This document shows, in pieces, positions 1 to 64,000 of a stretch of DNA of 64,000 nt. A program made the position numbers and the translations under genes. The notes below the pieces were generated by a model, which saw only the letters and a list, made by a program, of their open reading frames with translations, was not told the DNA's origin and did not search any database. Source of the DNA: Cystobasidium ongulense (Eukaryota > Basidiomycota > Cystobasidiomycetes > Cystobasidiales > Cystobasidiaceae); the NCBI GenBank assembly GCA_022835595.1, contig BQUP01000003.1, positions 1,474,975 to 1,538,974 of the forward strand. The letters run 5' to 3'. Every line of letters begins with the position of its first letter. The stretch's first letter is position 1.

Positions 1-2
1 CA

Positions 3-872
3 AGCTGGGCTGTCGGACAATCCTACGGAGACAACCCACTCATGACTGCCGCATACTACGACTCTTCCGCAAAGAAGGGATCCAGATGGCAGCGACCTGC
101 TAGTCTACCTGAGATGACTGTTCAACGTCTATACCACTCTTCAGCTACCCTCATGGCCGATGGATCCATTTTCAACGCCGGCTCGAACCCCAATGCCGAC
201 TACATTCCTTACTCTGGCTATACCGATAGCCGAGGTATCAATTATCCTTTCCCTACCGAATATAGAGTCGAGACTTTCTACCCTGACTACTACGATCAAC
301 CCCGACCTGAACCACAAGGTCTACCTACTACACTCTCATACGGTGGTGACTACTTCAACATTACTCTTTCTGCTAGTGATCTCGCGAACAATGCATCCAA
401 CATCGACACAGTCAAGGTTGTCGTTATGAGGACTGGATACTCTACACACGCCATGAACATGGGAATGAGAATGGTCCAACTCAACTCGACTTGGACATTA
501 AACTCTGATGGATCTGGAGTTATTCACTCTGCTCAAATACCACCCAATCCTTCCATCATGGCACCTGGACCTGCTCTACTTTACGTCACTGTTAACGGAG
601 TACCTTCAGTTGGTCTTGATATCATGGTTGGAAATGGTCAAATGGGAACTCAACCTGTTGAAGATGTTCAAGATATGCCTGGTACAATCGCACAATCTGG
701 TGCTACCATTACATCTACCAATAGTGGAGTCACAGTTGGATCGAACAAGGCTTCGGGAGATAATGCGGCTTCGAAGGATACAGGTGCAGCTTCGAGATCA
801 TTATCATCGAGTACATTGATCACTGCTACTGCTACGCTTGCTGTCGCGGTATTCGCTGGTTTATTGCTATAG
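3..872 (+). CDS. glyoxal oxidase (copper-radical oxidase), 3' part, tail-anchored
   Basis: The reading frame is already open at the window edge (codons from base 3, beginning S-W-A-V-G-Q-S-Y), so the N-terminal part lies outside. The visible 290 residues match the C-terminal half of fungal glyoxal oxidases. These are extracellular copper-radical enzymes that oxidise aldehydes such as glyoxal and release H2O2. The R-L-Y-H-S-S segment carries the Tyr-His copper ligands, T-G-Y-S-T-H-A-M the second His ligand, and P-G-P-A-L-L-Y-V the last beta-sheet domain of the galactose-oxidase fold. A Ser/Thr-rich linker and a final hydrophobic stretch after S-R-S-L-S-S-S suggest a GPI-anchor signal, so the enzyme probably sits at the cell surface. 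No intron is seen in this part. The Met at base 42 is internal and not a start. Confidence 0.9.
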   Translation, partial: SWAVGQSYGDNPLMTAAYYDSSAKKGSRWQRPASLPEMTVQRLYHSSATLMADGSIFNAGSNPNADYIPYSGYTDSRGINYPFPTEYRVETFYPDYYDQPRPEPQGLPTTLSYGGDYFNITLSASDLANNASNIDTVKVVVMRTGYSTHAMNMGMRMVQLNSTWTLNSDGSGVIHSAQIPPNPSIMAPGPALLYVTVNGVPSVGLDIMVGNGQMGTQPVEDVQDMPGTIAQSGATITSTNSGVTVGSNKASGDNAASKDTGAASRSLSSSTLITATATLAVAVFAGLLL

Positions 873-1683
873 AGAAAGAGTGAAAGAAGGCCGCGCAGAC
901 GAAATGGACGTAGATATGATTTTCTTTATCTTCCTTCCTCGTACACAAAATGAAGCATAGATGTATTTGTTTTCCTTTCTTTCTTTCTTACTATTCTGCT
1001 CCCTTGCGAGCTTCCTTCATTTGGGCACCAGCACCACTGGAACGACCTATTTCTCCTACCCTACTCTTACTATCTAATTTATGCAAGAGTTTAGCCTATC
1101 CTTTTTTCTTTTCTTTGCAATGGACAATCAAGAAAGAAAACGAAACCAAACTGGCATCAAACAATCACTTTGACCGCTTTCACACCATCAACCACTCAAC
1201 AATCGTTATCGCTCATACTTCGTTTTAAGTGCACATCTTTGGATTTCTAGCTTGCTTAGTTTCTGGACCACCTTACTTCGAGACCATTCATTATTCCCTC
1301 TTTTGAGGTTAGTGTCTGGCTGAACGTATCCTGCTAGCAGTTGCTTTCTTGCTATTGTCTTCCCTCTCTCTCTCTGTCACGAATGTTTGAAATCATATGC
1401 AGTTTAAAAGACAAGCTTTGGAAGAGGTTGCTCTGACTCGTGCCTAATTGGATTGTATTTGCTTGCTGCTTTTATGCTCTCACTATGACTTGACATGACT
1501 TGCCTTTACTTTTGCTGTTCTGGATCTTGCTTTCCAACTTGATTTAATTGATGCCATATTGATGACTCTGACAATATCCTGAGCTTTGCGAGCAGAGTTG
1601 GGTTGTTTCTTGCTCATCAACCGACCGACCGACTGGACATACCTCGTCCAACCGAGTCCTACAAGACACTCGACTGCACCACG
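873..1683. other. intergenic region, glyoxal oxidase to EFL1
   Basis: About 810 bases with many T- and pyrimidine-rich tracts and a short TC microsatellite near 1367-1375. It holds the 3' end of the oxidase transcript and the EFL1 promoter. The short open frames show no family resemblance, and I see no RNA gene. Confidence 0.6.
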
Positions 1684-4600
1684 ATGGTCTCGTCAGGCAG
1701 GAAGTTTGCAGCTTCGAATACTCGCAATATCTGGTGAGTAGGCAGGCAATGCTGTTCGATTGGCATTCGCTGCATTTCATCGTGATGCTTGCGACTGATG
1801 GAGATTTGGAAACACTACAGCATCGTGGGACATGTAGATCATGGCAAATCATCATTCGCCGACTCGCTGCTCGCTGCGAACAATATCATATCAGCTCGTA
1901 TGGCTGGAAAGATGCGATATCTCGATTCAAGAGAGGATGAGCAGGAACGAGGTATTACGATGGAGAGCAGCGCCGTCTCTTTGAACTATCGCACCCTTAG
2001 GAAAAGCCCTGAAGGTATGCTTCAAGCACTTCCTTATCCCTAGAACTGGCATTGAATAACTTGCCTTGGTCCATTTCCCATTTTCGTCAACTTGCAGGTG
2101 GCGACCCAATACCTGAAGACTACATGATTAATCTGATCGATACGCCTGGACATGTTGACTTTTCAAGTGAAGTGTCTACCGCCTCGAGGCTGTGCGATGG
2201 TGCTCTTGTCATGGTCGATGCTGTCGAGGGTGTCTGCACCCAAGTAAGCAACTCGTCTGCCACATTGCTTCAGCCCTAGCAATACTTACTGACTATACCT
2301 GGTTGTTGGTTCTTTCAGACCATTACTGTCCTGAAGCAGGCATGGATGGAGCGCCTCAAACCTATACTGGTCATCAATAAACTAGATCGTATCATTACAG
2401 AACTCAGACTGGCACCTATTGAAGCGCATCATCATCTCACCCAATTAATAGAGCAAGTCAACGCAGTTATGGGAAGCTTTCATGCTAGTGAGCGAATGGA
2501 CGATGATCTTCGTTGGAGAGAAGAACGAGCTAGGAGATTGGCACAAAAGAAGGAGAAATTACAAGATGCTGCTGCTGGTCAAGCAAATGTAGATGCTGAA
2601 GCTTCAACTTCAAACAGCAGTGCTGCTCCACAGGGTGAAGAAAATGATGAAGATGAAGAACAGTATGAAGAGAGAGATGATGAAGATTTGTACTTTGCAC
2701 CTGAACAAGGCAATGTCATCTTTGCAAGCGCCATTGATGGATGGGCATTCCGAATCAGCCAATTTGCACAAATCCATGCGAAGAGATTGGGTATCAAAGA
2801 AACGAATCTACGTAAAGTACTATGGGGTGACTTCTATTTGGACCCGAAAACGAAACGAGTACTCAGTCGTAAACACCTTGGAAAGAGAAGTTTGAAACCT
2901 ATGTTTGTGCAATTTGTGCTTGAGAATATCTGGGCAGTATACGATAGTGTCATTCTCAATCCGTAAGCCCTTTCTTTACTTCTTCAACCTCAACAGCGTT
3001 TGTCTCACGTTTACTTGATGTACAGTAATCCGGACAAGACCGCAAAGATCATAGCTGCCCTTGGCGTAAAGATTCGGCCGCAAGAACTGAAAACGAAGGA
3101 GCATCGAACTCTATCGACTGCTATTTTATCACAGTGGCTGCCATTAGCTCCAGCTACTTTCAGAGCAGTCATAGAAATCATACCGCAACCCTCACAAGCA
3201 CAAGCTATACGAATTCCCAAGATGTTACACCCCGAGCTTTTACATTCGCAACTCGATGTAAAGCCTGAAAATAAGCTTGAAGAAGATATGTATTACGGAA
3301 AAGCAGGCGATGACGCTTTCGTTGTTGCGTATGTCAGTAAAATGTTTGCTGTTCCTGCTAAATCATTACCGCAAAATCAGAAGAAAGCTATGACAGCGGA
3401 AGAAATGCGTCAGAGAGGAAGAGCGAGTAGAGAAGCTGCTGCGGCATTAGCTGCTACGGGAGCTGTAGTTGTGGAAGAGGCACAACCTCTCCAATCGAAC
3501 GGAGAAGTCCTGAACTTATCAGAAGATAAACAAGATCAACCTGAAAACGACGAAGATGCTGAAGTTCTACTCGGCTTCTCTCGCTTATATTCTGGTACTC
3601 TACGAGCTGGTCAGACCGTCTATGCGATCTTACCCAAATACAACGCATCTTTACCACCGACGCACCCTCGCAATAGCAAGTTCATTTCTGCTGTGAAAGT
3701 GGAATACCTATACATGATGATGGGACGAGATCTAGTTATGGTGGATGAAGTACCATCGGGCAACGTCTTTGCTGCTGCTGGGCTGGAAGGCAAGATCCTC
3801 AGAAATGGTACATTGTGCGGTATCGGTGCACATGACGTTGCTGCCGATCTGAGCCAAGCCACTGAACATCGCGAATGCTTTGTCAACCTTGCTGGATTGA
3901 ATCTCGCAGTGAGTAGCAAGAACAGACTGGGTTTTGTCCCAATCATGCTGACCTGACTCGCACAGTCCGCACCCATCGTTCGAGTGGCTCTGGAACCGCG
4001 TGACCCGTGTACGTGTGTTCATATTTACTGTCAGCAAGAGCAATGCTGACCTCGGTAACCCATTCAGCCGATATGCCAAAGCTAGTGGAAGGCCTGCGTC
4101 TACTCAATCAAGCAGACTCTTGCGTAGAGACGCTCGTTCAAGAGACCGGAGAGCACGTCATCTTGACGGCTGGCGAACTACATCTAGAGCGATGTCTTCG
4201 TGATTTGAGAGAACGTTTTGCAAAGATAGAAATTCAAGCTTCACCGCCTATTGTTCCATTCAGAGAGACGGCTATTCAAGCTGCTGATATGCCTCCTCCG
4301 AAGACCAAGGACGCCTCAAGGGGTACGATCAATGGGAGTGTACTGAGCGGGGCGGTTACATTCACTGTCCGAGCGCGACCTCTTCCATCCAATGTTACCA
4401 AGTTCCTTATCAACAACATGGATACAGTGAGACGAGTTGTGCAGAGCGAGCGTGAACTCACATCCGGAGGAGATCACAACGCACCAGGCCTAGACGATGT
4501 TACTGCCGAGTCTGCGTCTGCTGCTCAGCAAGGAGATGCAGGAGGTTCAATAGCTCAAATGAATCCTACAGAGTTCTGGAAACAGCTAGATGCACTCTTC

Positions 4601-5620
4601 GCTACGGCAGGCAAGGATTGGGCCGATGTTACGAGTAAAATATGGGCTTTTGGCCCGAGACGCATCGGTCCAAACATCCTGGTGGATCGCTTGCCTGGTG
4701 TCACGAGATCGTATGTACTTTGACGAAATTTTGCTTCCTTATCGTAGGCTAATGTACTTGAATACAGTCTTCAAAACCGCTCACAAGCTTCCAAGACATC
4801 GAAAGGCACCACACCAGCTCGCGCAGGATCTCCCTCACCCGAAGAAACGCAACAAAAACTTGACATTCCTGAAGACTTGGAAGAAAATGACCAAGGAACC
4901 GTTAGGAAGATCAGCATACGATCATTCGACGATAGTATCGACACTGCTTTCCAACTTAGCACGCTACGAGGACCGCTGTGCAATGAGCCTGTACAAGGAA
5001 TGGCATATTTCGTAGAGAAGATCGAAATCGACGAGACTGCAGAAAACGCTGAGCATTGTGAGTTGATCAATCTAGGATCTGCAGTATTCACCACTAACAC
5101 ACTGGTTCCAGTGCAAACACGTTTCTCACAAGCAACCGGCAGTCTCATCGCTTCAGCCCAAGATGCCTTCAAGCAAGGACTGCTAGACTGGTCCCCTCGC
5201 CTCCTGCTTGCCATGTATTCTTGCGACATTCAAGCGTCAACTGATGTTTTGGGCAAAGTATACGGGGTCGTAGCGCGACGAAGAGGTAGAATAGTATCTG
5301 AAGAAATGAAGGAAGGAACATCATTCTTCACAATAAGTGCGTTATTACCGGTTATAGAAAGTTTTAATTTCGCAGATGAGATTAGAACAAAATCATCAGG
5401 CGCAGCAAGTCCTCAACTCGTTTTCCACGGTTATGAAATGTTAGATGAAGATCCTTTCTGGGTACCTACTACTGAAGAAGAACTAGAAGACTTAGGTGAA
5501 AAAGCTGATAGAGAAAACGTTGCTAGGAGATATATGGATAGTGTCAGGAAGAGAAAAGGATTGTTCGTCGAAAAGAAGGTTGTCGAACATGCTGAGAAAC
5601 AGAGGACCCTTAAACGATGA
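1684..5620 (+). CDS. EFL1: elongation factor-like GTPase 1 (EFL1/Ria1)
   Basis: Cytoplasmic GTPase of the EF-2 family that, with Sdo1/SBDS, releases Tif6/eIF6 from late pre-60S subunits. Eight exons: 1684-1733, 1821-2014, 2098-2243, 2319-2962, 3026-3908, 3966-4008, 4068-4710, 4768-5620. They sum to 3,456 nt (1,151 aa), which closes. The start was chosen because exon 1 splices to read [13 protein letters not shown], the family N-terminus with the P-loop. G3 D-T-P-G-H is at about residue 100 and G4 N-K-L-D follows in exon 4. Two acidic low-complexity insertions (about residues 200-250, and near 3540 on DNA) interrupt the G domain and domain II, as is usual in EFL1 and absent from EF-2. [10 protein letters not shown], assembled across introns 5 and 6, is the EF-2-like domain III signature. 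It converges on RAC1. Confidence 0.95.
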
Positions 5621-6363
5621 TCAGATATAGGTTCTGCGAAGTATGCTTGTTGTTGTGTAATACTCTCCATCTCCTCGCAATGCACAATTGTTCTACCCTG
5701 TTTTGTTGGCTTTTGCAGCGAGTATCTGACGACTGTACCATTAAGAAGCGACTTGAGTGTGGCATAGATCTACGAGACCTCGATACGCAAGGCCGATGTT
5801 TCGGTAGTGCTTTCTCAGTACGTGACTGCATTCGCACTTTGTGGTGCAGGGACACAGAGACGACCACGATGTTGCTGTTCAATACAAGTTAAAAAGAGGT
5901 CTAATGTCGATCTCACAAACAATAAAGAACCGACTAGCACTAGCAGACGAAGTTGAATAATGAAGAGAGCTCCAGCCACTTGCACCATCAAATCCTTCTT
6001 TCGGCGAAGCACAAGGACAAGGTAGGCCTCACACCGTCATAAGGGAAGATGATCTGGGACATTATTGGACTAAGTGAATGAATAAATGGAAAGGAAGAAC
6101 TAGAAAGAGGGAAACGAGAAAGTACTCGGAAAAATTACAGTATTACTTGAAGGAGATTTGAAAACGGGATCGCAAGGTCGAATCTGAGAGTAGAGTACGA
6201 ATGCGCAATAACAGAGAAATCGCCCGATTTGCTATATCAGATGGTAACTGCTCATACTGCTAATGCCAATGGAGAAATAACTGCATGTATGCCGTGAAAC
6301 TTGAAAGTGAAGGCAAGAGGGGCCGCCGATGAAATGATTGTGAGAGCTTCCCGATGAACATTA
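5621..6363. other. convergent 3' region between EFL1 and RAC1
   Basis: This 743-base gap lies between two stop codons that face each other. It holds the 3' untranslated regions of both genes. Short open frames on both strands have no recognisable content. Confidence 0.6.
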
Positions 6364-7362
6364 TTAACATAACACGCAGCCCTTCTTGCTCTTTTTTGTC
6401 GGTGCTGCTGGCTGGAGGACTGCCCGAATAGCTTCATCGAATACTGATTTCAGATTCTTCTGTGTGAGTGCTGAGCACTCGAGGTATCTGCGCGTGAAGA
6501 GAAGAGAATTAGACTGGGACCCCGTATGCAATCTGAATCGCGAGTTGTAGCAAATAGGACATACTGCCTTGCACCAATGTCCTTCTTCATCTTAATGCCA
6601 TCCTCGTATTCGATAGGGGCCATCCGACGCTCTCTCAGGCGTTCTCTCTGCTCGTCGTCATTCCGCAGGTCGAGCTTTGTGCCGACCAGGATGATAGGAA
6701 TATTGGGAGCATGATGTTGTATTTCAGGCCACCACTGTATGAACATTATCTTCAGACAAACTAGCCTTTTTGCAAGAGCAGAGTCGCGCATTGCTCGCAT
6801 CACGCTGAAGCTAGCCTACCTTTGTCTTCACGTTCTCAAACGACGGAGGGCTGACGAGACTAAAGCAGATGAGGAAGACGTCTGTCTGTGGGTACGACAG
6901 AGGCCGAAGACGGTCGTAGTCCTCCTGTCCTGCGGTATCCCAGAGGCCGAGGTTGATGGGCTTGCCGTCGACCATGACATTGGCCGAGTAATTGTCGAAG
7001 ACCGTAGGGACGTATTCGCCCTGTATATCAAGCATGTCAGCACATACTGGGTCCAGTGTGCTTTGATAAGTTGCATCGCTGCTGCTCACGGGAAATGCAT
7101 TCTGTCGCGTTTTGAAGGAATCGATATCACGCGCGCTCAGCCTTTTTCAGCGTGCTTCGAGGGGAGGACAAGCACGACTCACGGTGGTGTAGCTGATGAG
7201 CAGGCATGTCTGCGAGCATTTGAATGAAGCGAGTCAGCCTCTTGCTGCTGTCGTTGCAGCGGCCATCATGGGCCAGTAGGTCGCAGCACCGCGGCCATCC
7301 AGTCAATCACGCACCTTTCCGACAGCTCCGTCGCCGACTACGACGCACTTGATGGCTTGCAT
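6364..7362 (-). CDS. RAC1: Rac-type Rho GTPase
   Basis: Membrane-bound molecular switch controlling polarity and actin. Six exons on the minus strand: 7315-7362, 7183-7209, 7090-7101, 6820-7020, 6565-6734, 6364-6487. They sum to 582 nt (193 aa), which closes. The P-loop G-D-G-A-V-G-K/T is split by intron 1. Exon 3 is only 12 nt (N-A-F-P), giving T-T-N-A-F-P-G-E-Y-V-P-T in switch I. Also visible are D-T-A-G-Q-E (switch II), T-K-L-D-L-R (G4) and E-C-S-A-L (G5). The C-terminus is polybasic (K-K-S-K-K-G) and ends in the prenylation box C-V-L-C. Residues S-P-P-S-F-E-N-V and W-W-P-E-I favour Rac over Cdc42 or Rho. The RhoGEF at 54404-60569 is a possible activator (inference). Confidence 0.96.
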
Positions 7363-8229
7363 GGTGGTGATGCGTCGTTCTATGCTTGTGCTCCTGCTGC
7401 TGTGCTCTGCGCGTTGACTGTGTCTGTCTATCTGTCTATCCTGTTCTCGCTGGTACGAGGCGCGTACAAGGACACCGCCGACGTGCAGCAGCAGTCACTC
7501 TTTGACGAGTGTGGTGCGCTACGATACGAAGCAGCTGCGAGATACGCTGCTGCTGGCACTGGACTGCTCTTCTATGCACTGCTGATGGCTGCTGGGGTGG
7601 AGCAGAGAAAGGCTCGCAACTCTCGCGTCCACTGCAGTTCCAGCGCGCGATAGACGACATGGCCGCATGCAGTACGGACGGTAACAGCAAGCAGGCTAGG
7701 TGAGACAGTATACTCGCAGCGTACCAGCAGTCCTGTCTGCCGTCCATCCACCGCACTTGGAGCTCTTGCCACCCACCTCCCCCCATATGCGACATAGGAT
7801 ACGAACATGCTCTGGCAAGCTCTTCTCTGCACCTGATACCAACAACTGACTCGCTATACACGCCGATACATTCTCCAAGCACTACTATCCACCCCTCATG
7901 CCGCCCCGGCCAGCAGCTGACACTAGTACTGATGACCTACTTGAACACTCGGTGTCGTGGTATTTCTCGTGCCTTGCGCTTCTACTGGCAAGACCTGAAC
8001 CTGGATAAACGGACTAGACTGGACCATGCTTACCTTGCTGGCCAGTGTGACAAAAGAAACATCAATGACCTTTGTCTGTCCTCGGCTATTGTCCTCTTCG
8101 CATCCCTCATGACTGACGGAGGTACGGAACCTGCACATTTACAATGCATCGCGTTACAGTATCGCAAGTCAGCGTCGTGAGGCTCTGCTTCGCTCCACTC
8201 TTCACATCTCTTTAGGATTAAAAGGCAAC
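7363..8229. other. divergent intergenic region, RAC1 and serine hydrolase
   Basis: About 870 bases containing the promoters of both flanking genes. No RNA gene or conserved protein segment was seen. The overlapping small frames on both strands look like chance openings. Confidence 0.55.
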
Positions 8230-10217
8230 ATGGCCCCTCTATCGAACACCTTAGCCGCTTTCTCTGAAGATCTGCGCTCAAGATGGGGCGTGTCTGGTAT
8301 CTCGATATCCCTGCTTGATGGACGCTCACAGGGCTTCGGCCATTTACAAGTGGACCAATGACCCCAGACTCGGTCACTTTGATAGCCTCAAACACCAAGC
8401 TTTTCACTGCTGTGGCCATCGGTATTCTGGTCGACCAGGGCAAGCTTACATTCGATAGCAAGATCAAAGACCTTATCCCTGGATTCAAGCTAGAGAATGA
8501 TCATACCTCCAAACATGTTACTATCGCAGATGCACTATCGCACTCTACTGGCTGTGCTAGGTAAGTAGACGCGTCCGTCGCATACGTTGTCTACAAGACT
8601 CACGAGGTTGACCCATTACACTCCAGTGGTAACATGATCTACGCCTACCAGTACAACGACAACAGCAAGGACATTGTGGACAATGTCTGCGCCACTCGAT
8701 GCCACAAGGAGCTTCGCGAGACCTTTGCATATGACAACCGTTGCTTCAGTGTTGCAGCCTACATTATTGAGCGACTATCCGGCCAAACCTATGCCGATTT
8801 CATACGGATTCATATACTCCAGCCGCTAGGAATGACTCGCTCAACCTTCAGTAGCAAGGAGGCCGAGCCTAATGCAGCTACTCCTTCCATTACTCTGGAT
8901 GATGGTACAACCATGCAGGACCTACCATTTTGGTTTTCCAAAGTTCAGCCTGGCAACGCGTGGGAAGGTCCGGCTGGCTTGTTCTCCACCACTGCCGATA
9001 TGATCAAATGGATTGGGTATCTCATGAGGACCGTGAAGGGAGAGAATGGGCCAAGCGATCCAATCATCGTATCGACAGCTACCCTGAAAGAAATACTTAG
9101 ACCTAGGAATATCACCGCCATGCAGTTGTGGTTTGCTGGTTTTAAAAGGGGTGAAGCGGCTCATCCTGAACTTTCGGCTCCTCTCTACGGCCTTGGCATT
9201 GAGCGATACCATCTATAGTGAGATATTCAGATATGATTCGTTGCAAAACTCTTTATTGATGTGCAGGTACCGATTCTTTGCTCTCATTTTTTGCAGTGGC
9301 ATCGATGTGGCTGCCCACAGCGGTACCATGGCGGGATACAGCTCCGTCACGCTGTGGACTCCGAAGAAAGACTTCGGCATAGTCGCTCTAGCTAATCAAG
9401 TTCATCGGGGCAATGCTGTCATCAGTATTATCGCTTTGCGGGCTTTCGAAGAGCACTTCGGAATTAAGCATGCCGATTGGGAAGCCCGGTAGGCACTTGG
9501 TGCTCTTCGAGAAACATACCTGACTTGACCTTTGACTTCTTCACCGTGGATTCCTCGTCCGTGGTCGCCTTCTCAGCACAATCGCTTGTCCCAGTACATG
9601 GTCTACTGGCCCTCACAAGCTCCCGAAAATGATTATACGAGGAAATCCAGTCTTTGAAGCGTCAGATTTGCGAGGAACTTACTCTGCAAAAGGCTACAAG
9701 AACCTTCATATAGTTGGAATAGACGACAACGAAGGCGTTCCAGCAAGGGTACTCGAGTTGCGGGATCACTTTTTAAAATCTAGAGCAAAGCACTTTGGCA
9801 GGTTTGCTGGGGAAATCAGAACAGTCGCAATTTGGGATTCCTCTGAGATGTTAGGTAGAGATTTTGCTAGCTTACATCATGTTGGAGAGAATGTTTTTAG
9901 CGGAGAGTGGATGCAACTCTTCGAGGCTCATGGAGATTTCGAAGCCGTTCTCGCACCGGCTAGCGTGAGTGTGGCTTCAATGATAAAATGCGTAATTGCT
10001 GAATAGATGAAGAAGCTGATCACCTTTTTTTCATTTTGATTGATTCAACACGAACCATATGTAGGCCACCTATTGCATCTCTGGTCCGCTCTTTTACGCA
10101 TACACAAGCTCAGAGGGTAGATTGCAGCTGGAATTCAAGAATTCGTGGGAGAAAGAGGTACCCAGGATCGCTTTAGGAGAGGGCGATTTTACCTTTACAA
10201 GGATTGAGACTTTCTAG
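8230..10217 (+). CDS. beta-lactamase-fold serine hydrolase, with a frame break
   Basis: Penicillin-binding-protein/class C beta-lactamase fold, a family that in fungi includes esterases and LovD-like acyltransferases. Proposed exons: 8230-8560, 8627-9217, 9297-9488, 9577-9964, 10065-10217. The catalytic set is present: S-N-T-K (SxxK, near 8389), Y-D-N (near 8731) and H-S-G (near 9317). Exon 1 starts well (W-G-V-S-G-I-S-I-S-L-L-D-G), but the frame that leads to T-P-D-S-V-T-L-I-A-S-N-T-K is offset by one base near 8350-8358. This is either one missing base in the assembly or early decay. Downstream introns are all in phase. The acceptor at 9576 could instead be 9594. The C-terminal part (G-T-Y-S-A-K-G-Y) resembles the lipocalin-like tail of fungal members. 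Substrate unknown. Confidence 0.75.
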
Positions 10218-10924
10218 AGCTGGCAAAGTATGTCGGAGATGGGCACTTTGAGGAAAATGTCGACTCATGGAAATATTTTGACTTGCCGTTTGAAGAAATA
10301 GTAGACAGCTTTGATTTGCGCAAGCAAAGCAACTAGACGTGCACCTTGCTCGGCTTGCGTGCTGGAAGACACCATAATATCGCTAAAATGGTAGCTCATC
10401 TTGGAGCAATCTATCCAACGAGTGATTGACCGTTTACAATTTCTATCTTTCATGTATCATGTAGGCGGGCAGTCCAGACAGATCTCGGAAGCTCGCGCTG
10501 CCCGGCGACCCATCAACAGCACCAGCATGCCTGTCGTCTTGAAAGACGAAGGGCACGCCAGCTGAATCCACGCCAGTTGATGTCCTCGTAAAAACCAGCC
10601 AGTTGCTGGAATTGATCACGACGCTCTCTGTGGAAGCGGATCTCAGCGCGGCAAAGTGTAGATGCCAGAGCCTGACCAGAGAATGCACGCCTGCTCATGA
10701 GTACAAGCAGCTGCGTGTGGTGGACTCGCTGCATTCTCCAGCCAGGCCCAGCGAGGCACGAGTGTTGTGGAAAGCCAGAGCAGCAGGCGCGCTGTGAAAG
10801 CTGGATATGCTGTGATTGACAGGTTGGCTTTCGACGGACACGCCCGGTCCAGCAGAAGTTTGACTGAAGCATATACAGCATTACACAACATCAACAGAAA
10901 CACATCGCTGCCTCCAAGTTTACA
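10218..10924. other. intergenic region before the Ser-rich protein
   Basis: About 700 bases. A minus-strand open frame (10513-10881) contains an Arg-rich, mitochondrial-presequence-like stretch but has no recognised homology, so I do not call it. Otherwise nothing identifiable. Confidence 0.45.
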
Positions 10925-13082
10925 ATGGGCCGCCTCAACTCGACCGGCGTCGACGAGGTCCTCACCGGCAAGATGCGCCAGCTGCTGTCAGTCGCAATAC
11001 TTGGGCCATGGCAGTCTGGCAGAGCCGATGCAATGATGCTCTCGTGAGGCATCGATACTGTGCTGACCTATGCCTTGCTTGCATTATCATCAACCATTTC
11101 AATCTGGCACTTCACGCCACCAACTCACCACACCTCAAAACATGCAAACAACAACCGACACTACATACAGCGAGAGAGCCTTTGAGTCGCCATACGAGTC
11201 CAAAGGCAAAGGGCCCGTCATGTCGTATGAAAAGTTCGTGCAGCTGCTCGACCCCGACGACGCCGTCGCACAGAAAGCGATCGATATCATTGTGCAAGAC
11301 GTCTTCACGCGTGCTCGAAGCAGGAAAGCTGCAGTTGAAGAAGCTCGTCAGTATCATCAGCCTAGCTATTCTTCTGTCGCTGCTGCTGCGGCTGCTCGAC
11401 GAGACCAGATTGGCGAGCAGGCGCGCAGAGCATGGCATGGAGAGGTACCCTCGCTGTCGCAGCGTCTCCACGGATGGCGTTATCTGAATGCAGACGAGTC
11501 TAGTAATCAACATCACAGCCATAATCAGAACCACCACCAACAGCGCTCTCCGTCACGTCAAGGAGAGGATACTGCTGAATACGACGCCATCATTGCAGAC
11601 GCTCAAAGGCAGGTGGCAAGTCCTCTTCCAATGCTAGGTCTGGTACCCGGCCAGCAAGAATCTCGCGAACAACATCTCAGTCCGCTCTTTGACAGTGTAG
11701 ACTGGCCGGATCTTAATCCAGGTACCGCTTACGGCCATGAAGCAAGTACCGGCTGGTCGGACAGCGATTCGGAATACGACGACGACACGCGGGTGCAATT
11801 AGTTGAGCGTGCCCTGTCGGCTATTCAAACACAACGTGATACCTCACGGACCAACTTGACAAGATTATCTACGATAAGCGCTGCATCGGGTGTGCCAACT
11901 ACCTCGGCATCAAGGCTTCGTATCATACAGCGTCTTGAACAACGGCGGCGAGACTTGATGGACCGAGCGGAACAACAGCGAAGTAATACAAGCAACATAA
12001 GCAACAACCGATCCTACCCAAGTTACTTCAATACTTCCTTTTCTCGAACCGCCAATGAAAATACAGAAACAAATCCTCCGCTGAATAGCGACTCGTCCAT
12101 TCCCGTCATCATTGGTGGCGACTTTTCGAATCTACCCTCCACGTCGGGCGATGGTCGACCTGAAAGTGTTGCAGAAACCATTCGTACCAACTTTGGTCCA
12201 CTGCAACGCAACAATTCAATCCGGAGGTCTGGCTTTCATTCGAATCGAGGTGAACAAAGCTCTCCTCCTAATTCAACGGCAGCTGCGAGTGCCGCCAACG
12301 CTCTTTTGCCCCGAGTGACGAACAGACCAGTCAGCATACTCCAGCCTCGTTCACCCCTCAGCATCTCACGACCCATCAACGAACCATCCGATTCAGATTC
12401 CTTCTCTAGGCGAAACGAATATCGTACTCAACGACAGCAGCTTGATACTCTGTTTGGAAGACAGGGTGGCAGTGAGATAGCATCGGAGCAGGCTTCACAG
12501 ACTCAATCTCTGGAAACCAGCTCTTTCGAAGAGTTTTCTCGATTGTCCCGAGAAAATGACAGGTTAGAGAGAGATGAGGAGAGAACAAGCCACGAACAGG
12601 GACTGGAACCGACATCATCAGCATCCGTCATTTCCGGTTTGCCTCGCTTTCGGTTGCTCTCGCCAAGCTTTGACCCGATGTTGAGCACATCACCTATGGA
12701 TGGTGATGTTGTTAACGAAATCCTGGGCTCCTCAAGCAGCGTTGCTGGACTGGGACCGATGTCGACCAGCTCGAATACATCGCGCGTGCCTCACATCACG
12801 CCGGATGGTAGAAGGAGCATCATTCCGCCTCGAGCGCCCATTCTGTCCAGGCGGTCATTCCCATTGGATAGCACGGTGACATCGCCCGCGGCAATGACCA
12901 GCGGAAGTCCTGCAGGTCATGCGGCAGCAGCTACAGCAACTCGCCCTTCCACCGGTCAGCAGCCTCAGCGTGCACACAGCGTGCCGGAACGTGGACAGGT
13001 GTATCGACGTGAGGAGATTCTGTCGCTGGCACAATTCTTGGATGAAGACAGTCTGCAAGTCCTCCGTAGTGACAGTATTTGA
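10925..13082 (+). CDS. unknown Ser-rich, largely disordered protein
   Basis: I do not recognise this gene. The long exon 11171-13082 encodes over 630 residues rich in Ser, Arg, Gln and Asn. It contains a His/Gln-rich patch (about residues 140-155) and a short C-terminal helix-like segment, E-E-I-L-S-L-A-Q-F-L-D-E-D. A first exon at 10925-10986 (M-G-R-L-N-S-T-G-V-D-E-V-L) joins it in phase through a 184-nt intron, giving 657 aa. A second in-phase donor at 11043/11044 would give a 127-nt intron instead. A start inside the long frame (11070 or 11142) is the alternative. The N-terminal 90 residues (Y-E-K-F-V-Q-L-L-D-P-D-D-A-V) look folded and the rest looks disordered. Confidence 0.6.
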
Positions 13083-13354
13083 GGTAGCCATCGTTTCATT
13101 GTAGCCGCATATCGGAGTGTGTAATGTAGTCAGGGCTTTGAGAAGGTTCACGGGCGATCTTCTCTCTAGCAAAGCAAGTCTCAATATTCGCCTGTCTATC
13201 CATCCGGTCAATGTGTATCGCATCCTCAGTTGAAGTCGGAACTATCCTCCTGGAGGTAGGCCTGCAGATCTCTGGCTCTGACTAGCCTGGGCCGACAAGA
13301 CGGTCGATGAAAGCGGGCGTAATTGCAGTACTCGCTGAGAAGCAGTCTGCAGTA

Positions 13355-13902
13355 TTATAAGACAACAATGGTCGATGGCGTGTACTTCTTGGTGTTGTAG
13401 ACAGACTTGCCGACCTGTTCATCACACACTTTGCAATCAGCCAATGCCGCATGCGGGCAAAGCATCGACAGAGCATGCCCGTCCAGCTTGCAAGCGACGG
13501 AAGCCAGCTCACCTCCCAGCCGTCGACATCCTTCATGATCTCCTGCTCCCTCGCTAATGCTGCTTGCGAGCGTCTGTACACATCGCGGTCGCCTTCTGCC
13601 ATGATGAGCGGGACGAGGTGGATTCTCGACCACGCCTTTTCGCGTTGGAGTTCTCTGTAGACGTTCCATGCATCAGCGACTGGCTAATACATGGATAAGT
13701 GATTGTGCATGGCCCACCTTCGCTCTAGATTACCCAGACCCAGCCTCCAGAAGCCAAAAGCGCAAATGGTAAAGATGCCTCCAAAGACGACGGCTCCTCC
13801 AGGCCCTCGGACAGGCAGGTTGCGCCTGTAGCGGACATGCTCGAAGCCTCCTGGCGGCGGAAGGTCCTGGCCGTACGGCGGCGTGCTCTGTGCCTTTGAC
13901 AT
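13355..13902 (-). CDS. NDUFA13: NADH dehydrogenase (complex I) subunit GRIM-19/NDUFA13
   Basis: Accessory subunit of mitochondrial complex I in the inner membrane. Exons on the minus strand: 13718-13902, 13513-13654, 13355-13414. They sum to 387 nt (128 aa), which closes. Residues 10-30 hold Q-D-L-P-P-P-G-G-F and R-Y-R-R-N-L-P, followed by one membrane helix (V-F-G-G-I-F-T-I-C-A-F-G-F-W). The R-E-L-Q-R-E-K-A-W-S-R-I and A-E-x-D-R-D-x-Y-R-R segments are family signatures, and A-L-A-R-E-Q-E-I-M-K-D-V leads into the C-terminal Y-N-T-K-K-Y-T-P. An in-frame Met upstream (13968) would add 22 residues unlike the family, so the start at 13902 is preferred. Length is normal for fungi. Confidence 0.95.
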
Positions 13903-14320
13903 GGCTGCGTCGTGTCCTGTTGCTGGTTGGCGTGCTGTCAAGCTGGTTGGTCGAATCCAGGATGGCAAGGACGTCTAGCGAGGTGTGAGTAGAGTCGAGA
14001 AAGTCATGTCATTCATTAAAGCAAAGCAAGTCCCTTCCCTGTCCAAATTATCTGTATTACTGTCGTTGTCTGAAGGTACTGCATATGAGAATGTGCTATC
14101 GTACACCGGGTCACAAAGTCCATGTAGTAAGTAATTAAGTAGCTAGGGTACAATAGATTGCCATTTATACAGGATGCTTGCTTGTATGTGTCGTAGGCAT
14201 AGGTACTTGCAGTCAACATATCTGATACTAATCAGTGGGTCTCGTGTATTCGTTTCCGTATCTAGTCTTTCAATGTTTCATTCTTTATTCTCGATTGTTT
14301 CCATCTCTTAAAGTGGTAGA
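13903..14320. other. intergenic region between two minus-strand genes
   Basis: AT-richer 418-base stretch that contains the GRIM-19 promoter and the 3' end of the fusion gene. An AATAAA-type signal in minus orientation lies at 14284-14289, about 30 nt beyond the stop at 14321, and could direct polyadenylation. Nothing else identified. Confidence 0.55.
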
Positions 14321-17300
14321 CTATGAAGCATCGCCATTCACCAGCTTCTCTTGGTCGAGAAGCATAATAACAGCCTGCTCGCTAGGACCTTGGAATGCAT
14401 TCGGTCCATCTTCAAACTTGTACACCCGCTTGACTACAGGTTTGAGCTGCCCTGATTCTGCAATCTCTCGTAAGCGGATGAGCGCTGCACGAGCATCGGC
14501 GTCCACGCTTGGGAACCAATACATTATATTTTTCTGCAGAGATTGGAATTGTCAGATGTGTTGCTGTGGCTAGCAAGAATTGGCGAGCTCACCCTATCTC
14601 TGTTTTTAAAGAGCGCTTTCAACGACTTCCGCCAGTTGGCTTTGGCAGTTGGCATGGACAAGGCATCTCCCACGGTCGTGACTAGCACAGAGAAAAACAA
14701 TGTCAGCCTTGATCGAGCTACAGTAGGGTACCAAACCATCCTTACCAAAGTACCCATCATCATGGAGTATACGCTTTGAAGCATCATACAGTTTCCTTCC
14801 TCCAATCGTATCCAATACAGCGTCATATGTCGATTCTCTCAAGCTTTGTAAAGCAGCGACCGGATCGCCGCATAACGTTTCCGACGCTCCAAGCTGTCTC
14901 AATATCGAATCTCCATCCGAAAAATCTGCAGGGTAATGACCTATCATCCAGAGATCACCTCCAGGACGTAAGCTATGGCCTAATTGAAGTGCCAATGCCC
15001 CGACACCTTCATGTGCGTTCAAGATGATAAGCTTGGAGCCTCGTTGAAGCGTCGAGCAGAGCTCATCCATCGCTTGGAAGGCTGAAATGCCAGATAACGC
15101 GACGGCTGCTATTTGTTCCAAGCTAAGAACGCCATTGGGCGCTTGCGATAGCATGCCTCGCTGTACTGTAACGTACTCAGCGAGTGCTCCGGACTGAAGT
15201 GAGGAGAAGCAGGAACGATTCAGCCACCAACAGAGGACCAATCGAGCTAGAGACTAACGTACCTTTCGCAAGTCCGCTAGACCATAAACAAAATCTCCTT
15301 TCTTGACCTTACTAGCATCAACAGCATCGCCACACTCTAGCACTCTACCAACGAAAGCTCTTCCAGGAACAAAACCATACCCTTGTCCTCTAGTATGTAA
15401 GATTTCCACTTTAGCTCTATCCCAAAAATCAAGAGCACAAGCGAAAACTTGTACTAGACATTCATCTCCTCTAACTTTATGTGGTACTGGTGTAAGATTT
15501 GAATATGTAACAGTAGCTTTAGAATCAATACTACCGTTCAAATGGTCAGGTAATTTCGGATTTTGTCGAAGTGTCTTCTGTGTATTGTTACGCCAGAAAG
15601 AACGTCCCAAAGTTTGAGTAGCGTTTGAAGTGAGAGTTATAGCTCGCATAGTTGAGTTTGATGTCGGTAAGGTAATCTTGCCGGAACTGAAATTCCCCAC
15701 TGAGAATGGTTTCACGCCCGTCTTTGCATTTAGCCGTTGTGTAGAAGGTACCGTCATGACAGACATGATACCTTGAGAGCGAGCTCCAACAGACCCTGCA
15801 TCAGAAGTGGGTGCCATCGGGTGAGCATTACCATTCGGGATCGAAGTGTTGCTAACGTTCGGTCCTTGCGAAACATATATCCCCGATAAATCATCCGTCC
15901 CGTTAGGCATGCGCTGACTATCGTCAAATGCAGTCATGATATTGGGCATATCAGGAGAGGCCTGCATATCTCTTGACTGTCGACGACGTAAACTATTTTG
16001 CTGCTGCATCGCAGACGCTTGATATGCGCCAGCACGGGAAGGATAGTGGAAAGGAGCGTTCGCACTATCTCCGCTTGCTCTGCTCGAAGTACTCTGCGCT
16101 CTCGAAGGAGGTAAGCTCGTATTAAGAGCCGACCTGTCGACAGCGACCATTTGTACTTCAGCTGTCGATTTCGGCATTCCATTGTGCATAATTGGCTGTT
16201 GTGTGGATGTGACTCCGTCTTTCATTGATGCGGTAGGGGTGGGCACTGAGTATGAAGATCCAGTAGAAGCAGTTTCGACGCTAATTTGACGTGCAGGTGT
16301 TTGCCCATTATATAGTTGTTGTTGCTGCTGTTGGTGTTGACCCTGGTGTCCGCCAGTGGGGAATGGGATCCCAGATTGGTGCATTTCGGTCCCCTGAACA
16401 ATGTTCATTACATGCCCATCAATAATGACCGATCTACGATTCGGGTCATAAAGAACATTTGAATCTTTAGAATTATCCGATTCTGTTCTAACAAGGTATA
16501 CCTTCGGGGGTCCAATTGTCAGATTCTCCTGATTAGCGGGAGTTGCACGACCGCTACCGGTGGGTGTCGGAGAGAGGCTAGAAGTCGGAGGTGAGGGCGT
16601 ATGTTTTTGAATAGGTGATAGCATAGCAAAGTAATTTTTACCATCGTTATTATCCCAATGAGCTTGATTTGTACTTCCATTCTCCAATCTCAAAGCAAGC
16701 TGTACATCAGCTCCATTCGTACCGGGTGGGAGGAGCCAAGTGAATTGATATCGTTTCATTTCCTCAGGTGCGACGCCAAATGAAGCGTGTATAGGAGTAG
16801 CTACTACTTCTTCGTAATTTGCCCAATTGTTCCATGTTAAACGGGCGAAGATCATAGCTAAATCGTGTACTGCAAGAACGAGCACCGTGCCTTGCAGAGA
16901 GCGAGAGACCAGATGCGGGTCAAAGGTAGACAGTGCTGAGAGTGATTCTAGTCTTATTGGTGGACCAATATTGAATATTGGCACAGGCACGATACCCGCG
17001 GCGATAATAACGTCTGTCTGCTTGAGTGGCCCTTCTAGCACTGACTGCGTTTGGGCCTCATAAGGCTTCGTAGCTGGAGGAGCCGTATCCGCCTCTGACA
17101 TGCCTTGTTTCAGTGTTTCAGTGCCGGGTGGGGTGGAGGACCAAGGAGCTCCAGGTGGTGCTTCTTCCGCGATTGACGTATCAGGTGGAGTACTAGGAGG
17201 AGTAGCGAATTCCGAAGCTGGAGTTTGGACTAGTTCTTCTCGAGTAGGTTCACCTTCTTCAGCTTCAGACCTGGAAATCTGGGAAGAGTTTTGAGCGACG

Positions 17301-18851
17301 GCTTGTGACGTAAGAGGCATGATAGTCTGCTGCTGTGGTGGATGTGAATTGAAATACATCGTAGGACCTCTTGACGAGGATTGCGTAGGACCTGACGCAG
17401 ATGAAACCTGTTTGGGCGTGTTGGTAGCTTGGAAAGTTTCGTCTGCCCCAGAGAGACCTGATTCTTCTTCGTCCGCTTCTTGAACGACCTCCATGACCCG
17501 CTCAAGTAAGCCTGCTTTTGCCAATGCTTCGACGACTTGCTCGGGCGTACGCTGCGTAATAAATGATCGGTAAGCACAAGAAGAGGAATTACAGGTTTCA
17601 TCAGCACCAGATCAGACTTACCTTCTTCTTTGACGGAGAAGCAGGTGGTGTAGGCATATTCATCAGATTATTCTTCAACGTGTTGGAATGCAGATCCAGG
17701 GGTTTTCCAGAGGACCCCCTAGCAGACGTTGAAGCCGTGGATCTCGTGCTTTTCTTGCTTCCCGTGGAAGAGACAGAAGTAGATCTCTGTCTTTCTGCAT
17801 GTCTAGTTGCTCCGTTCGGAGGCCCTCCGGCAGATGAGTCCGATGCGACTGGATCCAGACCGGACTTGTGTCGTTGTTTCTGAGTTTGGCGAGAGGCCAC
17901 TTTGGTGCGTAAGGCGTATGAAGCTTCTGAGCCCGCGTGCGAGGAGCCGTCTTGGGATGAGGTTGGGCTTGCTCTTCCATCTCTTGGTATGTCAAGATGG
18001 TTTGGAGTATTTGCAGCAACTTGTGCATTTGTCTTAGAACCGGTAGCCGTGTCAGGCTGCATGCTATAGCGTCTCGAAGGCTGTGGATCCCTATCCATGA
18101 GCTTCTTCGTGCTGCTGAGCGTACTCTTGCGCTGTACTATGGCATTCGCAGGATTGCTGGTAGATATGACAGTTCCGGATGCTTCTGATCGTCGGACTAG
18201 GCCTGGTCCTCCAAGCGAGTTATGCCATAGCCCCATTGAATTAGCTTGCTGAGCTGTCTGAGTGACCTTTTCAGACTTGCTTCCTCTTCTAACGGACAAT
18301 CTCCTGCTTTGAGAGAGAGTACTTCCAGCATCTGAACCACCACCATCGATTGATGAAGCTGTTGAAAAGGTACGATTGCGCTTTGAGCGTCCGTATCCTC
18401 CTATATCAGACATGATTTCCAGATTGTCTCGCTCGTTGAAGAGTGCAGGATTGAGATCTCCAAAAGTGACACTCCTTCGCTTGTCTCCTGCGGGAGAGTA
18501 TCTGTCTGAACTCTGGATGGCGGCGGAGTTGGATGCTCTTAACCTGGAAGTGGATGAAGGGTCATAGGACATGCCTACATCCGACGCAGCGTATGATCTT
18601 CTGGACGGTTTGAGAGCAGACAAGCTCGAGTATCTCTTCCTGCTGCTGTCTCCATTGATGGATCCGCCATAGTTGCCTGTGTCATCAGCGTCAAGCCTGC
18701 CACCTGGACGGTTCGAGGTCCCGCTTTCGCCAGAGCGGAACGACAGGAGCGAAGCATTGTCTGCGACACTTCCACCTGCATCGCTGAGGCCACTGAGGTA
18801 GCTTCTGGACGGTCTCTTGCCTAGCTTTTGCGTGAGGGATGGTTTGGGCAT
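14321..18851 (-). CDS. fusion protein: RVxF-like motif, CBM21-like domain, MDR quinone reductase-like domain
   Basis: Five exons (minus): 17622-18851, 15263-17551, 14746-15193, 14593-14717, 14321-14533. They sum to 4,305 nt (1,434 aa), which closes. Residues 1-600 are Ser-rich and mostly disordered. R-R-S-V-T-F-G-D (residues 125-132, DNA about 18456-18479) fits the RVxF docking motif for protein phosphatase 1. Residues about 614-719 (16625-16942) resemble a CBM21 glycogen-binding module: G-T-V-L-V, W-N-N-W-A-N-Y and the terminal W-D-N-N-D-G-K-N-Y. This pair is the layout of glycogen-targeting PP1 subunits (Gac1/PPP1R3). After about 350 Ser/Gln-rich residues comes a medium-chain dehydrogenase/quinone-reductase fold (about 1085-1434) with V-P-G-R-A-F-V-G-R-V and a nucleotide loop H-E-G-V-G-A-L-A-L. 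Exon 2 is one uninterrupted frame running from the CBM21 region into the MDR domain, so the fusion is not made by splicing. Confidence 0.85.
16625..16942 (-). other. CBM21-like carbohydrate-binding domain (within the fusion gene)
   Basis: Domain-level annotation. The pattern G-T-V, then A-R-L-T-W-N-N-W, F-T-W-L-L-P-P, V-Q-L-A-L-R-L and A-H-W-D-N-N-D-G-K-N-Y follows the CBM21 order of beta-strands and the conserved Trp/Asn glycogen-contact motif. Assignment is by eye. Confidence 0.7.
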
Positions 18852-18881
18852 GATGTTGGATGATTGTGGCTTGCCTCCCGC

Positions 18882-18901
18882 GGCTGGCTGGCTGGCTGGC
18901 T
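18882..18901. repeat. GGCT tetranucleotide microsatellite
   Basis: Five perfect GGCT copies just upstream of the minus-strand start codon at 18851, so likely in its 5' leader. Confidence 0.85.
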
Positions 18902-19120
18902 TTGAAGCTGGATGCAAGGCCACCAGCAGCGGTGCGCACTCAGCTATGCGCGAGGCTGGCTGCGGTGAGCAGTTCTCTTGTGCTTTGATGAGCGGTGGAG
19001 AGTGAGTTGGATGAAGCAAAGATGCCTGCTGGATGGTGGTTATGTGCTGGAGTTATCGAGGATGATCGACAAAGTCATCGACAAGCAGGCACGCTGGAGC
19101 TCTTTCTTCTCGCATCTGTA

Positions 19121-19144
19121 CTGACTGACTGACTGACTGACTGA
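19121..19144. repeat. CTGA tetranucleotide microsatellite, six copies
   Basis: Six perfect CTGA units, 69 bases upstream of the hydrolase start codon at 19213. Copy number could vary between strains. Confidence 0.9.
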
Positions 19145-19212
19145 ACATTGACAATACTCTGGCTATCTCACTGTCCCGCTGCACGAACACCCGCAAGAAC
19201 GAGCCTGCCACC

Positions 19213-20772
19213 ATGTCGCTCATCGGCACACCCTCGGCGGCCACATCCACGTCAAAGCAATCATCCAACAACCCAGCACTCGCCGTCCTCGTATTCGTCC
19301 ACGGCTTCAAAGGCGACGACAAGACATTCGGAGACTATCCCAGTCGCTTGCAGCATAGCATCGCGTCGACGTTGGGACCCGGTTCGGATGTCCATGCATG
19401 GGTATACCCCTCCTTCGATACAAGAGGTGAACTAGGACAATGTGTCCATAGTTTCGGAGAATGGCTTACTACTAGAGTCGCTGAACTAGAAATGGAGACT
19501 GCTTCTAAAGCACCCGATGGGAAGAAATCACTCGCTAGAGTCGTGCTCGTGGGTCATAGCATGGGCGGAATCGTAATTGCCGACTTTGCGAGTTCTATTG
19601 CAAAGAGAGGAAGCAAGAATATGGATATATGGCCCAAAGTAGTCGGTGTGCTAGCCTATGACACGCCGTGTAAGCATAGTCTGCTCCATTTCCGTATGTC
19701 TACCTACTAATCGAGTATGTACCCCGCCATAGACCTAGGTGTCCACCCAGGCACGTTCAAGAACTCTGCAACCGACGCATGGGGATATGTTCAGCAAGCA
19801 CAAGCAGTAGCGTCTTCAGTTGGAATAGGCTGGACTTTCTTGAACAACACCACCAATAACAATGGCAAGGGCACATCCACAAAGAGCGGCAACTCCTCCT
19901 CATCAAGCAGTAGTACAGCTTCGAAAGGAAAAGGAAAGCAAAAAGCCACACATCAAGATGTGAACGAATCTTCTAATATAACAAATCAATTGGCTCAAGC
20001 TGGTAAAACTGCAACTAGTAGCATGGCAAAAGCTGGTCCTGCTTGGCAGAAATATGGTTATGCAGCAGCTGGTGCAGCGGCGTGAGTGCTTGTCTTCCAA
20101 CTCTACTGATGCCTGCATCAGACCTTGAACCAGATCTTGCTAAAGCCTTCCCGTGTTTCTTCACTTGCGTCTAGATTCGCTGCCGCTGCTGGAACAGCTT
20201 GGTACGGCAGACAAACAATAGTAGATACAGCTACAAATAGTCAATTATGGGTTACTTCACATCTTGAATTTGTGGGTGTACTCTTTAAGAGTACTGACAT
20301 GAGAGAACGATTGGAAGAATTACTTGATCTGGAAGAGAATAACGTTCAATTTTTCTGGTAAGTCATTCGCCAACCTCCTTTTGTAACGCTCGAAGCACCG
20401 CTGGCCAAACTGAATTCGCGAACCGCTTTCTTCAGCTACTATACTCAATTAGAAGGTGTGGATAGGACTTTTATAATTCTACCTACACTAGCAAGTCTGC
20501 CAGAATCATATATCAAAGCTCAAAAAAGATTCTCAGCAAGTAAGAATTTAAAAGCTAAGAATGAAATAGAGGCGTAAGTCCAAGAGATTCTGACGGGAGC
20601 TCAGCTCGTCCCTTGATCCTTGCATAAAAGTACAACAATGACTGATTTTTCTTCCCTCATTGATAGGCATACTGCCATGTTTGACCCGGATTATGATGCG
20701 GTTTATACTTTAGGTCAGGAGTCGGCTATGATGATATTGAGGTGGTTGAGAAGTGACGGAAGGCAAAAGTAA
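19213..20772 (+). CDS. alpha/beta hydrolase (DUF676/lipase-like)
   Basis: Exons 19213-19669, 19733-20081, 20175-20357, 20436-20573 and 20667-20772 sum to 1,233 nt (410 aa), which closes. The N-terminal half is a lipase-type alpha/beta hydrolase: L-V-F-V-H-G-F-K-G-D-D (oxyanion strand and loop, about residues 29-38) and the nucleophile elbow V-L-V-G-H-S-M-G-G. D-T-P-Y-L-G-V-H-P-G after intron 1 follows the usual core. A linker rich in Asn, Ser and Lys (about 195-235) separates it from a C-terminal Ala-rich segment (Y-G-Y-A-A-A-G-A-A-A-F-A-A-A-A-G) that could associate with membranes. The end (R-T-F-I-I-L-P-T-L and later residues) resembles conserved C-terminal parts of uncharacterised fungal relatives. 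Substrate unknown, lipid ester hydrolysis is an inference. Confidence 0.85.
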
Positions 20773-21382
20773 ATTGTGCTGCAGGCAATATGAAGACACG
20801 ATTTCATTTTGGTACGCGAAACCAGATTCGGCTAGTCGGGCTAGGCGGAAAGATAGAACAGGCCGGTTGCTCACTACAGGAAAGTCTCCTTCAATGCATG
20901 TTTGTATGGAAACACATGTGCCAGTCGTGCGGGTAGCACTCTTCTTGAATAAGCTGGCATTCCGCATCAGCACATATATCCGCGTCGACGATAGATCCCT
21001 ACTCCAGACTGAGTGACCGTCGCAACCGGGTCCACCGACATCCGACTCGATCTGCAAGCACATTCGCTGACCGGGCGAGCCGAAACGAGAAGATGGAAGG
21101 TAGAAGCGGGTCTACCGAAGTGCAGTGCGGACGATTAAATCAAGGAGCCAGGCAATCTACCATATATAGAACGCGCAAAAGCGAGAGGTGCGCATCCCTG
21201 TGGCAGCCAAAGCTCGAAGCGTTAGATGACAGGCTCTGCTGTCCTCATGTTGTTCTTATATGTATATAAATTGCAATGCTCAGTCAACATTGTGGACATG
21301 GAGTATTCCACGTCTGTGTCTATCTGCCGGTCACATTGCCCTACACGAGACTGGCCAATTGGCCCCAATAGACGTAGCTCTC
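20773..21382. other. convergent 3' region, hydrolase and NDUFB7
   Basis: About 610 bases between facing stop codons. A TATA-like string (atatataa) occurs near 21259-21266, but no gene follows it. Nothing else recognised. Confidence 0.5.
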
Positions 21383-21965
21383 CTACTCTTCCGTCAGCGA
21401 TTCTTGCTTCTGTTGCGATAGTTGCTTCATGCGGTCGACGAAGCTGTTGAGGGAATGGGTCCACATTAGTCTGCGGTACTTCTTTACAAGTTATTGTGCT
21501 CTGTCCACCCACTCGTCGTATTGGCATCTGTGGCAGATCACAAATCAGCTTATTTCTTGCGTACCCACAGCTATAGCATACTCTCAACTCACTTTTCATA
21601 TGTATGGCTGATGGAGAGGGAATGAATTGGATTGATTGATCGTCAGTATGTAGCTGGATGATAGCCCATCCACAATGCAGTATCGACACACCGTTCGTCG
21701 GAGCATTCTAAGCAGACACAGCACAGTCAGTAGTGCTAAAAGACAGGTTCTCTACGGATAGACGCTCACTCCATGGGGCGTAGAGAGTCGCATGTCTGCA
21801 CTTCTGCAGTGGGATCAAGAGGGCGGAGCAGTTGTCCCTCCAGCTGCGAGCACAAAGCAACGAATCAGCCTGGCGGATCTTGACGAACAACGAGGGTCAC
21901 TGGACCCACCCCAAGGCTATCCTGTTCTGTCTGTTGTCTTCTGCAGATGCGACTTGGGTGGCCAT
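21383..21965 (-). CDS. NDUFB7: NADH dehydrogenase (complex I) subunit NDUFB7/B18
   Basis: CHCH-fold subunit of complex I facing the intermembrane space. This small gene is broken into six exons: 21910-21965, 21770-21843, 21692-21707, 21593-21607, 21513-21527, 21383-21443. They sum to 237 nt (78 aa), which closes, and three consecutive exons are 16, 15 and 15 nt. Joined, they read W-R-D-N-C-S-A-L-L-I-P-L-Q-K-C, then A-P-W-K-C-S-D-E-R-H-T-Y-E-K-C-Q-Y-D-D-F. These carry the paired Cx9C-type cysteines and the L-I-P-L-x-K-C-R signature of the family. All introns are GT-AG, 62-85 nt. Without the micro-exons both the frame and the third and fourth cysteines are lost. It is divergent to MBP1 with 450 bases between starts. 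Confidence 0.93.
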
Positions 21966-22415
21966 GTTGGATGAATTGACGAATTGACGGCTACAGGATG
22001 CTCGGATTGATGAGCTTCTTTCGCTGGAGTGCGTGCTGACTATACTCACTCCGAGTCTGTGTATGCTGTGCCCTTCCTCCGCTTGTGCTTTGCTCTGTCC
22101 AGATGGTGTGAATCCAACGCCTTCCCTGTCTGCTCCCTGCTCTTTCTCTTCTTCCTTCACCCAACCTGGAATCAAAGCAAAGCCGCAGCGGGAGAATACA
22201 CGGTGGAGAGCAAGACACCGCACATCGACTGCTGCAGGAAAGACACACTGCTGCAAACCCCCTCCAGACACTCACCTGCTCGTCACGCCGGTGTGGCCAG
22301 CAAGTCGCCAGACCGCGTCGCGCGCAGACAGCAGGCGATCCCGTGATCCAATTGACGGCAACAGCAGGCCACCCAGCAAGCATCTCTACGCCCTCTCGGT
22401 CCCTTGGTCGTCGCC
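21966..22415. promoter_or_regulatory. divergent promoter region, NDUFB7 and MBP1
   Basis: 450 bases between two outward-facing start codons, pyrimidine-rich toward the middle (about 22100-22160). It must contain both promoters. I saw no convincing MCB (ACGCGT) site that would suggest autoregulation of MBP1. Confidence 0.55.
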
Positions 22416-25400
22416 ATGGCTGCTCCAGGTGAGCCCATCCTGCTCCCATTCCTCGTTTGTCGAATCCATCGGCCAGGGTTGCTGCTTCCTTCTCGATTAA
22501 GCAAGCACGAGAAGCGAGAACGAAGAAGAAGCTTCATTCTCCAGCTGGTGGATGGCGACGAGAGCACTCTAGTCCATGCTATAGCACAACTGACACCATC
22601 TTACAACCCCCAGACATCATCTTCAAAGCGACCTACTCGAGCGTCCCCGTCTATGAAATGCCCTGCAAGGGAGTCGCGGTCATGAAGAGGCGCGCCGATG
22701 GCTGGCTCAACGCGACGCAGGTAGGCTGAACGGCATGCATAGAGGTCGACACGTACTCACGCTCACTCTCGCAGATCCTCAAAGTCGCGGGTTTCGACAA
22801 GCCCCAGAGAACGAGGGTCCTCGAGAGAGAAGTACAGAAGGGTACCCATGAAAAAGTACAGGGGGGTTATGGAAAGTATCAGGGTAGGTCAATCATGATG
22901 AATAGCGTATGCTAGTCCATTACAAGTTCACAGGCTGACGCTTTCACCACTGCATCACTCTTCGTTCACTTCACCCGTTTATTGTGACTTCGCCACTCTC
23001 GCGTTCCTCCTCCCCTGATCCATGACACATCGACATCAAATGATGACAATTCGAAACGCACAGGCACTTGGATCCCGCCTGATCTCGGACTATCACTCGC
23101 TCGGCAATATGGAGTAGACGAGCTGTTGAAGCCAATCATGGACTACGTCCCGCCCAAAGGCGGCAGTCCACCACCTGCTCCAAAGCATGTAACAGCCGCA
23201 CCGAAAGGACCACGTCAGAAACGTACTTCAACGCCGGCAGGAGCTGGAACTTCACGTACAAATTCGATGCCTCCTCCTCCTTTGTCAGTTGGTACCTCAA
23301 CGACAGGCACGGGAGGTCGAACGCCGCCTACTTCAGCTCGTTCGGCAGGGAGAGCGAATGCAGCAACTGCTGCTGCAGCTGCGTCGGGTAGCTCGGCAAA
23401 GAGGGCTGCAAATGAACCACATCAATTGCAACAACAGCAGCAAGCTTACTATGCAGAAAGTCAGTTGTCACAAGTTGAACAATATGATGAATCTATAGCC
23501 TCTGCCCCTCTTTCTTTAGGAAGTGAAACATCGAGCACTCCATCTCCGTTAGCTAGTGAAGCTGCTTCGGAGTATGGCCAATATCCTCATATGCAACAAC
23601 ATCCTCAGGCTTCGTCTCAACAGAGAAGAAAGAGGAAACATAGAGATAGTACGACGGGCATGGAAGATCAGCAGCAGATGCAACAGCACCAGCAACAACA
23701 GAACCAGTATCAACAGCAAAATCAGTATCAACCACAGCAGCAACATCTTCAACAGCAAGGTATGCAGATGCAGCATCAGCAGCAACAACAGCAACAGCAA
23801 CCTGGTCAAGCTTCAACTGCCGGTGGGCCGGCTGCTTACGCTCGTGCAATACTCGATTACTACATCTCCGAATCAGCCTCTATCCCGTCTTTCCTCATTT
23901 CACCACCTGCAGATTTCGATCCTAATGTAGTCATTGACGACGATGGACATACAGCGCTGCACTGGGCATGTGCTATGGGTCGATTAAGAATCGTAAAACT
24001 TCTCTTAACAGCAGGAGCAGATATATTCAGGGCAAATGCAATTGGTCAAACAGCACTTATGAGAAGTGTCATGTTTACAAACAATTATGATCTACGTAAA
24101 TTTCCAGAAATGTTTGAATTACTGCATCGATCTACAATTAATATCGATCGTACAGATAGAACAGTATTTCATTATGCTGTTGATTTAGCATTAACAAAAG
24201 GAAAACCACACGCAGCAAAATATTATTTGGAAGTTTTATTAGATAGATTAAAAGAATATCCAAAAGAAGTTGCTGATATTTTAAATTTTCAAGATGAAGA
24301 AGGTGAAACTGCTTTAACTTTAGCTGCTAGAGCTAGATTCAAATCAATAGTTAGAATTTTATTGAATTATGGTGCTGATCCTAAAATTTCTAATAGAGAT
24401 GGTAAAAGTGCGGAGGATTATATACTTGAAGATGAAAGGTTCAGACATCAGAATTCTGCTTCTTCGTTGAATAATAGTATTGATGCCGGCAATCCGATGC
24501 AAGCGCAGCAACAGCAATATCAGCAACAGCAACAGATTCAATTTCATCCGCAGCACATGCAGCTTTCATCATCCTCTCTTCCGCTAAGTGTGGAGCAGCA
24601 AGGCCAGCAACCGCAACGCCTAGACAGCCAGAGGGCTATGCAACCAGTCTACCCTCAGGCTGTCGCAGTGCAGCAACCGATACATTCGAATGGCTATTAT
24701 CAAGATGGTCAGAGTGCTCTACCTTCTCAACCTATCATGCCACTGGTCGCATCAGCAGCTGTTCAGACGATACCTCTTCCTTTGCATTATTCCGAAACAG
24801 GACAACGCGTAACAAACCAATTGATACCTCAAGTGAACAGCCAATTCGAAGTTTTAGCTTCAGCATACGATAGTGAATTAGAATCTAAAGAACGTGATAT
24901 CTCACAAGCTCATTCATTATTAGCTAGTATACAAGCAGAATCCACAGAACATGCAAAAATAGTAAATCTATTGACTACACAAGCTGATCAATTGGAAGAA
25001 ATGAAATCAAAAGAAGATAATATGCGTAAAGAACTTAATGATAGAATGGGTAAAAGGTTCAGACTTGGTTGGGAGAAATATGTCAGAGATGAAGAAGAAA
25101 GACAAAAAGCGTATGTGGGGATTACCAAGAATGCAAGCAATGGTGCTGTAAAAGGTATCCAACAGTATTCGATCGAACTCAATGAGACTCCGAAAGTCAA
25201 CGGAACAGCCGATAGCAAAGACAACAAAGCACCAGCTTCAGCAGAAGGAGGTATTCCAGCGGATATCAAATATATATTCAATAAACTCCCAAACACAGCC
25301 GAGGAATTATCAACAGAAATCACAACAAACATCAAAAAATTGGAAAAGTTAAAAGCACAAAGAAAAGAATTATTTGATGCTTTGATTCAATTACAAGCCG

Positions 25401-25582
25401 AAGCAGGAGGTGATAAAATTACAGAATATCGTAAACTTATTGCTCTAGGTTGTGGTATTTCTACGGATGAAGTTACTCCTGATTTTGTTAAGAGTGTACT
25501 GGAACAACTTGATAATGGAGATGATTTGGCTATGGTACAGATGTTGGGCGAAGGGGAAATCTCAAATGTAGATGAAGAATAG
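22416..25582 (+). CDS. MBP1: APSES/ankyrin cell-cycle transcription factor, MBP1 type
   Basis: DNA-binding subunit of the MBF-type G1/S activator, nuclear. Exons 22416-22428, 22614-22720, 22775-22883, 23064-25582 sum to 2,748 nt (915 aa), which closes. The first coding exon is 13 nt. Residues 5-105 form the APSES (KilA-N) domain: [31 protein letters not shown] and G-T-W-I-P. Then come Pro/Ser/Ala linkers and a long Gln/His tract (DNA about 23430-23820). Ankyrin repeats follow, with [10 protein letters not shown] and [11 protein letters not shown] second Gln-rich patch and a C-terminal coiled coil for Swi6-like partners end the protein. The ankyrin part uses markedly AT-rich codons (about 24050-24450) compared with the N-terminus. 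Confidence 0.95.
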
Positions 25583-25892
25583 AATACTGGACTGTGCTCT
25601 TCCATTTTAGGATTTTAGTGATTAATACATTTGATTATAATTCAGCTTGTCATGTTCCCACAACCCACTTCAAAGTAGGAGAACCAAAGTGTTTTGTCTA
25701 TGTGTGACTGTTTCCCGTGGTAGTCAGATGTGATGTTGTCACTATATGAGCTTTACTTGCAGAATACCGAATAATAAAGAGTAAAAGTACAAATGCTGTT
25801 TATAATCAAAGACATTGATTCTTGAACGACCTACACTCATAAGAGTTACAAATGCATATGCTTTCGTCCGGCTAATTTTCCCGCAAAAGAGT
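25583..25892. other. convergent 3' region, MBP1 and nucleoside transporter
   Basis: 310 bases between facing stop codons with AT-rich sequence. An AATAAA string occurs around 25772-25780 on the plus strand, suitable as a poly(A) signal for MBP1. Confidence 0.55.
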
Positions 25893-28136
25893 TTAACGTG
25901 CTACAAGCCATGTCAATGATTGTAGAACCTAGAAATATTTGTTCAAGCCATACTCAGTGAATGCTCCGCTAAGAATGGCTCTTTTAGAAAGAAAACTTAC
26001 AATACTTAGGATGGCACCCAAGCACACTCCTGCTGTGAGGTATATCAACATAATACTAGAAGCTACATCTACTTCTTCCGGATGGAGATTCTTCTCTGTT
26101 ATAGCTCGCATCATAAGTAAAGCTGTGAGATAACCATTGCTGATTGCGAAAAGAATCAAGATTGCGAGGAATCCTATCAAAGGGAGCAGTGTTTAACTTG
26201 ACATTCCTGCGCACACCCAGAGACCTGGTACCTCTCCGCCTTACCTATGTCGCTGTTGATGAAGGGTGTCCTGCTTGCTTCTGAAGATAATTGAACGTTA
26301 CATAACATCACCAAAGGCTAGTGACGGCAGGTATAAGTGAATTACTAGTCAGCATGCTACGTAAATTTGGTCAAAGTGATGGGATCTGGAAAACCTCACG
26401 ATGAAGATGGTGCGGGCGACTGTAGCCAATATCAATTTTCTTTTATCCGTAAAGACCAACTTCTGAAAGCCGGGTAGAGCTCTTCCTATCCAATCTGCGG
26501 TGTTGAAGACTACAAATCCCAAGGGTATCCAGAGCAGTGGCTGTACGATATTGGAATAATTGGGGTCAGTCAATTCTCCTCCCCGTTTAAACACAGGAAC
26601 ACTTTTAGTCGAATACGCACTGATGCTAAGCTGCTTTCAGGATTTGTTGACGCTATACTAACTGTAATACCGGGGAATAACCCGATAGAAACGATGAAGA
26701 TATATGCCAAAGCACAACCTAGATCTCTAATTTTACGATTGACTTGCCAAATAGAGCTATTGTGATGTTGTTGTCCTTTTATGTACGTTTCATGTGTAGT
26801 AGTACCATTCCCATCATTTTGTGAGAGAGATTCTTCAATCTGCTTGTGCCTTTTCATGGCATATTCGTAAGAGGGTAGGTTTATAAGTATATAAGTAGCT
26901 ATGCCAGCTATGACGGTGAATAACAGAGAAATGACCAAGAAATGATACGTGGAAGAGACAAGTTTATGACCATCATTAAGTCTTTCCCCTGGAATGCTTG
27001 GGTTACGAGTGCCAGAATCTTTTCCTACCGAGTTGAGAGCGGATAGGAATTGAGTTATTGAAACTGAGAATCCAATTGCGCCTTGTCCACTCATTACCCC
27101 TTGCATAAAGAAGGGATCCTCAAATATAGTTGTTAAAGCTGCGCTGGCACTTTGTAGAGATGCACAGACTCCTGCTCCTGCTATCGTGACGGTCCTGTAG
27201 GTGATGTCAGGCGAGTATTAGCTTAGTTCTTCCTCACGCTCGGATACGGTATATAATCGGCAAGAAAAAGAAAGAAAACCCAACTCACATGAGGGCGATA
27301 TAGAATATCCAAATAGGTACCTCTACTAAAGTTGTAAGTATTAAAATAAAAATAATAGCCCCCATCACAGCAATACAAATGATTAATTTCCTCTCAATAT
27401 TTTCGAAACCTTTTTTCTGTTGAGAATATGTAGCTCCTACTATTAGGAATAGATTTGCAAGAGTATAGATTAATGGTACGAATGAAGCAAAGTGTGATGT
27501 TGAGGAGTAATATCGGCCGTCTGGATCGTGTGGGGTTAAACAATAGTTTAAGTATGGTGTCACCACGATGAGCAGGTTCCTGGGTGGAGAAAGAAGACAA
27601 GACGGTAAAGTGTGAGACGGAGCAAGGTGAGTGCAAGTAAAATCATGTAAGACAAGCTTAAACGCGCACCAGGGCAAGAGTACGGAAGCCTGTATGATAT
27701 GATGTGGCGAGCCGAGCGGAACCAGAGGCGCAAGATCAAGGAGTCAGCGAATGTTGAAGCGCAATTGAAGATGAGTTCACTTACACCCATCACCAGGAAG
27801 CACATGTAGGCTATCATTCTCTCCTTCCCGACAGCACGATACGGCGACAGGGCAGGATCGACCATTGTCGAAGTGTGCAATGCATGACTGCAGGTTGAGG
27901 GATGCAACGGGACGGGGCAGGCAAGCAGGAGAAGCAGTGACAATAAGTCAGCAAGCTTCGATGAGGGTCATTGTAGACTGGCTTGGCCTGGTCCAGTTGC
28001 GAACTCACCTTGCTATCCCATCCACATCACCCAACCGAGCACTCGCTGTCGAATGCAGCAATGGCGATTGCTCGTTCTCTGATGAAGAAGGCGAGGTCCT
28101 TCCAGCGTTCCCATTGCGTATATCTTCGTGATCCAT
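25893..28136 (-). CDS. equilibrative nucleoside transporter (ENT/SLC29, Fun26-like)
   Basis: Multi-pass membrane carrier moving nucleosides down their gradient. The yeast homologue Fun26 is vacuolar. Nine exons (minus): 28009-28136, 27785-27887, 27670-27689, 27289-27579, 26621-27194, 26400-26540, 26245-26317, 26001-26173, 25893-25928. They sum to 1,539 nt (512 aa), which closes. The cytosolic N-terminus (M-D-H-E-D-I-R-N-G) precedes TM1. The 20-nt third exon supplies A-S-V-L-L-P, giving the ENT hallmark L-L-P-W-N. Others are Q-G-V-M-S-G-Q-G-A-I-G, S-I-G-L-F-P-G-I-T-V, F-N-T-A-D-W-I-G-R, I-P-L-V-M-L-C-N and F-A-I-S-N-G-Y-L. The last exon is chosen by splicing over a 72-nt intron. Reading through instead would end at 25929 with a less typical tail. 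Confidence 0.9.
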
Positions 28137-28985
28137 CGCCAACACTGATTGAAGCACCAGGCTTGCTATGTGATGGTTGCCTTGCTGATAAGCTAGATGG
28201 GTAAACTGTACGCAACTGCCTGCGGTGACTGTTATGCTCCGAGTGCAGTCATTCCAGCTTGTCTTGATGGCGTGTATGTAGTAACGCGCGTCGCAGTTGG
28301 TACATCGTCAAGAGCTTCAGTGTCCAATCTGGCTCGAAGGAGTCAATCGTGTTCAGAGCGACACGTGACTGACATATACCTAGCCAAGTACAGCATCGGT
28401 CACGACGAAGCAACTCCTCAGTCACATCACACAGGGCACTCCTATAAACAGACTGCACGGTGAGAAAACAGTTTCATATTTTGTTCATTCATGGTACGAA
28501 GGGGACAGGTATAATGTGAATTAATTCCCGAAAACAAGTAAGGGGAAAAAGGAAAAGAGATACAGAACAATAAAAGAGGTATTCGAAAGCCATTTCAAAT
28601 ATGTGGCGCATCAGAAACAGCCAGGTTTCTGCTCCGATATAAAAGATATAGGGATTTAGAAACCAAAATGTGATATGAAGTGTGTACTGAAAAATTCTGA
28701 AATCGAAGGTGAAGCAATCAACGAGGGAAAGAAGGGGGAATGTGAAGGGGGGTACTTTCTTGTCCTTCTTCAAGGTTGAACTGAAACTGAGGGGGAACTG
28801 TGTCACGAGAGCACGTCGGAATCGATAAGGGGAAGGTTGGGGTATAGACTGTCAACTCGTTAAGGAGATGCTCGGAGTTCTGAGAGTGTATTTTGATTCT
28901 TTGGAGTAGAGATGAATGAGTGTGGTTACTTTTGATGAGTAAGACTCCCACTTCTTTCCCCCATGACTTTTATTTGCTGCCTTCT
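28137..28985. other. intergenic region upstream of the nucleoside transporter
   Basis: 849 bases holding the transporter promoter and the 3' region of the next minus-strand gene. Small frames are not supported. No RNA gene or repeat was noticed. Confidence 0.5.
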
Positions 28986-30258
28986 CTACAAAACAAAAGC
29001 GAATCCAACGACACCGGCGATAGCAGCAGCGACTGCCGATCCAGTAAGGAGTTGAAGTCTAGGAGAAGCAGCTGATATAGTATTACCAGATTGAGCAGTA
29101 ATAGAAGATAAGAAACCAGAACCGCAAACTTTTCCAATATCATTCCATAAAGAGGCTTGTGCGCCTAGAATGGGAGAGTTGGAGAGACCGGTGCCTAAAG
29201 AAAGAGGACAAAAGCGAGGGAACAGTGTCAGTGCTATTACATAGGCCTACTCAACATGGTAGGAAAAGTCTCACCATATGGGTAATCCGTCTCGAATCCA
29301 ACATAAGCAGCCAGGATGTTTTTAGTGCAAGGAGTGCAAAGCTGGCTTTGGCCCATTTGACCCGAGAGGAACAAGAAAGGGAGGTTTGTAGTTCTAAAAG
29401 TGGTAGCGTTGGGGAGGAGGGCATTCTCATTGGTGACTGTATTTGCAGCAGTGGTAGTGGTAGAAGTAGAGTTGGCAGCACCAGTAGAAGGTACGCTTGA
29501 TCCAGTAGATTGTCGTTTGCGAAGTCTAGAGATTGCACTCTTGGTTGCGTCTGCGACGTGCATGTAGAGTGAATTGAGTGCGATTTGAGGGGCTTGAATG
29601 AAGAGGGCTGCGTTCGAGTTGCCATTGCTACTGCTGAATACGGTGGCGTTGTTTGCGGCTGCTCCAGAGGCAGACGAGGCAGGAGGAGCGCTCGAGGTCG
29701 ACTGCACTGCGTCCTTGTCGTTGATCCTCAGAGCGCAGTATGCGTTGGCGGATGAGGCGTCCTTTGCACACACGGCCTTTGTGAAAGGATAGAGGACGTA
29801 TAGGACATCATAGTTTGATCTGACGACTGGCTGGTTTGCCGCGAGTTCAGCGGTGCAATTGCCACTGAACCAGGTGAGGTGTTGGGTGATGAGCTGGGAT
29901 GGGCAGGTTGTGGTTGGCGCAGAGCAGAGAGAGGAGAGGGATGACTGGACTTGGGATGACGAGACGCTGCTGCTGCTGCTGGACGAAGGGTCGAAGAGCT
30001 GGGTGGCCGCGAGCAGTTTCGACGAGCATGCGGCGAGCTCTGGGTTGGCGTCGAGGGCGGCGAGGAAGGCGGAGCACTGGCTGGAGATGCCCGAGGAGGG
30101 AATGTAGGCTGTATTATCACAACGAGCGAGTGTCAGTGGGGTGTGGAATGAAATGTCGAGCGAGTGCACCCACGAGAGTCGGCGCCTGTCTGAGCCTGCG
30201 CCTGAGCCTGAGCCCCGAGGACGGCGAGGGCGAGCGAGAGTGCAATGTTGGCGAGCAT
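28986..30258 (-). CDS. secreted, tail-anchored Ser/Cys protein (DUF7729-like)
   Basis: Exons on the minus strand 30174-30258, 29275-30108 and 28986-29194 sum to 1,128 nt (375 aa), which closes. The N-terminus is a signal peptide (M-L-A-N-I-A-L-S-L-A-L-A-V-L-G) followed by an Ala-Gln repeat. The mature part has spaced cysteines in C-S-A-F-L-A-A-L, W-F-S-G-N-C and Q-L-C-T-P-C-T-K-N-I, a Ser-rich spacer, and ends in a hydrophobic stretch (V-A-A-A-I-A-G-V-V-G-F-A-F-V-L) consistent with a GPI signal. The pattern of F-L-F-L-S-G, then C-T-P-C, then W-N-D-I-G-K-V-C matches a conserved fungal family of cell-surface proteins without assigned function. Family name is from memory and less certain than the layout. 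Confidence 0.8.
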
Positions 30259-30632
30259 GCTGTTTGCTGGCAGGAATAGGTGTGAGTGTGAGTGTGCTGT
30301 GTGTATGCTCTCTTCGCTCTTTGCCGTGTTGTATGATGTCCGTGATTGCTGCTTGCTTGCCTAGATGTTGATGCTTTGACGGCGGGTGTTGTTGTGAGCG
30401 AGTAAGTGATGACTGCCTGCAATGAGCGTGGATGCGAGGTGAGATGCGCCTGTGGATGGAGATGCGATGGGATACGACGAGTTGGAGTGAAAGAGATCAA
30501 TCAAATGGAAGTGCTCCTCCATCCATGCACACGATCCGAGCTCATCTTGAACGCTTCAAAGGTCACCCTCGATCAGAGAGGCTGAAAACTTCACAGTCAC
30601 GTGATTCCTTGCATGCATGCAACGAACACTCT
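30259..30632. other. intergenic region
   Basis: 374 bases containing the promoter of the secreted-protein gene, with GTGAGTGTGAGTGTG-like short repeats near 30281-30305. Nothing else recognised. Confidence 0.5.
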
Positions 30633-31679
30633 CTAACATGCATACGCGTACACTGGTAGCATGGATAGCGGTATAGTACGGTCATCGTCCATCTGGACAA
30701 TGAACACTTCCTCCATCGCTTGCCCAAAACTCGCATACTCTGCATCGTGCCCATGCTCCATCATCGAATAGGTATCCCTGCCAGCACCCGAATAATCACC
30801 ACCATTCCCATCCACAGCCCATGCTTCAATCATGATGTCCTCTTCTCCCTCCTCATCTCCCTCCTCACCATCATACGACGGCGAAACAAGAGAAAGGTTC
30901 GGTCGAAATACAATCACCACAGGCTTAGAACTACCCCCGCAATCATCAAGATCGTCGTACATGTAGTCCCGAAAGGAATCCACATATCCAGCCATCGGCG
31001 GGTTGAAGGTTTCATACTCGTCAGCATCCAGTAATAGGTTGCCCGGTTCTCCAAATGTATCCAAGTCTACATCTCTCATTTTCATGACTTGAACTCTTCC
31101 TCCTTGCTGAGCCTCCGGAGTAGCATCAGGTTTCAATCTTGATGAAGCAAGTTTATCGTCCTCCAGGTCTGCCGAATACCTCAATCCTGGTAATGAGATT
31201 GTGCGGTAATGCCCATAACTGATACCTCTACTTTGACCAGAAGCACTACTGTAATCCATCGGATCACTCACACTCCTAAACCTCTGTAAGGAAGCTATTT
31301 CAGAGGTTGATATCAACCTCCCTCCTTTGGCTCTGACTAAATCAGGAAGCAAAAGCGCTCTCAATTGTCTCGACGAATGCTCATTTGAATTCAAGCTATT
31401 GTCTGCGGCAGAAGGGTATGAAACTGGACGCAGGATGCGAGTGGGCGTAGTGAATCTCTTTCTTGAACTTGAAATAGCATAACGGGGCTGTACTACCAAT
31501 ACCTGGGGCGGTGCTTGCTGCTTTTGTAGGATCATATTTGATCCATCAGAGGATGCGTATCCGTCATCTATATGTTCAGCCATAGTGCTAGGCACTTTAT
31601 CAAGCAAGTCTGGTTTTACCTCCACTGAGGCGCAATCATTTGTGATTCGCATGGTCATGGCTTCATGTTCCACCTTCAT
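30633..31679 (-). CDS. unknown protein with acidic C-terminal region
   Basis: Single open frame of 348 residues. No family recognised. The N-terminal half is basic and Ser-rich (R-K-R-F-T-T-P-T-R, then R-Q-L-R-A-L-L-L-P-D-L-V), with several R-x-x-S-like possible phosphorylation sites (R-F-R-S-V-S, H-Y-R-T-I-S-L-P). The C-terminal half is Asp/Glu-rich and contains V-V-I-V-F-R-P-N-L-S-L-V before an acidic run (D-G-E-E-G-D-E-E-G-E-E-D). The start is uncertain because Met 1 and Met 8 are both possible and a short upstream exon cannot be excluded. Length and lack of interruptions support a real gene. Confidence 0.6.
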   Translation of the reverse strand: MKVEHEAMTMRITNDCASVEVKPDLLDKVPSTMAEHIDDGYASSDGSNMILQKQQAPPQVLVVQPRYAISSSRKRFTTPTRILRPVSYPSAADNSLNSNEHSSRQLRALLLPDLVRAKGGRLISTSEIASLQRFRSVSDPMDYSSASGQSRGISYGHYRTISLPGLRYSADLEDDKLASSRLKPDATPEAQQGGRVQVMKMRDVDLDTFGEPGNLLLDADEYETFNPPMAGYVDSFRDYMYDDLDDCGGSSKPVVIVFRPNLSLVSPSYDGEEGDEEGEEDIMIEAWAVDGNGGDYSGAGRDTYSMMEHGHDAEYASFGQAMEEVFIVQMDDDRTIPLSMLPVYAYAC

Positions 31680-32254
31680 TGTCTATGAAGGCGTAGGTTC
31701 CCCTTCCTATTTTTTCAATGCAAAGGTTAGCAGCCTTTCGGACGATGGGCGGGTGAAGTTGATGATATGACAAGTGTCTGGAATAGCTAACAAGTGAAGG
31801 TGAGTGCTGAAAGAGTGGTCGACTGTCTGACGCGATCAACCAGTAGCATTGCCCATGCACAGCCATGAGCATACTTCACAGCATTGGGGGCTGGTTGAAA
31901 GATTTCTTGGAGGCAGAGACTACGAGCGTGCATATTGCCGTCCAGCTGAAGCTCTGGTTGTACTGGTGTGGGAGCTCGAATGAGTTGTGACAAGGAAAGG
32001 TAACAGTCTCGACATTAATTATAACATGATGCAGCTGGTGTAAAAGTTACCCCGATCAACCTTCAAAATATTGCACTTGCAGGCGAGTGACACCTTTTCA
32101 GAGCTGTCAAATCGCCTCGAATTACTGCAGTACCTATGGGCCAAGTAGCTAACTTGTACATCTCAGGCACCGATTCACGAATAATTGCTCTCACTCCTGG
32201 GTTCCAGTCGAAAGTCGTTCGAGGCATCCAGGTAGTGCTTTCGCGTAGCCCTTC
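31680..32254. other. intergenic region between two minus-strand genes
   Basis: 575 bases with no recognisable coding or RNA feature. It holds the promoter of the acidic protein and the 3' region of the MFS gene. Confidence 0.5.
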
Positions 32255-34648
32255 TCAGTACTTGTACCGGAAGCCAGGGTGCTTCTGTCCTAGAGCAGCA
32301 ATCTGGCTATCCGTAGCTCCGTCCAAGTAATGATCATCTCTACCAGCTGCCTTCTGCTTGTTCTCTCTGTATTGCCAGTACCAAAGAATACCAGAGACGA
32401 TACACTGAGCAAGACCCCCAGCGAGATTGAGGGCATTACCTGTAGGTGAAGAAAAACCAAGGTTTAATTCCAGATTGACTCTAGTGCCATCTTCTTCTGT
32501 CCGTTTACTTACCTGGGATTTGACTCTCCTTGGGGATGGCCTTGGTCAACTTGGGAATGTATGTCCATGTTGCAGCCAGTCCACCTGAATACAAAAATTG
32601 GCTCGTCAGTATAGATAACGCAGGCTGGGAGGCACGGCACGGTGGCAAGCTCACCGCAATTTCCAGCGAAGATGACCATGCTGAGTGTGGCGGCTCGCGC
32701 AGTATCGGATGTCGTATTGATCGTTGCCCAGGTGTTTGCAAGAGCGCCCTGTAGTCGGTTTATCAGTATTAGAGCAATTGATGTTCAGCAGGTACTTACG
32801 GTAGGAGACGAGCCCAAAGCAATCAAGAAAGTCGCAGCGTATCGGGCCGATCCATTGTTTGATCCCATGAAAATGCCATAGCCTGCGACGCGGCAAAATT
32901 ACAGAGTCAGCTATGCACCGCGAGCGGGTAGAAGCTGCAAACGGTACTCACCAATCGACAGGAGGGGTGTCAGGATCATCACTACAAGGAAACCATGTTA
33001 CTTTGAGTCTTCGTATCTCGCATCCTGCTGATAACATTTGACTCACTATACAGAGCGCGGCGCTGGGTCTTCCAGCTAAGGTAGCCAGCCAGTAAGAGTA
33101 CGAATGCGGCACAGACGTATGGTGGCACTGTACGAAGCTGGACCTCAATGGTGGATATGGTAGGATAGATCTGTCGGAGAATGGAAGGCAGGAAGAAACC
33201 GAGGCCTTGCACTGGAATGTTTGCGAGGCAGAAGTAGAACGCCATGCATAGGGTGGTAGGGTTGAGCATAGCTTGTTTGATAACGCCGGCTTTGATATCA
33301 TCGATAAGGAGCATGCTTCCAACATTCTCTGCCTTGATACGTGCGATGACTAGAGCTTTCTCGTCCGGATTTAGGAATTTGGCTTCCGCTGGGCCGTCGG
33401 GCAGTATGAAATACATGGCAGTCGCTAGTCCCATGGTGATTAGACCCTCGCCGAAGAAAATGACTCTCCACGTGCGGACCATGCCAAAGCCTTCGGACTT
33501 GAGGAAGCCTATGCCGACAATAAGGTCAGTCTGCTCGGACGCAAGCTGTGATTCCAGATGTGAAGAGGAGTCGGGAAGACGTACCGGAAGCCAAGAGGCC
33601 ACCGATGGCACCAGACACAGGGACGCCAAAAAGGAAGCCAGCCATGCGGAAGCCACTACGCACGAGCGCGAGCTATCAGCATACTAGCAATGACGGCCAG
33701 TTAGAACGGCAGGGATAATGACTTACAACTCATCCTTCGTGTACCATCTCGAAAGGTAATAAGCCACTCCTGGGAAGAACCCGGCCTCGAATATTCCTGT
33801 ATATTTAGCAAAAGCTCTGGTCAGGGACGATCCGTCTAGTAAGGCATGCGAACAAATACGAACCCAATAAGAAACGGCATGCGAAAGCTCCGGCAAAGTT
33901 GTGGCAGAAGGCGACTCCGAAACTGCTGAGTCCGAACCCAAAGACCAAAGCTGGCAGGTATTTGCCGGGTCCGACAGCTTTGCAGACAAAATTACCGAAT
34001 GGTTCGAAGACAACGTAGGCAATCTGAAATGATCAATTAGCTGCATGCCCCAGACTTGAATAGGAGAGCTTGCGAAAGCTTACGTAGAACCCAGTCAGGA
34101 GCAGATTATATCCATATCCGCCATACTGAGTCGGGAGGATTCCCAAATCCGCCTCGAGACCAGCGACTCGAGCACTGAAGGGAAGGCATGGGATCAATAC
34201 CAGGGCACATACGTCTGAAGTCGTGTCGAACTACTGACTTTCCGATATTGGATCGATCTATAAAGCAGAAGAGATAGCATGCAAGAATGATGGGCATCAG
34301 GCGCAAGTCGATTTTTCGCCTGCAGATTACCAAGCGATTAGTTCAAACACTTCTCTTTCGCCATGCCAGGTTTCGTCGCGCTAATACTCACCGTAATGCA
34401 GCTGAGGCTTTAAGATCTTCCACAATCAGAGCATGACCGTAGCGGTCTGTAGCAACGTGACCATCTTCGGCGAGCTCTTTGGCTGTGCGGTATCAAATGC
34501 AGTCACACCATCAGCTATACTGATTTTTGCTGCGAGGCTCAACCAGCAGTAAATTACCATCGTGAGCTTCCAGGCGTCCGTCCTCCAGCTTATCGTTTCG
34601 TGAGTAGGACTCTGCGCGCGATGCAGATACCGGCAATGTTTGCTCCAT
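32255..34648 (-). CDS. MFS permease, Dal5/allantoate family
   Basis: Twelve-helix plasma-membrane symporter of the anion:cation family that in fungi carries allantoate, nicotinate, pantothenate or similar acids. Thirteen exons (minus): 34558-34648, 34392-34482, 34239-34319, 34084-34174, 33864-34023, 33727-33796, 33585-33655, 33047-33508, 32952-32981, 32800-32882, 32655-32748, 32513-32584, 32255-32439. They sum to 1,581 nt (526 aa), which closes. Hallmarks are R-K-I-D-L-R-L-M-P, F-C-F-I-D-R-S-N-I-G-N-A-R, E-A-G-F-F-P-G-V-A-Y-Y-L-S-R-W-Y, W-R-V-I-F-F-G-E-G, and the tail N-A-L-N-L-A-G-G. Exon 9 is 30 nt. The W-Y-T-K-D-E-F loop replaces the common W-Y-x-R-x-E, so it is typical of Dal5. Substrate not predictable from sequence alone. 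Confidence 0.93.
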
Positions 34649-35345
34649 CCTGTCTAGTAGCTAGTCTAGCTGAGACACGCGCGCGGATTCTCGTGCCTGG
34701 AGTAGTACTGAACGGTCGTTGGGTCGGAGATGAGGGATGTCCAGACCTTTGAGAGGAAACGAAGTGGGGCTCCGACAAGATGTGGGCGTGTCTCTTGAAC
34801 TCCCTCTACCTTCGCTTCAGTTTGGGAGGTTTGCTTTAATTTATGGTATTTCCGCTTAGCGGGAATGCCGGCCTTCGTATGGTAAGGCATGCGGACGAGC
34901 GGCCTTACAGTAGTAGCGAGAGGAGGGAGTAGTATTGATCCGACCTTGAGCCAATCACAGGTATTGAAGCTGAAAGGGGCTGCGTGTGCATTATCTTGTC
35001 CATTGTATCAATTAACTTTGAGTTGGAGTGCCAAGGAATTTCTTTGTTGATCGGGAGCTTGGGGCTCCGGAGCCATAACTTTACTTTTGGTTTCCTCGGC
35101 GCTACTGCCATGCCGGGGCTCCGCAGCGCCATGGAGGTACCGGTAAGCTGTTAGTTACCATAGGAGAGCGCGATTGTCGTGGTGCACCAAGCATTTACTA
35201 CCTATGACATGTACGGTAGGTTGCGTTTTTCAAGTCCGTCAAGGCCGTTCCGTTCTCCCAATCAATGGGCAGTTCATCGATGCAGCGCTCCTAATTCTAA
35301 TACTATTAGGCTAATAGTAATAATATCACCAAAACCTTTCCCACA
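34649..35345. other. intergenic region between MFS gene and F-box-like gene
   Basis: About 700 bases. Two copies of GGGGCTCCG occur about 55 bases apart (near 35062 and 35116), which may be chance. The short frame at 34905-35132 has no family resemblance. Confidence 0.45.
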
Positions 35346-36467
35346 TCATGCTTCATTGAGGTGGTGACCATGTGTATTATTATAGAATAATGTATTCATC
35401 TTTGATTTGTAGAAGTAATAGAATTGACCATATGTGGCGATGATTCTCTTGCACTCGGATGCATCTCCTCGCCAAAACCATGCTCTCGATCTAATCGCGT
35501 ATGCACGCAAACAATTAGCGTGAAACCTCTTCAGGCGGAGGTCTGAAACGGTAGCAGTCTCCGTGTCGTAGCGAAAGTCGGTATTTCCAATTGAACGAAA
35601 GCGCACGAGTGTAGTGAGACGAGGACACCAGCTTGGGTCTGTGGCTAGAAGTTCAAAGATCCGTTCGACCACTTCGAACTCTGTGACATCAATGACTAAG
35701 TGCTGGAGGAGTGGAGGAAAGGGAATGTCTTCAATTCGGTGATCTACAACTGCTATAAGGCGTAGAGAGATTAAATGAGGTACGTGACAGAACAAGTCGG
35801 CATATATTGTGTTGCTTATAAAGCTTCCCAACCCAGACAGTCTTAAGCTCGTTAATTGCCTACCGCAGCTTGCTAAAATAGTCTGAGCCGTTTCGACGGT
35901 CGTGTCGAGTGATAAAGCCCGCAGCGATGTTGCGTTGGAAAAGGACATGACGAAAACTTCCATTGTCAGTTCTATCTGATTGTTGCAGATTACCTCTAAG
36001 CGCTTGACTGTTCTTGGAATGACCGGAAATGGTGGATGTGCGAGCTCTCTGGTGTTTTGAAACGAGATTGTAATGTCGACCTCTAAACGTAGGGTGATCA
36101 CACCGGGGCAAGCCGCCAGTATACGGCTCATGTCTTCCAAGTGGGCAGCGCGGATATGGAGTCGCAACACAGCCTTACTGAGGTGCGGATTGTGTTTGAA
36201 TGTCTTGAGGAGAGCGACTTCACGACGATTATGTGCACAATTACGAGCATTAAGGAGACCAACATGAGGAAATGCCCGTGATCCTTGGGTGGTAGAATCA
36301 ATATAGATTTGTCTGTAAAGTGCTTTTGTCACTGGGCCGTACGTGCCTCTACAGACTCGCGCGAAAGAGCTGCGGTCTCGAATATCTTCGATGAGTTCTG
36401 CCACACGGCGGATGACTTGAGCTGCGGAGAAGAGTTCATGCTGCGATGAAGAAGCGGGTGGAACCAT
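35346..36467 (-). CDS. F-box-like/LRR protein, tandem copy 1
   Basis: Intronless open frame of 373 residues. Residues 15-55 (V-I-R-R-V-A-E-L-I-E-D, then F-A-R-V-C-R-G-T-Y, then L-Y-R-Q-I-Y-I) fit the second half of an F-box-like domain that would bind Skp1 in an SCF ubiquitin ligase. The rest is a series of irregular leucine-rich repeats (C-P-G-V-I-T-L-R-L, then A-T-S-L-R-A-L-S-L, then V-P-H-L-I-S-L-R-L) that could select substrates. It shares many blocks with the next gene: R-I-L-A-A-C-P, T-T-V-E-T-A-Q, F-P-P-L-L-Q, W-C-P-R-L-T and R-F-R-S-I. The F-box assignment is an inference from the pattern. Confidence 0.75.
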   Translation of the reverse strand: MVPPASSSQHELFSAAQVIRRVAELIEDIRDRSSFARVCRGTYGPVTKALYRQIYIDSTTQGSRAFPHVGLLNARNCAHNRREVALLKTFKHNPHLSKAVLRLHIRAAHLEDMSRILAACPGVITLRLEVDITISFQNTRELAHPPFPVIPRTVKRLEVICNNQIELTMEVFVMSFSNATSLRALSLDTTVETAQTILASCGRQLTSLRLSGLGSFISNTIYADLFCHVPHLISLRLIAVVDHRIEDIPFPPLLQHLVIDVTEFEVVERIFELLATDPSWCPRLTTLVRFRSIGNTDFRYDTETATVSDLRLKRFHANCLRAYAIRSRAWFWRGDASECKRIIATYGQFYYFYKSKMNTLFYNNTHGHHLNEA

Positions 36468-36931
36468 GGCGATTTCTGTATCGTAAGAGAACAGACCGAT
36501 GATTCAAGCAATGTCGTTTGTCAAAAGGTTGCGTCTTGCACGTATGTCTGGTAGGTTGCGACCGTTGAAGCGATGAAGTATTCGAGAAAAGGCAGTATTA
36601 CCTTCCCCTAGCAGCCTGCCAGTCATATTTCACAGTGGCAGCTAGTAATTGAAGTGAGCAGATTCAGCCGTTACCACTGGAGAGAAGCTTACGATTTCGG
36701 CCAAGCTTGTCAAGGTTTGTTCTGGATTTCTCTTGAGGGGTGCGGTCTTTTTTTGAGTTACGTTTCTGCGGGATTGAATAAAGAACAATATCTTGTAATT
36801 ATATCATTATATGAGTGTGATCACGCTTGAACCCCATTAACATCAATTATATCAAGCTAACAATACATTTCTAGCATCTGCAGAGGTCGCTGTCTCTTGA
36901 CAGCTCACCTCATAAGGAGTAGGTCAGGTCA
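36468..36931. other. intergenic region between the two F-box-like genes
   Basis: 464 AT-rich bases (notably around 36775-36870) without any recognisable feature. It holds the promoter of copy 1 and the 3' end of copy 2. Confidence 0.5.
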
Positions 36932-38020
36932 CTACACCACTTCAAAATCGAAAGATCTCGGCCTTTTTGCCAATGTCTCGAACTCAGATGCACCCCCTTG
37001 CCAGAATTCTCCTTCTACTCTGGCTGCGTAAGCGTGTCCACAGTTCTCTCGAAATCGCTGCATGCGGAGCCTAATTTCATCCCACGTAACACCCAGAAGG
37101 TCGGTATATCGAATCGATCGAAAGCGTGCAAGTCTGGTCAAACGAGGACACCAAGTTGGCCCGCTAGCCAGTAACTCGACAATTCGTTCTATCGTCTTGA
37201 AATCAATCGTATAAAAATCAAGGCATTGTAAAAGAGGAGGGAATGAAATGTTTTCGACTTGCTGGTCCGTGATTTCGTATAGTCGCAGAGAGGTCAAATG
37301 TGGTACGCAAGCGAACATGTTGTTATAATCTGTGTCGAGTATATTGCCCACGTCTCTTCCCAGCTTGCACAAGTTCAGCCTCGTAATCCGACTCGTATCG
37401 AGATTTTCTAGGATTATCTGAGCCGTCTCCACGGTCGTGCAGAGTGATATAGCCTGCAATGATGTAGCATTCAAGAAGGCTTGAACTATAGCTTCTGTTG
37501 TTGGTTGAGTCAAACCGTCGTGAATAATGTAGAGCCGCTTTACCGTTGACGGAATAGTCGGGATGGCTGGGCGCTCCAGTCGCCGTATTCTTACCATGCG
37601 TATGTCATCGGGATTGAAGTACGGGAACTGCAATTGGAGAGACGTCAAGCTAGGGCAGGCAGCTAGGATACGATTTATCTCCTCCTCCGGCATTGTGACG
37701 GTATAAAGCGCCGAGACAGCTGCTCCAAGCTGTGGATTGCATTCCAGAGTTTTGAGCAGAGCCAGTCGCCGCTTCACTGCAGTGAGGGGGTTTTCGGGAT
37801 CTACAAAGTTGGGGATCCTATCATGACAGTTGAATACACGCTTGACAGGCGGAATCCCAATGTGTCTGTACCGTAATTGTATCACAGAGGCATATACGCC
37901 TTTGCTGACTCGCGCGAATGCAATGAATCTACGGGCAGAGCTTAGCAATTCTGCTATACGACAAGTTATTGATCTTGTCGATAGGAGCGGATGATTTCTT
38001 GCAGGACTCGTGGATGACAT
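36932..38020 (-). CDS. F-box-like/LRR protein, tandem copy 2
   Basis: Intronless open frame of 362 residues, same orientation and same architecture as the gene at 35346-36467. The F-box-like start (I-T-C-R-I-A-E-L-L, then F-A-R-V-S-K-G-V-Y) is followed by leucine-rich repeats. Shared blocks in the same order show the two are paralogues: R-I-L-A-A-C-P, I-P-S-T-V-K-R-L, N-A-T-S-L-Q-A-I-S-L-C-T-T-V-E-T-A-Q-I-I, F-P-P-L-L-Q-C-L and W-C-P-R-L-T-R-L-A-R-F-R-S-I. They have diverged over most of their length, so the duplication is not recent. Being intronless in such an intron-rich region is notable. Confidence 0.75.
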   Translation of the reverse strand: MSSTSPARNHPLLSTRSITCRIAELLSSARRFIAFARVSKGVYASVIQLRYRHIGIPPVKRVFNCHDRIPNFVDPENPLTAVKRRLALLKTLECNPQLGAAVSALYTVTMPEEEINRILAACPSLTSLQLQFPYFNPDDIRMVRIRRLERPAIPTIPSTVKRLYIIHDGLTQPTTEAIVQAFLNATSLQAISLCTTVETAQIILENLDTSRITRLNLCKLGRDVGNILDTDYNNMFACVPHLTSLRLYEITDQQVENISFPPLLQCLDFYTIDFKTIERIVELLASGPTWCPRLTRLARFRSIRYTDLLGVTWDEIRLRMQRFRENCGHAYAARVEGEFWQGGASEFETLAKRPRSFDFEVV

Positions 38021-38295
38021 CAGGAATGCAGCGTGATGGGAGAAAAACCAGCAATCTAGTTCGGTGGTTTGTCATCTACTGCGTTGTTTGAATCGTCGAG
38101 CACGCACGCCCGTCATGTCACGTGTGTACGTTGTGTCCGGGAGATCCGTGAAAGGGTGCCGTCCTGCTCGTCAGACAACTTCGTTGCGTTGCCCCATGGC
38201 TTGCGGGGGAAGTCAAACGAGTGGAGTCCAAGTTTGCGAGGAACGCGTAGCAATGATCGTTCCAGTGAGCAGCTTCATGTGCGATGATGAGCCGG

Positions 38296-39861
38296 CTAGA
38301 AGTCCAGCTGGCAAACAGGCAACCTGTATGGGCAGGGGATATTCCAGTACTGTAGAGAGCGACTATGAATCAGTCCTGAAGACAATGATGTAATCGAAAT
38401 TTACACCTTACCCGTCTGATTATGCCTTCCCATGTAGCCTGACCCTTATCTGTACTATTCATGTCTACTTCATACCATGTAGTTTTGAGGCCGGTTTCGG
38501 TCAAATGCATCTCGGAGACGTGCGTATAAACCTCGTAGAATGACATGCTAGTAGCTCCAAGTCCATGGAAGAAGGAGAATCTAGAAGTTTCGTCTCTTAA
38601 TAGATTTGGCAGTTCCGAAAAGAAGGCGTGCAGATCTGCGTAATGTTCGGAGAACGTGTCGAACTAGTGGCCCATCCTAAGAATTAGCCACAGAATATTT
38701 CGACATTGCAGATAAGGAAGAGCTTACATAGATAGCATCAAACTCCGCCAGTTGGTCACCTGCTTCAAAGGCAGCCAGATACTCTCGCCATGTGCCTTCG
38801 AAGAACTCTACGCCGGGCCTATCGTACCATCCATTTGCTCGGGCATGAGCAAGGACATCAGGGTGGGGTTCAATGATGACATGCCGGGTAGGTTTGTATC
38901 GTTGAAGTTCATCATCGACAAGGCCCAGACCGAAACCGACATTCAGGACGGTGAATTCGCTTTCATCATCGGTGACATCGCGATCTTGAGCTAATAAGCG
39001 TGCTGTTTCTTGCATTATAGGCAATTCCCAACCCATCATCACTCCATTTCCTTCTTCATCAATGCATCTCTCTTGGCCATTGTCGTCTTTCTCGTAGTGT
39101 AGCCGAGATTTGAGGAAGGCCTTATTGTCCGATGCAGTTGAGACTTGCTTTACAACATCATCTTGTTCCGGTTCAGCCTTGGCAATTGCAGGAATGACTT
39201 TTGGATCTTGGTCCACCTCTTGAGCGTCTTCGTCGTGGTCGTGGTCGTCTTCGTCCATCGCGTCGCTCTGCGCAGCAAGGATAGCTTGCAACATCTCCAT
39301 CCGTACACCCTCCATCACAATAGCATTGAATACATCTTCCCGGTTGAGCGTGTATGCAACGTCGCTAGCAGTCTACGTGTTGGAATTTCACAGAGTCTGC
39401 TCGTCAGCGGGGCATTGAATTGTTAAGGACATGCATCAACCTCACAAAGCCAGAGTTGTCCACTGTATTGCATATCAATGAGACATCTAGTCAGTTCGGA
39501 TCGGGTCAAAGTCGGCAGAAGGACCTGACTTGCCGATATTCCACACAGCGCCGTGTCTCAGCAAATAGTTGACGAGTTCAAGACTACCATTGTCTGTGGG
39601 TACCGAGTCAGCCAGGCCAGGCGAAAGCGTGCATGATATGAACCCACCAGCAGCATAATGCAAGGCAGTCCATCCAGTCTGCGCATCCTGCTGCCATGCA
39701 AGAGCACCCTCGTCGATCAGCGTCTTGGATTTTTCAAGGTCGCCGTGGCTGCTCGCGGCGTGGAGCTTTAAAGCGAGCTGCATGCTTTCTTCGAGAGCGT
39801 CCGTTATTTCCACTGGTACTTGAGAGCTGGCAGCATGTCTATCCTGACGACTTTCACCCAT
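38296..39861 (-). CDS. RMT2: protein arginine N5-methyltransferase RMT2
   Basis: S-adenosylmethionine-dependent enzyme that methylates the delta nitrogen of arginine (ribosomal protein uL11/Rpl12 in yeast). Six exons (minus): 39648-39861, 39534-39593, 39446-39462, 38728-39372, 38412-38663, 38296-38349. They sum to 1,242 nt (413 aa, yeast Rmt2 about 412), which closes. The N-terminus has ankyrin-like repeats (G-W-T-A-L-H-Y-A-A-D, then L-V-N-Y-L-L-R-H-G). The catalytic domain has L-N-V-G-F-G-L-G-L-V-D (SAM loop), V-I-I-E-P-H-P-D-V and F-F-E-G-T-W. The tail reads F-S-F-F-H-G-L-G-A-T and ends Y-W-N-I-P-C-P-Y-R-L-P-V. Intron 2 (39463-39533) has a GC donor, and exon 3 is 17 nt. Confidence 0.95.
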
Positions 39862-40033
39862 TGCGAATGATTGCCGAGGAGAAGAAACCCCGACGCGCTC
39901 TCGATTACCTTTTTCTTCTCACCTTTTCTGCACGGTGATGACTGGAGCATGCGCATGGATGGACCACAACAGCTCGCATTACAAGTGTGATTGAACGACC
40001 TCGAATGCCCGCAGCCAGCCAACGCCATCCGCC
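39862..40033. promoter_or_regulatory. compact bidirectional promoter, RMT2 and alpha/beta hydrolase
   Basis: Only 172 bases separate the start codons of two outward-facing genes, so both promoters and leaders must share this stretch. No TATA box is visible on either strand. Confidence 0.7.
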
Positions 40034-42161
40034 ATGTCGCTGAACGGAACCTCCGACTCAAAGCCGACCTCACCGTCGCCATCAGCATTATCAGCACCAT
40101 CAGTAGCAGCAGGAAGCGATGCCGTTGAGCCTTCTGGTGGACCGCCGGACGGGACCTTCAAGTGGAGCGTACTCACGTGTAGACTTGTGAGCGATGTTCC
40201 TTTGCCTTGGCTTCCTCGAGGAGGTAATTGCTGACATTGCCTGTAGCTCGTCCTGTTCGTTTGGGCTATTACGCCACTATCATGGGCGTACGTGTTGTGG
40301 TCGCTTGCATGCTATCTGCAAGTGTTGCCATCAACGCCATCTCCACCCGCACAAAATGCACATGAGTGGAGCACCCTCGTGCGCATCGCCTTGCGAAAGA
40401 TCCTCCTCTTCTACGCCTGTCTAGAAGTCCTCTTCACTTTTTATTTCCGTTACCTCATCTACAAAGTTCAGAAAAGGACGTCTCTCCCTCCATATGGACG
40501 TGCCTTTCTACGTCAAACTCTGGCAAGAGCGCTCGAAGATGGAATGAAAATCGAAGGTGAAGAGGCTATAGCTAAATCCGAAGATGCCGATAATTCAGCA
40601 AATTCATCAACGAGTCGAAGACCCCGACGTGCAACTTTTTCAAATGCAAGGTTCAGTCAACTATCTTTCCTCGATGAAAAGAAGCGTCTATCTGTGAATG
40701 ATCCTCGAGCAGTCGAATGGAGGAACATGTTTCAAAATTGGTTCCTTGGGACCCCTTGGGACCAGCTGAAACGCGAAAATCTTCTCGAATGGCTGTCATG
40801 GTCATTTTTCGGCTTGCACTACGAAGAAATCGTAGAAGAATACGAAAAGGAAGGTCGTCCACCTATCGCTCAGGATGTGCAGAGTGCAGATGATATCCTC
40901 ACAGAAAGTGCAGTAGATGAAGATGCAAGCGCAAAAATGAGCTTCCTCTTGCAAGGTCTCTACATGCTCGAAGCAAGAGCTGGCATGAAACTTCCTGAGG
41001 GAAAGAATCCCGCCGTCTCATGCATTCGACTCCACCTCGATCCAGTCAAAGTCACTTCTCGTCCGCTAGCCAAATACCTAGTCACCGGGTTCTTCAATAT
41101 TTTGCTGCAACGTCGAGCTGCTCGATCTGGCTTCGTCAAGGTCCAAGATGCAGGACTGGAGTACCTTATCCGTGTACCAGAATTATGGAAACCTGGATCC
41201 GAAAGTACCCGCCCAGTACTCTTCATACATGGACTAGGGATGGGATTAGCACAATACGCATCATTAGTTTCATACTTTGAACAGCATCCAGCTTTGAAAG
41301 ACAGGCCTTTAGTCTTATTACTGCAGCCGCACCTATCGATGAACCTTTTCCACCCAGATCATCTGAAACCGCCAAACAAGGAGAGTACGACCAAAGGTTT
41401 ACGAGCGCTAGTGGCGAGGTGGAAATTCGAGGATGGAATCACCGTCGTTAGTCACTCTAACGGTACCATCGTACATGGATGGCTCCTGAAAGAATGCCCG
41501 GAATTGGTAAAAGCCTCGTGCTTTGTTGATCCAGTCACTTTCTGTAAGCGTCGCCCCTTATTGTACATCCTGTTCAATGAGAGCACTCGACTGACACAGG
41601 GGAATGTCATAGGCCTCTGGGAACCATACGTTGCATATAACTTTCTATATCGGAAACCTACCACAGGAATTGATCACCTTATGCGCTACTATGTCGGTGA
41701 AGAAATTGGGATAGCTACGATGCTTCAAAGGTATTTCGACTGGAGTGCCAATATTCTCTGGTTTGAAGAGTGAGTAGCTCTGCCTTGTTTGCCAGGAACT
41801 ACCATCGTCTATGATTTCATGGCAAGACTGATTCCGTACTCCTTTCATTAGAATCCCAAATGCACTCTCAAATTGTGACACTTGTTATTTCATATCGGAG
41901 AATGATGCAATTCTCAACGCGAGAAGAGTTACCCGGTACTTGAAGGACCATGGAGTGAAAACTGTTCAAGAAGGCGGTAACCTCCATTTCATGGAGGGTG
42001 TAGCACATGGTACGTGACGTCCTTATATATGCATTAAACTGTCGTAAAGCGATTCTTCTAACATATGCTCTTTGTCTGCTTTGTCATATGATTCAGGCGA
42101 AGCACTCATAGCTGGCAAGAAGCACATCAACTTAGTGATGGATTGGTTAGGTGCCAAGTAA
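40034..42161 (+). CDS. membrane-associated alpha/beta hydrolase
   Basis: Exons 40034-40186, 40247-41769, 41852-42009 and 42097-42161 sum to 1,899 nt (632 aa), which closes. A Ser/Pro-rich N-terminus is followed by a long hydrophobic helix pair (L-V-L-F-V-W-A-I-T-P-L-S-W-A and L-L-F-Y-A-C-L-E-V-L-F-T-F-Y-F). This anchors the protein. The C-terminal half is the hydrolase core: V-L-F-I-H-G-L-G-M-G (oxyanion loop), V-V-S-H-S-N-G-T (nucleophile elbow), E-N-D-A-I-L-N-A-R (acid region) and L-H-F-M-E-G-V-A-H-G (catalytic His). The elbow reads S-x-S-x-G instead of G-x-S-x-G. The enzyme's substrate is not known to me. Confidence 0.87.
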
Positions 42162-42519
42162 ATTAAGATGATGTAGTAATATATTACAACAATAGATGAT
42201 ATATCAGACAATGTAACTGTTAAAGTGTATCTTAAGCAATCTTAGATGATCCTCTGAAGGCTTACGCTGGGACAGTTTCGACATTCGGTATCTCGATTCG
42301 AAGTGATTTTGGGACTTTAGTTAAGGCGTCCTGGGGAGGAGTTTTCCCCCTCATCTGCTCCCATCACTTCCGATCTGAAAGTGCTTCGAAAGAAGGCTAC
42401 TTCTCAGACACGCTATCGAGATAAGTATTGTCTCTCCCCATTCAAGAACGAGCGCTCTGCCCGGGACATTTGACAGGTTATCAACTTGGATTGCAGACGC
42501 TACGATTTCCCTCTGTGCC
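42162..42519. other. convergent 3' region, hydrolase and HPP gene
   Basis: 358 bases between facing stop codons, AT-rich at the left. No recognisable feature. Confidence 0.5.
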
Positions 42520-43868
42520 TCATCTGCGTTGATGTCCATTCGAGTTACCCCTTGAGTCAGTAGAATCGGTATTACCCGGTTGAATTTCGCGTATTTCCTC
42601 CGCTTGTATATTTTGCGCCCATGGAGTGCGACCTTCTTCCAAGGACATCTCTGCTTGATCTAATGTTCCTTTCTCTAATTCCCCACGTGGTGTGCGGACG
42701 AGTGTTTTTGTGCTGTGTATCCAATATGTAGGATACCTTCTTCGACCTACGTTCTGTGACGAGAGAAAGTGCAACGAGGATGAAATCGCATGAGGACAGT
42801 CTCATCTTCGCTGCGACAGCAAAACAAAAAAGGTCGCCCTTCCATTCCACTCACATTGATTATGCATGCCCACGCAGTCATGATGAGAGCGGATATCAGG
42901 ACAATATAGATGAGTCGCCAGGACATGTTGATAGCAGCTGGCTGCACGGAGGCTATGATGGCGGTGGCACCACCGCTGGATGGAGCACAGAGTCGCTCAG
43001 CTCAGTTCAGTAGACATGGTAATGTCCAGTGAAGCTTACGGAGGATGAACAGTCCCAGTCATCTGCATCAAGAGTAGGGATAGCGCCATCGACAGCGCTC
43101 CGTTGATCCATACGATATGATTGAGCTCCCCTGGAACGATAGTGTCGGAAAGCTGATAGTGCGGACTTAGACGAAACAGCTTCGTCACACAGACTGCGAG
43201 GATACAGCTCAATACCTGTCCTCCGATGAGATGGCGAGGCTGTGCCAGAGGGGACTCTATAGTGCCGAAGCTGAGGACGGCGGTAGCGCCAAACGAGGCG
43301 ACGATGAGGATGGTGCCGTCATTTGGAAAGGCGGCGGATATGATGACCTCGATGAGTGCTATGCCGACGAAGGAGCCGACTGTAATGCATGTTACCAGCG
43401 GTATAGGTAGCAAGTATAACATGGCATCAGCTGAAGTAAAGATGGGCGCCACCACACTCGGACCGACCCGACAGCTTCCTACGCACCTGTAGAGAGGACC
43501 CAGGTCTCGTACTGCAGAGGGAGCTTTGCCAGCCAGGTGAACGGGGGAATGGGAAGACAAGCATACGGGGGCTTGCTGTCTGGGTCGCGATAGCCTGTCC
43601 AGCGGCGCAGAGGACGAGGCAGCCGACTTCGCAAATCTCGGGTTGGCCTCCATCCTTCTGGAACCAAGCGATACGCGGGGGGCGGCGGTGGAGTAGCTGC
43701 AGTCTTGCTGGGCGCTGCTACGGTTGCTATTGCTTCTGCTGGCCGCTTGCCATTCGGGACTGCTCTCTTCTCTGCTTGCTGCTGCTGCTGGCCTCCTCCG
43801 ACTGCGACTGAAGACGACGAGGAAGAAGACGGCGGCGACGATGACGACCCAGCTGCAGGTCCATTCAT
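42520..43868 (-). CDS. HPP-family integral membrane protein
   Basis: Exons (minus) 43487-43868, 43040-43379, 42855-42975 and 42520-42753 sum to 1,077 nt (358 aa), which closes. The N-terminal 100 residues are Ser/Pro/Gln-rich and disordered. The core has the HPP order: Y-E-T-W-V-L-S-T-V-G-S-F-V-G-I, A-S-F-G-A-T-A-V-L-S-F-G, E-S-P-L-A-Q-P-R-H-L-I-G-G, and the name-giving H-P-P-G-G-A-T-A-I-I split by intron 2. Four membrane helices are likely. HPP proteins transport nitrite into plastids in plants and cyanobacteria, and the fungal role is uncertain. The end (Y-W-I-H-S-T-K) continues as a hydrophilic tail. An alternative acceptor at 43431 would lengthen exon 2, but then the helix preceding G-S-F-V-G-I fits less well. 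Confidence 0.88.
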
Positions 43869-45241
43869 TCTTGCGAGCAGATAGACCTGAAGATATGCAA
43901 GTATAGGATAGACCGGATCAGCCCTGCTCAGCCTTTCGCAGCCTTTTCTTTTTAAAAAGATAGACGACCCGCCGGCTCGCCTTGTTCCGCGGACACTAAT
44001 TGCTTTTCCGTCACGTGACGGTGAGGGAGGGATCTTCAGCAAAGACGCAGTAATGGACTACCCTACCCTCGACAATTATGAGCGAGCTGCCAGACATTGG
44101 CATGCGTCACTGCGGGCATCATGCGTTGAATGTCCACCTTGCGGATCCTGGATATAAAAGGGCTGCATCCATCACGGTCTCCTTGCCCGACGAGGTCTAC
44201 CTCTAGCATATTCTTACAAAGTAATGCTCGCTGCCCAGAGACCCTCACACTGATAGTTCTTCTCCAAGCTAGCCGGTACTTGATTGGTGCTGCGATGGTG
44301 GACGGCGGAAAGAGCGCCATAGGCTATCGCGCAAGCTCCGATTTGTGAATACTACCACCACGATCTGCTCATAATCAACCATAACTCTGCTGGTTTTTCG
44401 ATTTGGTAGAGAACTACAACGATGCTTCGCCGTTCGGGAAATGGCCATAACATGAATCCAGCTGACTGACGTATACCAACCCTCTACATCGCGGAACCTG
44501 GCATTGTCGTCGTGCTTATTCAGGCAAAACCCATGGTAGGTGTTAGGTTGGAGTTACCAGCTATAGCAGCGAGCCATCCTACACTTACTTGGTCGATTAG
44601 ATTGTGCTAACAACACCGACCTGATACTGCTTGTTCAAGCTGCGCGTCGATTCCCATAAATGCAGGTGTGGATTCTTGTCGCGTCATCTGCAGGAAGCAC
44701 CCATCCAAGGTTGGACACAAGCTGAAGCCTTGTGAAGCGTCTCAGTGTTTTCCTTTGGTCGTAGCAGTGGATCCTTTTGATATCGGCATCACGCTCTGTT
44801 CTGGCAGATGGTGGTCTCAAATCATAGGTGGTAGGTACAGGCTCTGATGAGATTAAGCGCCCTGCATCAGCTTCTTGATTGGCGAAGGATTACACATGGT
44901 TCGAGTCTCATAAGGTCAGGCTGAACGGTAGTAGCGATATGGAATGAATGCATGGTCTATTCGCTATAGTCCTGCTCGAGTAATATAGAACTTTTCGATC
45001 GCAAGCAAAGGTGACGAGTCTCGCCTCCATTCGCGTGCAGCTCTTCTCGTTCCAAGCTCGCATCAACACACCTCTCGCACCTCACCTCACCTCGCCTCTA
45101 CTCCATCCCACTACAACCGTCACCTCGACCCTTCTCAGCTCGCCTCACCGCGCCTCGACTCGCTCGCTCGCGGCCAAAGAGGACTGCCTGCCACCCACCC
45201 ATCCAACCACCACCACCTCGACCCACGCCAGCCCACAGACC
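43869..45241. other. long divergent intergenic region, HPP gene and HOG1
   Basis: 1,373 bases between outward-facing start codons. A clear TATA-type string (tataaaag) sits at 44154-44161 on the plus strand, but only a nine-codon frame (from 44223) follows, so it may be fortuitous or serve a noncoding RNA. A T-loop-like string (GGTTCGAGTC, near 44899) does not fold into a tRNA. Confidence 0.5.
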
Positions 45242-47528
<2,287 letters not shown>

Positions 47529-48830
47529 ACGTTTTTTAGGGTCATATAGCTTTGAGGGGACCAGAACGTTTTGCTTTGCATACTTTTGATAAACCCCTCC
47601 CTCAAAAGGAGCGGCTTGATGGACGCGTACCTCTTCCGGTGTAGCAGACAAAACAAACCCATAAATACACAACATTGGCATCGTGCTTTCTTTTGCATTA
47701 CCCATACAGTGCCTACTGAAGTTGGATCTACTACGCAATATACAACTCTTCCTTGAAAGGATCAATCCAAACTCGAAACAAGTATATCAGGCCTTTTCAA
47801 TTTCTTCTTCTTCTTTTCCTTTCTTCAACTTTTGTCTTTGTGTCTATTTTTTCTTTCTCTCACTCTCTTTTTTATATATCGCCTTGTGCCTAGAAATAGG
47901 GTTTATTCCTTTTCTCTCCATGTGTTGGTTTTTTTATTGAAATAGTCCCCTCCTTCTATAACAATGAAAGCAGAGTACTTTAGATGGGACATTTGAGGAA
48001 AGGGTAACCTGCTGAAATGATAAAGATACAAAGTCGTGGGTCACAACGTAGATCACACTGATACATGCTGATACATGCTCAGAAGAAGATGACAGAAAGG
48101 CGGTTGCAGTTGTGTTTGCTGATGAGATGATCACATGGACTCTCTTTCTTGACTAGTCTATGTACGCATGCCCAATAACGAACGAGCGCAAAGCTCAGGG
48201 CGCTGTGCTTGTCCATCACATGGCTACGAGGGTCGTGGTCTCTTCCTCGTAATGAATGTTCGACAAGTCTGCCACTCTGTTAATTCTCGAGTCTACTTCT
48301 GGGTTTAAATTCGACGCGACCCGACTCAAACACCTTGTTATTGTCAGAGATGCCCTCACAGAGAAGAGTGTGCTGAATACGTCTACTCTACGAGTCTCGT
48401 GCTCTGTCGCGTGCATGGAGACATGCTTTCGAGATGCATTGTAAAGCTCAAGTTTGAAGCCATTCTTGACAGTCGCTGATTGGTCGAGTCAGAGTTTTCC
48501 CGCCGGCAAGCGAATTTCAGACAAGTCCATGGTAGTGGCTCCAGGGCGTACTTAGGCCGTATTCATGCACTCTAAAGCACCTTGCATGCATTCATTCTTG
48601 TCCTGCAGATTGTTATATATTTTATGTTAATTTATTGCCTTTCTCTGATCATTTCAGCTTTTTCTTCCATTATTCCTGAAGTTCTCGATCAAATCACCGC
48701 TCGAATTTGCCACCATCTTGTACAAAGTGATTCCAGCTTACTCTAGCAGAAGCAATCCACCCAACCAACTCACTCACCCACCACAGCAGCTGTTCCCAAT
48801 CTCCTTGAGGACGTCAATTCAGCACGCAGA
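47529..48830. other. intergenic region, HOG1 to eS12
   Basis: 1.3 kb containing the HOG1 3' region and the ribosomal-protein promoter. Two T-rich pyrimidine tracts stand out (47800-47935, and 48615-48670). No TATA box or RNA gene was recognised. Confidence 0.55.
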
Positions 48831-49412
48831 ATGGACGTAGAGGAAACAACCCCCGCTCCCGCCGCCGTCGAGGTCGCCGATGCTCCCAAGGGCAAGATGT
48901 CCGTTGAGGAGGCCCTCCAGCAGGTCTTGAAGAATGCCATGGTGGGTCAATCTGCTTGTTGATTGTGTTGATGATGTGATCCAATGCTGATGGCATTCCG
49001 CAATTCCAGATCCACGACGGTCTCGCCAGAGGTCTGCGCGAGTGCGCCAAAGCTCTCGACAGACGACAGGCCCATCTCTGCGTCCTCAACGAGGCCTGCA
49101 CTGAAGCCGAGTACATCAAGCTCATCGAGGCTCTCTGCAACGAGCACAAGATCAACCTCATCAAGGTCTCCGACCCAAAGGCTCTTGGAACCTGGGCTGG
49201 TCTATGCAAGATCGACAGAGACGGTACACCACGAAAGGTCGTCGGATGCTCTTGCGTCGTCGTCAAGGAATACGGTCAAGAGTCTGGTGCGTGGCTTGCA
49301 TTCGGACTTGTTTGCGTTTAGTAATGGCAGCAGTCGTGCTGACTTTGCTCTCTATCTCCCTTGGCCAACAGAGGCTCTCAACGTCCTCCTCGACCACTTC
49401 GCTAGCCGATAA
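48831..49412 (+). CDS. RPS12: 40S ribosomal protein eS12
   Basis: Small-subunit protein of the beak region. Exons 48831-48941, 49010-49286, 49372-49412 sum to 429 nt (142 aa), which closes. An acidic/Ala-rich N-terminus is followed by the L7Ae-like fold: [44 protein letters not shown] and L-G-x-W-A-G-L-C-K-I-D, ending near N-V-L-L-D-H-F. Codon use is more biased to C-ending codons than in the surrounding genes, as expected for high expression. Introns are 68 and 85 nt. Confidence 0.97.
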
Positions 49413-50021
49413 GCTCATCGCAACTCTTGGGATAGCATCCTGTCTTCACTGACAGTGGAAAGCGTCTCTTTAAACCAAATACGCCTCAATAAGTGATGAG
49501 AATGTGGAATGTTGGATGGCGGTACACGAGCGAAAAACTAATGTGGAGCTGCGATACGAATTGAAGTGAGATTGCTAGAGATACGGGAAATCTATCACGC
49601 TTTCTGGCATTCAACTTTTTTTGTGATACAGTAGCCATCCTCGCTTCTTTACGCCTTCGCATTTGCAATACATACATTTCGGCGAAACATCGTATAGAGG
49701 GTCTCGAACTCTCACAGACTAAACAGCTTGCTTCAGACTTCCTCAGTTGCTCGCTAAGCATCGGCACATCTTAGAGGCCTCCAGCTTGACTTTCATTTCG
49801 CGCCGGCTGCCTCATCTGGTATACTTACGGCTACAACGGTCGGCGCAGCTTCGCTCAAGCAGATAGTGGGATGCGCCAACATTCCTGGCAAGTTTCTTGT
49901 TCTGTCTCTTATTTTAACCATATTGCGAGCATGATTATAAGCTGTTCCGAAGGATGTCTACATCACGGCACTCAGTTCGGATACTGCACACAACGGGCTA
50001 TACTAGCTGTAAGCCAATTAT
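49413..50021. other. convergent 3' region, eS12 and ER J-protein
   Basis: 609 bases between facing stop codons with no recognisable feature on either strand. Confidence 0.5.
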
Positions 50022-51621
50022 CTAAGCATTTTTCCTCTTATCCTTCTTGGACTCTGCTCGTCTTGCTTTTCTGTTGGTCGTCGCTCCGCCAGCGGGAGTC
50101 GCAGGTCGACTGCTCTCGGACAGAGCTTCGGCAGGTGTGACTGATGCGTCTACATCGCCTAGGGCTGTACTATCAGGCAATGAATCTATGGAAGCTGGCT
50201 TTGAGACGATCTTTCTGTATGCTCCTAACAGGAGTTGGGGTAACCAAGTTGAAGTCAAGGCCGGTTTGCGAGCTGCAGATTCATCCAGAGGATGGCCTGA
50301 AGAGAGCGAGGGAAGCGGGACAAATCAGACATGTTCGAAATCAGACCAGAACATAGATCCTCACTTTCACCATTATCTTCGATGATTGAAACACGACCAC
50401 TAGCTTCAACTAGCATATTAACTGCATTGGCAGGGTTCTCACTCGATCCTAATTGTACTTTGACTCTCTTCTTTAGATCTGGATTGGTATTCTGTGACGG
50501 CACTAGGGTATTTCCCCAGGCTGCTTCCTTCGCTCTGTTCTGGAAGCTACAAGATTGAAGATTGTATCAGCATACATCGTCAATCGACTCGAAAGAATGA
50601 TGGTCTGCTTACCGTTGGATGCGCTGAAGGTCACTGTACTGCGTAAGATATTGAATGACATATTGCATGAGACACGAGAAGACGGTCAGGAACACAAGCA
50701 CTGTTCCTAGACCAGGTTGATAGCGGCGGTAGTAGTCTGAGTAAATGGAAAGCAAATGAGATTAGCTGAGCTGTGGTAAGCCAGTCCATGGGAAGAATGT
50801 GGCATACATCCAGTGCCTAGAGTAATCAAAGATCAGTACCCTGGTCGTGCTAGAAATAATTACGAGCGGCAACATACCTCTCCAGCGCGGTACACCGTTA
50901 TCATAAAAGTATTGATACCTGAGACGCTGTATGAGGTTAGTATAAGTCGTAGAATTGTGAGATAGTCAGAGCAAAATGGTAATACTCGCCTCTTTCGCTT
51001 CTCAGCATCTCGCAGGATGTTGGCTATTGTTCCCATGCGAGCGAAACGATCTGGGTCGCCACCTCTATCGGGATGGACCTCCTGCGTTAGCAGAAGCAGA
51101 ACGCAAGAACGAGACATGGTCAGTCCTCCTTCTTCTATGCCCTGAGAGTAAGTAGCGATAATCAAGAACCTACCAAACTTCTCCTCCTGTAGGCTTTCGC
51201 AATCTCGGCAGTCGTAGCAGAGGGCGATACATTCAGGAAAGAATAAAAGTCGATATTGGCCCCTTCTGCGGCTTCGAGATCTGAAACGAGGTCAAATATC
51301 TCGCTGTATGTATGGGAGGGGATTGAATAGCAAGAGCGGAAGAGCGAGTGTGTTCAGTCAATTTGCCCGCTGCTGTGGAATATCGAAAGCGCGCGTCACT
51401 GACTGGTCTTCATTTGTCCAAGCGAGCGCGAATCTTCAAAGAACCAAGGTGATAATTATAAACAAACGGGCAGAAGGACGGAATAGCAGAGGGTCAGCCA
51501 AGTCTAGAGCCCGTCGAGCCCGCTGTCGCGTCCATCTCTTGCTGTTCGCGTACCTCGAGCATAGGCATAGGATGCACACCAGCAGTGGCAGCAGTCTGCT
51601 GCTAGAAGCGAGAAGCCGCAT
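50022..51621 (-). CDS. ER membrane J-domain protein (Erj5-like)
   Basis: Hsp40-type cofactor that would recruit the ER Hsp70 Kar2/BiP. Nine exons (minus): 51554-51621, 51404-51433, 51174-51303, 50990-51081, 50878-50918, 50808-50816, 50613-50736, 50347-50546, 50022-50272. They sum to 945 nt (314 aa), which closes. A signal peptide or anchor opens the protein (L-L-P-L-L-V-C-I-L-C-L-C). The J domain spans about residues 30-105 with F-Y-S-F-L-N-V and the essential H-P-D (V-H-P-D-R-G-G-D-P). Next come Y-D-N-G-V-P-R-W-R-G-T-G-Y-Y-Y and a membrane helix (T-V-L-V-F-L-T-V-F-S-C). The end is Lys/Arg-rich (K-K-D-K-R-K-N-A). Exon 6 is 9 nt (coding G-T-G-Y with its neighbours), and the intron 50919-50989 has a GC donor. 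Confidence 0.9.
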
Positions 51622-52471
51622 GTCTCGTAGTAGACAGTGCTTTGCTTCTGTTGCGCTGCTGCTATGTGATGTAGTGAGTAGGGTTGGTCAAAAAGTGAAG
51701 GCTGGATGCTCGTAAATTATCAGATACACGATGTGTGCATGAAATGGAACGGCCCAGCTTGCTCTCCAGCCATTCATTCAAAACAAGACAAGGCTATTAG
51801 ACTTGAGCAAGACCGCCGCAATGTCACCACGTCGTGCTATAGAAAAGACAAGAGCAAGCGAGCGGTCGTCCGTTGCACACGAGCAGCCACAACGAAAAGG
51901 TATCGATGACACACGCTACCGAACGAGTGCAGCATCGACGCTGGCATTTGCAAGCGAGCAGCATGCGATTAGCCGTCAATCTCCCCATCTCTCCTGGGGG
52001 TTCCGCAGCAGACGAGCTTCGGCGGTGACGCTGCACCGTAGAGAGTACTAATACTGGAAGCAATCTGGAGTTCAAGTACAGCAAACCTACCACCATCTGG
52101 AAAGAGGTCCAGATCAAACCCAAGGCAAATTAGACACAATGTGCAACACGTCGTCAGTCGTGCATTTGAAAAGACAAAAGTATGGTCTCATTGCAGATTC
52201 CAAGACAACGTCTAATCCAGTCGAGAGTAGATAAGAGAAGAATAACAATCGAATTGGCTTCCCATGGTTTCGGAAAAATAACCACGTCTCTAGTGAAAAA
52301 GAGTGGTCGATAGATCCGCAACCTGGGTGTAAGCGTGCGACGGCTTTATGTGACGACAATCATCGATGTCTCTTTTTCTCTTGGGTGTAGAAAATGAAGA
52401 AGTTTTTGGTAGAAGGGAATGACGGGAGGAGTTCCCAGGTTTTCAAGGAAGACGATGTCCAAGCGATACGC
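51622..52471. other. intergenic region, J-protein to uL1
   Basis: 850 bases. The small frames are not supported by any family. It holds the J-protein promoter and the uL1 3' region. Confidence 0.5.
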
Positions 52472-53608
52472 TTAGTACAATCGCTGAGGCTTGCCCATGG
52501 ACTGGAAGAAAGCAGAAGAACAGAGATTAGCACGTGTCAAGCTTGCTCGCTCATTCTTAGGTTTGGTACTCACGCTCTTGATGTGCAAGCTCTTGACGTT
52601 TTGCCAGTTCTTCTTGAGGAGAGAGACCAAGAAATTGATTGACAACATAGTGTTGGCGGTGATCTGGTCTTCGGTCATGTCAATGTGGCCAATGGCAACA
52701 CCGAGGCAGAGGACCTTCTTGAGCTGGAACTTGATGGTAGACTTGACCTCGTTGACCTTGTTGGTTAGGTCATCAGCGTGTGAGACTGGTGTAGGGAACT
52801 TTCCGGCTGCATAGGTGAATTTTCGATCATCAGCTATCGATCCCAAATTTTTCGGTGAAATCTCCAAGCGCACCCTTGGATAGACCAGGTCCCAGCAGAC
52901 GAGGAATCTGCTTGATGAGAGCCTCAGAAGCTAGAAATGCGTCATATTTCTTGGCGAGGGCCTGTGGTGTGTGGTGTGGGCCCTGGGTCTCAGTTATGCG
53001 TCGCTTTTACTATACTTAGACAAGATTCTCACCTTGACCATCTTCTTATTCTTGTTGAGCTTCTTCAAGTCATCAACAGACTGGTACTCGAGGTCGACGA
53101 GCTTGGCTCTGTCGATATCGGCGGCATCGGCGAGAATGCAGATGCTCATTCTTGGTCGAGGCAAGTTGGGGAGCTTGATGGTTCCAGAGAAACGCTTGTC
53201 ACGCTGGGGCTGTAGAGAGTAAAGGCGGGTAAGCAGTTGCTTGTACGGAATTGGAAGGTAGAAGGTTCTTCGCCATGTGAACCACGCACATCATAGTTCT
53301 TCAAGCCAATTTGTAGCTCGATGGTCTCGATGAAGTTTCTCTTCTTCTCCTGAGAGCCCTCTAGGAGGGAGTGGACGGACTGTCGCACGCTGGGCACCGC
53401 TGGAGAGCATTACGAGGTGTGAGTAGACTGTTCTGCTTTAACTGCTTGTCCTGGTAGTGGGTGATGGCCTATTGGTCGACCAACCACTCTGCACAACCAT
53501 GGATGGATGCGCTGCAACTCACAAACTTTGCTGCAGGACACGGAACACGGCGCGAGTCAGCACAACTGTCTCATCACTCCCTCAGCAGTATCGTATAACC
53601 CACCTCAT
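52472..53608 (-). CDS. RPL1: 60S ribosomal protein uL1 (L10a)
   Basis: L1-stalk protein. Seven exons (minus): 53604-53608, 53523-53530, 53290-53399, 53033-53209, 52874-52961, 52574-52806, 52472-52501. They sum to 651 nt (216 aa), which closes. The first coding exon holds only 5 nt (ATGAG) and the second 8 nt. Together they give M-S-K-V before V-P-S-V-R-Q-S-V. The family blocks are [46 protein letters not shown], and the tail S-M-G-K-P-Q-R-L-Y. The start is supported by the family N-terminus M-S-K and by two flanking GT-AG introns of normal length. Confidence 0.95.
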
Positions 53609-54403
53609 CTTGCTTTCTTGAAGTAAGTCTTGATGGGGCAATCCAGAGCCCTCCTGCCAAAATGCTCGCCTTTGCTGTCCGCAAATCCTGGGAAGGAAGG
53701 CTCAGGGAAGGCTCGCTGGAGCAGAGGGCACGTGACTTGAGATGACAAAGCAGGGCGGAGGTAAGCTCGACACAGGCCAGTAGACGTCGTGCAATCGCCC
53801 CATATCATCAACAATCACTCGAAATGTCCATTGCTCTCACTCGGTCGTCTCGCTCATCACTCTGTCATCCGTACAACGCGTCTCTCTAACGACTACCGGT
53901 ATACTGCATGTGGAGAAAGATCAGAGATATAAGGTATGATAGAAGGAAAAGAAACTGCAGGTTGGCATGTCCTTGTTATTGTGATGTTAATTCTGCATCT
54001 TGGTCTGCTGCGTTGGAGTAATAGACTTTCTGCGCTTGCCTGCCCTTGCCGTATATTAATCAGGGACATGATGAAAATAGCGTAATGCTTGGAAGTGAAG
54101 AAAACGCTGTTATGGATATGCAGAAACGAAAATATATATATGTATCAGAAAAAGTAATAGAACTAGAACTATGGTGCGGACTATGACTAGCAAACCGAAA
54201 GTATAAGGAAAATAAAAGGATATTAAAAGATGGTTGATAATGGTTATAAGCCAGGTAAAAAAAGGCTTTCGAGAACGGTAAAATGTCCATTTTTGGGTTG
54301 TTATGTGTGTATATATGTGCGTGTTTAATGGGAATCGAAAATCTTATGGAGATTAACAAAAAAGTAACCTACGAACAGAAGGATCGATTCCATATGCTAG
54401 AAA
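53609..54403. other. intergenic region, uL1 promoter and RhoGEF 3' region
   Basis: 795 bases. AT-rich with short TATA-like strings around 54125-54145 and 54300-54320. No gene found. Confidence 0.5.
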
Positions 54404-57400
54404 TTACCGTGTAAGGTATGATCTCGACGGTTGTTGCTGTCTCACGGGTGTCATGCCCGATCCGAGAGCTTTGAACGCTCTCAATCGAGCACTGAGACTA
54501 TTCTTGCGCTTCATAAGCGAACCTGTGCGAATTGGACCCGGGGCGTCTAGTGTGACTGCAGCAGCGGTGACAGGATTTATTGGAGAAGAGAGTATCGCAG
54601 AACTCGAAGAAGTGCTTTCGGCAGGAGATACCATAGCATGCGAGGTGGGTGTGGGCGTGGGGCCACCTAAAGGATTGATGCGAGTGACAGGAATGACGCA
54701 GACAGCAGTAAGTGCTTCCATGTCTTCCTCTTCTCCGTCGCCTCCCGCCTGCGCTTGTGGTTCTTCCGACACTGCTCTGCCGCTCGTCTCTGCAATGTCA
54801 GGCAGTGGCGTATACTGACCAGCGGGCGACGGATAAGCGGAAGATTCTTCGCTCTCTTGGGCTTCTTCGTATACCGAAGGAGCAGGGGACGAAGAGGCTC
54901 TTGAAGCAGAGTGGAAATCTCCATTCCTTTCGAAAACACTCCATAATGAACCTGAGCTTGCTTGACGTTTATCAGCCATTGAGCTGAGATTAGGCGCCGA
55001 GCGGCCACCGAAAATATTCGGTTGGGAACCCGCACCTCCAACCATGCTAGGTGGAGCGCTGACTCCGCTTGTGCTTCTTTGGTGTCCTGCCAGGCTATTC
55101 CTCTGCGTTTGCCCAGGAGCGGTGAGGGTATTCCAGCCAACTCTATCCCAACTATATCTTCTCTCGTATGAATGCGAGGAAGTAGCAGCGGACCGGCTAC
55201 CACTACCATGCGAGCAATTACTACCACATGCGTTCCGTCCAGTGTAGATAAACTCGGCAGCATTCTGAGCCTGCTCGAGCTGAGCACCTTCAAGCAATGC
55301 CTCTGGTGGAATAGAGAGGATGGGCCGCTGGGAGGCGAACGATCTTTTCCGCATGAGAGTATGTGATAGCGCATCACCGATCTTGGTCCATCTGCTGTGA
55401 GTTTCCAAATCCACTGGCGTGAGGAGCGGACTTGCAGGAAGTGAAGATTGCGGTGTTTCGAGAGAAGTGCCAAGTGAAGGATCGGTAGACGTTGAAGCGT
55501 ACGAGGAAGAGGAAGAAGTCGAAGAGTTGCGAGCTACTGAAGCCTGAACGCTTGCATCAAGTATAGCTTGCTCTGGAACAATCGCAATAGCGATTGGACC
55601 TGTCTGAGTGCTGACTGTAATAATAGCAGCCTTAGGTACAGAATATTGCTCCGCTTGCTGTTCTTGAATTTGTATCTCTTCAAGCGCTTTCATAGCTCCA
55701 GCATCCGAGACAAGCGAGGTAGCACGCCGTCTGATCTTCCCCAAAGTCGAGTTACTGCGCTGCGGTCTGGTTGTAGTATCTGTAGCCTCTTGATCGGACA
55801 CTTGTGCACTGGTTCTACTACGGCGCAGTTTTGTAGGTTTGCGTCGTAGATTATCAGGGCCATCCGTTTGAGACAGACTGGAAAGGTTGGCACTACTAGC
55901 GGAAGCATTAAAGAGTTGCTTCATCCCAGTGGATGATCTAGGACCATCAGACTCAGCGAGGCTCGTGCGCCGAGAAGACAATGTTGAATCGATGATGTTC
56001 CTGTAGCTGAAGGACCCAGGATGGAACGAGTGAGGTCGTTTATTGTGACTTTGTGGAATACCATGTGGTGCAGTCAACGAGCGGGGTGGTGGCCCATGGA
56101 GAGGCATAGCATGAGATCGCTTGCTTTGTGCTCGAGCAGACAGGATGCTATCAGAAAGCAAATCCGCAAGTCTCAGATCTACCCCAACTCTTTGCGCAGG
56201 TGGCTTGAGAGATAGGCGAGATCGGAAACCTGGATTGCCCGCCGACATCGCTTCGTCGCGAAGCGACAAGAATGATGCCGCTCTCGAAGTTGAAGGCCTC
56301 GGTGGTTCGGGTGAGGTAGGAAAGACTCCAAACTCCGAGCTTGGCATAATCGGCGAAACACCTTCGTACATAGCAGCATTCGAATCCAGTGGAAGACTGC
56401 AAACCGGACTCTCGTCAAATGCTATGGTATTATTGGCTACGTCCTCGAGCCATTTTGTTCGGCAAGCTGAAGTAGCTTGGTCGATAGCTGGACGGTCGAG
56501 CACAAGATTAGCAACATCCCTCTTGCGCGAAACAAAAAGGGAATTTCTTACCTTCAACCCAGATGTCCTGCTCAGAATGACAGAGAGAGCCAACTTCGAA
56601 AGTATGATCTCCACAGTTCATGCGGAAAGCGTATGGAAGTGTGCCTGTTCAACGCGATGCTGGTCAGACTCCGCAGCCTTTGTGCATGGGTAGCTCTAGT
56701 CAGAAACTCACCTTCTCCATCTACAACCTTGACCAGATCAAATAACCTCAAGGGGAGCCAATGGCGGGGTTCGTAAACATTTGTCTTTTTGACTTTGAAG
56801 AAGACAAGGTGACTGTTGTAGAGAACCAGACCATAGAAGCCAGCTTTGACAACCGAAGGCAAGCCTTGTAATGCGACTGTCGGTGCGTGCGCGTAGATGA
56901 CGTGTGCCGAGCCAATGAGTAACACTTGCTCGAGTCGGTTGAGCAAGCTAACATGATCCTGCTGCATGGTTCAAAGACATTGTCAGCACAGTGTCCTCAT
57001 GTGCCATATAGCGAATCAGTTACTCACACTTTGTACCTCTATCCTTCTGGCCAGTTTTACAGTTGCAACCTCCAAGGACCGCAGCTTCTGGGCGTGATCG
57101 ACTCCACTAGCTACGACTTTAGCAGTGTGCAATGCTTCCCTGATTCTGTCGATGCTCTTGTCAACGTCCGGAGAGGTACCTCGCAACGAAATGGAAGTGA
57201 TCGTAATCTGCGGGTCATCCACTCTAAGATCTTGCTGAGCTAAACTGGTCTTTTGGACATTTTTGAGTAGACTTCCGAACAAGAGTGGATATCGACATAT
57301 CCTTTGTACTGGTTTGATGAGAAAGTCTGCAAAGTGTAATCTCGAGGAAGAGGAAGAAAAGGATGACGATGTCTTCGTTCTCCTTGAAGCTAAATGAGCA

Positions 57401-60400
57401 GTGCATTGTGCTTCAAAAGCATCCCATTCCGTTTTTGTTCCCATCGCAGATAGCGTTTTCACAACTTCCATAGCTTCAGAATGACCAGAGCAGAATGGCT
57501 GATATGCTTCTGAGAGATTTTTAGCTTCATTGATGAAGATCGAACTGATCCGTCTAGCGGCATCGAGTACCGTAGCGTCAGAGCTCTTGAAACGTCGCGT
57601 TGGAACTGTGGTTCGTCTTGAGGGCGAACGAGCTGTAGAACTGGCAGAGTAGTAAGACTGCTGGCGAGATGGAGTCGATGGAGTATAAGTAGATGGCGTA
57701 GAGTGTTCATCTGTTGAAACGGAACTTGCATCGTCCCAATCTTGCGGTGACGCCGCCCCGCTCTCGTCTGTGTATTGATCTGAATCATCCTCTCTGATCC
57801 AGCCGAGGTCCTCGTCAACCCGCTTTAGCTTCTCCTGTAGGCGGCGATGCAGATCAACGAGATGAGTGGCATCACGAACGATAATAGCCCGCTGTTCTTC
57901 GGTAACGAAGCGTGCGATCGAGAGAAGGGAGAAATGAACCTGTGCGTAAAAGGAGAGGGAAGCGTGTAAAGTGTATTTAGTCAGTCCCCATTCGGATACA
58001 AAGGGAAATATCTAGCCTCGAGAGCGGAAAACAGATCAAAGCTACTCACCTCCACAAGATCTGTTAAATCAGCAGTGTACCCACTTTCCGAGTTTACTAG
58101 CTCCAGGAGGGTATGGTAGAATGTTTCGTCTGCATCATTCGCTTGTTCGACTTTCTGCTCGTCGGTCAGGCCATCGTGGAGCGAGCTCCCAGCTTTAGAG
58201 AGCTGTTCAGCAAAGGCAATGGCATCAAAGGGATTGGTGGGCTCTGCCAAATCAGCAGGAGAATCGATACGCATATCTGGCGTATTCGTTTCTTCTAATG
58301 GAGTGAGAGGCAGCCTTGAGGACGAGAATAGGTCCAATCCAGCTCGCAAAGTAGGAATGCGAGCTGATGTCGATGGGTGAGAGGCTACCAGAGCCTCTGA
58401 GAGAGCAGCGTGTGTTGCTTTGGTGGGTGAAGCAGGCAGAGAGCTCGATAGACGGTGACGACTGGCGTGCCCGTGCCGAAGGTGGCTGCGGGAATTTGAA
58501 AGTGTGGCAATACTTTCAGAGGACGCGATGTCTTCGGGCAATGCAGAGTCAAGGCCCTCTACAATGTCTGCGGGTGATGCGAGTACTGTCTGTTGACGAT
58601 CTTCGTGTGGTTGCGGCTGTCCAGTCTGTCGTGTAAGGGTAGCAATGAGCGCTGGAGGCGAGTCGAGAATGACCAGCTTGGCGAGAGACTCTGGGAGTGC
58701 AGCTCTCAAAGATTCCGAAGGATTGAACGAGGGTATGCGATAGAGCAAGTCGGGTCGTCCACCATTTAACGAAGGTGATGATGATGATGAGGACGAAGGA
58801 CAGGAAGGATCAGTCAGGGACGCTTGCTCGGTCGCTGCTGCTGTCCAAGAGCTCTTCCTTTGAGGCAGAGCGTGGAGATCCTCCGGCTCAGATGTTTGGT
58901 GGGGGGATGTGTTTGAGTTTGATAGGGGTGCAATTCTCCCTATATCGTTGTTGGTGGTGATGATGGGGATGTCAGCTGTCGCCGGCTCTGCTTCTTGCTC
59001 AGCTGATGGCTGTGAGGATCTCTCTGACTGAAAAGGCTGCAAGTGGTGGTGGCGTCCCGGGCGTGTCTCTGCCTCTGCGGCATGGGCTGGACGGAGAGGG
59101 TCGCTTGAAGTGAGCGATACGAACGAGTATGTGAATGGCTTGCGGGCAGCAGTCGAGGATGCTAGCAAGCATGAAGCTCCTCCGGTCTCAAGGTCGCGCT
59201 GATCGTGGCTGAGTCCAAGAGTGTTGACTGCCTCCAAGCTGGGGGGCGAGCAGGAAGACAAGGACAGCGAGCGAGAGCGTGCTGGTTGAGCAAGATCAAG
59301 AGTGTGCGGGTCTTGTTCAAGTCCTGGAGGAAGCGCAGTCCGCCGCGAGTGGGCTTGCGTTGTTGTGTGCGACGCACGCCCTGTAGAATTGACAAGCAAC
59401 AACGACGACGGAGAGAGAGAGGTCAGCAACCAAAAAGTGGATGGCGTGAGAAGCTATGTTATCAACCCACCTCCAGTCACGCCGCCGTGCAAGAGTGCAG
59501 ACGAGCTCGAGTTGCTCCGCCGTCGGCGTTGTTCAAGGTGCAGGTTGGCTGCTGCTGCTATCGGGCGCTGATGGTGGTGGTGGTGGTAGTGGCGGCGGGG
59601 TCGTTGGACGTCGCATACGCCCGGCGCACTCGTTGGACGGGAGGTGGATGGATCTGCAGATGTAGGATAAGGTGCCGCTACTGCTGACGCTACCATCCCA
59701 TCCTGCGAGTATGCTGGCTGCTGCTGGCCGTGAGCTGACGGAGAAGCCAGCGGGGTGAGGGAATTGACCGACGATGCAGACGAGGTCGTTGAAATCGAGT
59801 TGCTGGAGCTGGAGCTGACGAGCAGGCCACCACTTGCGCCATGCCTGCTACTGCTGCTCTTCAGTGCTCGCTGAGTCTTGTCTGACGATATGCTGCTCGA
59901 GCGCGGGCGTGTCGATGTCGATGTCGATGGTGTTGATGCTGCTGCTGCTGCCGTCGACAATGGCAGTGCTGCTGATAAAGTCGAGCTCGACAAGACCGGG
60001 CTGCTGTGCGAGGTGGCAGACGGGAACAGCATACCACTGCCCTCGCCATGCCCCAGCACGCCGCCAGCAGTCATCATTGCTGCCTCTCCTCCTGCTCCTC
60101 CTGCTCCTGCACGTGAACGACCACCAGCCTGGCCATCGATAGTGTCGATGTCGATAATAATCCTGCCGTCGTTGGGGACGATGATGAGATCCGCTCCACC
60201 TGTAAACGGCAATGGAGGGAGTCTGTATGGACTGTCTTCTCTTCTTCGGGCGGCGTCGTGCTTCTCGTCCTCCCGCTCGAGCTCTCTCATCCACGTCGCT
60301 TCTTCCTGCTCTCTGCCCGTCGCTAGCTTCGAGTGGCCTGATGATATCCCGCAGGACCTCGACGACTTTCTAGGAAAGCAACACAGCAACGACTGCTTTT

Positions 60401-60569
60401 TGATGGACACGAGCAGACTCTGTCCAGTCCACTCTCCCTGAAATAAATGACAACCCGAGTTAGCTGGCTTTCGTGCTTCCAACCTTCGGATCTTCCCAAT
60501 CAGGGAATGCTGGGTATATTTTGCCTCGCCCACCGGTACTACTACTCCTTGGACTTTGGGAAAATCCAC
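54404..60569 (-). CDS. large Rho guanine-nucleotide exchange factor (DH-PH)
   Basis: Six exons (minus): 59471-60569, 58050-59380, 57028-57939, 56712-56961, 56552-56644, 54404-56466. They sum to 5,748 nt (1,915 aa), which closes. Residues 1-790 are Ser/Ala/Pro-rich and disordered. The DH domain starts near D-E-T-F-Y-H-T-L-L-E-L-V-N-S-E-S-G-Y and includes V-H-F-S-L-L-S-I, F-A-D-F-L-I-K-P-V-Q-R-I-C-R-Y-P-L-L-F. A Ser-rich insert lies inside it. The PH domain follows (V-L-L-I-G-S-A-H, G-F-Y-G-L-V-L-Y-N-S-H-L-V-F-F, W-L-P-L-R-L-F-D-L, then I-W-V-E-A-C-R-T-K-W-L-E-D). The last 680 residues are disordered and Ser-rich. No PB1 domain, so not Cdc24. The start is uncertain: Met at 60569, the Met at 60290, or an upstream exon spliced to the acceptor near 60440 are all possible. 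RAC1 in this window is a candidate substrate (inference). Confidence 0.87.
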
Positions 60570-62352
60570 GCTTTGCGGGAAGGCTAGCTCACCTTGGCAG
60601 AAGAAGCACTACGACGAACTGCAGTACGCACTGTACTACTATTGGCGACCTATTTGATGTGGTGTCCACAAGAAGGACTGTCCGGGCTTTTTGCTCCAAG
60701 TCTCCTCACTCTTTGCCTGACGATGCTGATGATTGTTGACTCTCTTCTGCGCCTCCCTACGGCAGTATTTCGGTTTTTTCCTAGTTTCCCTTGACCCCTT
60801 GACTTAAGGTTTTTCTCTTCTCGCGTGATGTCTTCGCACCCCCCGTCGGGCTCGGTCTCCAAGTTTGAGCTTTTGCGGTGCCGTACGGTGTGTCCAGCGC
60901 TTTTGCTTTGCGAGGATGATGCCGCGATCGACACGGGTGCTTTTTGGAGAAGGGAAAAACCCAGACTTCTGCCTTACTCTACTTCTACCCAACTCTACCA
61001 CTTGTCTATTATCAGCAAGAGAAACTCTGAAAAGAAGCGACCAATGTGGATTTAGAAGTGTGTGTATGTGGTCCAGTACAAAGCAGCAAGCAAGGCTACA
61101 GCCAAATTCAAAGTCCCAAAAGGATAATGAGGATGACTTCTCATCCTCTGTCCTGCATGCTCGCTAAGTAATCCGCCATTCCTGTCACCGCGCATGGGTC
61201 TTGCCTGAGCCAGAGCAAGACCATAATCCACGCCCCTTCCGCATACTCGACAAGTTTCCGAGTAGCGCTTGGGCTGACCATGCAACTATAACAACAGGCG
61301 GAGACGACCTAGAATCATCAAGCAGAATCAACACCGTGAAACATGATTCATGCAAACAGCTAATCTTCCCTTCGTACGATATCTCAACATGCACCTCAAT
61401 AAACGTAGTGATTATGTTTGCACGATGCGCGTACACCCATTTTTATCATTTCAGGGTTAGTTGTTTGCGGCGTACACCAGCTTAGAGGCCTCGACACGTA
61501 GTGGCTTTGACAGCACAAGGCTCACTACTCACATGCCTCCACCGTTTCGCAACCTGATGCGGAATGCCAGCCTTGTCGACGTTATCAGCAGTCTGGGTAT
61601 AAAAACTGTTCAAAGCTAAGACAGGCCAGTACATACACCCATCGCACTTTGATGACACTCGTATATACAGTTGAATATGAAGAACAAGGTAAGACTACGA
61701 TATCACCGCGACGAAGCCAGTTCTACAGTTCTCAGTAATATGATAAAAGTGCGCATTCGTCCAGGCATGGCTTTGTTCACCGGATCGCCCATCCCCATCT
61801 TTCTGCCCAGCGCCCCGGATTATGGAAGGTGATAATGAAGCACGTCGCGAATTACATGCGATAACGCGGCCATTATTAACGATAGAGGTGCCTGTAAGTA
61901 CCTCAAGAGGGCCAGATGTGTGCAATAAAAGCATCCTTTGCAGGTGGAGATGGGATTTCGTACAAACCCTGCCTTTTGACATCGCGTTGGCCACTGAAGA
62001 CACGTGCAAAGAGGTCGCAGCAGCGGTCATGCGGCTATTTACGTCAGCGGTGTCTTGGTGGTCACGTGACTACAATGTTACAGGCAGACTCCCTTGCGTC
62101 AGCGCTGACTAAGCTATACAGGATACAAAAGGGCTTTTTACTTTTTATTCGAATAAATGTCCGTCCTTTTACTTTCATAGCCCAGCAACGAGCGCGTATA
62201 CAGTTCTCGTACTCAATGATATCATAGGGACGTAATGGACACGCTCAATAACGCCCGACCAAGTATTGCACAATTCACGGGGTATCGGCTACTGTCACAA
62301 AGGTACAGGGCTAGATCAGATATTTTTGACCTGGGCCTGTACCTTTGAATAG
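60570..62352. other. gene-poor stretch
   Basis: 1.8 kb without a supported gene. It contains the RhoGEF promoter on the left. A TATA-like string at 61598-61604 lies about 75 bases before a 51-codon frame (61677-61832, plus) that has no known resemblance. Many overlapping short frames look like chance. Confidence 0.45.
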
Positions 62353-62802
62353 TTGATGCCGTCTTGATAGTGGATCCCTGGTGGTAGGTCGTCGGTCCAC
62401 TTGACCATGCACCAGGATTTAGCTGAGAATACCTCTCCGGTCTATGGGAACCCCGCAGCAGAGCTTCTAGCCATGGACAGAATCCACAGACTTGTTCGTT
62501 TAGGCCTTTAGACAGGGACAAACTCTGCGAAAAACTAACATCCAAATCTTTTTGATTCTCCTTTAGGGTCAACATCGGCCAGTCATCGTCAAGCGACTTA
62601 TCATCGAGAACAGCATTGAAAGCAAGATCGTGGAGCTCCAGAAGAAGAAAGAGAATATGACTGGAGCGTATGTCATTTTCATCACCCACTCGCTTACCCC
62701 AATGCTGACTCCATTCTTGACGCTCGCAGTGCACTAGGAGACGACGACCAGGCTTTGGGGCGCCTCACACCAGAAGATCTCTCTTTCCTTTTCGTAATGT
62801 AA
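62353..62802 (+). pseudogene. C-terminal fragment of a RAD16/RAD5-like SNF2 helicase
   Basis: Four exon-like pieces: 62353-62383 (V-L-I-V-D-P-W-W), 62448-62493 (N-P-A-A-E-L-L-A-M-D-R-I-H-R-L), 62567-62667 (G-Q-H-R-P-V-I-V-K-R-L, E-N-S-I-E-S-K-I) and 62730-62802 (L-T-P-E-D-L-S-F-L-F). They match the end of the helicase C-terminal lobe (motif VI) and tail of Rad16-type DNA-repair translocases. Splice phases between all four agree, and a stop closes the last. The acceptor before the second piece reads GG at 62446-62447 instead of AG, and no upstream helicase coding sequence exists in the preceding 1.7 kb. The full protein normally has over 700 residues. So this is a truncated remnant of a host gene, and it is not likely to be functional. 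Confidence 0.75.
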
Positions 62803-63140
62803 TCTTGGGTGGACCCTCCAGTTAATATTTAGGTACGAGGTGTGTGTCACGCCGAGGTAGATTCTTCGGTATTGGGTCTGCGTGTTTGGAAGGAAGGAAA
62901 AAAGGTGCGGTATCAGCTGGTTTGACTGACCGTAGTGATTGGGAAATAGAGGAGGAACTTGAACGTACGCTTTGACTTGCAACATGTAGTGCACATTATG
63001 TAGATTTACTGAGCAATGGCCCTCTTTCATGCTTTTGCAATGCTATCTTCGGCAACGACCTGAAAATCTTAAGCTGGCTGCCAGGTATCGTTGACTGCCT
63101 CCAGCCGTTGGTTATATTCCGACTTTGCACCCAAATCTTC
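62803..63140. other. spacer between helicase fragment and 5S rRNA gene
   Basis: 338 bases with no gene. Could carry upstream elements for the RNA polymerase III gene, but none is recognised. Confidence 0.5.
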
Positions 63141-63258
63141 ATCTACGGCCATACCAAGCAAAAAGCACTGCATCCCGTCCGATCTGCAAAGTTAAGCTGC
63201 TTAGGGCCTCGTCAGTACTATGGTGGGGGACCACATGGGAATCCGAGTTGCCGTGGAT
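63141..63258 (+). rRNA. 5S ribosomal RNA
   Basis: 118-nt gene. The ends pair over nine bases (ATCTACGGC with GCCGTGGAT), forming helix I. The interior shows the 5S order: GGCCATACCA, AGCACTGCATCCCGTCCGAT, GTTAAGC (box A region of the internal promoter), GTACTATGGTGGGGGACCAC and GGGAATCCGAG (box C region and loop E). A CTTTT run starting at 63259 is suited to RNA polymerase III termination. It stands alone among protein genes instead of in an rDNA repeat, as is common in fungi with dispersed 5S genes. Confidence 0.95.
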
Positions 63259-63263
63259 CTTTT
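63259..63263 (+). terminator. RNA polymerase III T-run terminator of the 5S gene
   Basis: CTTTT directly after the 3' end of the 5S RNA. Four T residues are the minimal length usually needed. Confidence 0.7.
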
Positions 63264-64000
63264 GTAACTTCTTTTTGCACATTTACAAAAGAATTGATTA
63301 GCATGCGACCTTGCGTTATGTGATTTGCGTACGTTTGCTACACTATCTGGTTTAAGCGTGGTTTGAGCGCTTGTCGGCTTTTTTTGTGTCTTTACCTTCA
63401 CCAAAAAGCTCTGTTCGTGCTCGCTATCCCGCATCAGTCTATACGAGCACAGCGCTCCAGAAGGGCAAGGAAAACTTACAGTATGCTGCAATAATCGTGA
63501 AGAGCATGATAGAAACATGCTTAGAAATGCCGCTATCACTCGTTGAGAATCCCATTTGTCTAGTGCACCAGACGCGACGGGGTGTACCGGAAAGAGAAGA
63601 TCAGTAGCTTAAGGACGCCTTGAGAATGCATCCCGCTGCAATTGACATTGCTGGCATGGAAACAATGCAGACCAGCAGTGGTTCGCTTGCACTTCTTATG
63701 CCGCTGTCCTTCACGTGTACCTGCGCGCGAGTTGCCTTCAAGCTTCTTGCATGCGTACCATTCCATTCTTGAACCGGGACATTCCAGACTACACTCCTTT
63801 ACAGCAGCAAGAACGTGGACACCATCTTCTTCTTGGATCTAGGAAGGATGCGAGTCCCCTCTTGACAGTCACATCTTGCTAAACGCGGTGTCGTCGGTGA
63901 ATGCTTCTGGATGAAAACATTGGTATAGACCCCCAGCCTAGAGGGCTTGATCCAGTTCGCAAGCATGGTGGGTTCATTCGATGCCAGTTCTACACATTCG
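63264..64000. other. end of window, no gene recognised
   Basis: About 740 bases with only short unsupported frames on both strands. The region could be upstream sequence of a gene beyond the window. Confidence 0.45.

What the first reader, a model, noticed from the sequence alone, without database searches (positions are those of the whole stretch)
14321..18851. One gene joins a PP1-docking-like motif, a CBM21-like domain and an MDR oxidoreductase
Seen: R-R-S-V-T-F-G-D at residues 125-132, a W-D-N-N-D-G-K-N-Y block closing a CBM21-like segment at about 614-719, and a full-length MDR (quinone reductase/alcohol dehydrogenase) domain at the C-terminus. The CBM21 region and the MDR start lie in one uninterrupted exon. 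Known: glycogen-targeting subunits of protein phosphatase 1 (Gac1, PPP1R3) pair an RVxF motif with CBM21. Inference: a glycogen-bound PP1 regulator carrying its own NAD(P)-binding domain, which could couple redox state to glycogen control. I know of no described protein with this layout, but could not search.
Basis: partly seen in the sequence, partly recalled or inferred. Interest (0 to 1): 0.72.

Follow-up and report, generated by a model that had tools for sequence, protein, structure and literature searches.

The report
Glycogen-regulator-like domain fused to oxidoreductase domain
A fungal gene really does join a domain related to glycogen-regulating phosphatase subunits with an oxidoreductase-type domain, but the parts that would grip glycogen and the redox cofactor look altered, so it is more likely a repurposed scaffold than a plain glycogen regulator.

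Summary
The layout is real. Window 18851..14321 (minus strand) reads as five exons and 1,422 aa (reader: 1,434). Pfam finds CBM21 (aa 625-717) and the MDR domains ADH_N and ADH_zinc_N_2 (aa 1106-1400), all above cut-off. The 324-codon linker is open and reads as coding, so one gene is likelier than two. The CBM21 is nearest to PP1 glycogen-targeting (PPP1R3) subunits. The proposed function is weaker. All six residues that bind glucan at PTG's primary site (site II) are changed, while 6 of 7 site-I residues and the WDNND docking motif are kept; the genome's other CBM21 protein keeps site II 5 of 6. The MDR glycine motif has Glu where seven comparators have Gly or Ser. The PP1-like RRSVTF lies 501 residues before the CBM21 (about 84-134 in three canonical proteins) and is only modestly above chance. 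My reading: a divergent Gac1/PTG-type protein, docking proteins rather than holding glycogen, fused to a possibly non-catalytic RTN4IP1/PIG3-like MDR domain. No fungal collection was searchable and folding was switched off, so spread and fold are open.

The parts
14321..18851 (-). Whole gene: exons 18851-17622, 17551-15263, 15193-14746, 14681-14593, 14533-14321; 1,422 aa
   Evidence: Splice sites and frame worked out; all four introns GT..AG, 59-70 nt, each with a CTNAY branch-like site
17622..18851 (-). Exon 1, aa 1-410, Ser/Arg-rich, no Pfam family at E<=1
   Evidence: 0 families; codon score best in frame in 12 of 12 overlapping windows
18456..18479 (-). RRSVTFGD, aa 125-132, RVxF-like possible PP1-docking motif
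15263..17551 (-). Exon 2, aa 411-1173, holds CBM21, linker and first part of the MDR
16631..16909 (-). CBM21 domain, aa 625-717
   Evidence: PF03370: (own-genome search, C3:1491605-1491883); nearest solved structures PPP1R3C/3A/3B
16856..16873 (-). Degenerated glucan site II loop, aa 637-642 (PTG N177, F180, E181, K182 replaced by A637, D640, L641, A642)
   Evidence: Alignment; site residues named in PMC9582199 section 6
16643..16657 (-). WDNND substrate-docking motif, aa 709-713, intact
   Evidence: function of the motif in PPP1R3D, PMC4482762 passages
15650..16621 (-). Linker aa 721-1044, open and coding-like
   Evidence: No stop in 324 codons; 0 of 5000 shuffles open; in-frame codon score best in each window lying in it
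15647..15649 (-). Met1045 (MRAITL...), the most obvious candidate for an internal MDR start
   Evidence: Context TCAAACTCAACTATGCGA
14390..15466 (-). MDR domain, aa 1106-1400 over exons 2-5 (genomic span includes introns 2-4)
   Evidence: ADH_N, ADH_zinc_N_2; RTN4IP1, quinone oxidoreductases, VAT-1
14999..15019 (-). Dinucleotide-binding motif NAHEGVG, aa 1232-1238, with Glu1235

Best explanation
One gene encodes a divergent relative of the PP1 glycogen-targeting subunits (Gac1/PPP1R3) fused to a C-terminal MDR domain of the RTN4IP1/PIG3 quinone-oxidoreductase type. Shown by sequence: a single long frame, the two domain families, loss of the main glucan-site residues, retention of the WDNND/site-I face, and a changed glycine motif. 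Inferred: the protein is an intracellular scaffold whose CBM21 docks protein partners (glycogen synthase or phosphorylase, or other clients) through the WDNND face rather than holding glycogen through site II. If RRSVTF is a working RVxF motif it brings PP1 to those clients on a long tether that looks disordered. The MDR domain supplies an interaction or dimerisation surface, with at most altered NAD(P)H binding.
For: One gene: the 324-codon linker has no stop (0 of 5000 letter shuffles open), and the in-frame codon score is the best of six frames in 23 of 24 overlapping windows of exon 2, 12 of 12 of exon 1, 3 of 3 of exon 3 and 1 of 1 of exon 5; exon 4 was not scored. CBM21 of PPP1R3 type: 4 of 4 PDB matches at E<=0.1 are PPP1R3C (two), 3A and 3B; the paralogue gives the same four first, then Rhizopus glucoamylase. 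Site II: 0 of 6 PTG residues kept in the window protein, 5 of 6 in the paralogue with the sixth Tyr to Trp. Site I: 6 of 7 kept, against 4 of 7 in the paralogue; WDNND 5 of 5, against 3 of 5 in the paralogue. WDNND binds PP1 substrates in PPP1R3D (PMC4482762, passages). Glu1235 stands where the five PDB chains shown have Gly or Ser (two of the five look like the same quinone oxidoreductase) and two other MDR loci of the genome have Ser and Gly.
Against: A residue count is not a binding test: the CBM21 of a Magnaporthe hybrid peroxidase also showed no match to the known aromatic binding residues in an incomplete model (PMC5571214, passages), yet what appears to be the same protein bound soluble starch (PMC7463560, passages). 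Site I could still bind glucan. The RVxF motif may be chance, in which case there is no PP1 link. A Glu in the glycine loop need not abolish cofactor binding. The codon score is a weak instrument: it dips to 0.08 in the window over the CBM21 start and again at aa 1011-1070, right at the possible internal start, and it also favours the gene's frame (0.05) in the untranslated-looking stretch upstream of the ATG. No relative was found to show that any of these features is conserved.
Confidence: 0.42

Rival explanations
1. One reading: a glycogen-bound PP1 regulatory subunit with a working NAD(P)H-binding domain that couples redox state to glycogen control.
For: PPP1R3-type CBM21, consensus-fitting RRSVTF with a phosphorylatable Thr at the x position (GM and GL carry a regulated Ser there: PMC9582199 passages), MDR domain; PP1-family phosphatase N-terminal domains, glycogenin-like, phosphorylase, Alpha-amylase_C (taken as branching enzyme) and debranching-type genes are in the genome.
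Against: Site II lost, 0 of 6. N and K of GVNK are both Ala, and C. albicans strains with alanine at either position failed to accumulate glycogen (PMC11520303, passages). Glycine motif changed. Motif-to-domain spacing 501 residues. The genome has another, more canonical Gac1-like protein. No glycogen synthase was found in the assembly, though this may be a gap.
Confidence: 0.17
2. A fungal MDR enzyme with a long disordered N-terminal region that happens to contain a CBM21 used to sit on an alpha-glucan or glycoprotein; no PP1 involved (like the CBM21-peroxidase fusions).
For: RRSVTF is only modestly above chance, and RVxF-like strings occur in 4 of 12 other long ORFs of the window in loose form and 1 of 12 in strict form. 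CBM21-oxidoreductase fusions exist: hybrid B heme peroxidases (PMC5571214, PMC7463560, passages).
Against: The CBM21 is nearer to PP1 subunits than to the solved glucoamylase domain, though its matches are weak enough that a weaker amylase match could be missed; site II lost; glycine motif altered.
Confidence: 0.26
3. Two genes: a CBM21 protein upstream and a separate MDR gene starting at Met1045 (MRAITL), read by chance through one open frame.
For: Met1045 stands where I recall stand-alone MDR proteins starting (M-K/R-A-I/V), with A at -3. The in-frame codon score dips to 0.08 in the window aa 1011-1070.
Against: A 972-nt stretch open in the same frame (0 of 5000 shuffles open), with the in-frame codon score positive and best of six frames throughout it, the dip included. 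Two genes would also need an undetected exit of the first one out of the frame.
Confidence: 0.1

Closest known systems
PP1 glycogen-targeting subunits PPP1R3A/B/C (GM, GL, PTG) and fungal Gac1
   Same: CBM21 of the same type; WDNND docking motif; an RVxF-like motif N-terminal to it; G and V of GVNK
   Different: Glucan site II residues absent; RVxF-like motif 501 residues away instead of 84 (PTG, from PMC9582199 numbering), 88 (paralogue) or about 134 (C. albicans C1_01140C, from PMC11520303 numbering); 1,422 aa with an MDR domain added
RTN4IP1, PIG3/TP53I3 quinone oxidoreductase and VAT-1 (MDR superfamily)
   Same: ADH_N plus ADH_zinc_N_2; best PDB match RTN4IP1 2vn8, E=2.4e-12
   Different: Fused to a CBM21 protein; Glu in the glycine motif; far below the PIG3 family cut-off (48.1 versus 296.8 bits)
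Fungal hybrid B heme peroxidases with CBM21 (MoHyBPOX1)
   Same: A CBM21 fused to an oxidoreductase in a fungus, with poorly conserved binding residues
   Different: Peroxidase, not MDR; CBM21 C-terminal, not upstream of the enzyme domain; placed by its authors at plant cell-wall sugars

Membership tests
PP1 glycogen-targeting subunit (Gac1/PPP1R3) | CBM21 domain | tested here: met
   PF03370 E=5.2e-11 over cut-off; 4 of 4 PDB matches at E<=0.1 are PPP1R3
PP1 glycogen-targeting subunit (Gac1/PPP1R3) | RVxF PP1-docking motif at the N-terminal side, near the CBM21 | tested here: inconclusive
   RRSVTF fits the consensus; strict-form chance 0.0485 (full) or 0.0065 (exon 1), loose-form 0.5055 or 0.0605; spacing 501 residues, unlike the three canonical members measured
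PP1 glycogen-targeting subunit (Gac1/PPP1R3) | Glycogen-binding site II / GVNK residues | tested here: not met
   0 of 6 site-II residues, 2 of 4 GVNK residues; the paralogue keeps 5 of 6 and 3 of 4
PP1 glycogen-targeting subunit (Gac1/PPP1R3) | WDNND-type substrate-docking motif | tested here: met
   aa 709-713, 5 of 5 residues as in PTG
PP1 glycogen-targeting subunit (Gac1/PPP1R3) | Binds PP1 and promotes glycogen synthesis | not testable with these tools
   Needs binding and deletion experiments
MDR superfamily (quinone oxidoreductase branch) | ADH_N plus zinc-binding-dehydrogenase (Rossmann) domains | tested here: met
   ADH_N 8e-06 and ADH_zinc_N_2 1.6e-14 over cut-offs
MDR superfamily (quinone oxidoreductase branch) | Glycine-rich NAD(P)-binding motif | tested here: inconclusive
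   NAHEGVG: GVG kept, but Glu1235 where the five PDB chains shown and two own-genome MDR loci have Gly or Ser
MDR superfamily (quinone oxidoreductase branch) | NADPH-dependent reductase activity | not testable with these tools
   Needs enzyme assay

The most novel reading that the evidence does not exclude
A new class of PP1 regulatory subunit in which the glycogen-targeting CBM21 has been turned from a glucan grip into a protein-docking module, and an MDR domain has been added as a sensor or scaffold, so that PP1 acts on glycogen enzymes or other clients away from the glycogen particle in response to NAD(P)H or a small molecule.
Probability: 0.2. Interest if true: 0.72.

Novelty: new variant of a known kind. 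Interest (0 to 1): 0.42.

Why it matters
Glycogen-targeting subunits are thought to work by holding PP1 on glycogen. A relative that kept the substrate-docking face but lost the main glucan site, and carries an oxidoreductase-type domain, would separate the two jobs in nature and offer a direct test of whether metabolic state can gate PP1 through a fused sensor. It would also explain why a genome with an apparently canonical Gac1-like protein keeps a second CBM21 gene.

Tried and rejected
Recent duplicate of the Gac1-like gene: rejected, the two proteins align only over 96 columns of CBM21 at 27% identity. Chance open frame between domains: rejected. Recent capture of another MDR gene of this genome: no other own-genome match to the MDR protein at E<=0.01 (all four matches are its own exons, and only the best candidates are scored), although other MDR genes exist (11 matches, of which one, C3:1489364-1489864, is this gene). 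SILK and MyPhoNE PP1 motifs: no MyPhoNE; the one SILR lies inside the MDR domain (aa 1269) and was discounted. Survey across organisms: scans of viral contigs and genome contigs with exon 2 found no relative (409 and 586 pattern matches, none confirmed), as expected for viral and prokaryotic collections; no fungal collection was available, so nothing is claimed about spread. Literature: the rows listed (20 of 25 papers; 20 of 51; 1 of 1; 20 of 27; 15 of 200; 10 of 12; 10 of 51; 8 of 378; 10 of 77) show no CBM21-MDR protein in titles or abstract starts; the unlisted papers were not seen. I read passages of PMC11546739, PMC11520303, PMC5571214, PMC9582199 (plus its section 6), PMC4482762, PMC7463560 and PMC6506691 only. 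PMC7314958, which holds the words CBM21 and quinone oxidoreductase, and PMC4102429 on fungal domain architectures were seen only in listings. PMC11546739 reports one CBM21 protein (1,007 aa) among 11 CBM proteins of Ustilago crameri, so a second one may be absent or missed there. Glycine motifs in other own-genome MDR loci: one scan stopped on a file error (end), two were too narrow and found only one locus; the broader one, run over L008-L018 and the stretches L027 and L028, found the motif in L008, in L012 (seen again in L028) and in this gene (L010); introns and partial loci hide the rest, so the own-genome comparison rests on two loci.
Full report
What is there. On the minus strand of the window, 18851 down to 14321, the sequence reads as five exons (18851-17622, 17551-15263, 15193-14746, 14681-14593, 14533-14321) and 1,422 residues. 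All four introns are 59-70 nt, begin with GT and end with AG, and each holds a CTNAY branch-like site. The window lies in a 19.77-Mb genome of 19 contigs; I take it to be a fungus, probably a basidiomycete, from the gene content and intron style, but no call names it.

Domains. On the full protein Pfam gives CBM_21 at aa 625-717 (E=5.2e-11), ADH_N at 1106-1192 (E=4.5e-05, 24.1 bits against a cut-off of 23.5) and ADH_zinc_N_2 at 1275-1400 (E=1.2e-13), each above its cut-off; ADH_zinc_N is below its cut-off. Exon 1 matches no family at E<=1. Among solved structures the CBM21 matches only PP1 glycogen-targeting subunits: PPP1R3C (two constructs), 3A and 3B (4 of 4 at E<=0.1, best 3e-06). The MDR part matches RTN4IP1 best (2vn8, 2.4e-12), then quinone oxidoreductases and VAT-1 (12 matches at E<=0.01).

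One gene or two. Between CBM21 and the MDR lie 324 codons without a stop; none of 5000 letter shuffles of that stretch stays open (mean 14.9 stops). A codon-usage score trained on ten other long ORFs of the window (not confirmed genes) is best in the gene's own frame in 23 of 24 overlapping windows of exon 2, 12 of 12 of exon 1, 3 of 3 of exon 3 and 1 of 1 of exon 5; exon 4 was not scored. The single exception is the last window of exon 2. Two presumed non-coding stretches score below zero in all six frames. Against over-reading it: the score falls to 0.08 in the windows aa 591-650 and 1011-1070, the latter over the possible internal start, and the 201-nt open stretch just upstream of the ATG also scores best in the gene's frame (0.05). 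Met1045 would be a natural start for a lone MDR protein, so transcripts remain the final test.

The PP1-like motif. RRSVTF fits the RVxF consensus. In shuffles of the whole protein a strict form appears in 4.85% and a loose form in 50.6%; in shuffles of exon 1 alone 0.65% and 6.05%. Among 12 other long ORFs of the window, 4 carry a loose form and 1 a strict form. The motif was also picked after the fact. Its distance (F130) to the CBM21 glycine (G631) is 501 residues, against 84 in PTG (RVVF 84-87 and G171, from PMC9582199 numbering), about 134 in C. albicans C1_01140C (VHF132, G266; PMC11520303 passages) and 88 in this genome's other CBM21 protein. The x position is Thr129; in GM and GL the x residue is a Ser whose phosphorylation releases PP1 (PMC9582199 passages), so a kinase switch is conceivable.

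The glucan sites. PTG binds beta-cyclodextrin at site II through N177, F180, E181, K182, Y203 and D214, and at site I through R187, W193, Y196, C235, W246, N248 and N253; [quoted passage not shown] In the window protein site II reads A, D, L, A, P, K (0 of 6) and site I reads R, W, Y, R, W, N, N (6 of 7). The stretch G631-W653 that holds four of the six site-II residues aligns without gaps; the D214 equivalent lies beside a two-residue insertion and is less sure. Of the GVNK signature, G and V stay, N and K are both Ala; C. albicans strains with alanine at each of the four positions failed to accumulate glycogen (PMC11520303 passages). WDNND, which binds PP1 substrates in PPP1R3D (PMC4482762 passages), is kept 5 of 5. 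The paralogue at C2:1290783-1291097 (1,517 aa as I read it from one frame, KAVHF at 745) keeps site II 5 of 6 with Tyr to Trp at the sixth, GVNK as GLNK, site I 4 of 7 and WDNND 3 of 5. So this genome has a canonical-looking Gac1-like protein and, in the window, a second CBM21 protein of another kind, with the opposite pattern of kept residues; the two share only the CBM21 (27% over 96 columns). Caution: a Magnaporthe CBM21 for which no aromatic binding residue could be matched in an incomplete model belongs to what appears to be the same protein that bound starch.

The MDR domain. Its dinucleotide motif reads NAHEGVG (aa 1232-1238). In the five PDB alignments printed (two of them apparently the same quinone oxidoreductase) and in the two other MDR loci of the genome that showed the motif the residue at that place is Gly or Ser; here it is Glu1235. 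This suggests altered or weak cofactor binding; it does not prove it. No closely similar MDR gene was found elsewhere in the genome.

Setting. The gene upstream, divergently placed, is an alpha/beta hydrolase; the gene downstream on the same strand is a GRIM-19 subunit. PP1-family phosphatase N-terminal domains (3 matches; the family model does not tell PP1 from PP1-like enzymes), a glycogenin-like gene, phosphorylase, a single Alpha-amylase_C locus taken as branching enzyme and a debranching-type GDE_C gene are present. Glycogen synthase was not found by Pfam PF05693, by a recalled Gsy2 fragment (whose answer warns that an empty result without a known positive shows nothing) or by one recalled DNA pattern. 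The PF05693 search rang in 2 of 14 control genomes, but the assembly may simply have a gap.

Verdict. The architecture is real and I found no description of it in the searches listed in Tried and rejected, but I could not search any fungal sequence collection. The likeliest function is a repurposed, non-glucan-gripping scaffold of PPP1R3 descent with an MDR domain of uncertain enzyme competence; the link to PP1 is possible but unproven.

Noticed in passing
Own genome G000 (19 contigs): No glycogen synthase found by PF05693, a Gsy2 fragment or a DNA pattern, although phosphorylase, a branching-enzyme-type domain, debranching-type, glycogenin-like and Gac1-like genes are present; an assembly gap is likely but not shown.
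   Followed up: partly
L001/L003 (G000:C2:1290783-1291097): A canonical-looking Gac1-like protein (1,517 aa as read from one frame) with KAVHF 88 residues before the CBM21 glycine and an almost intact glucan site II.
   Followed up: yes
window 13684-13974: GRIM-19 (complex I subunit) gene directly downstream on the same strand.
   Followed up: no
window 35346-36503 and 36932-38071: Two neighbouring ORFs with similar-looking translations (about 380 aa each), likely a tandem duplicate; the first has no Pfam family at E<=0.001, the second was not scanned.
   Followed up: no
window 57016-59453: RhoGEF domain in 57016-58011, with an adjoining long ORF just upstream on the same strand that may belong to the same gene.
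   Followed up: no
L012/L014 (G000:C2:2205378-2207634): Two zinc-dehydrogenase-type matches about 2 kb apart on the same strand, a likely tandem pair.
   Followed up: no
L024 (G000:C3:1644718-1645128): Glycogenin-like protein with a long Ser-rich C-terminal tail.
   Followed up: partly
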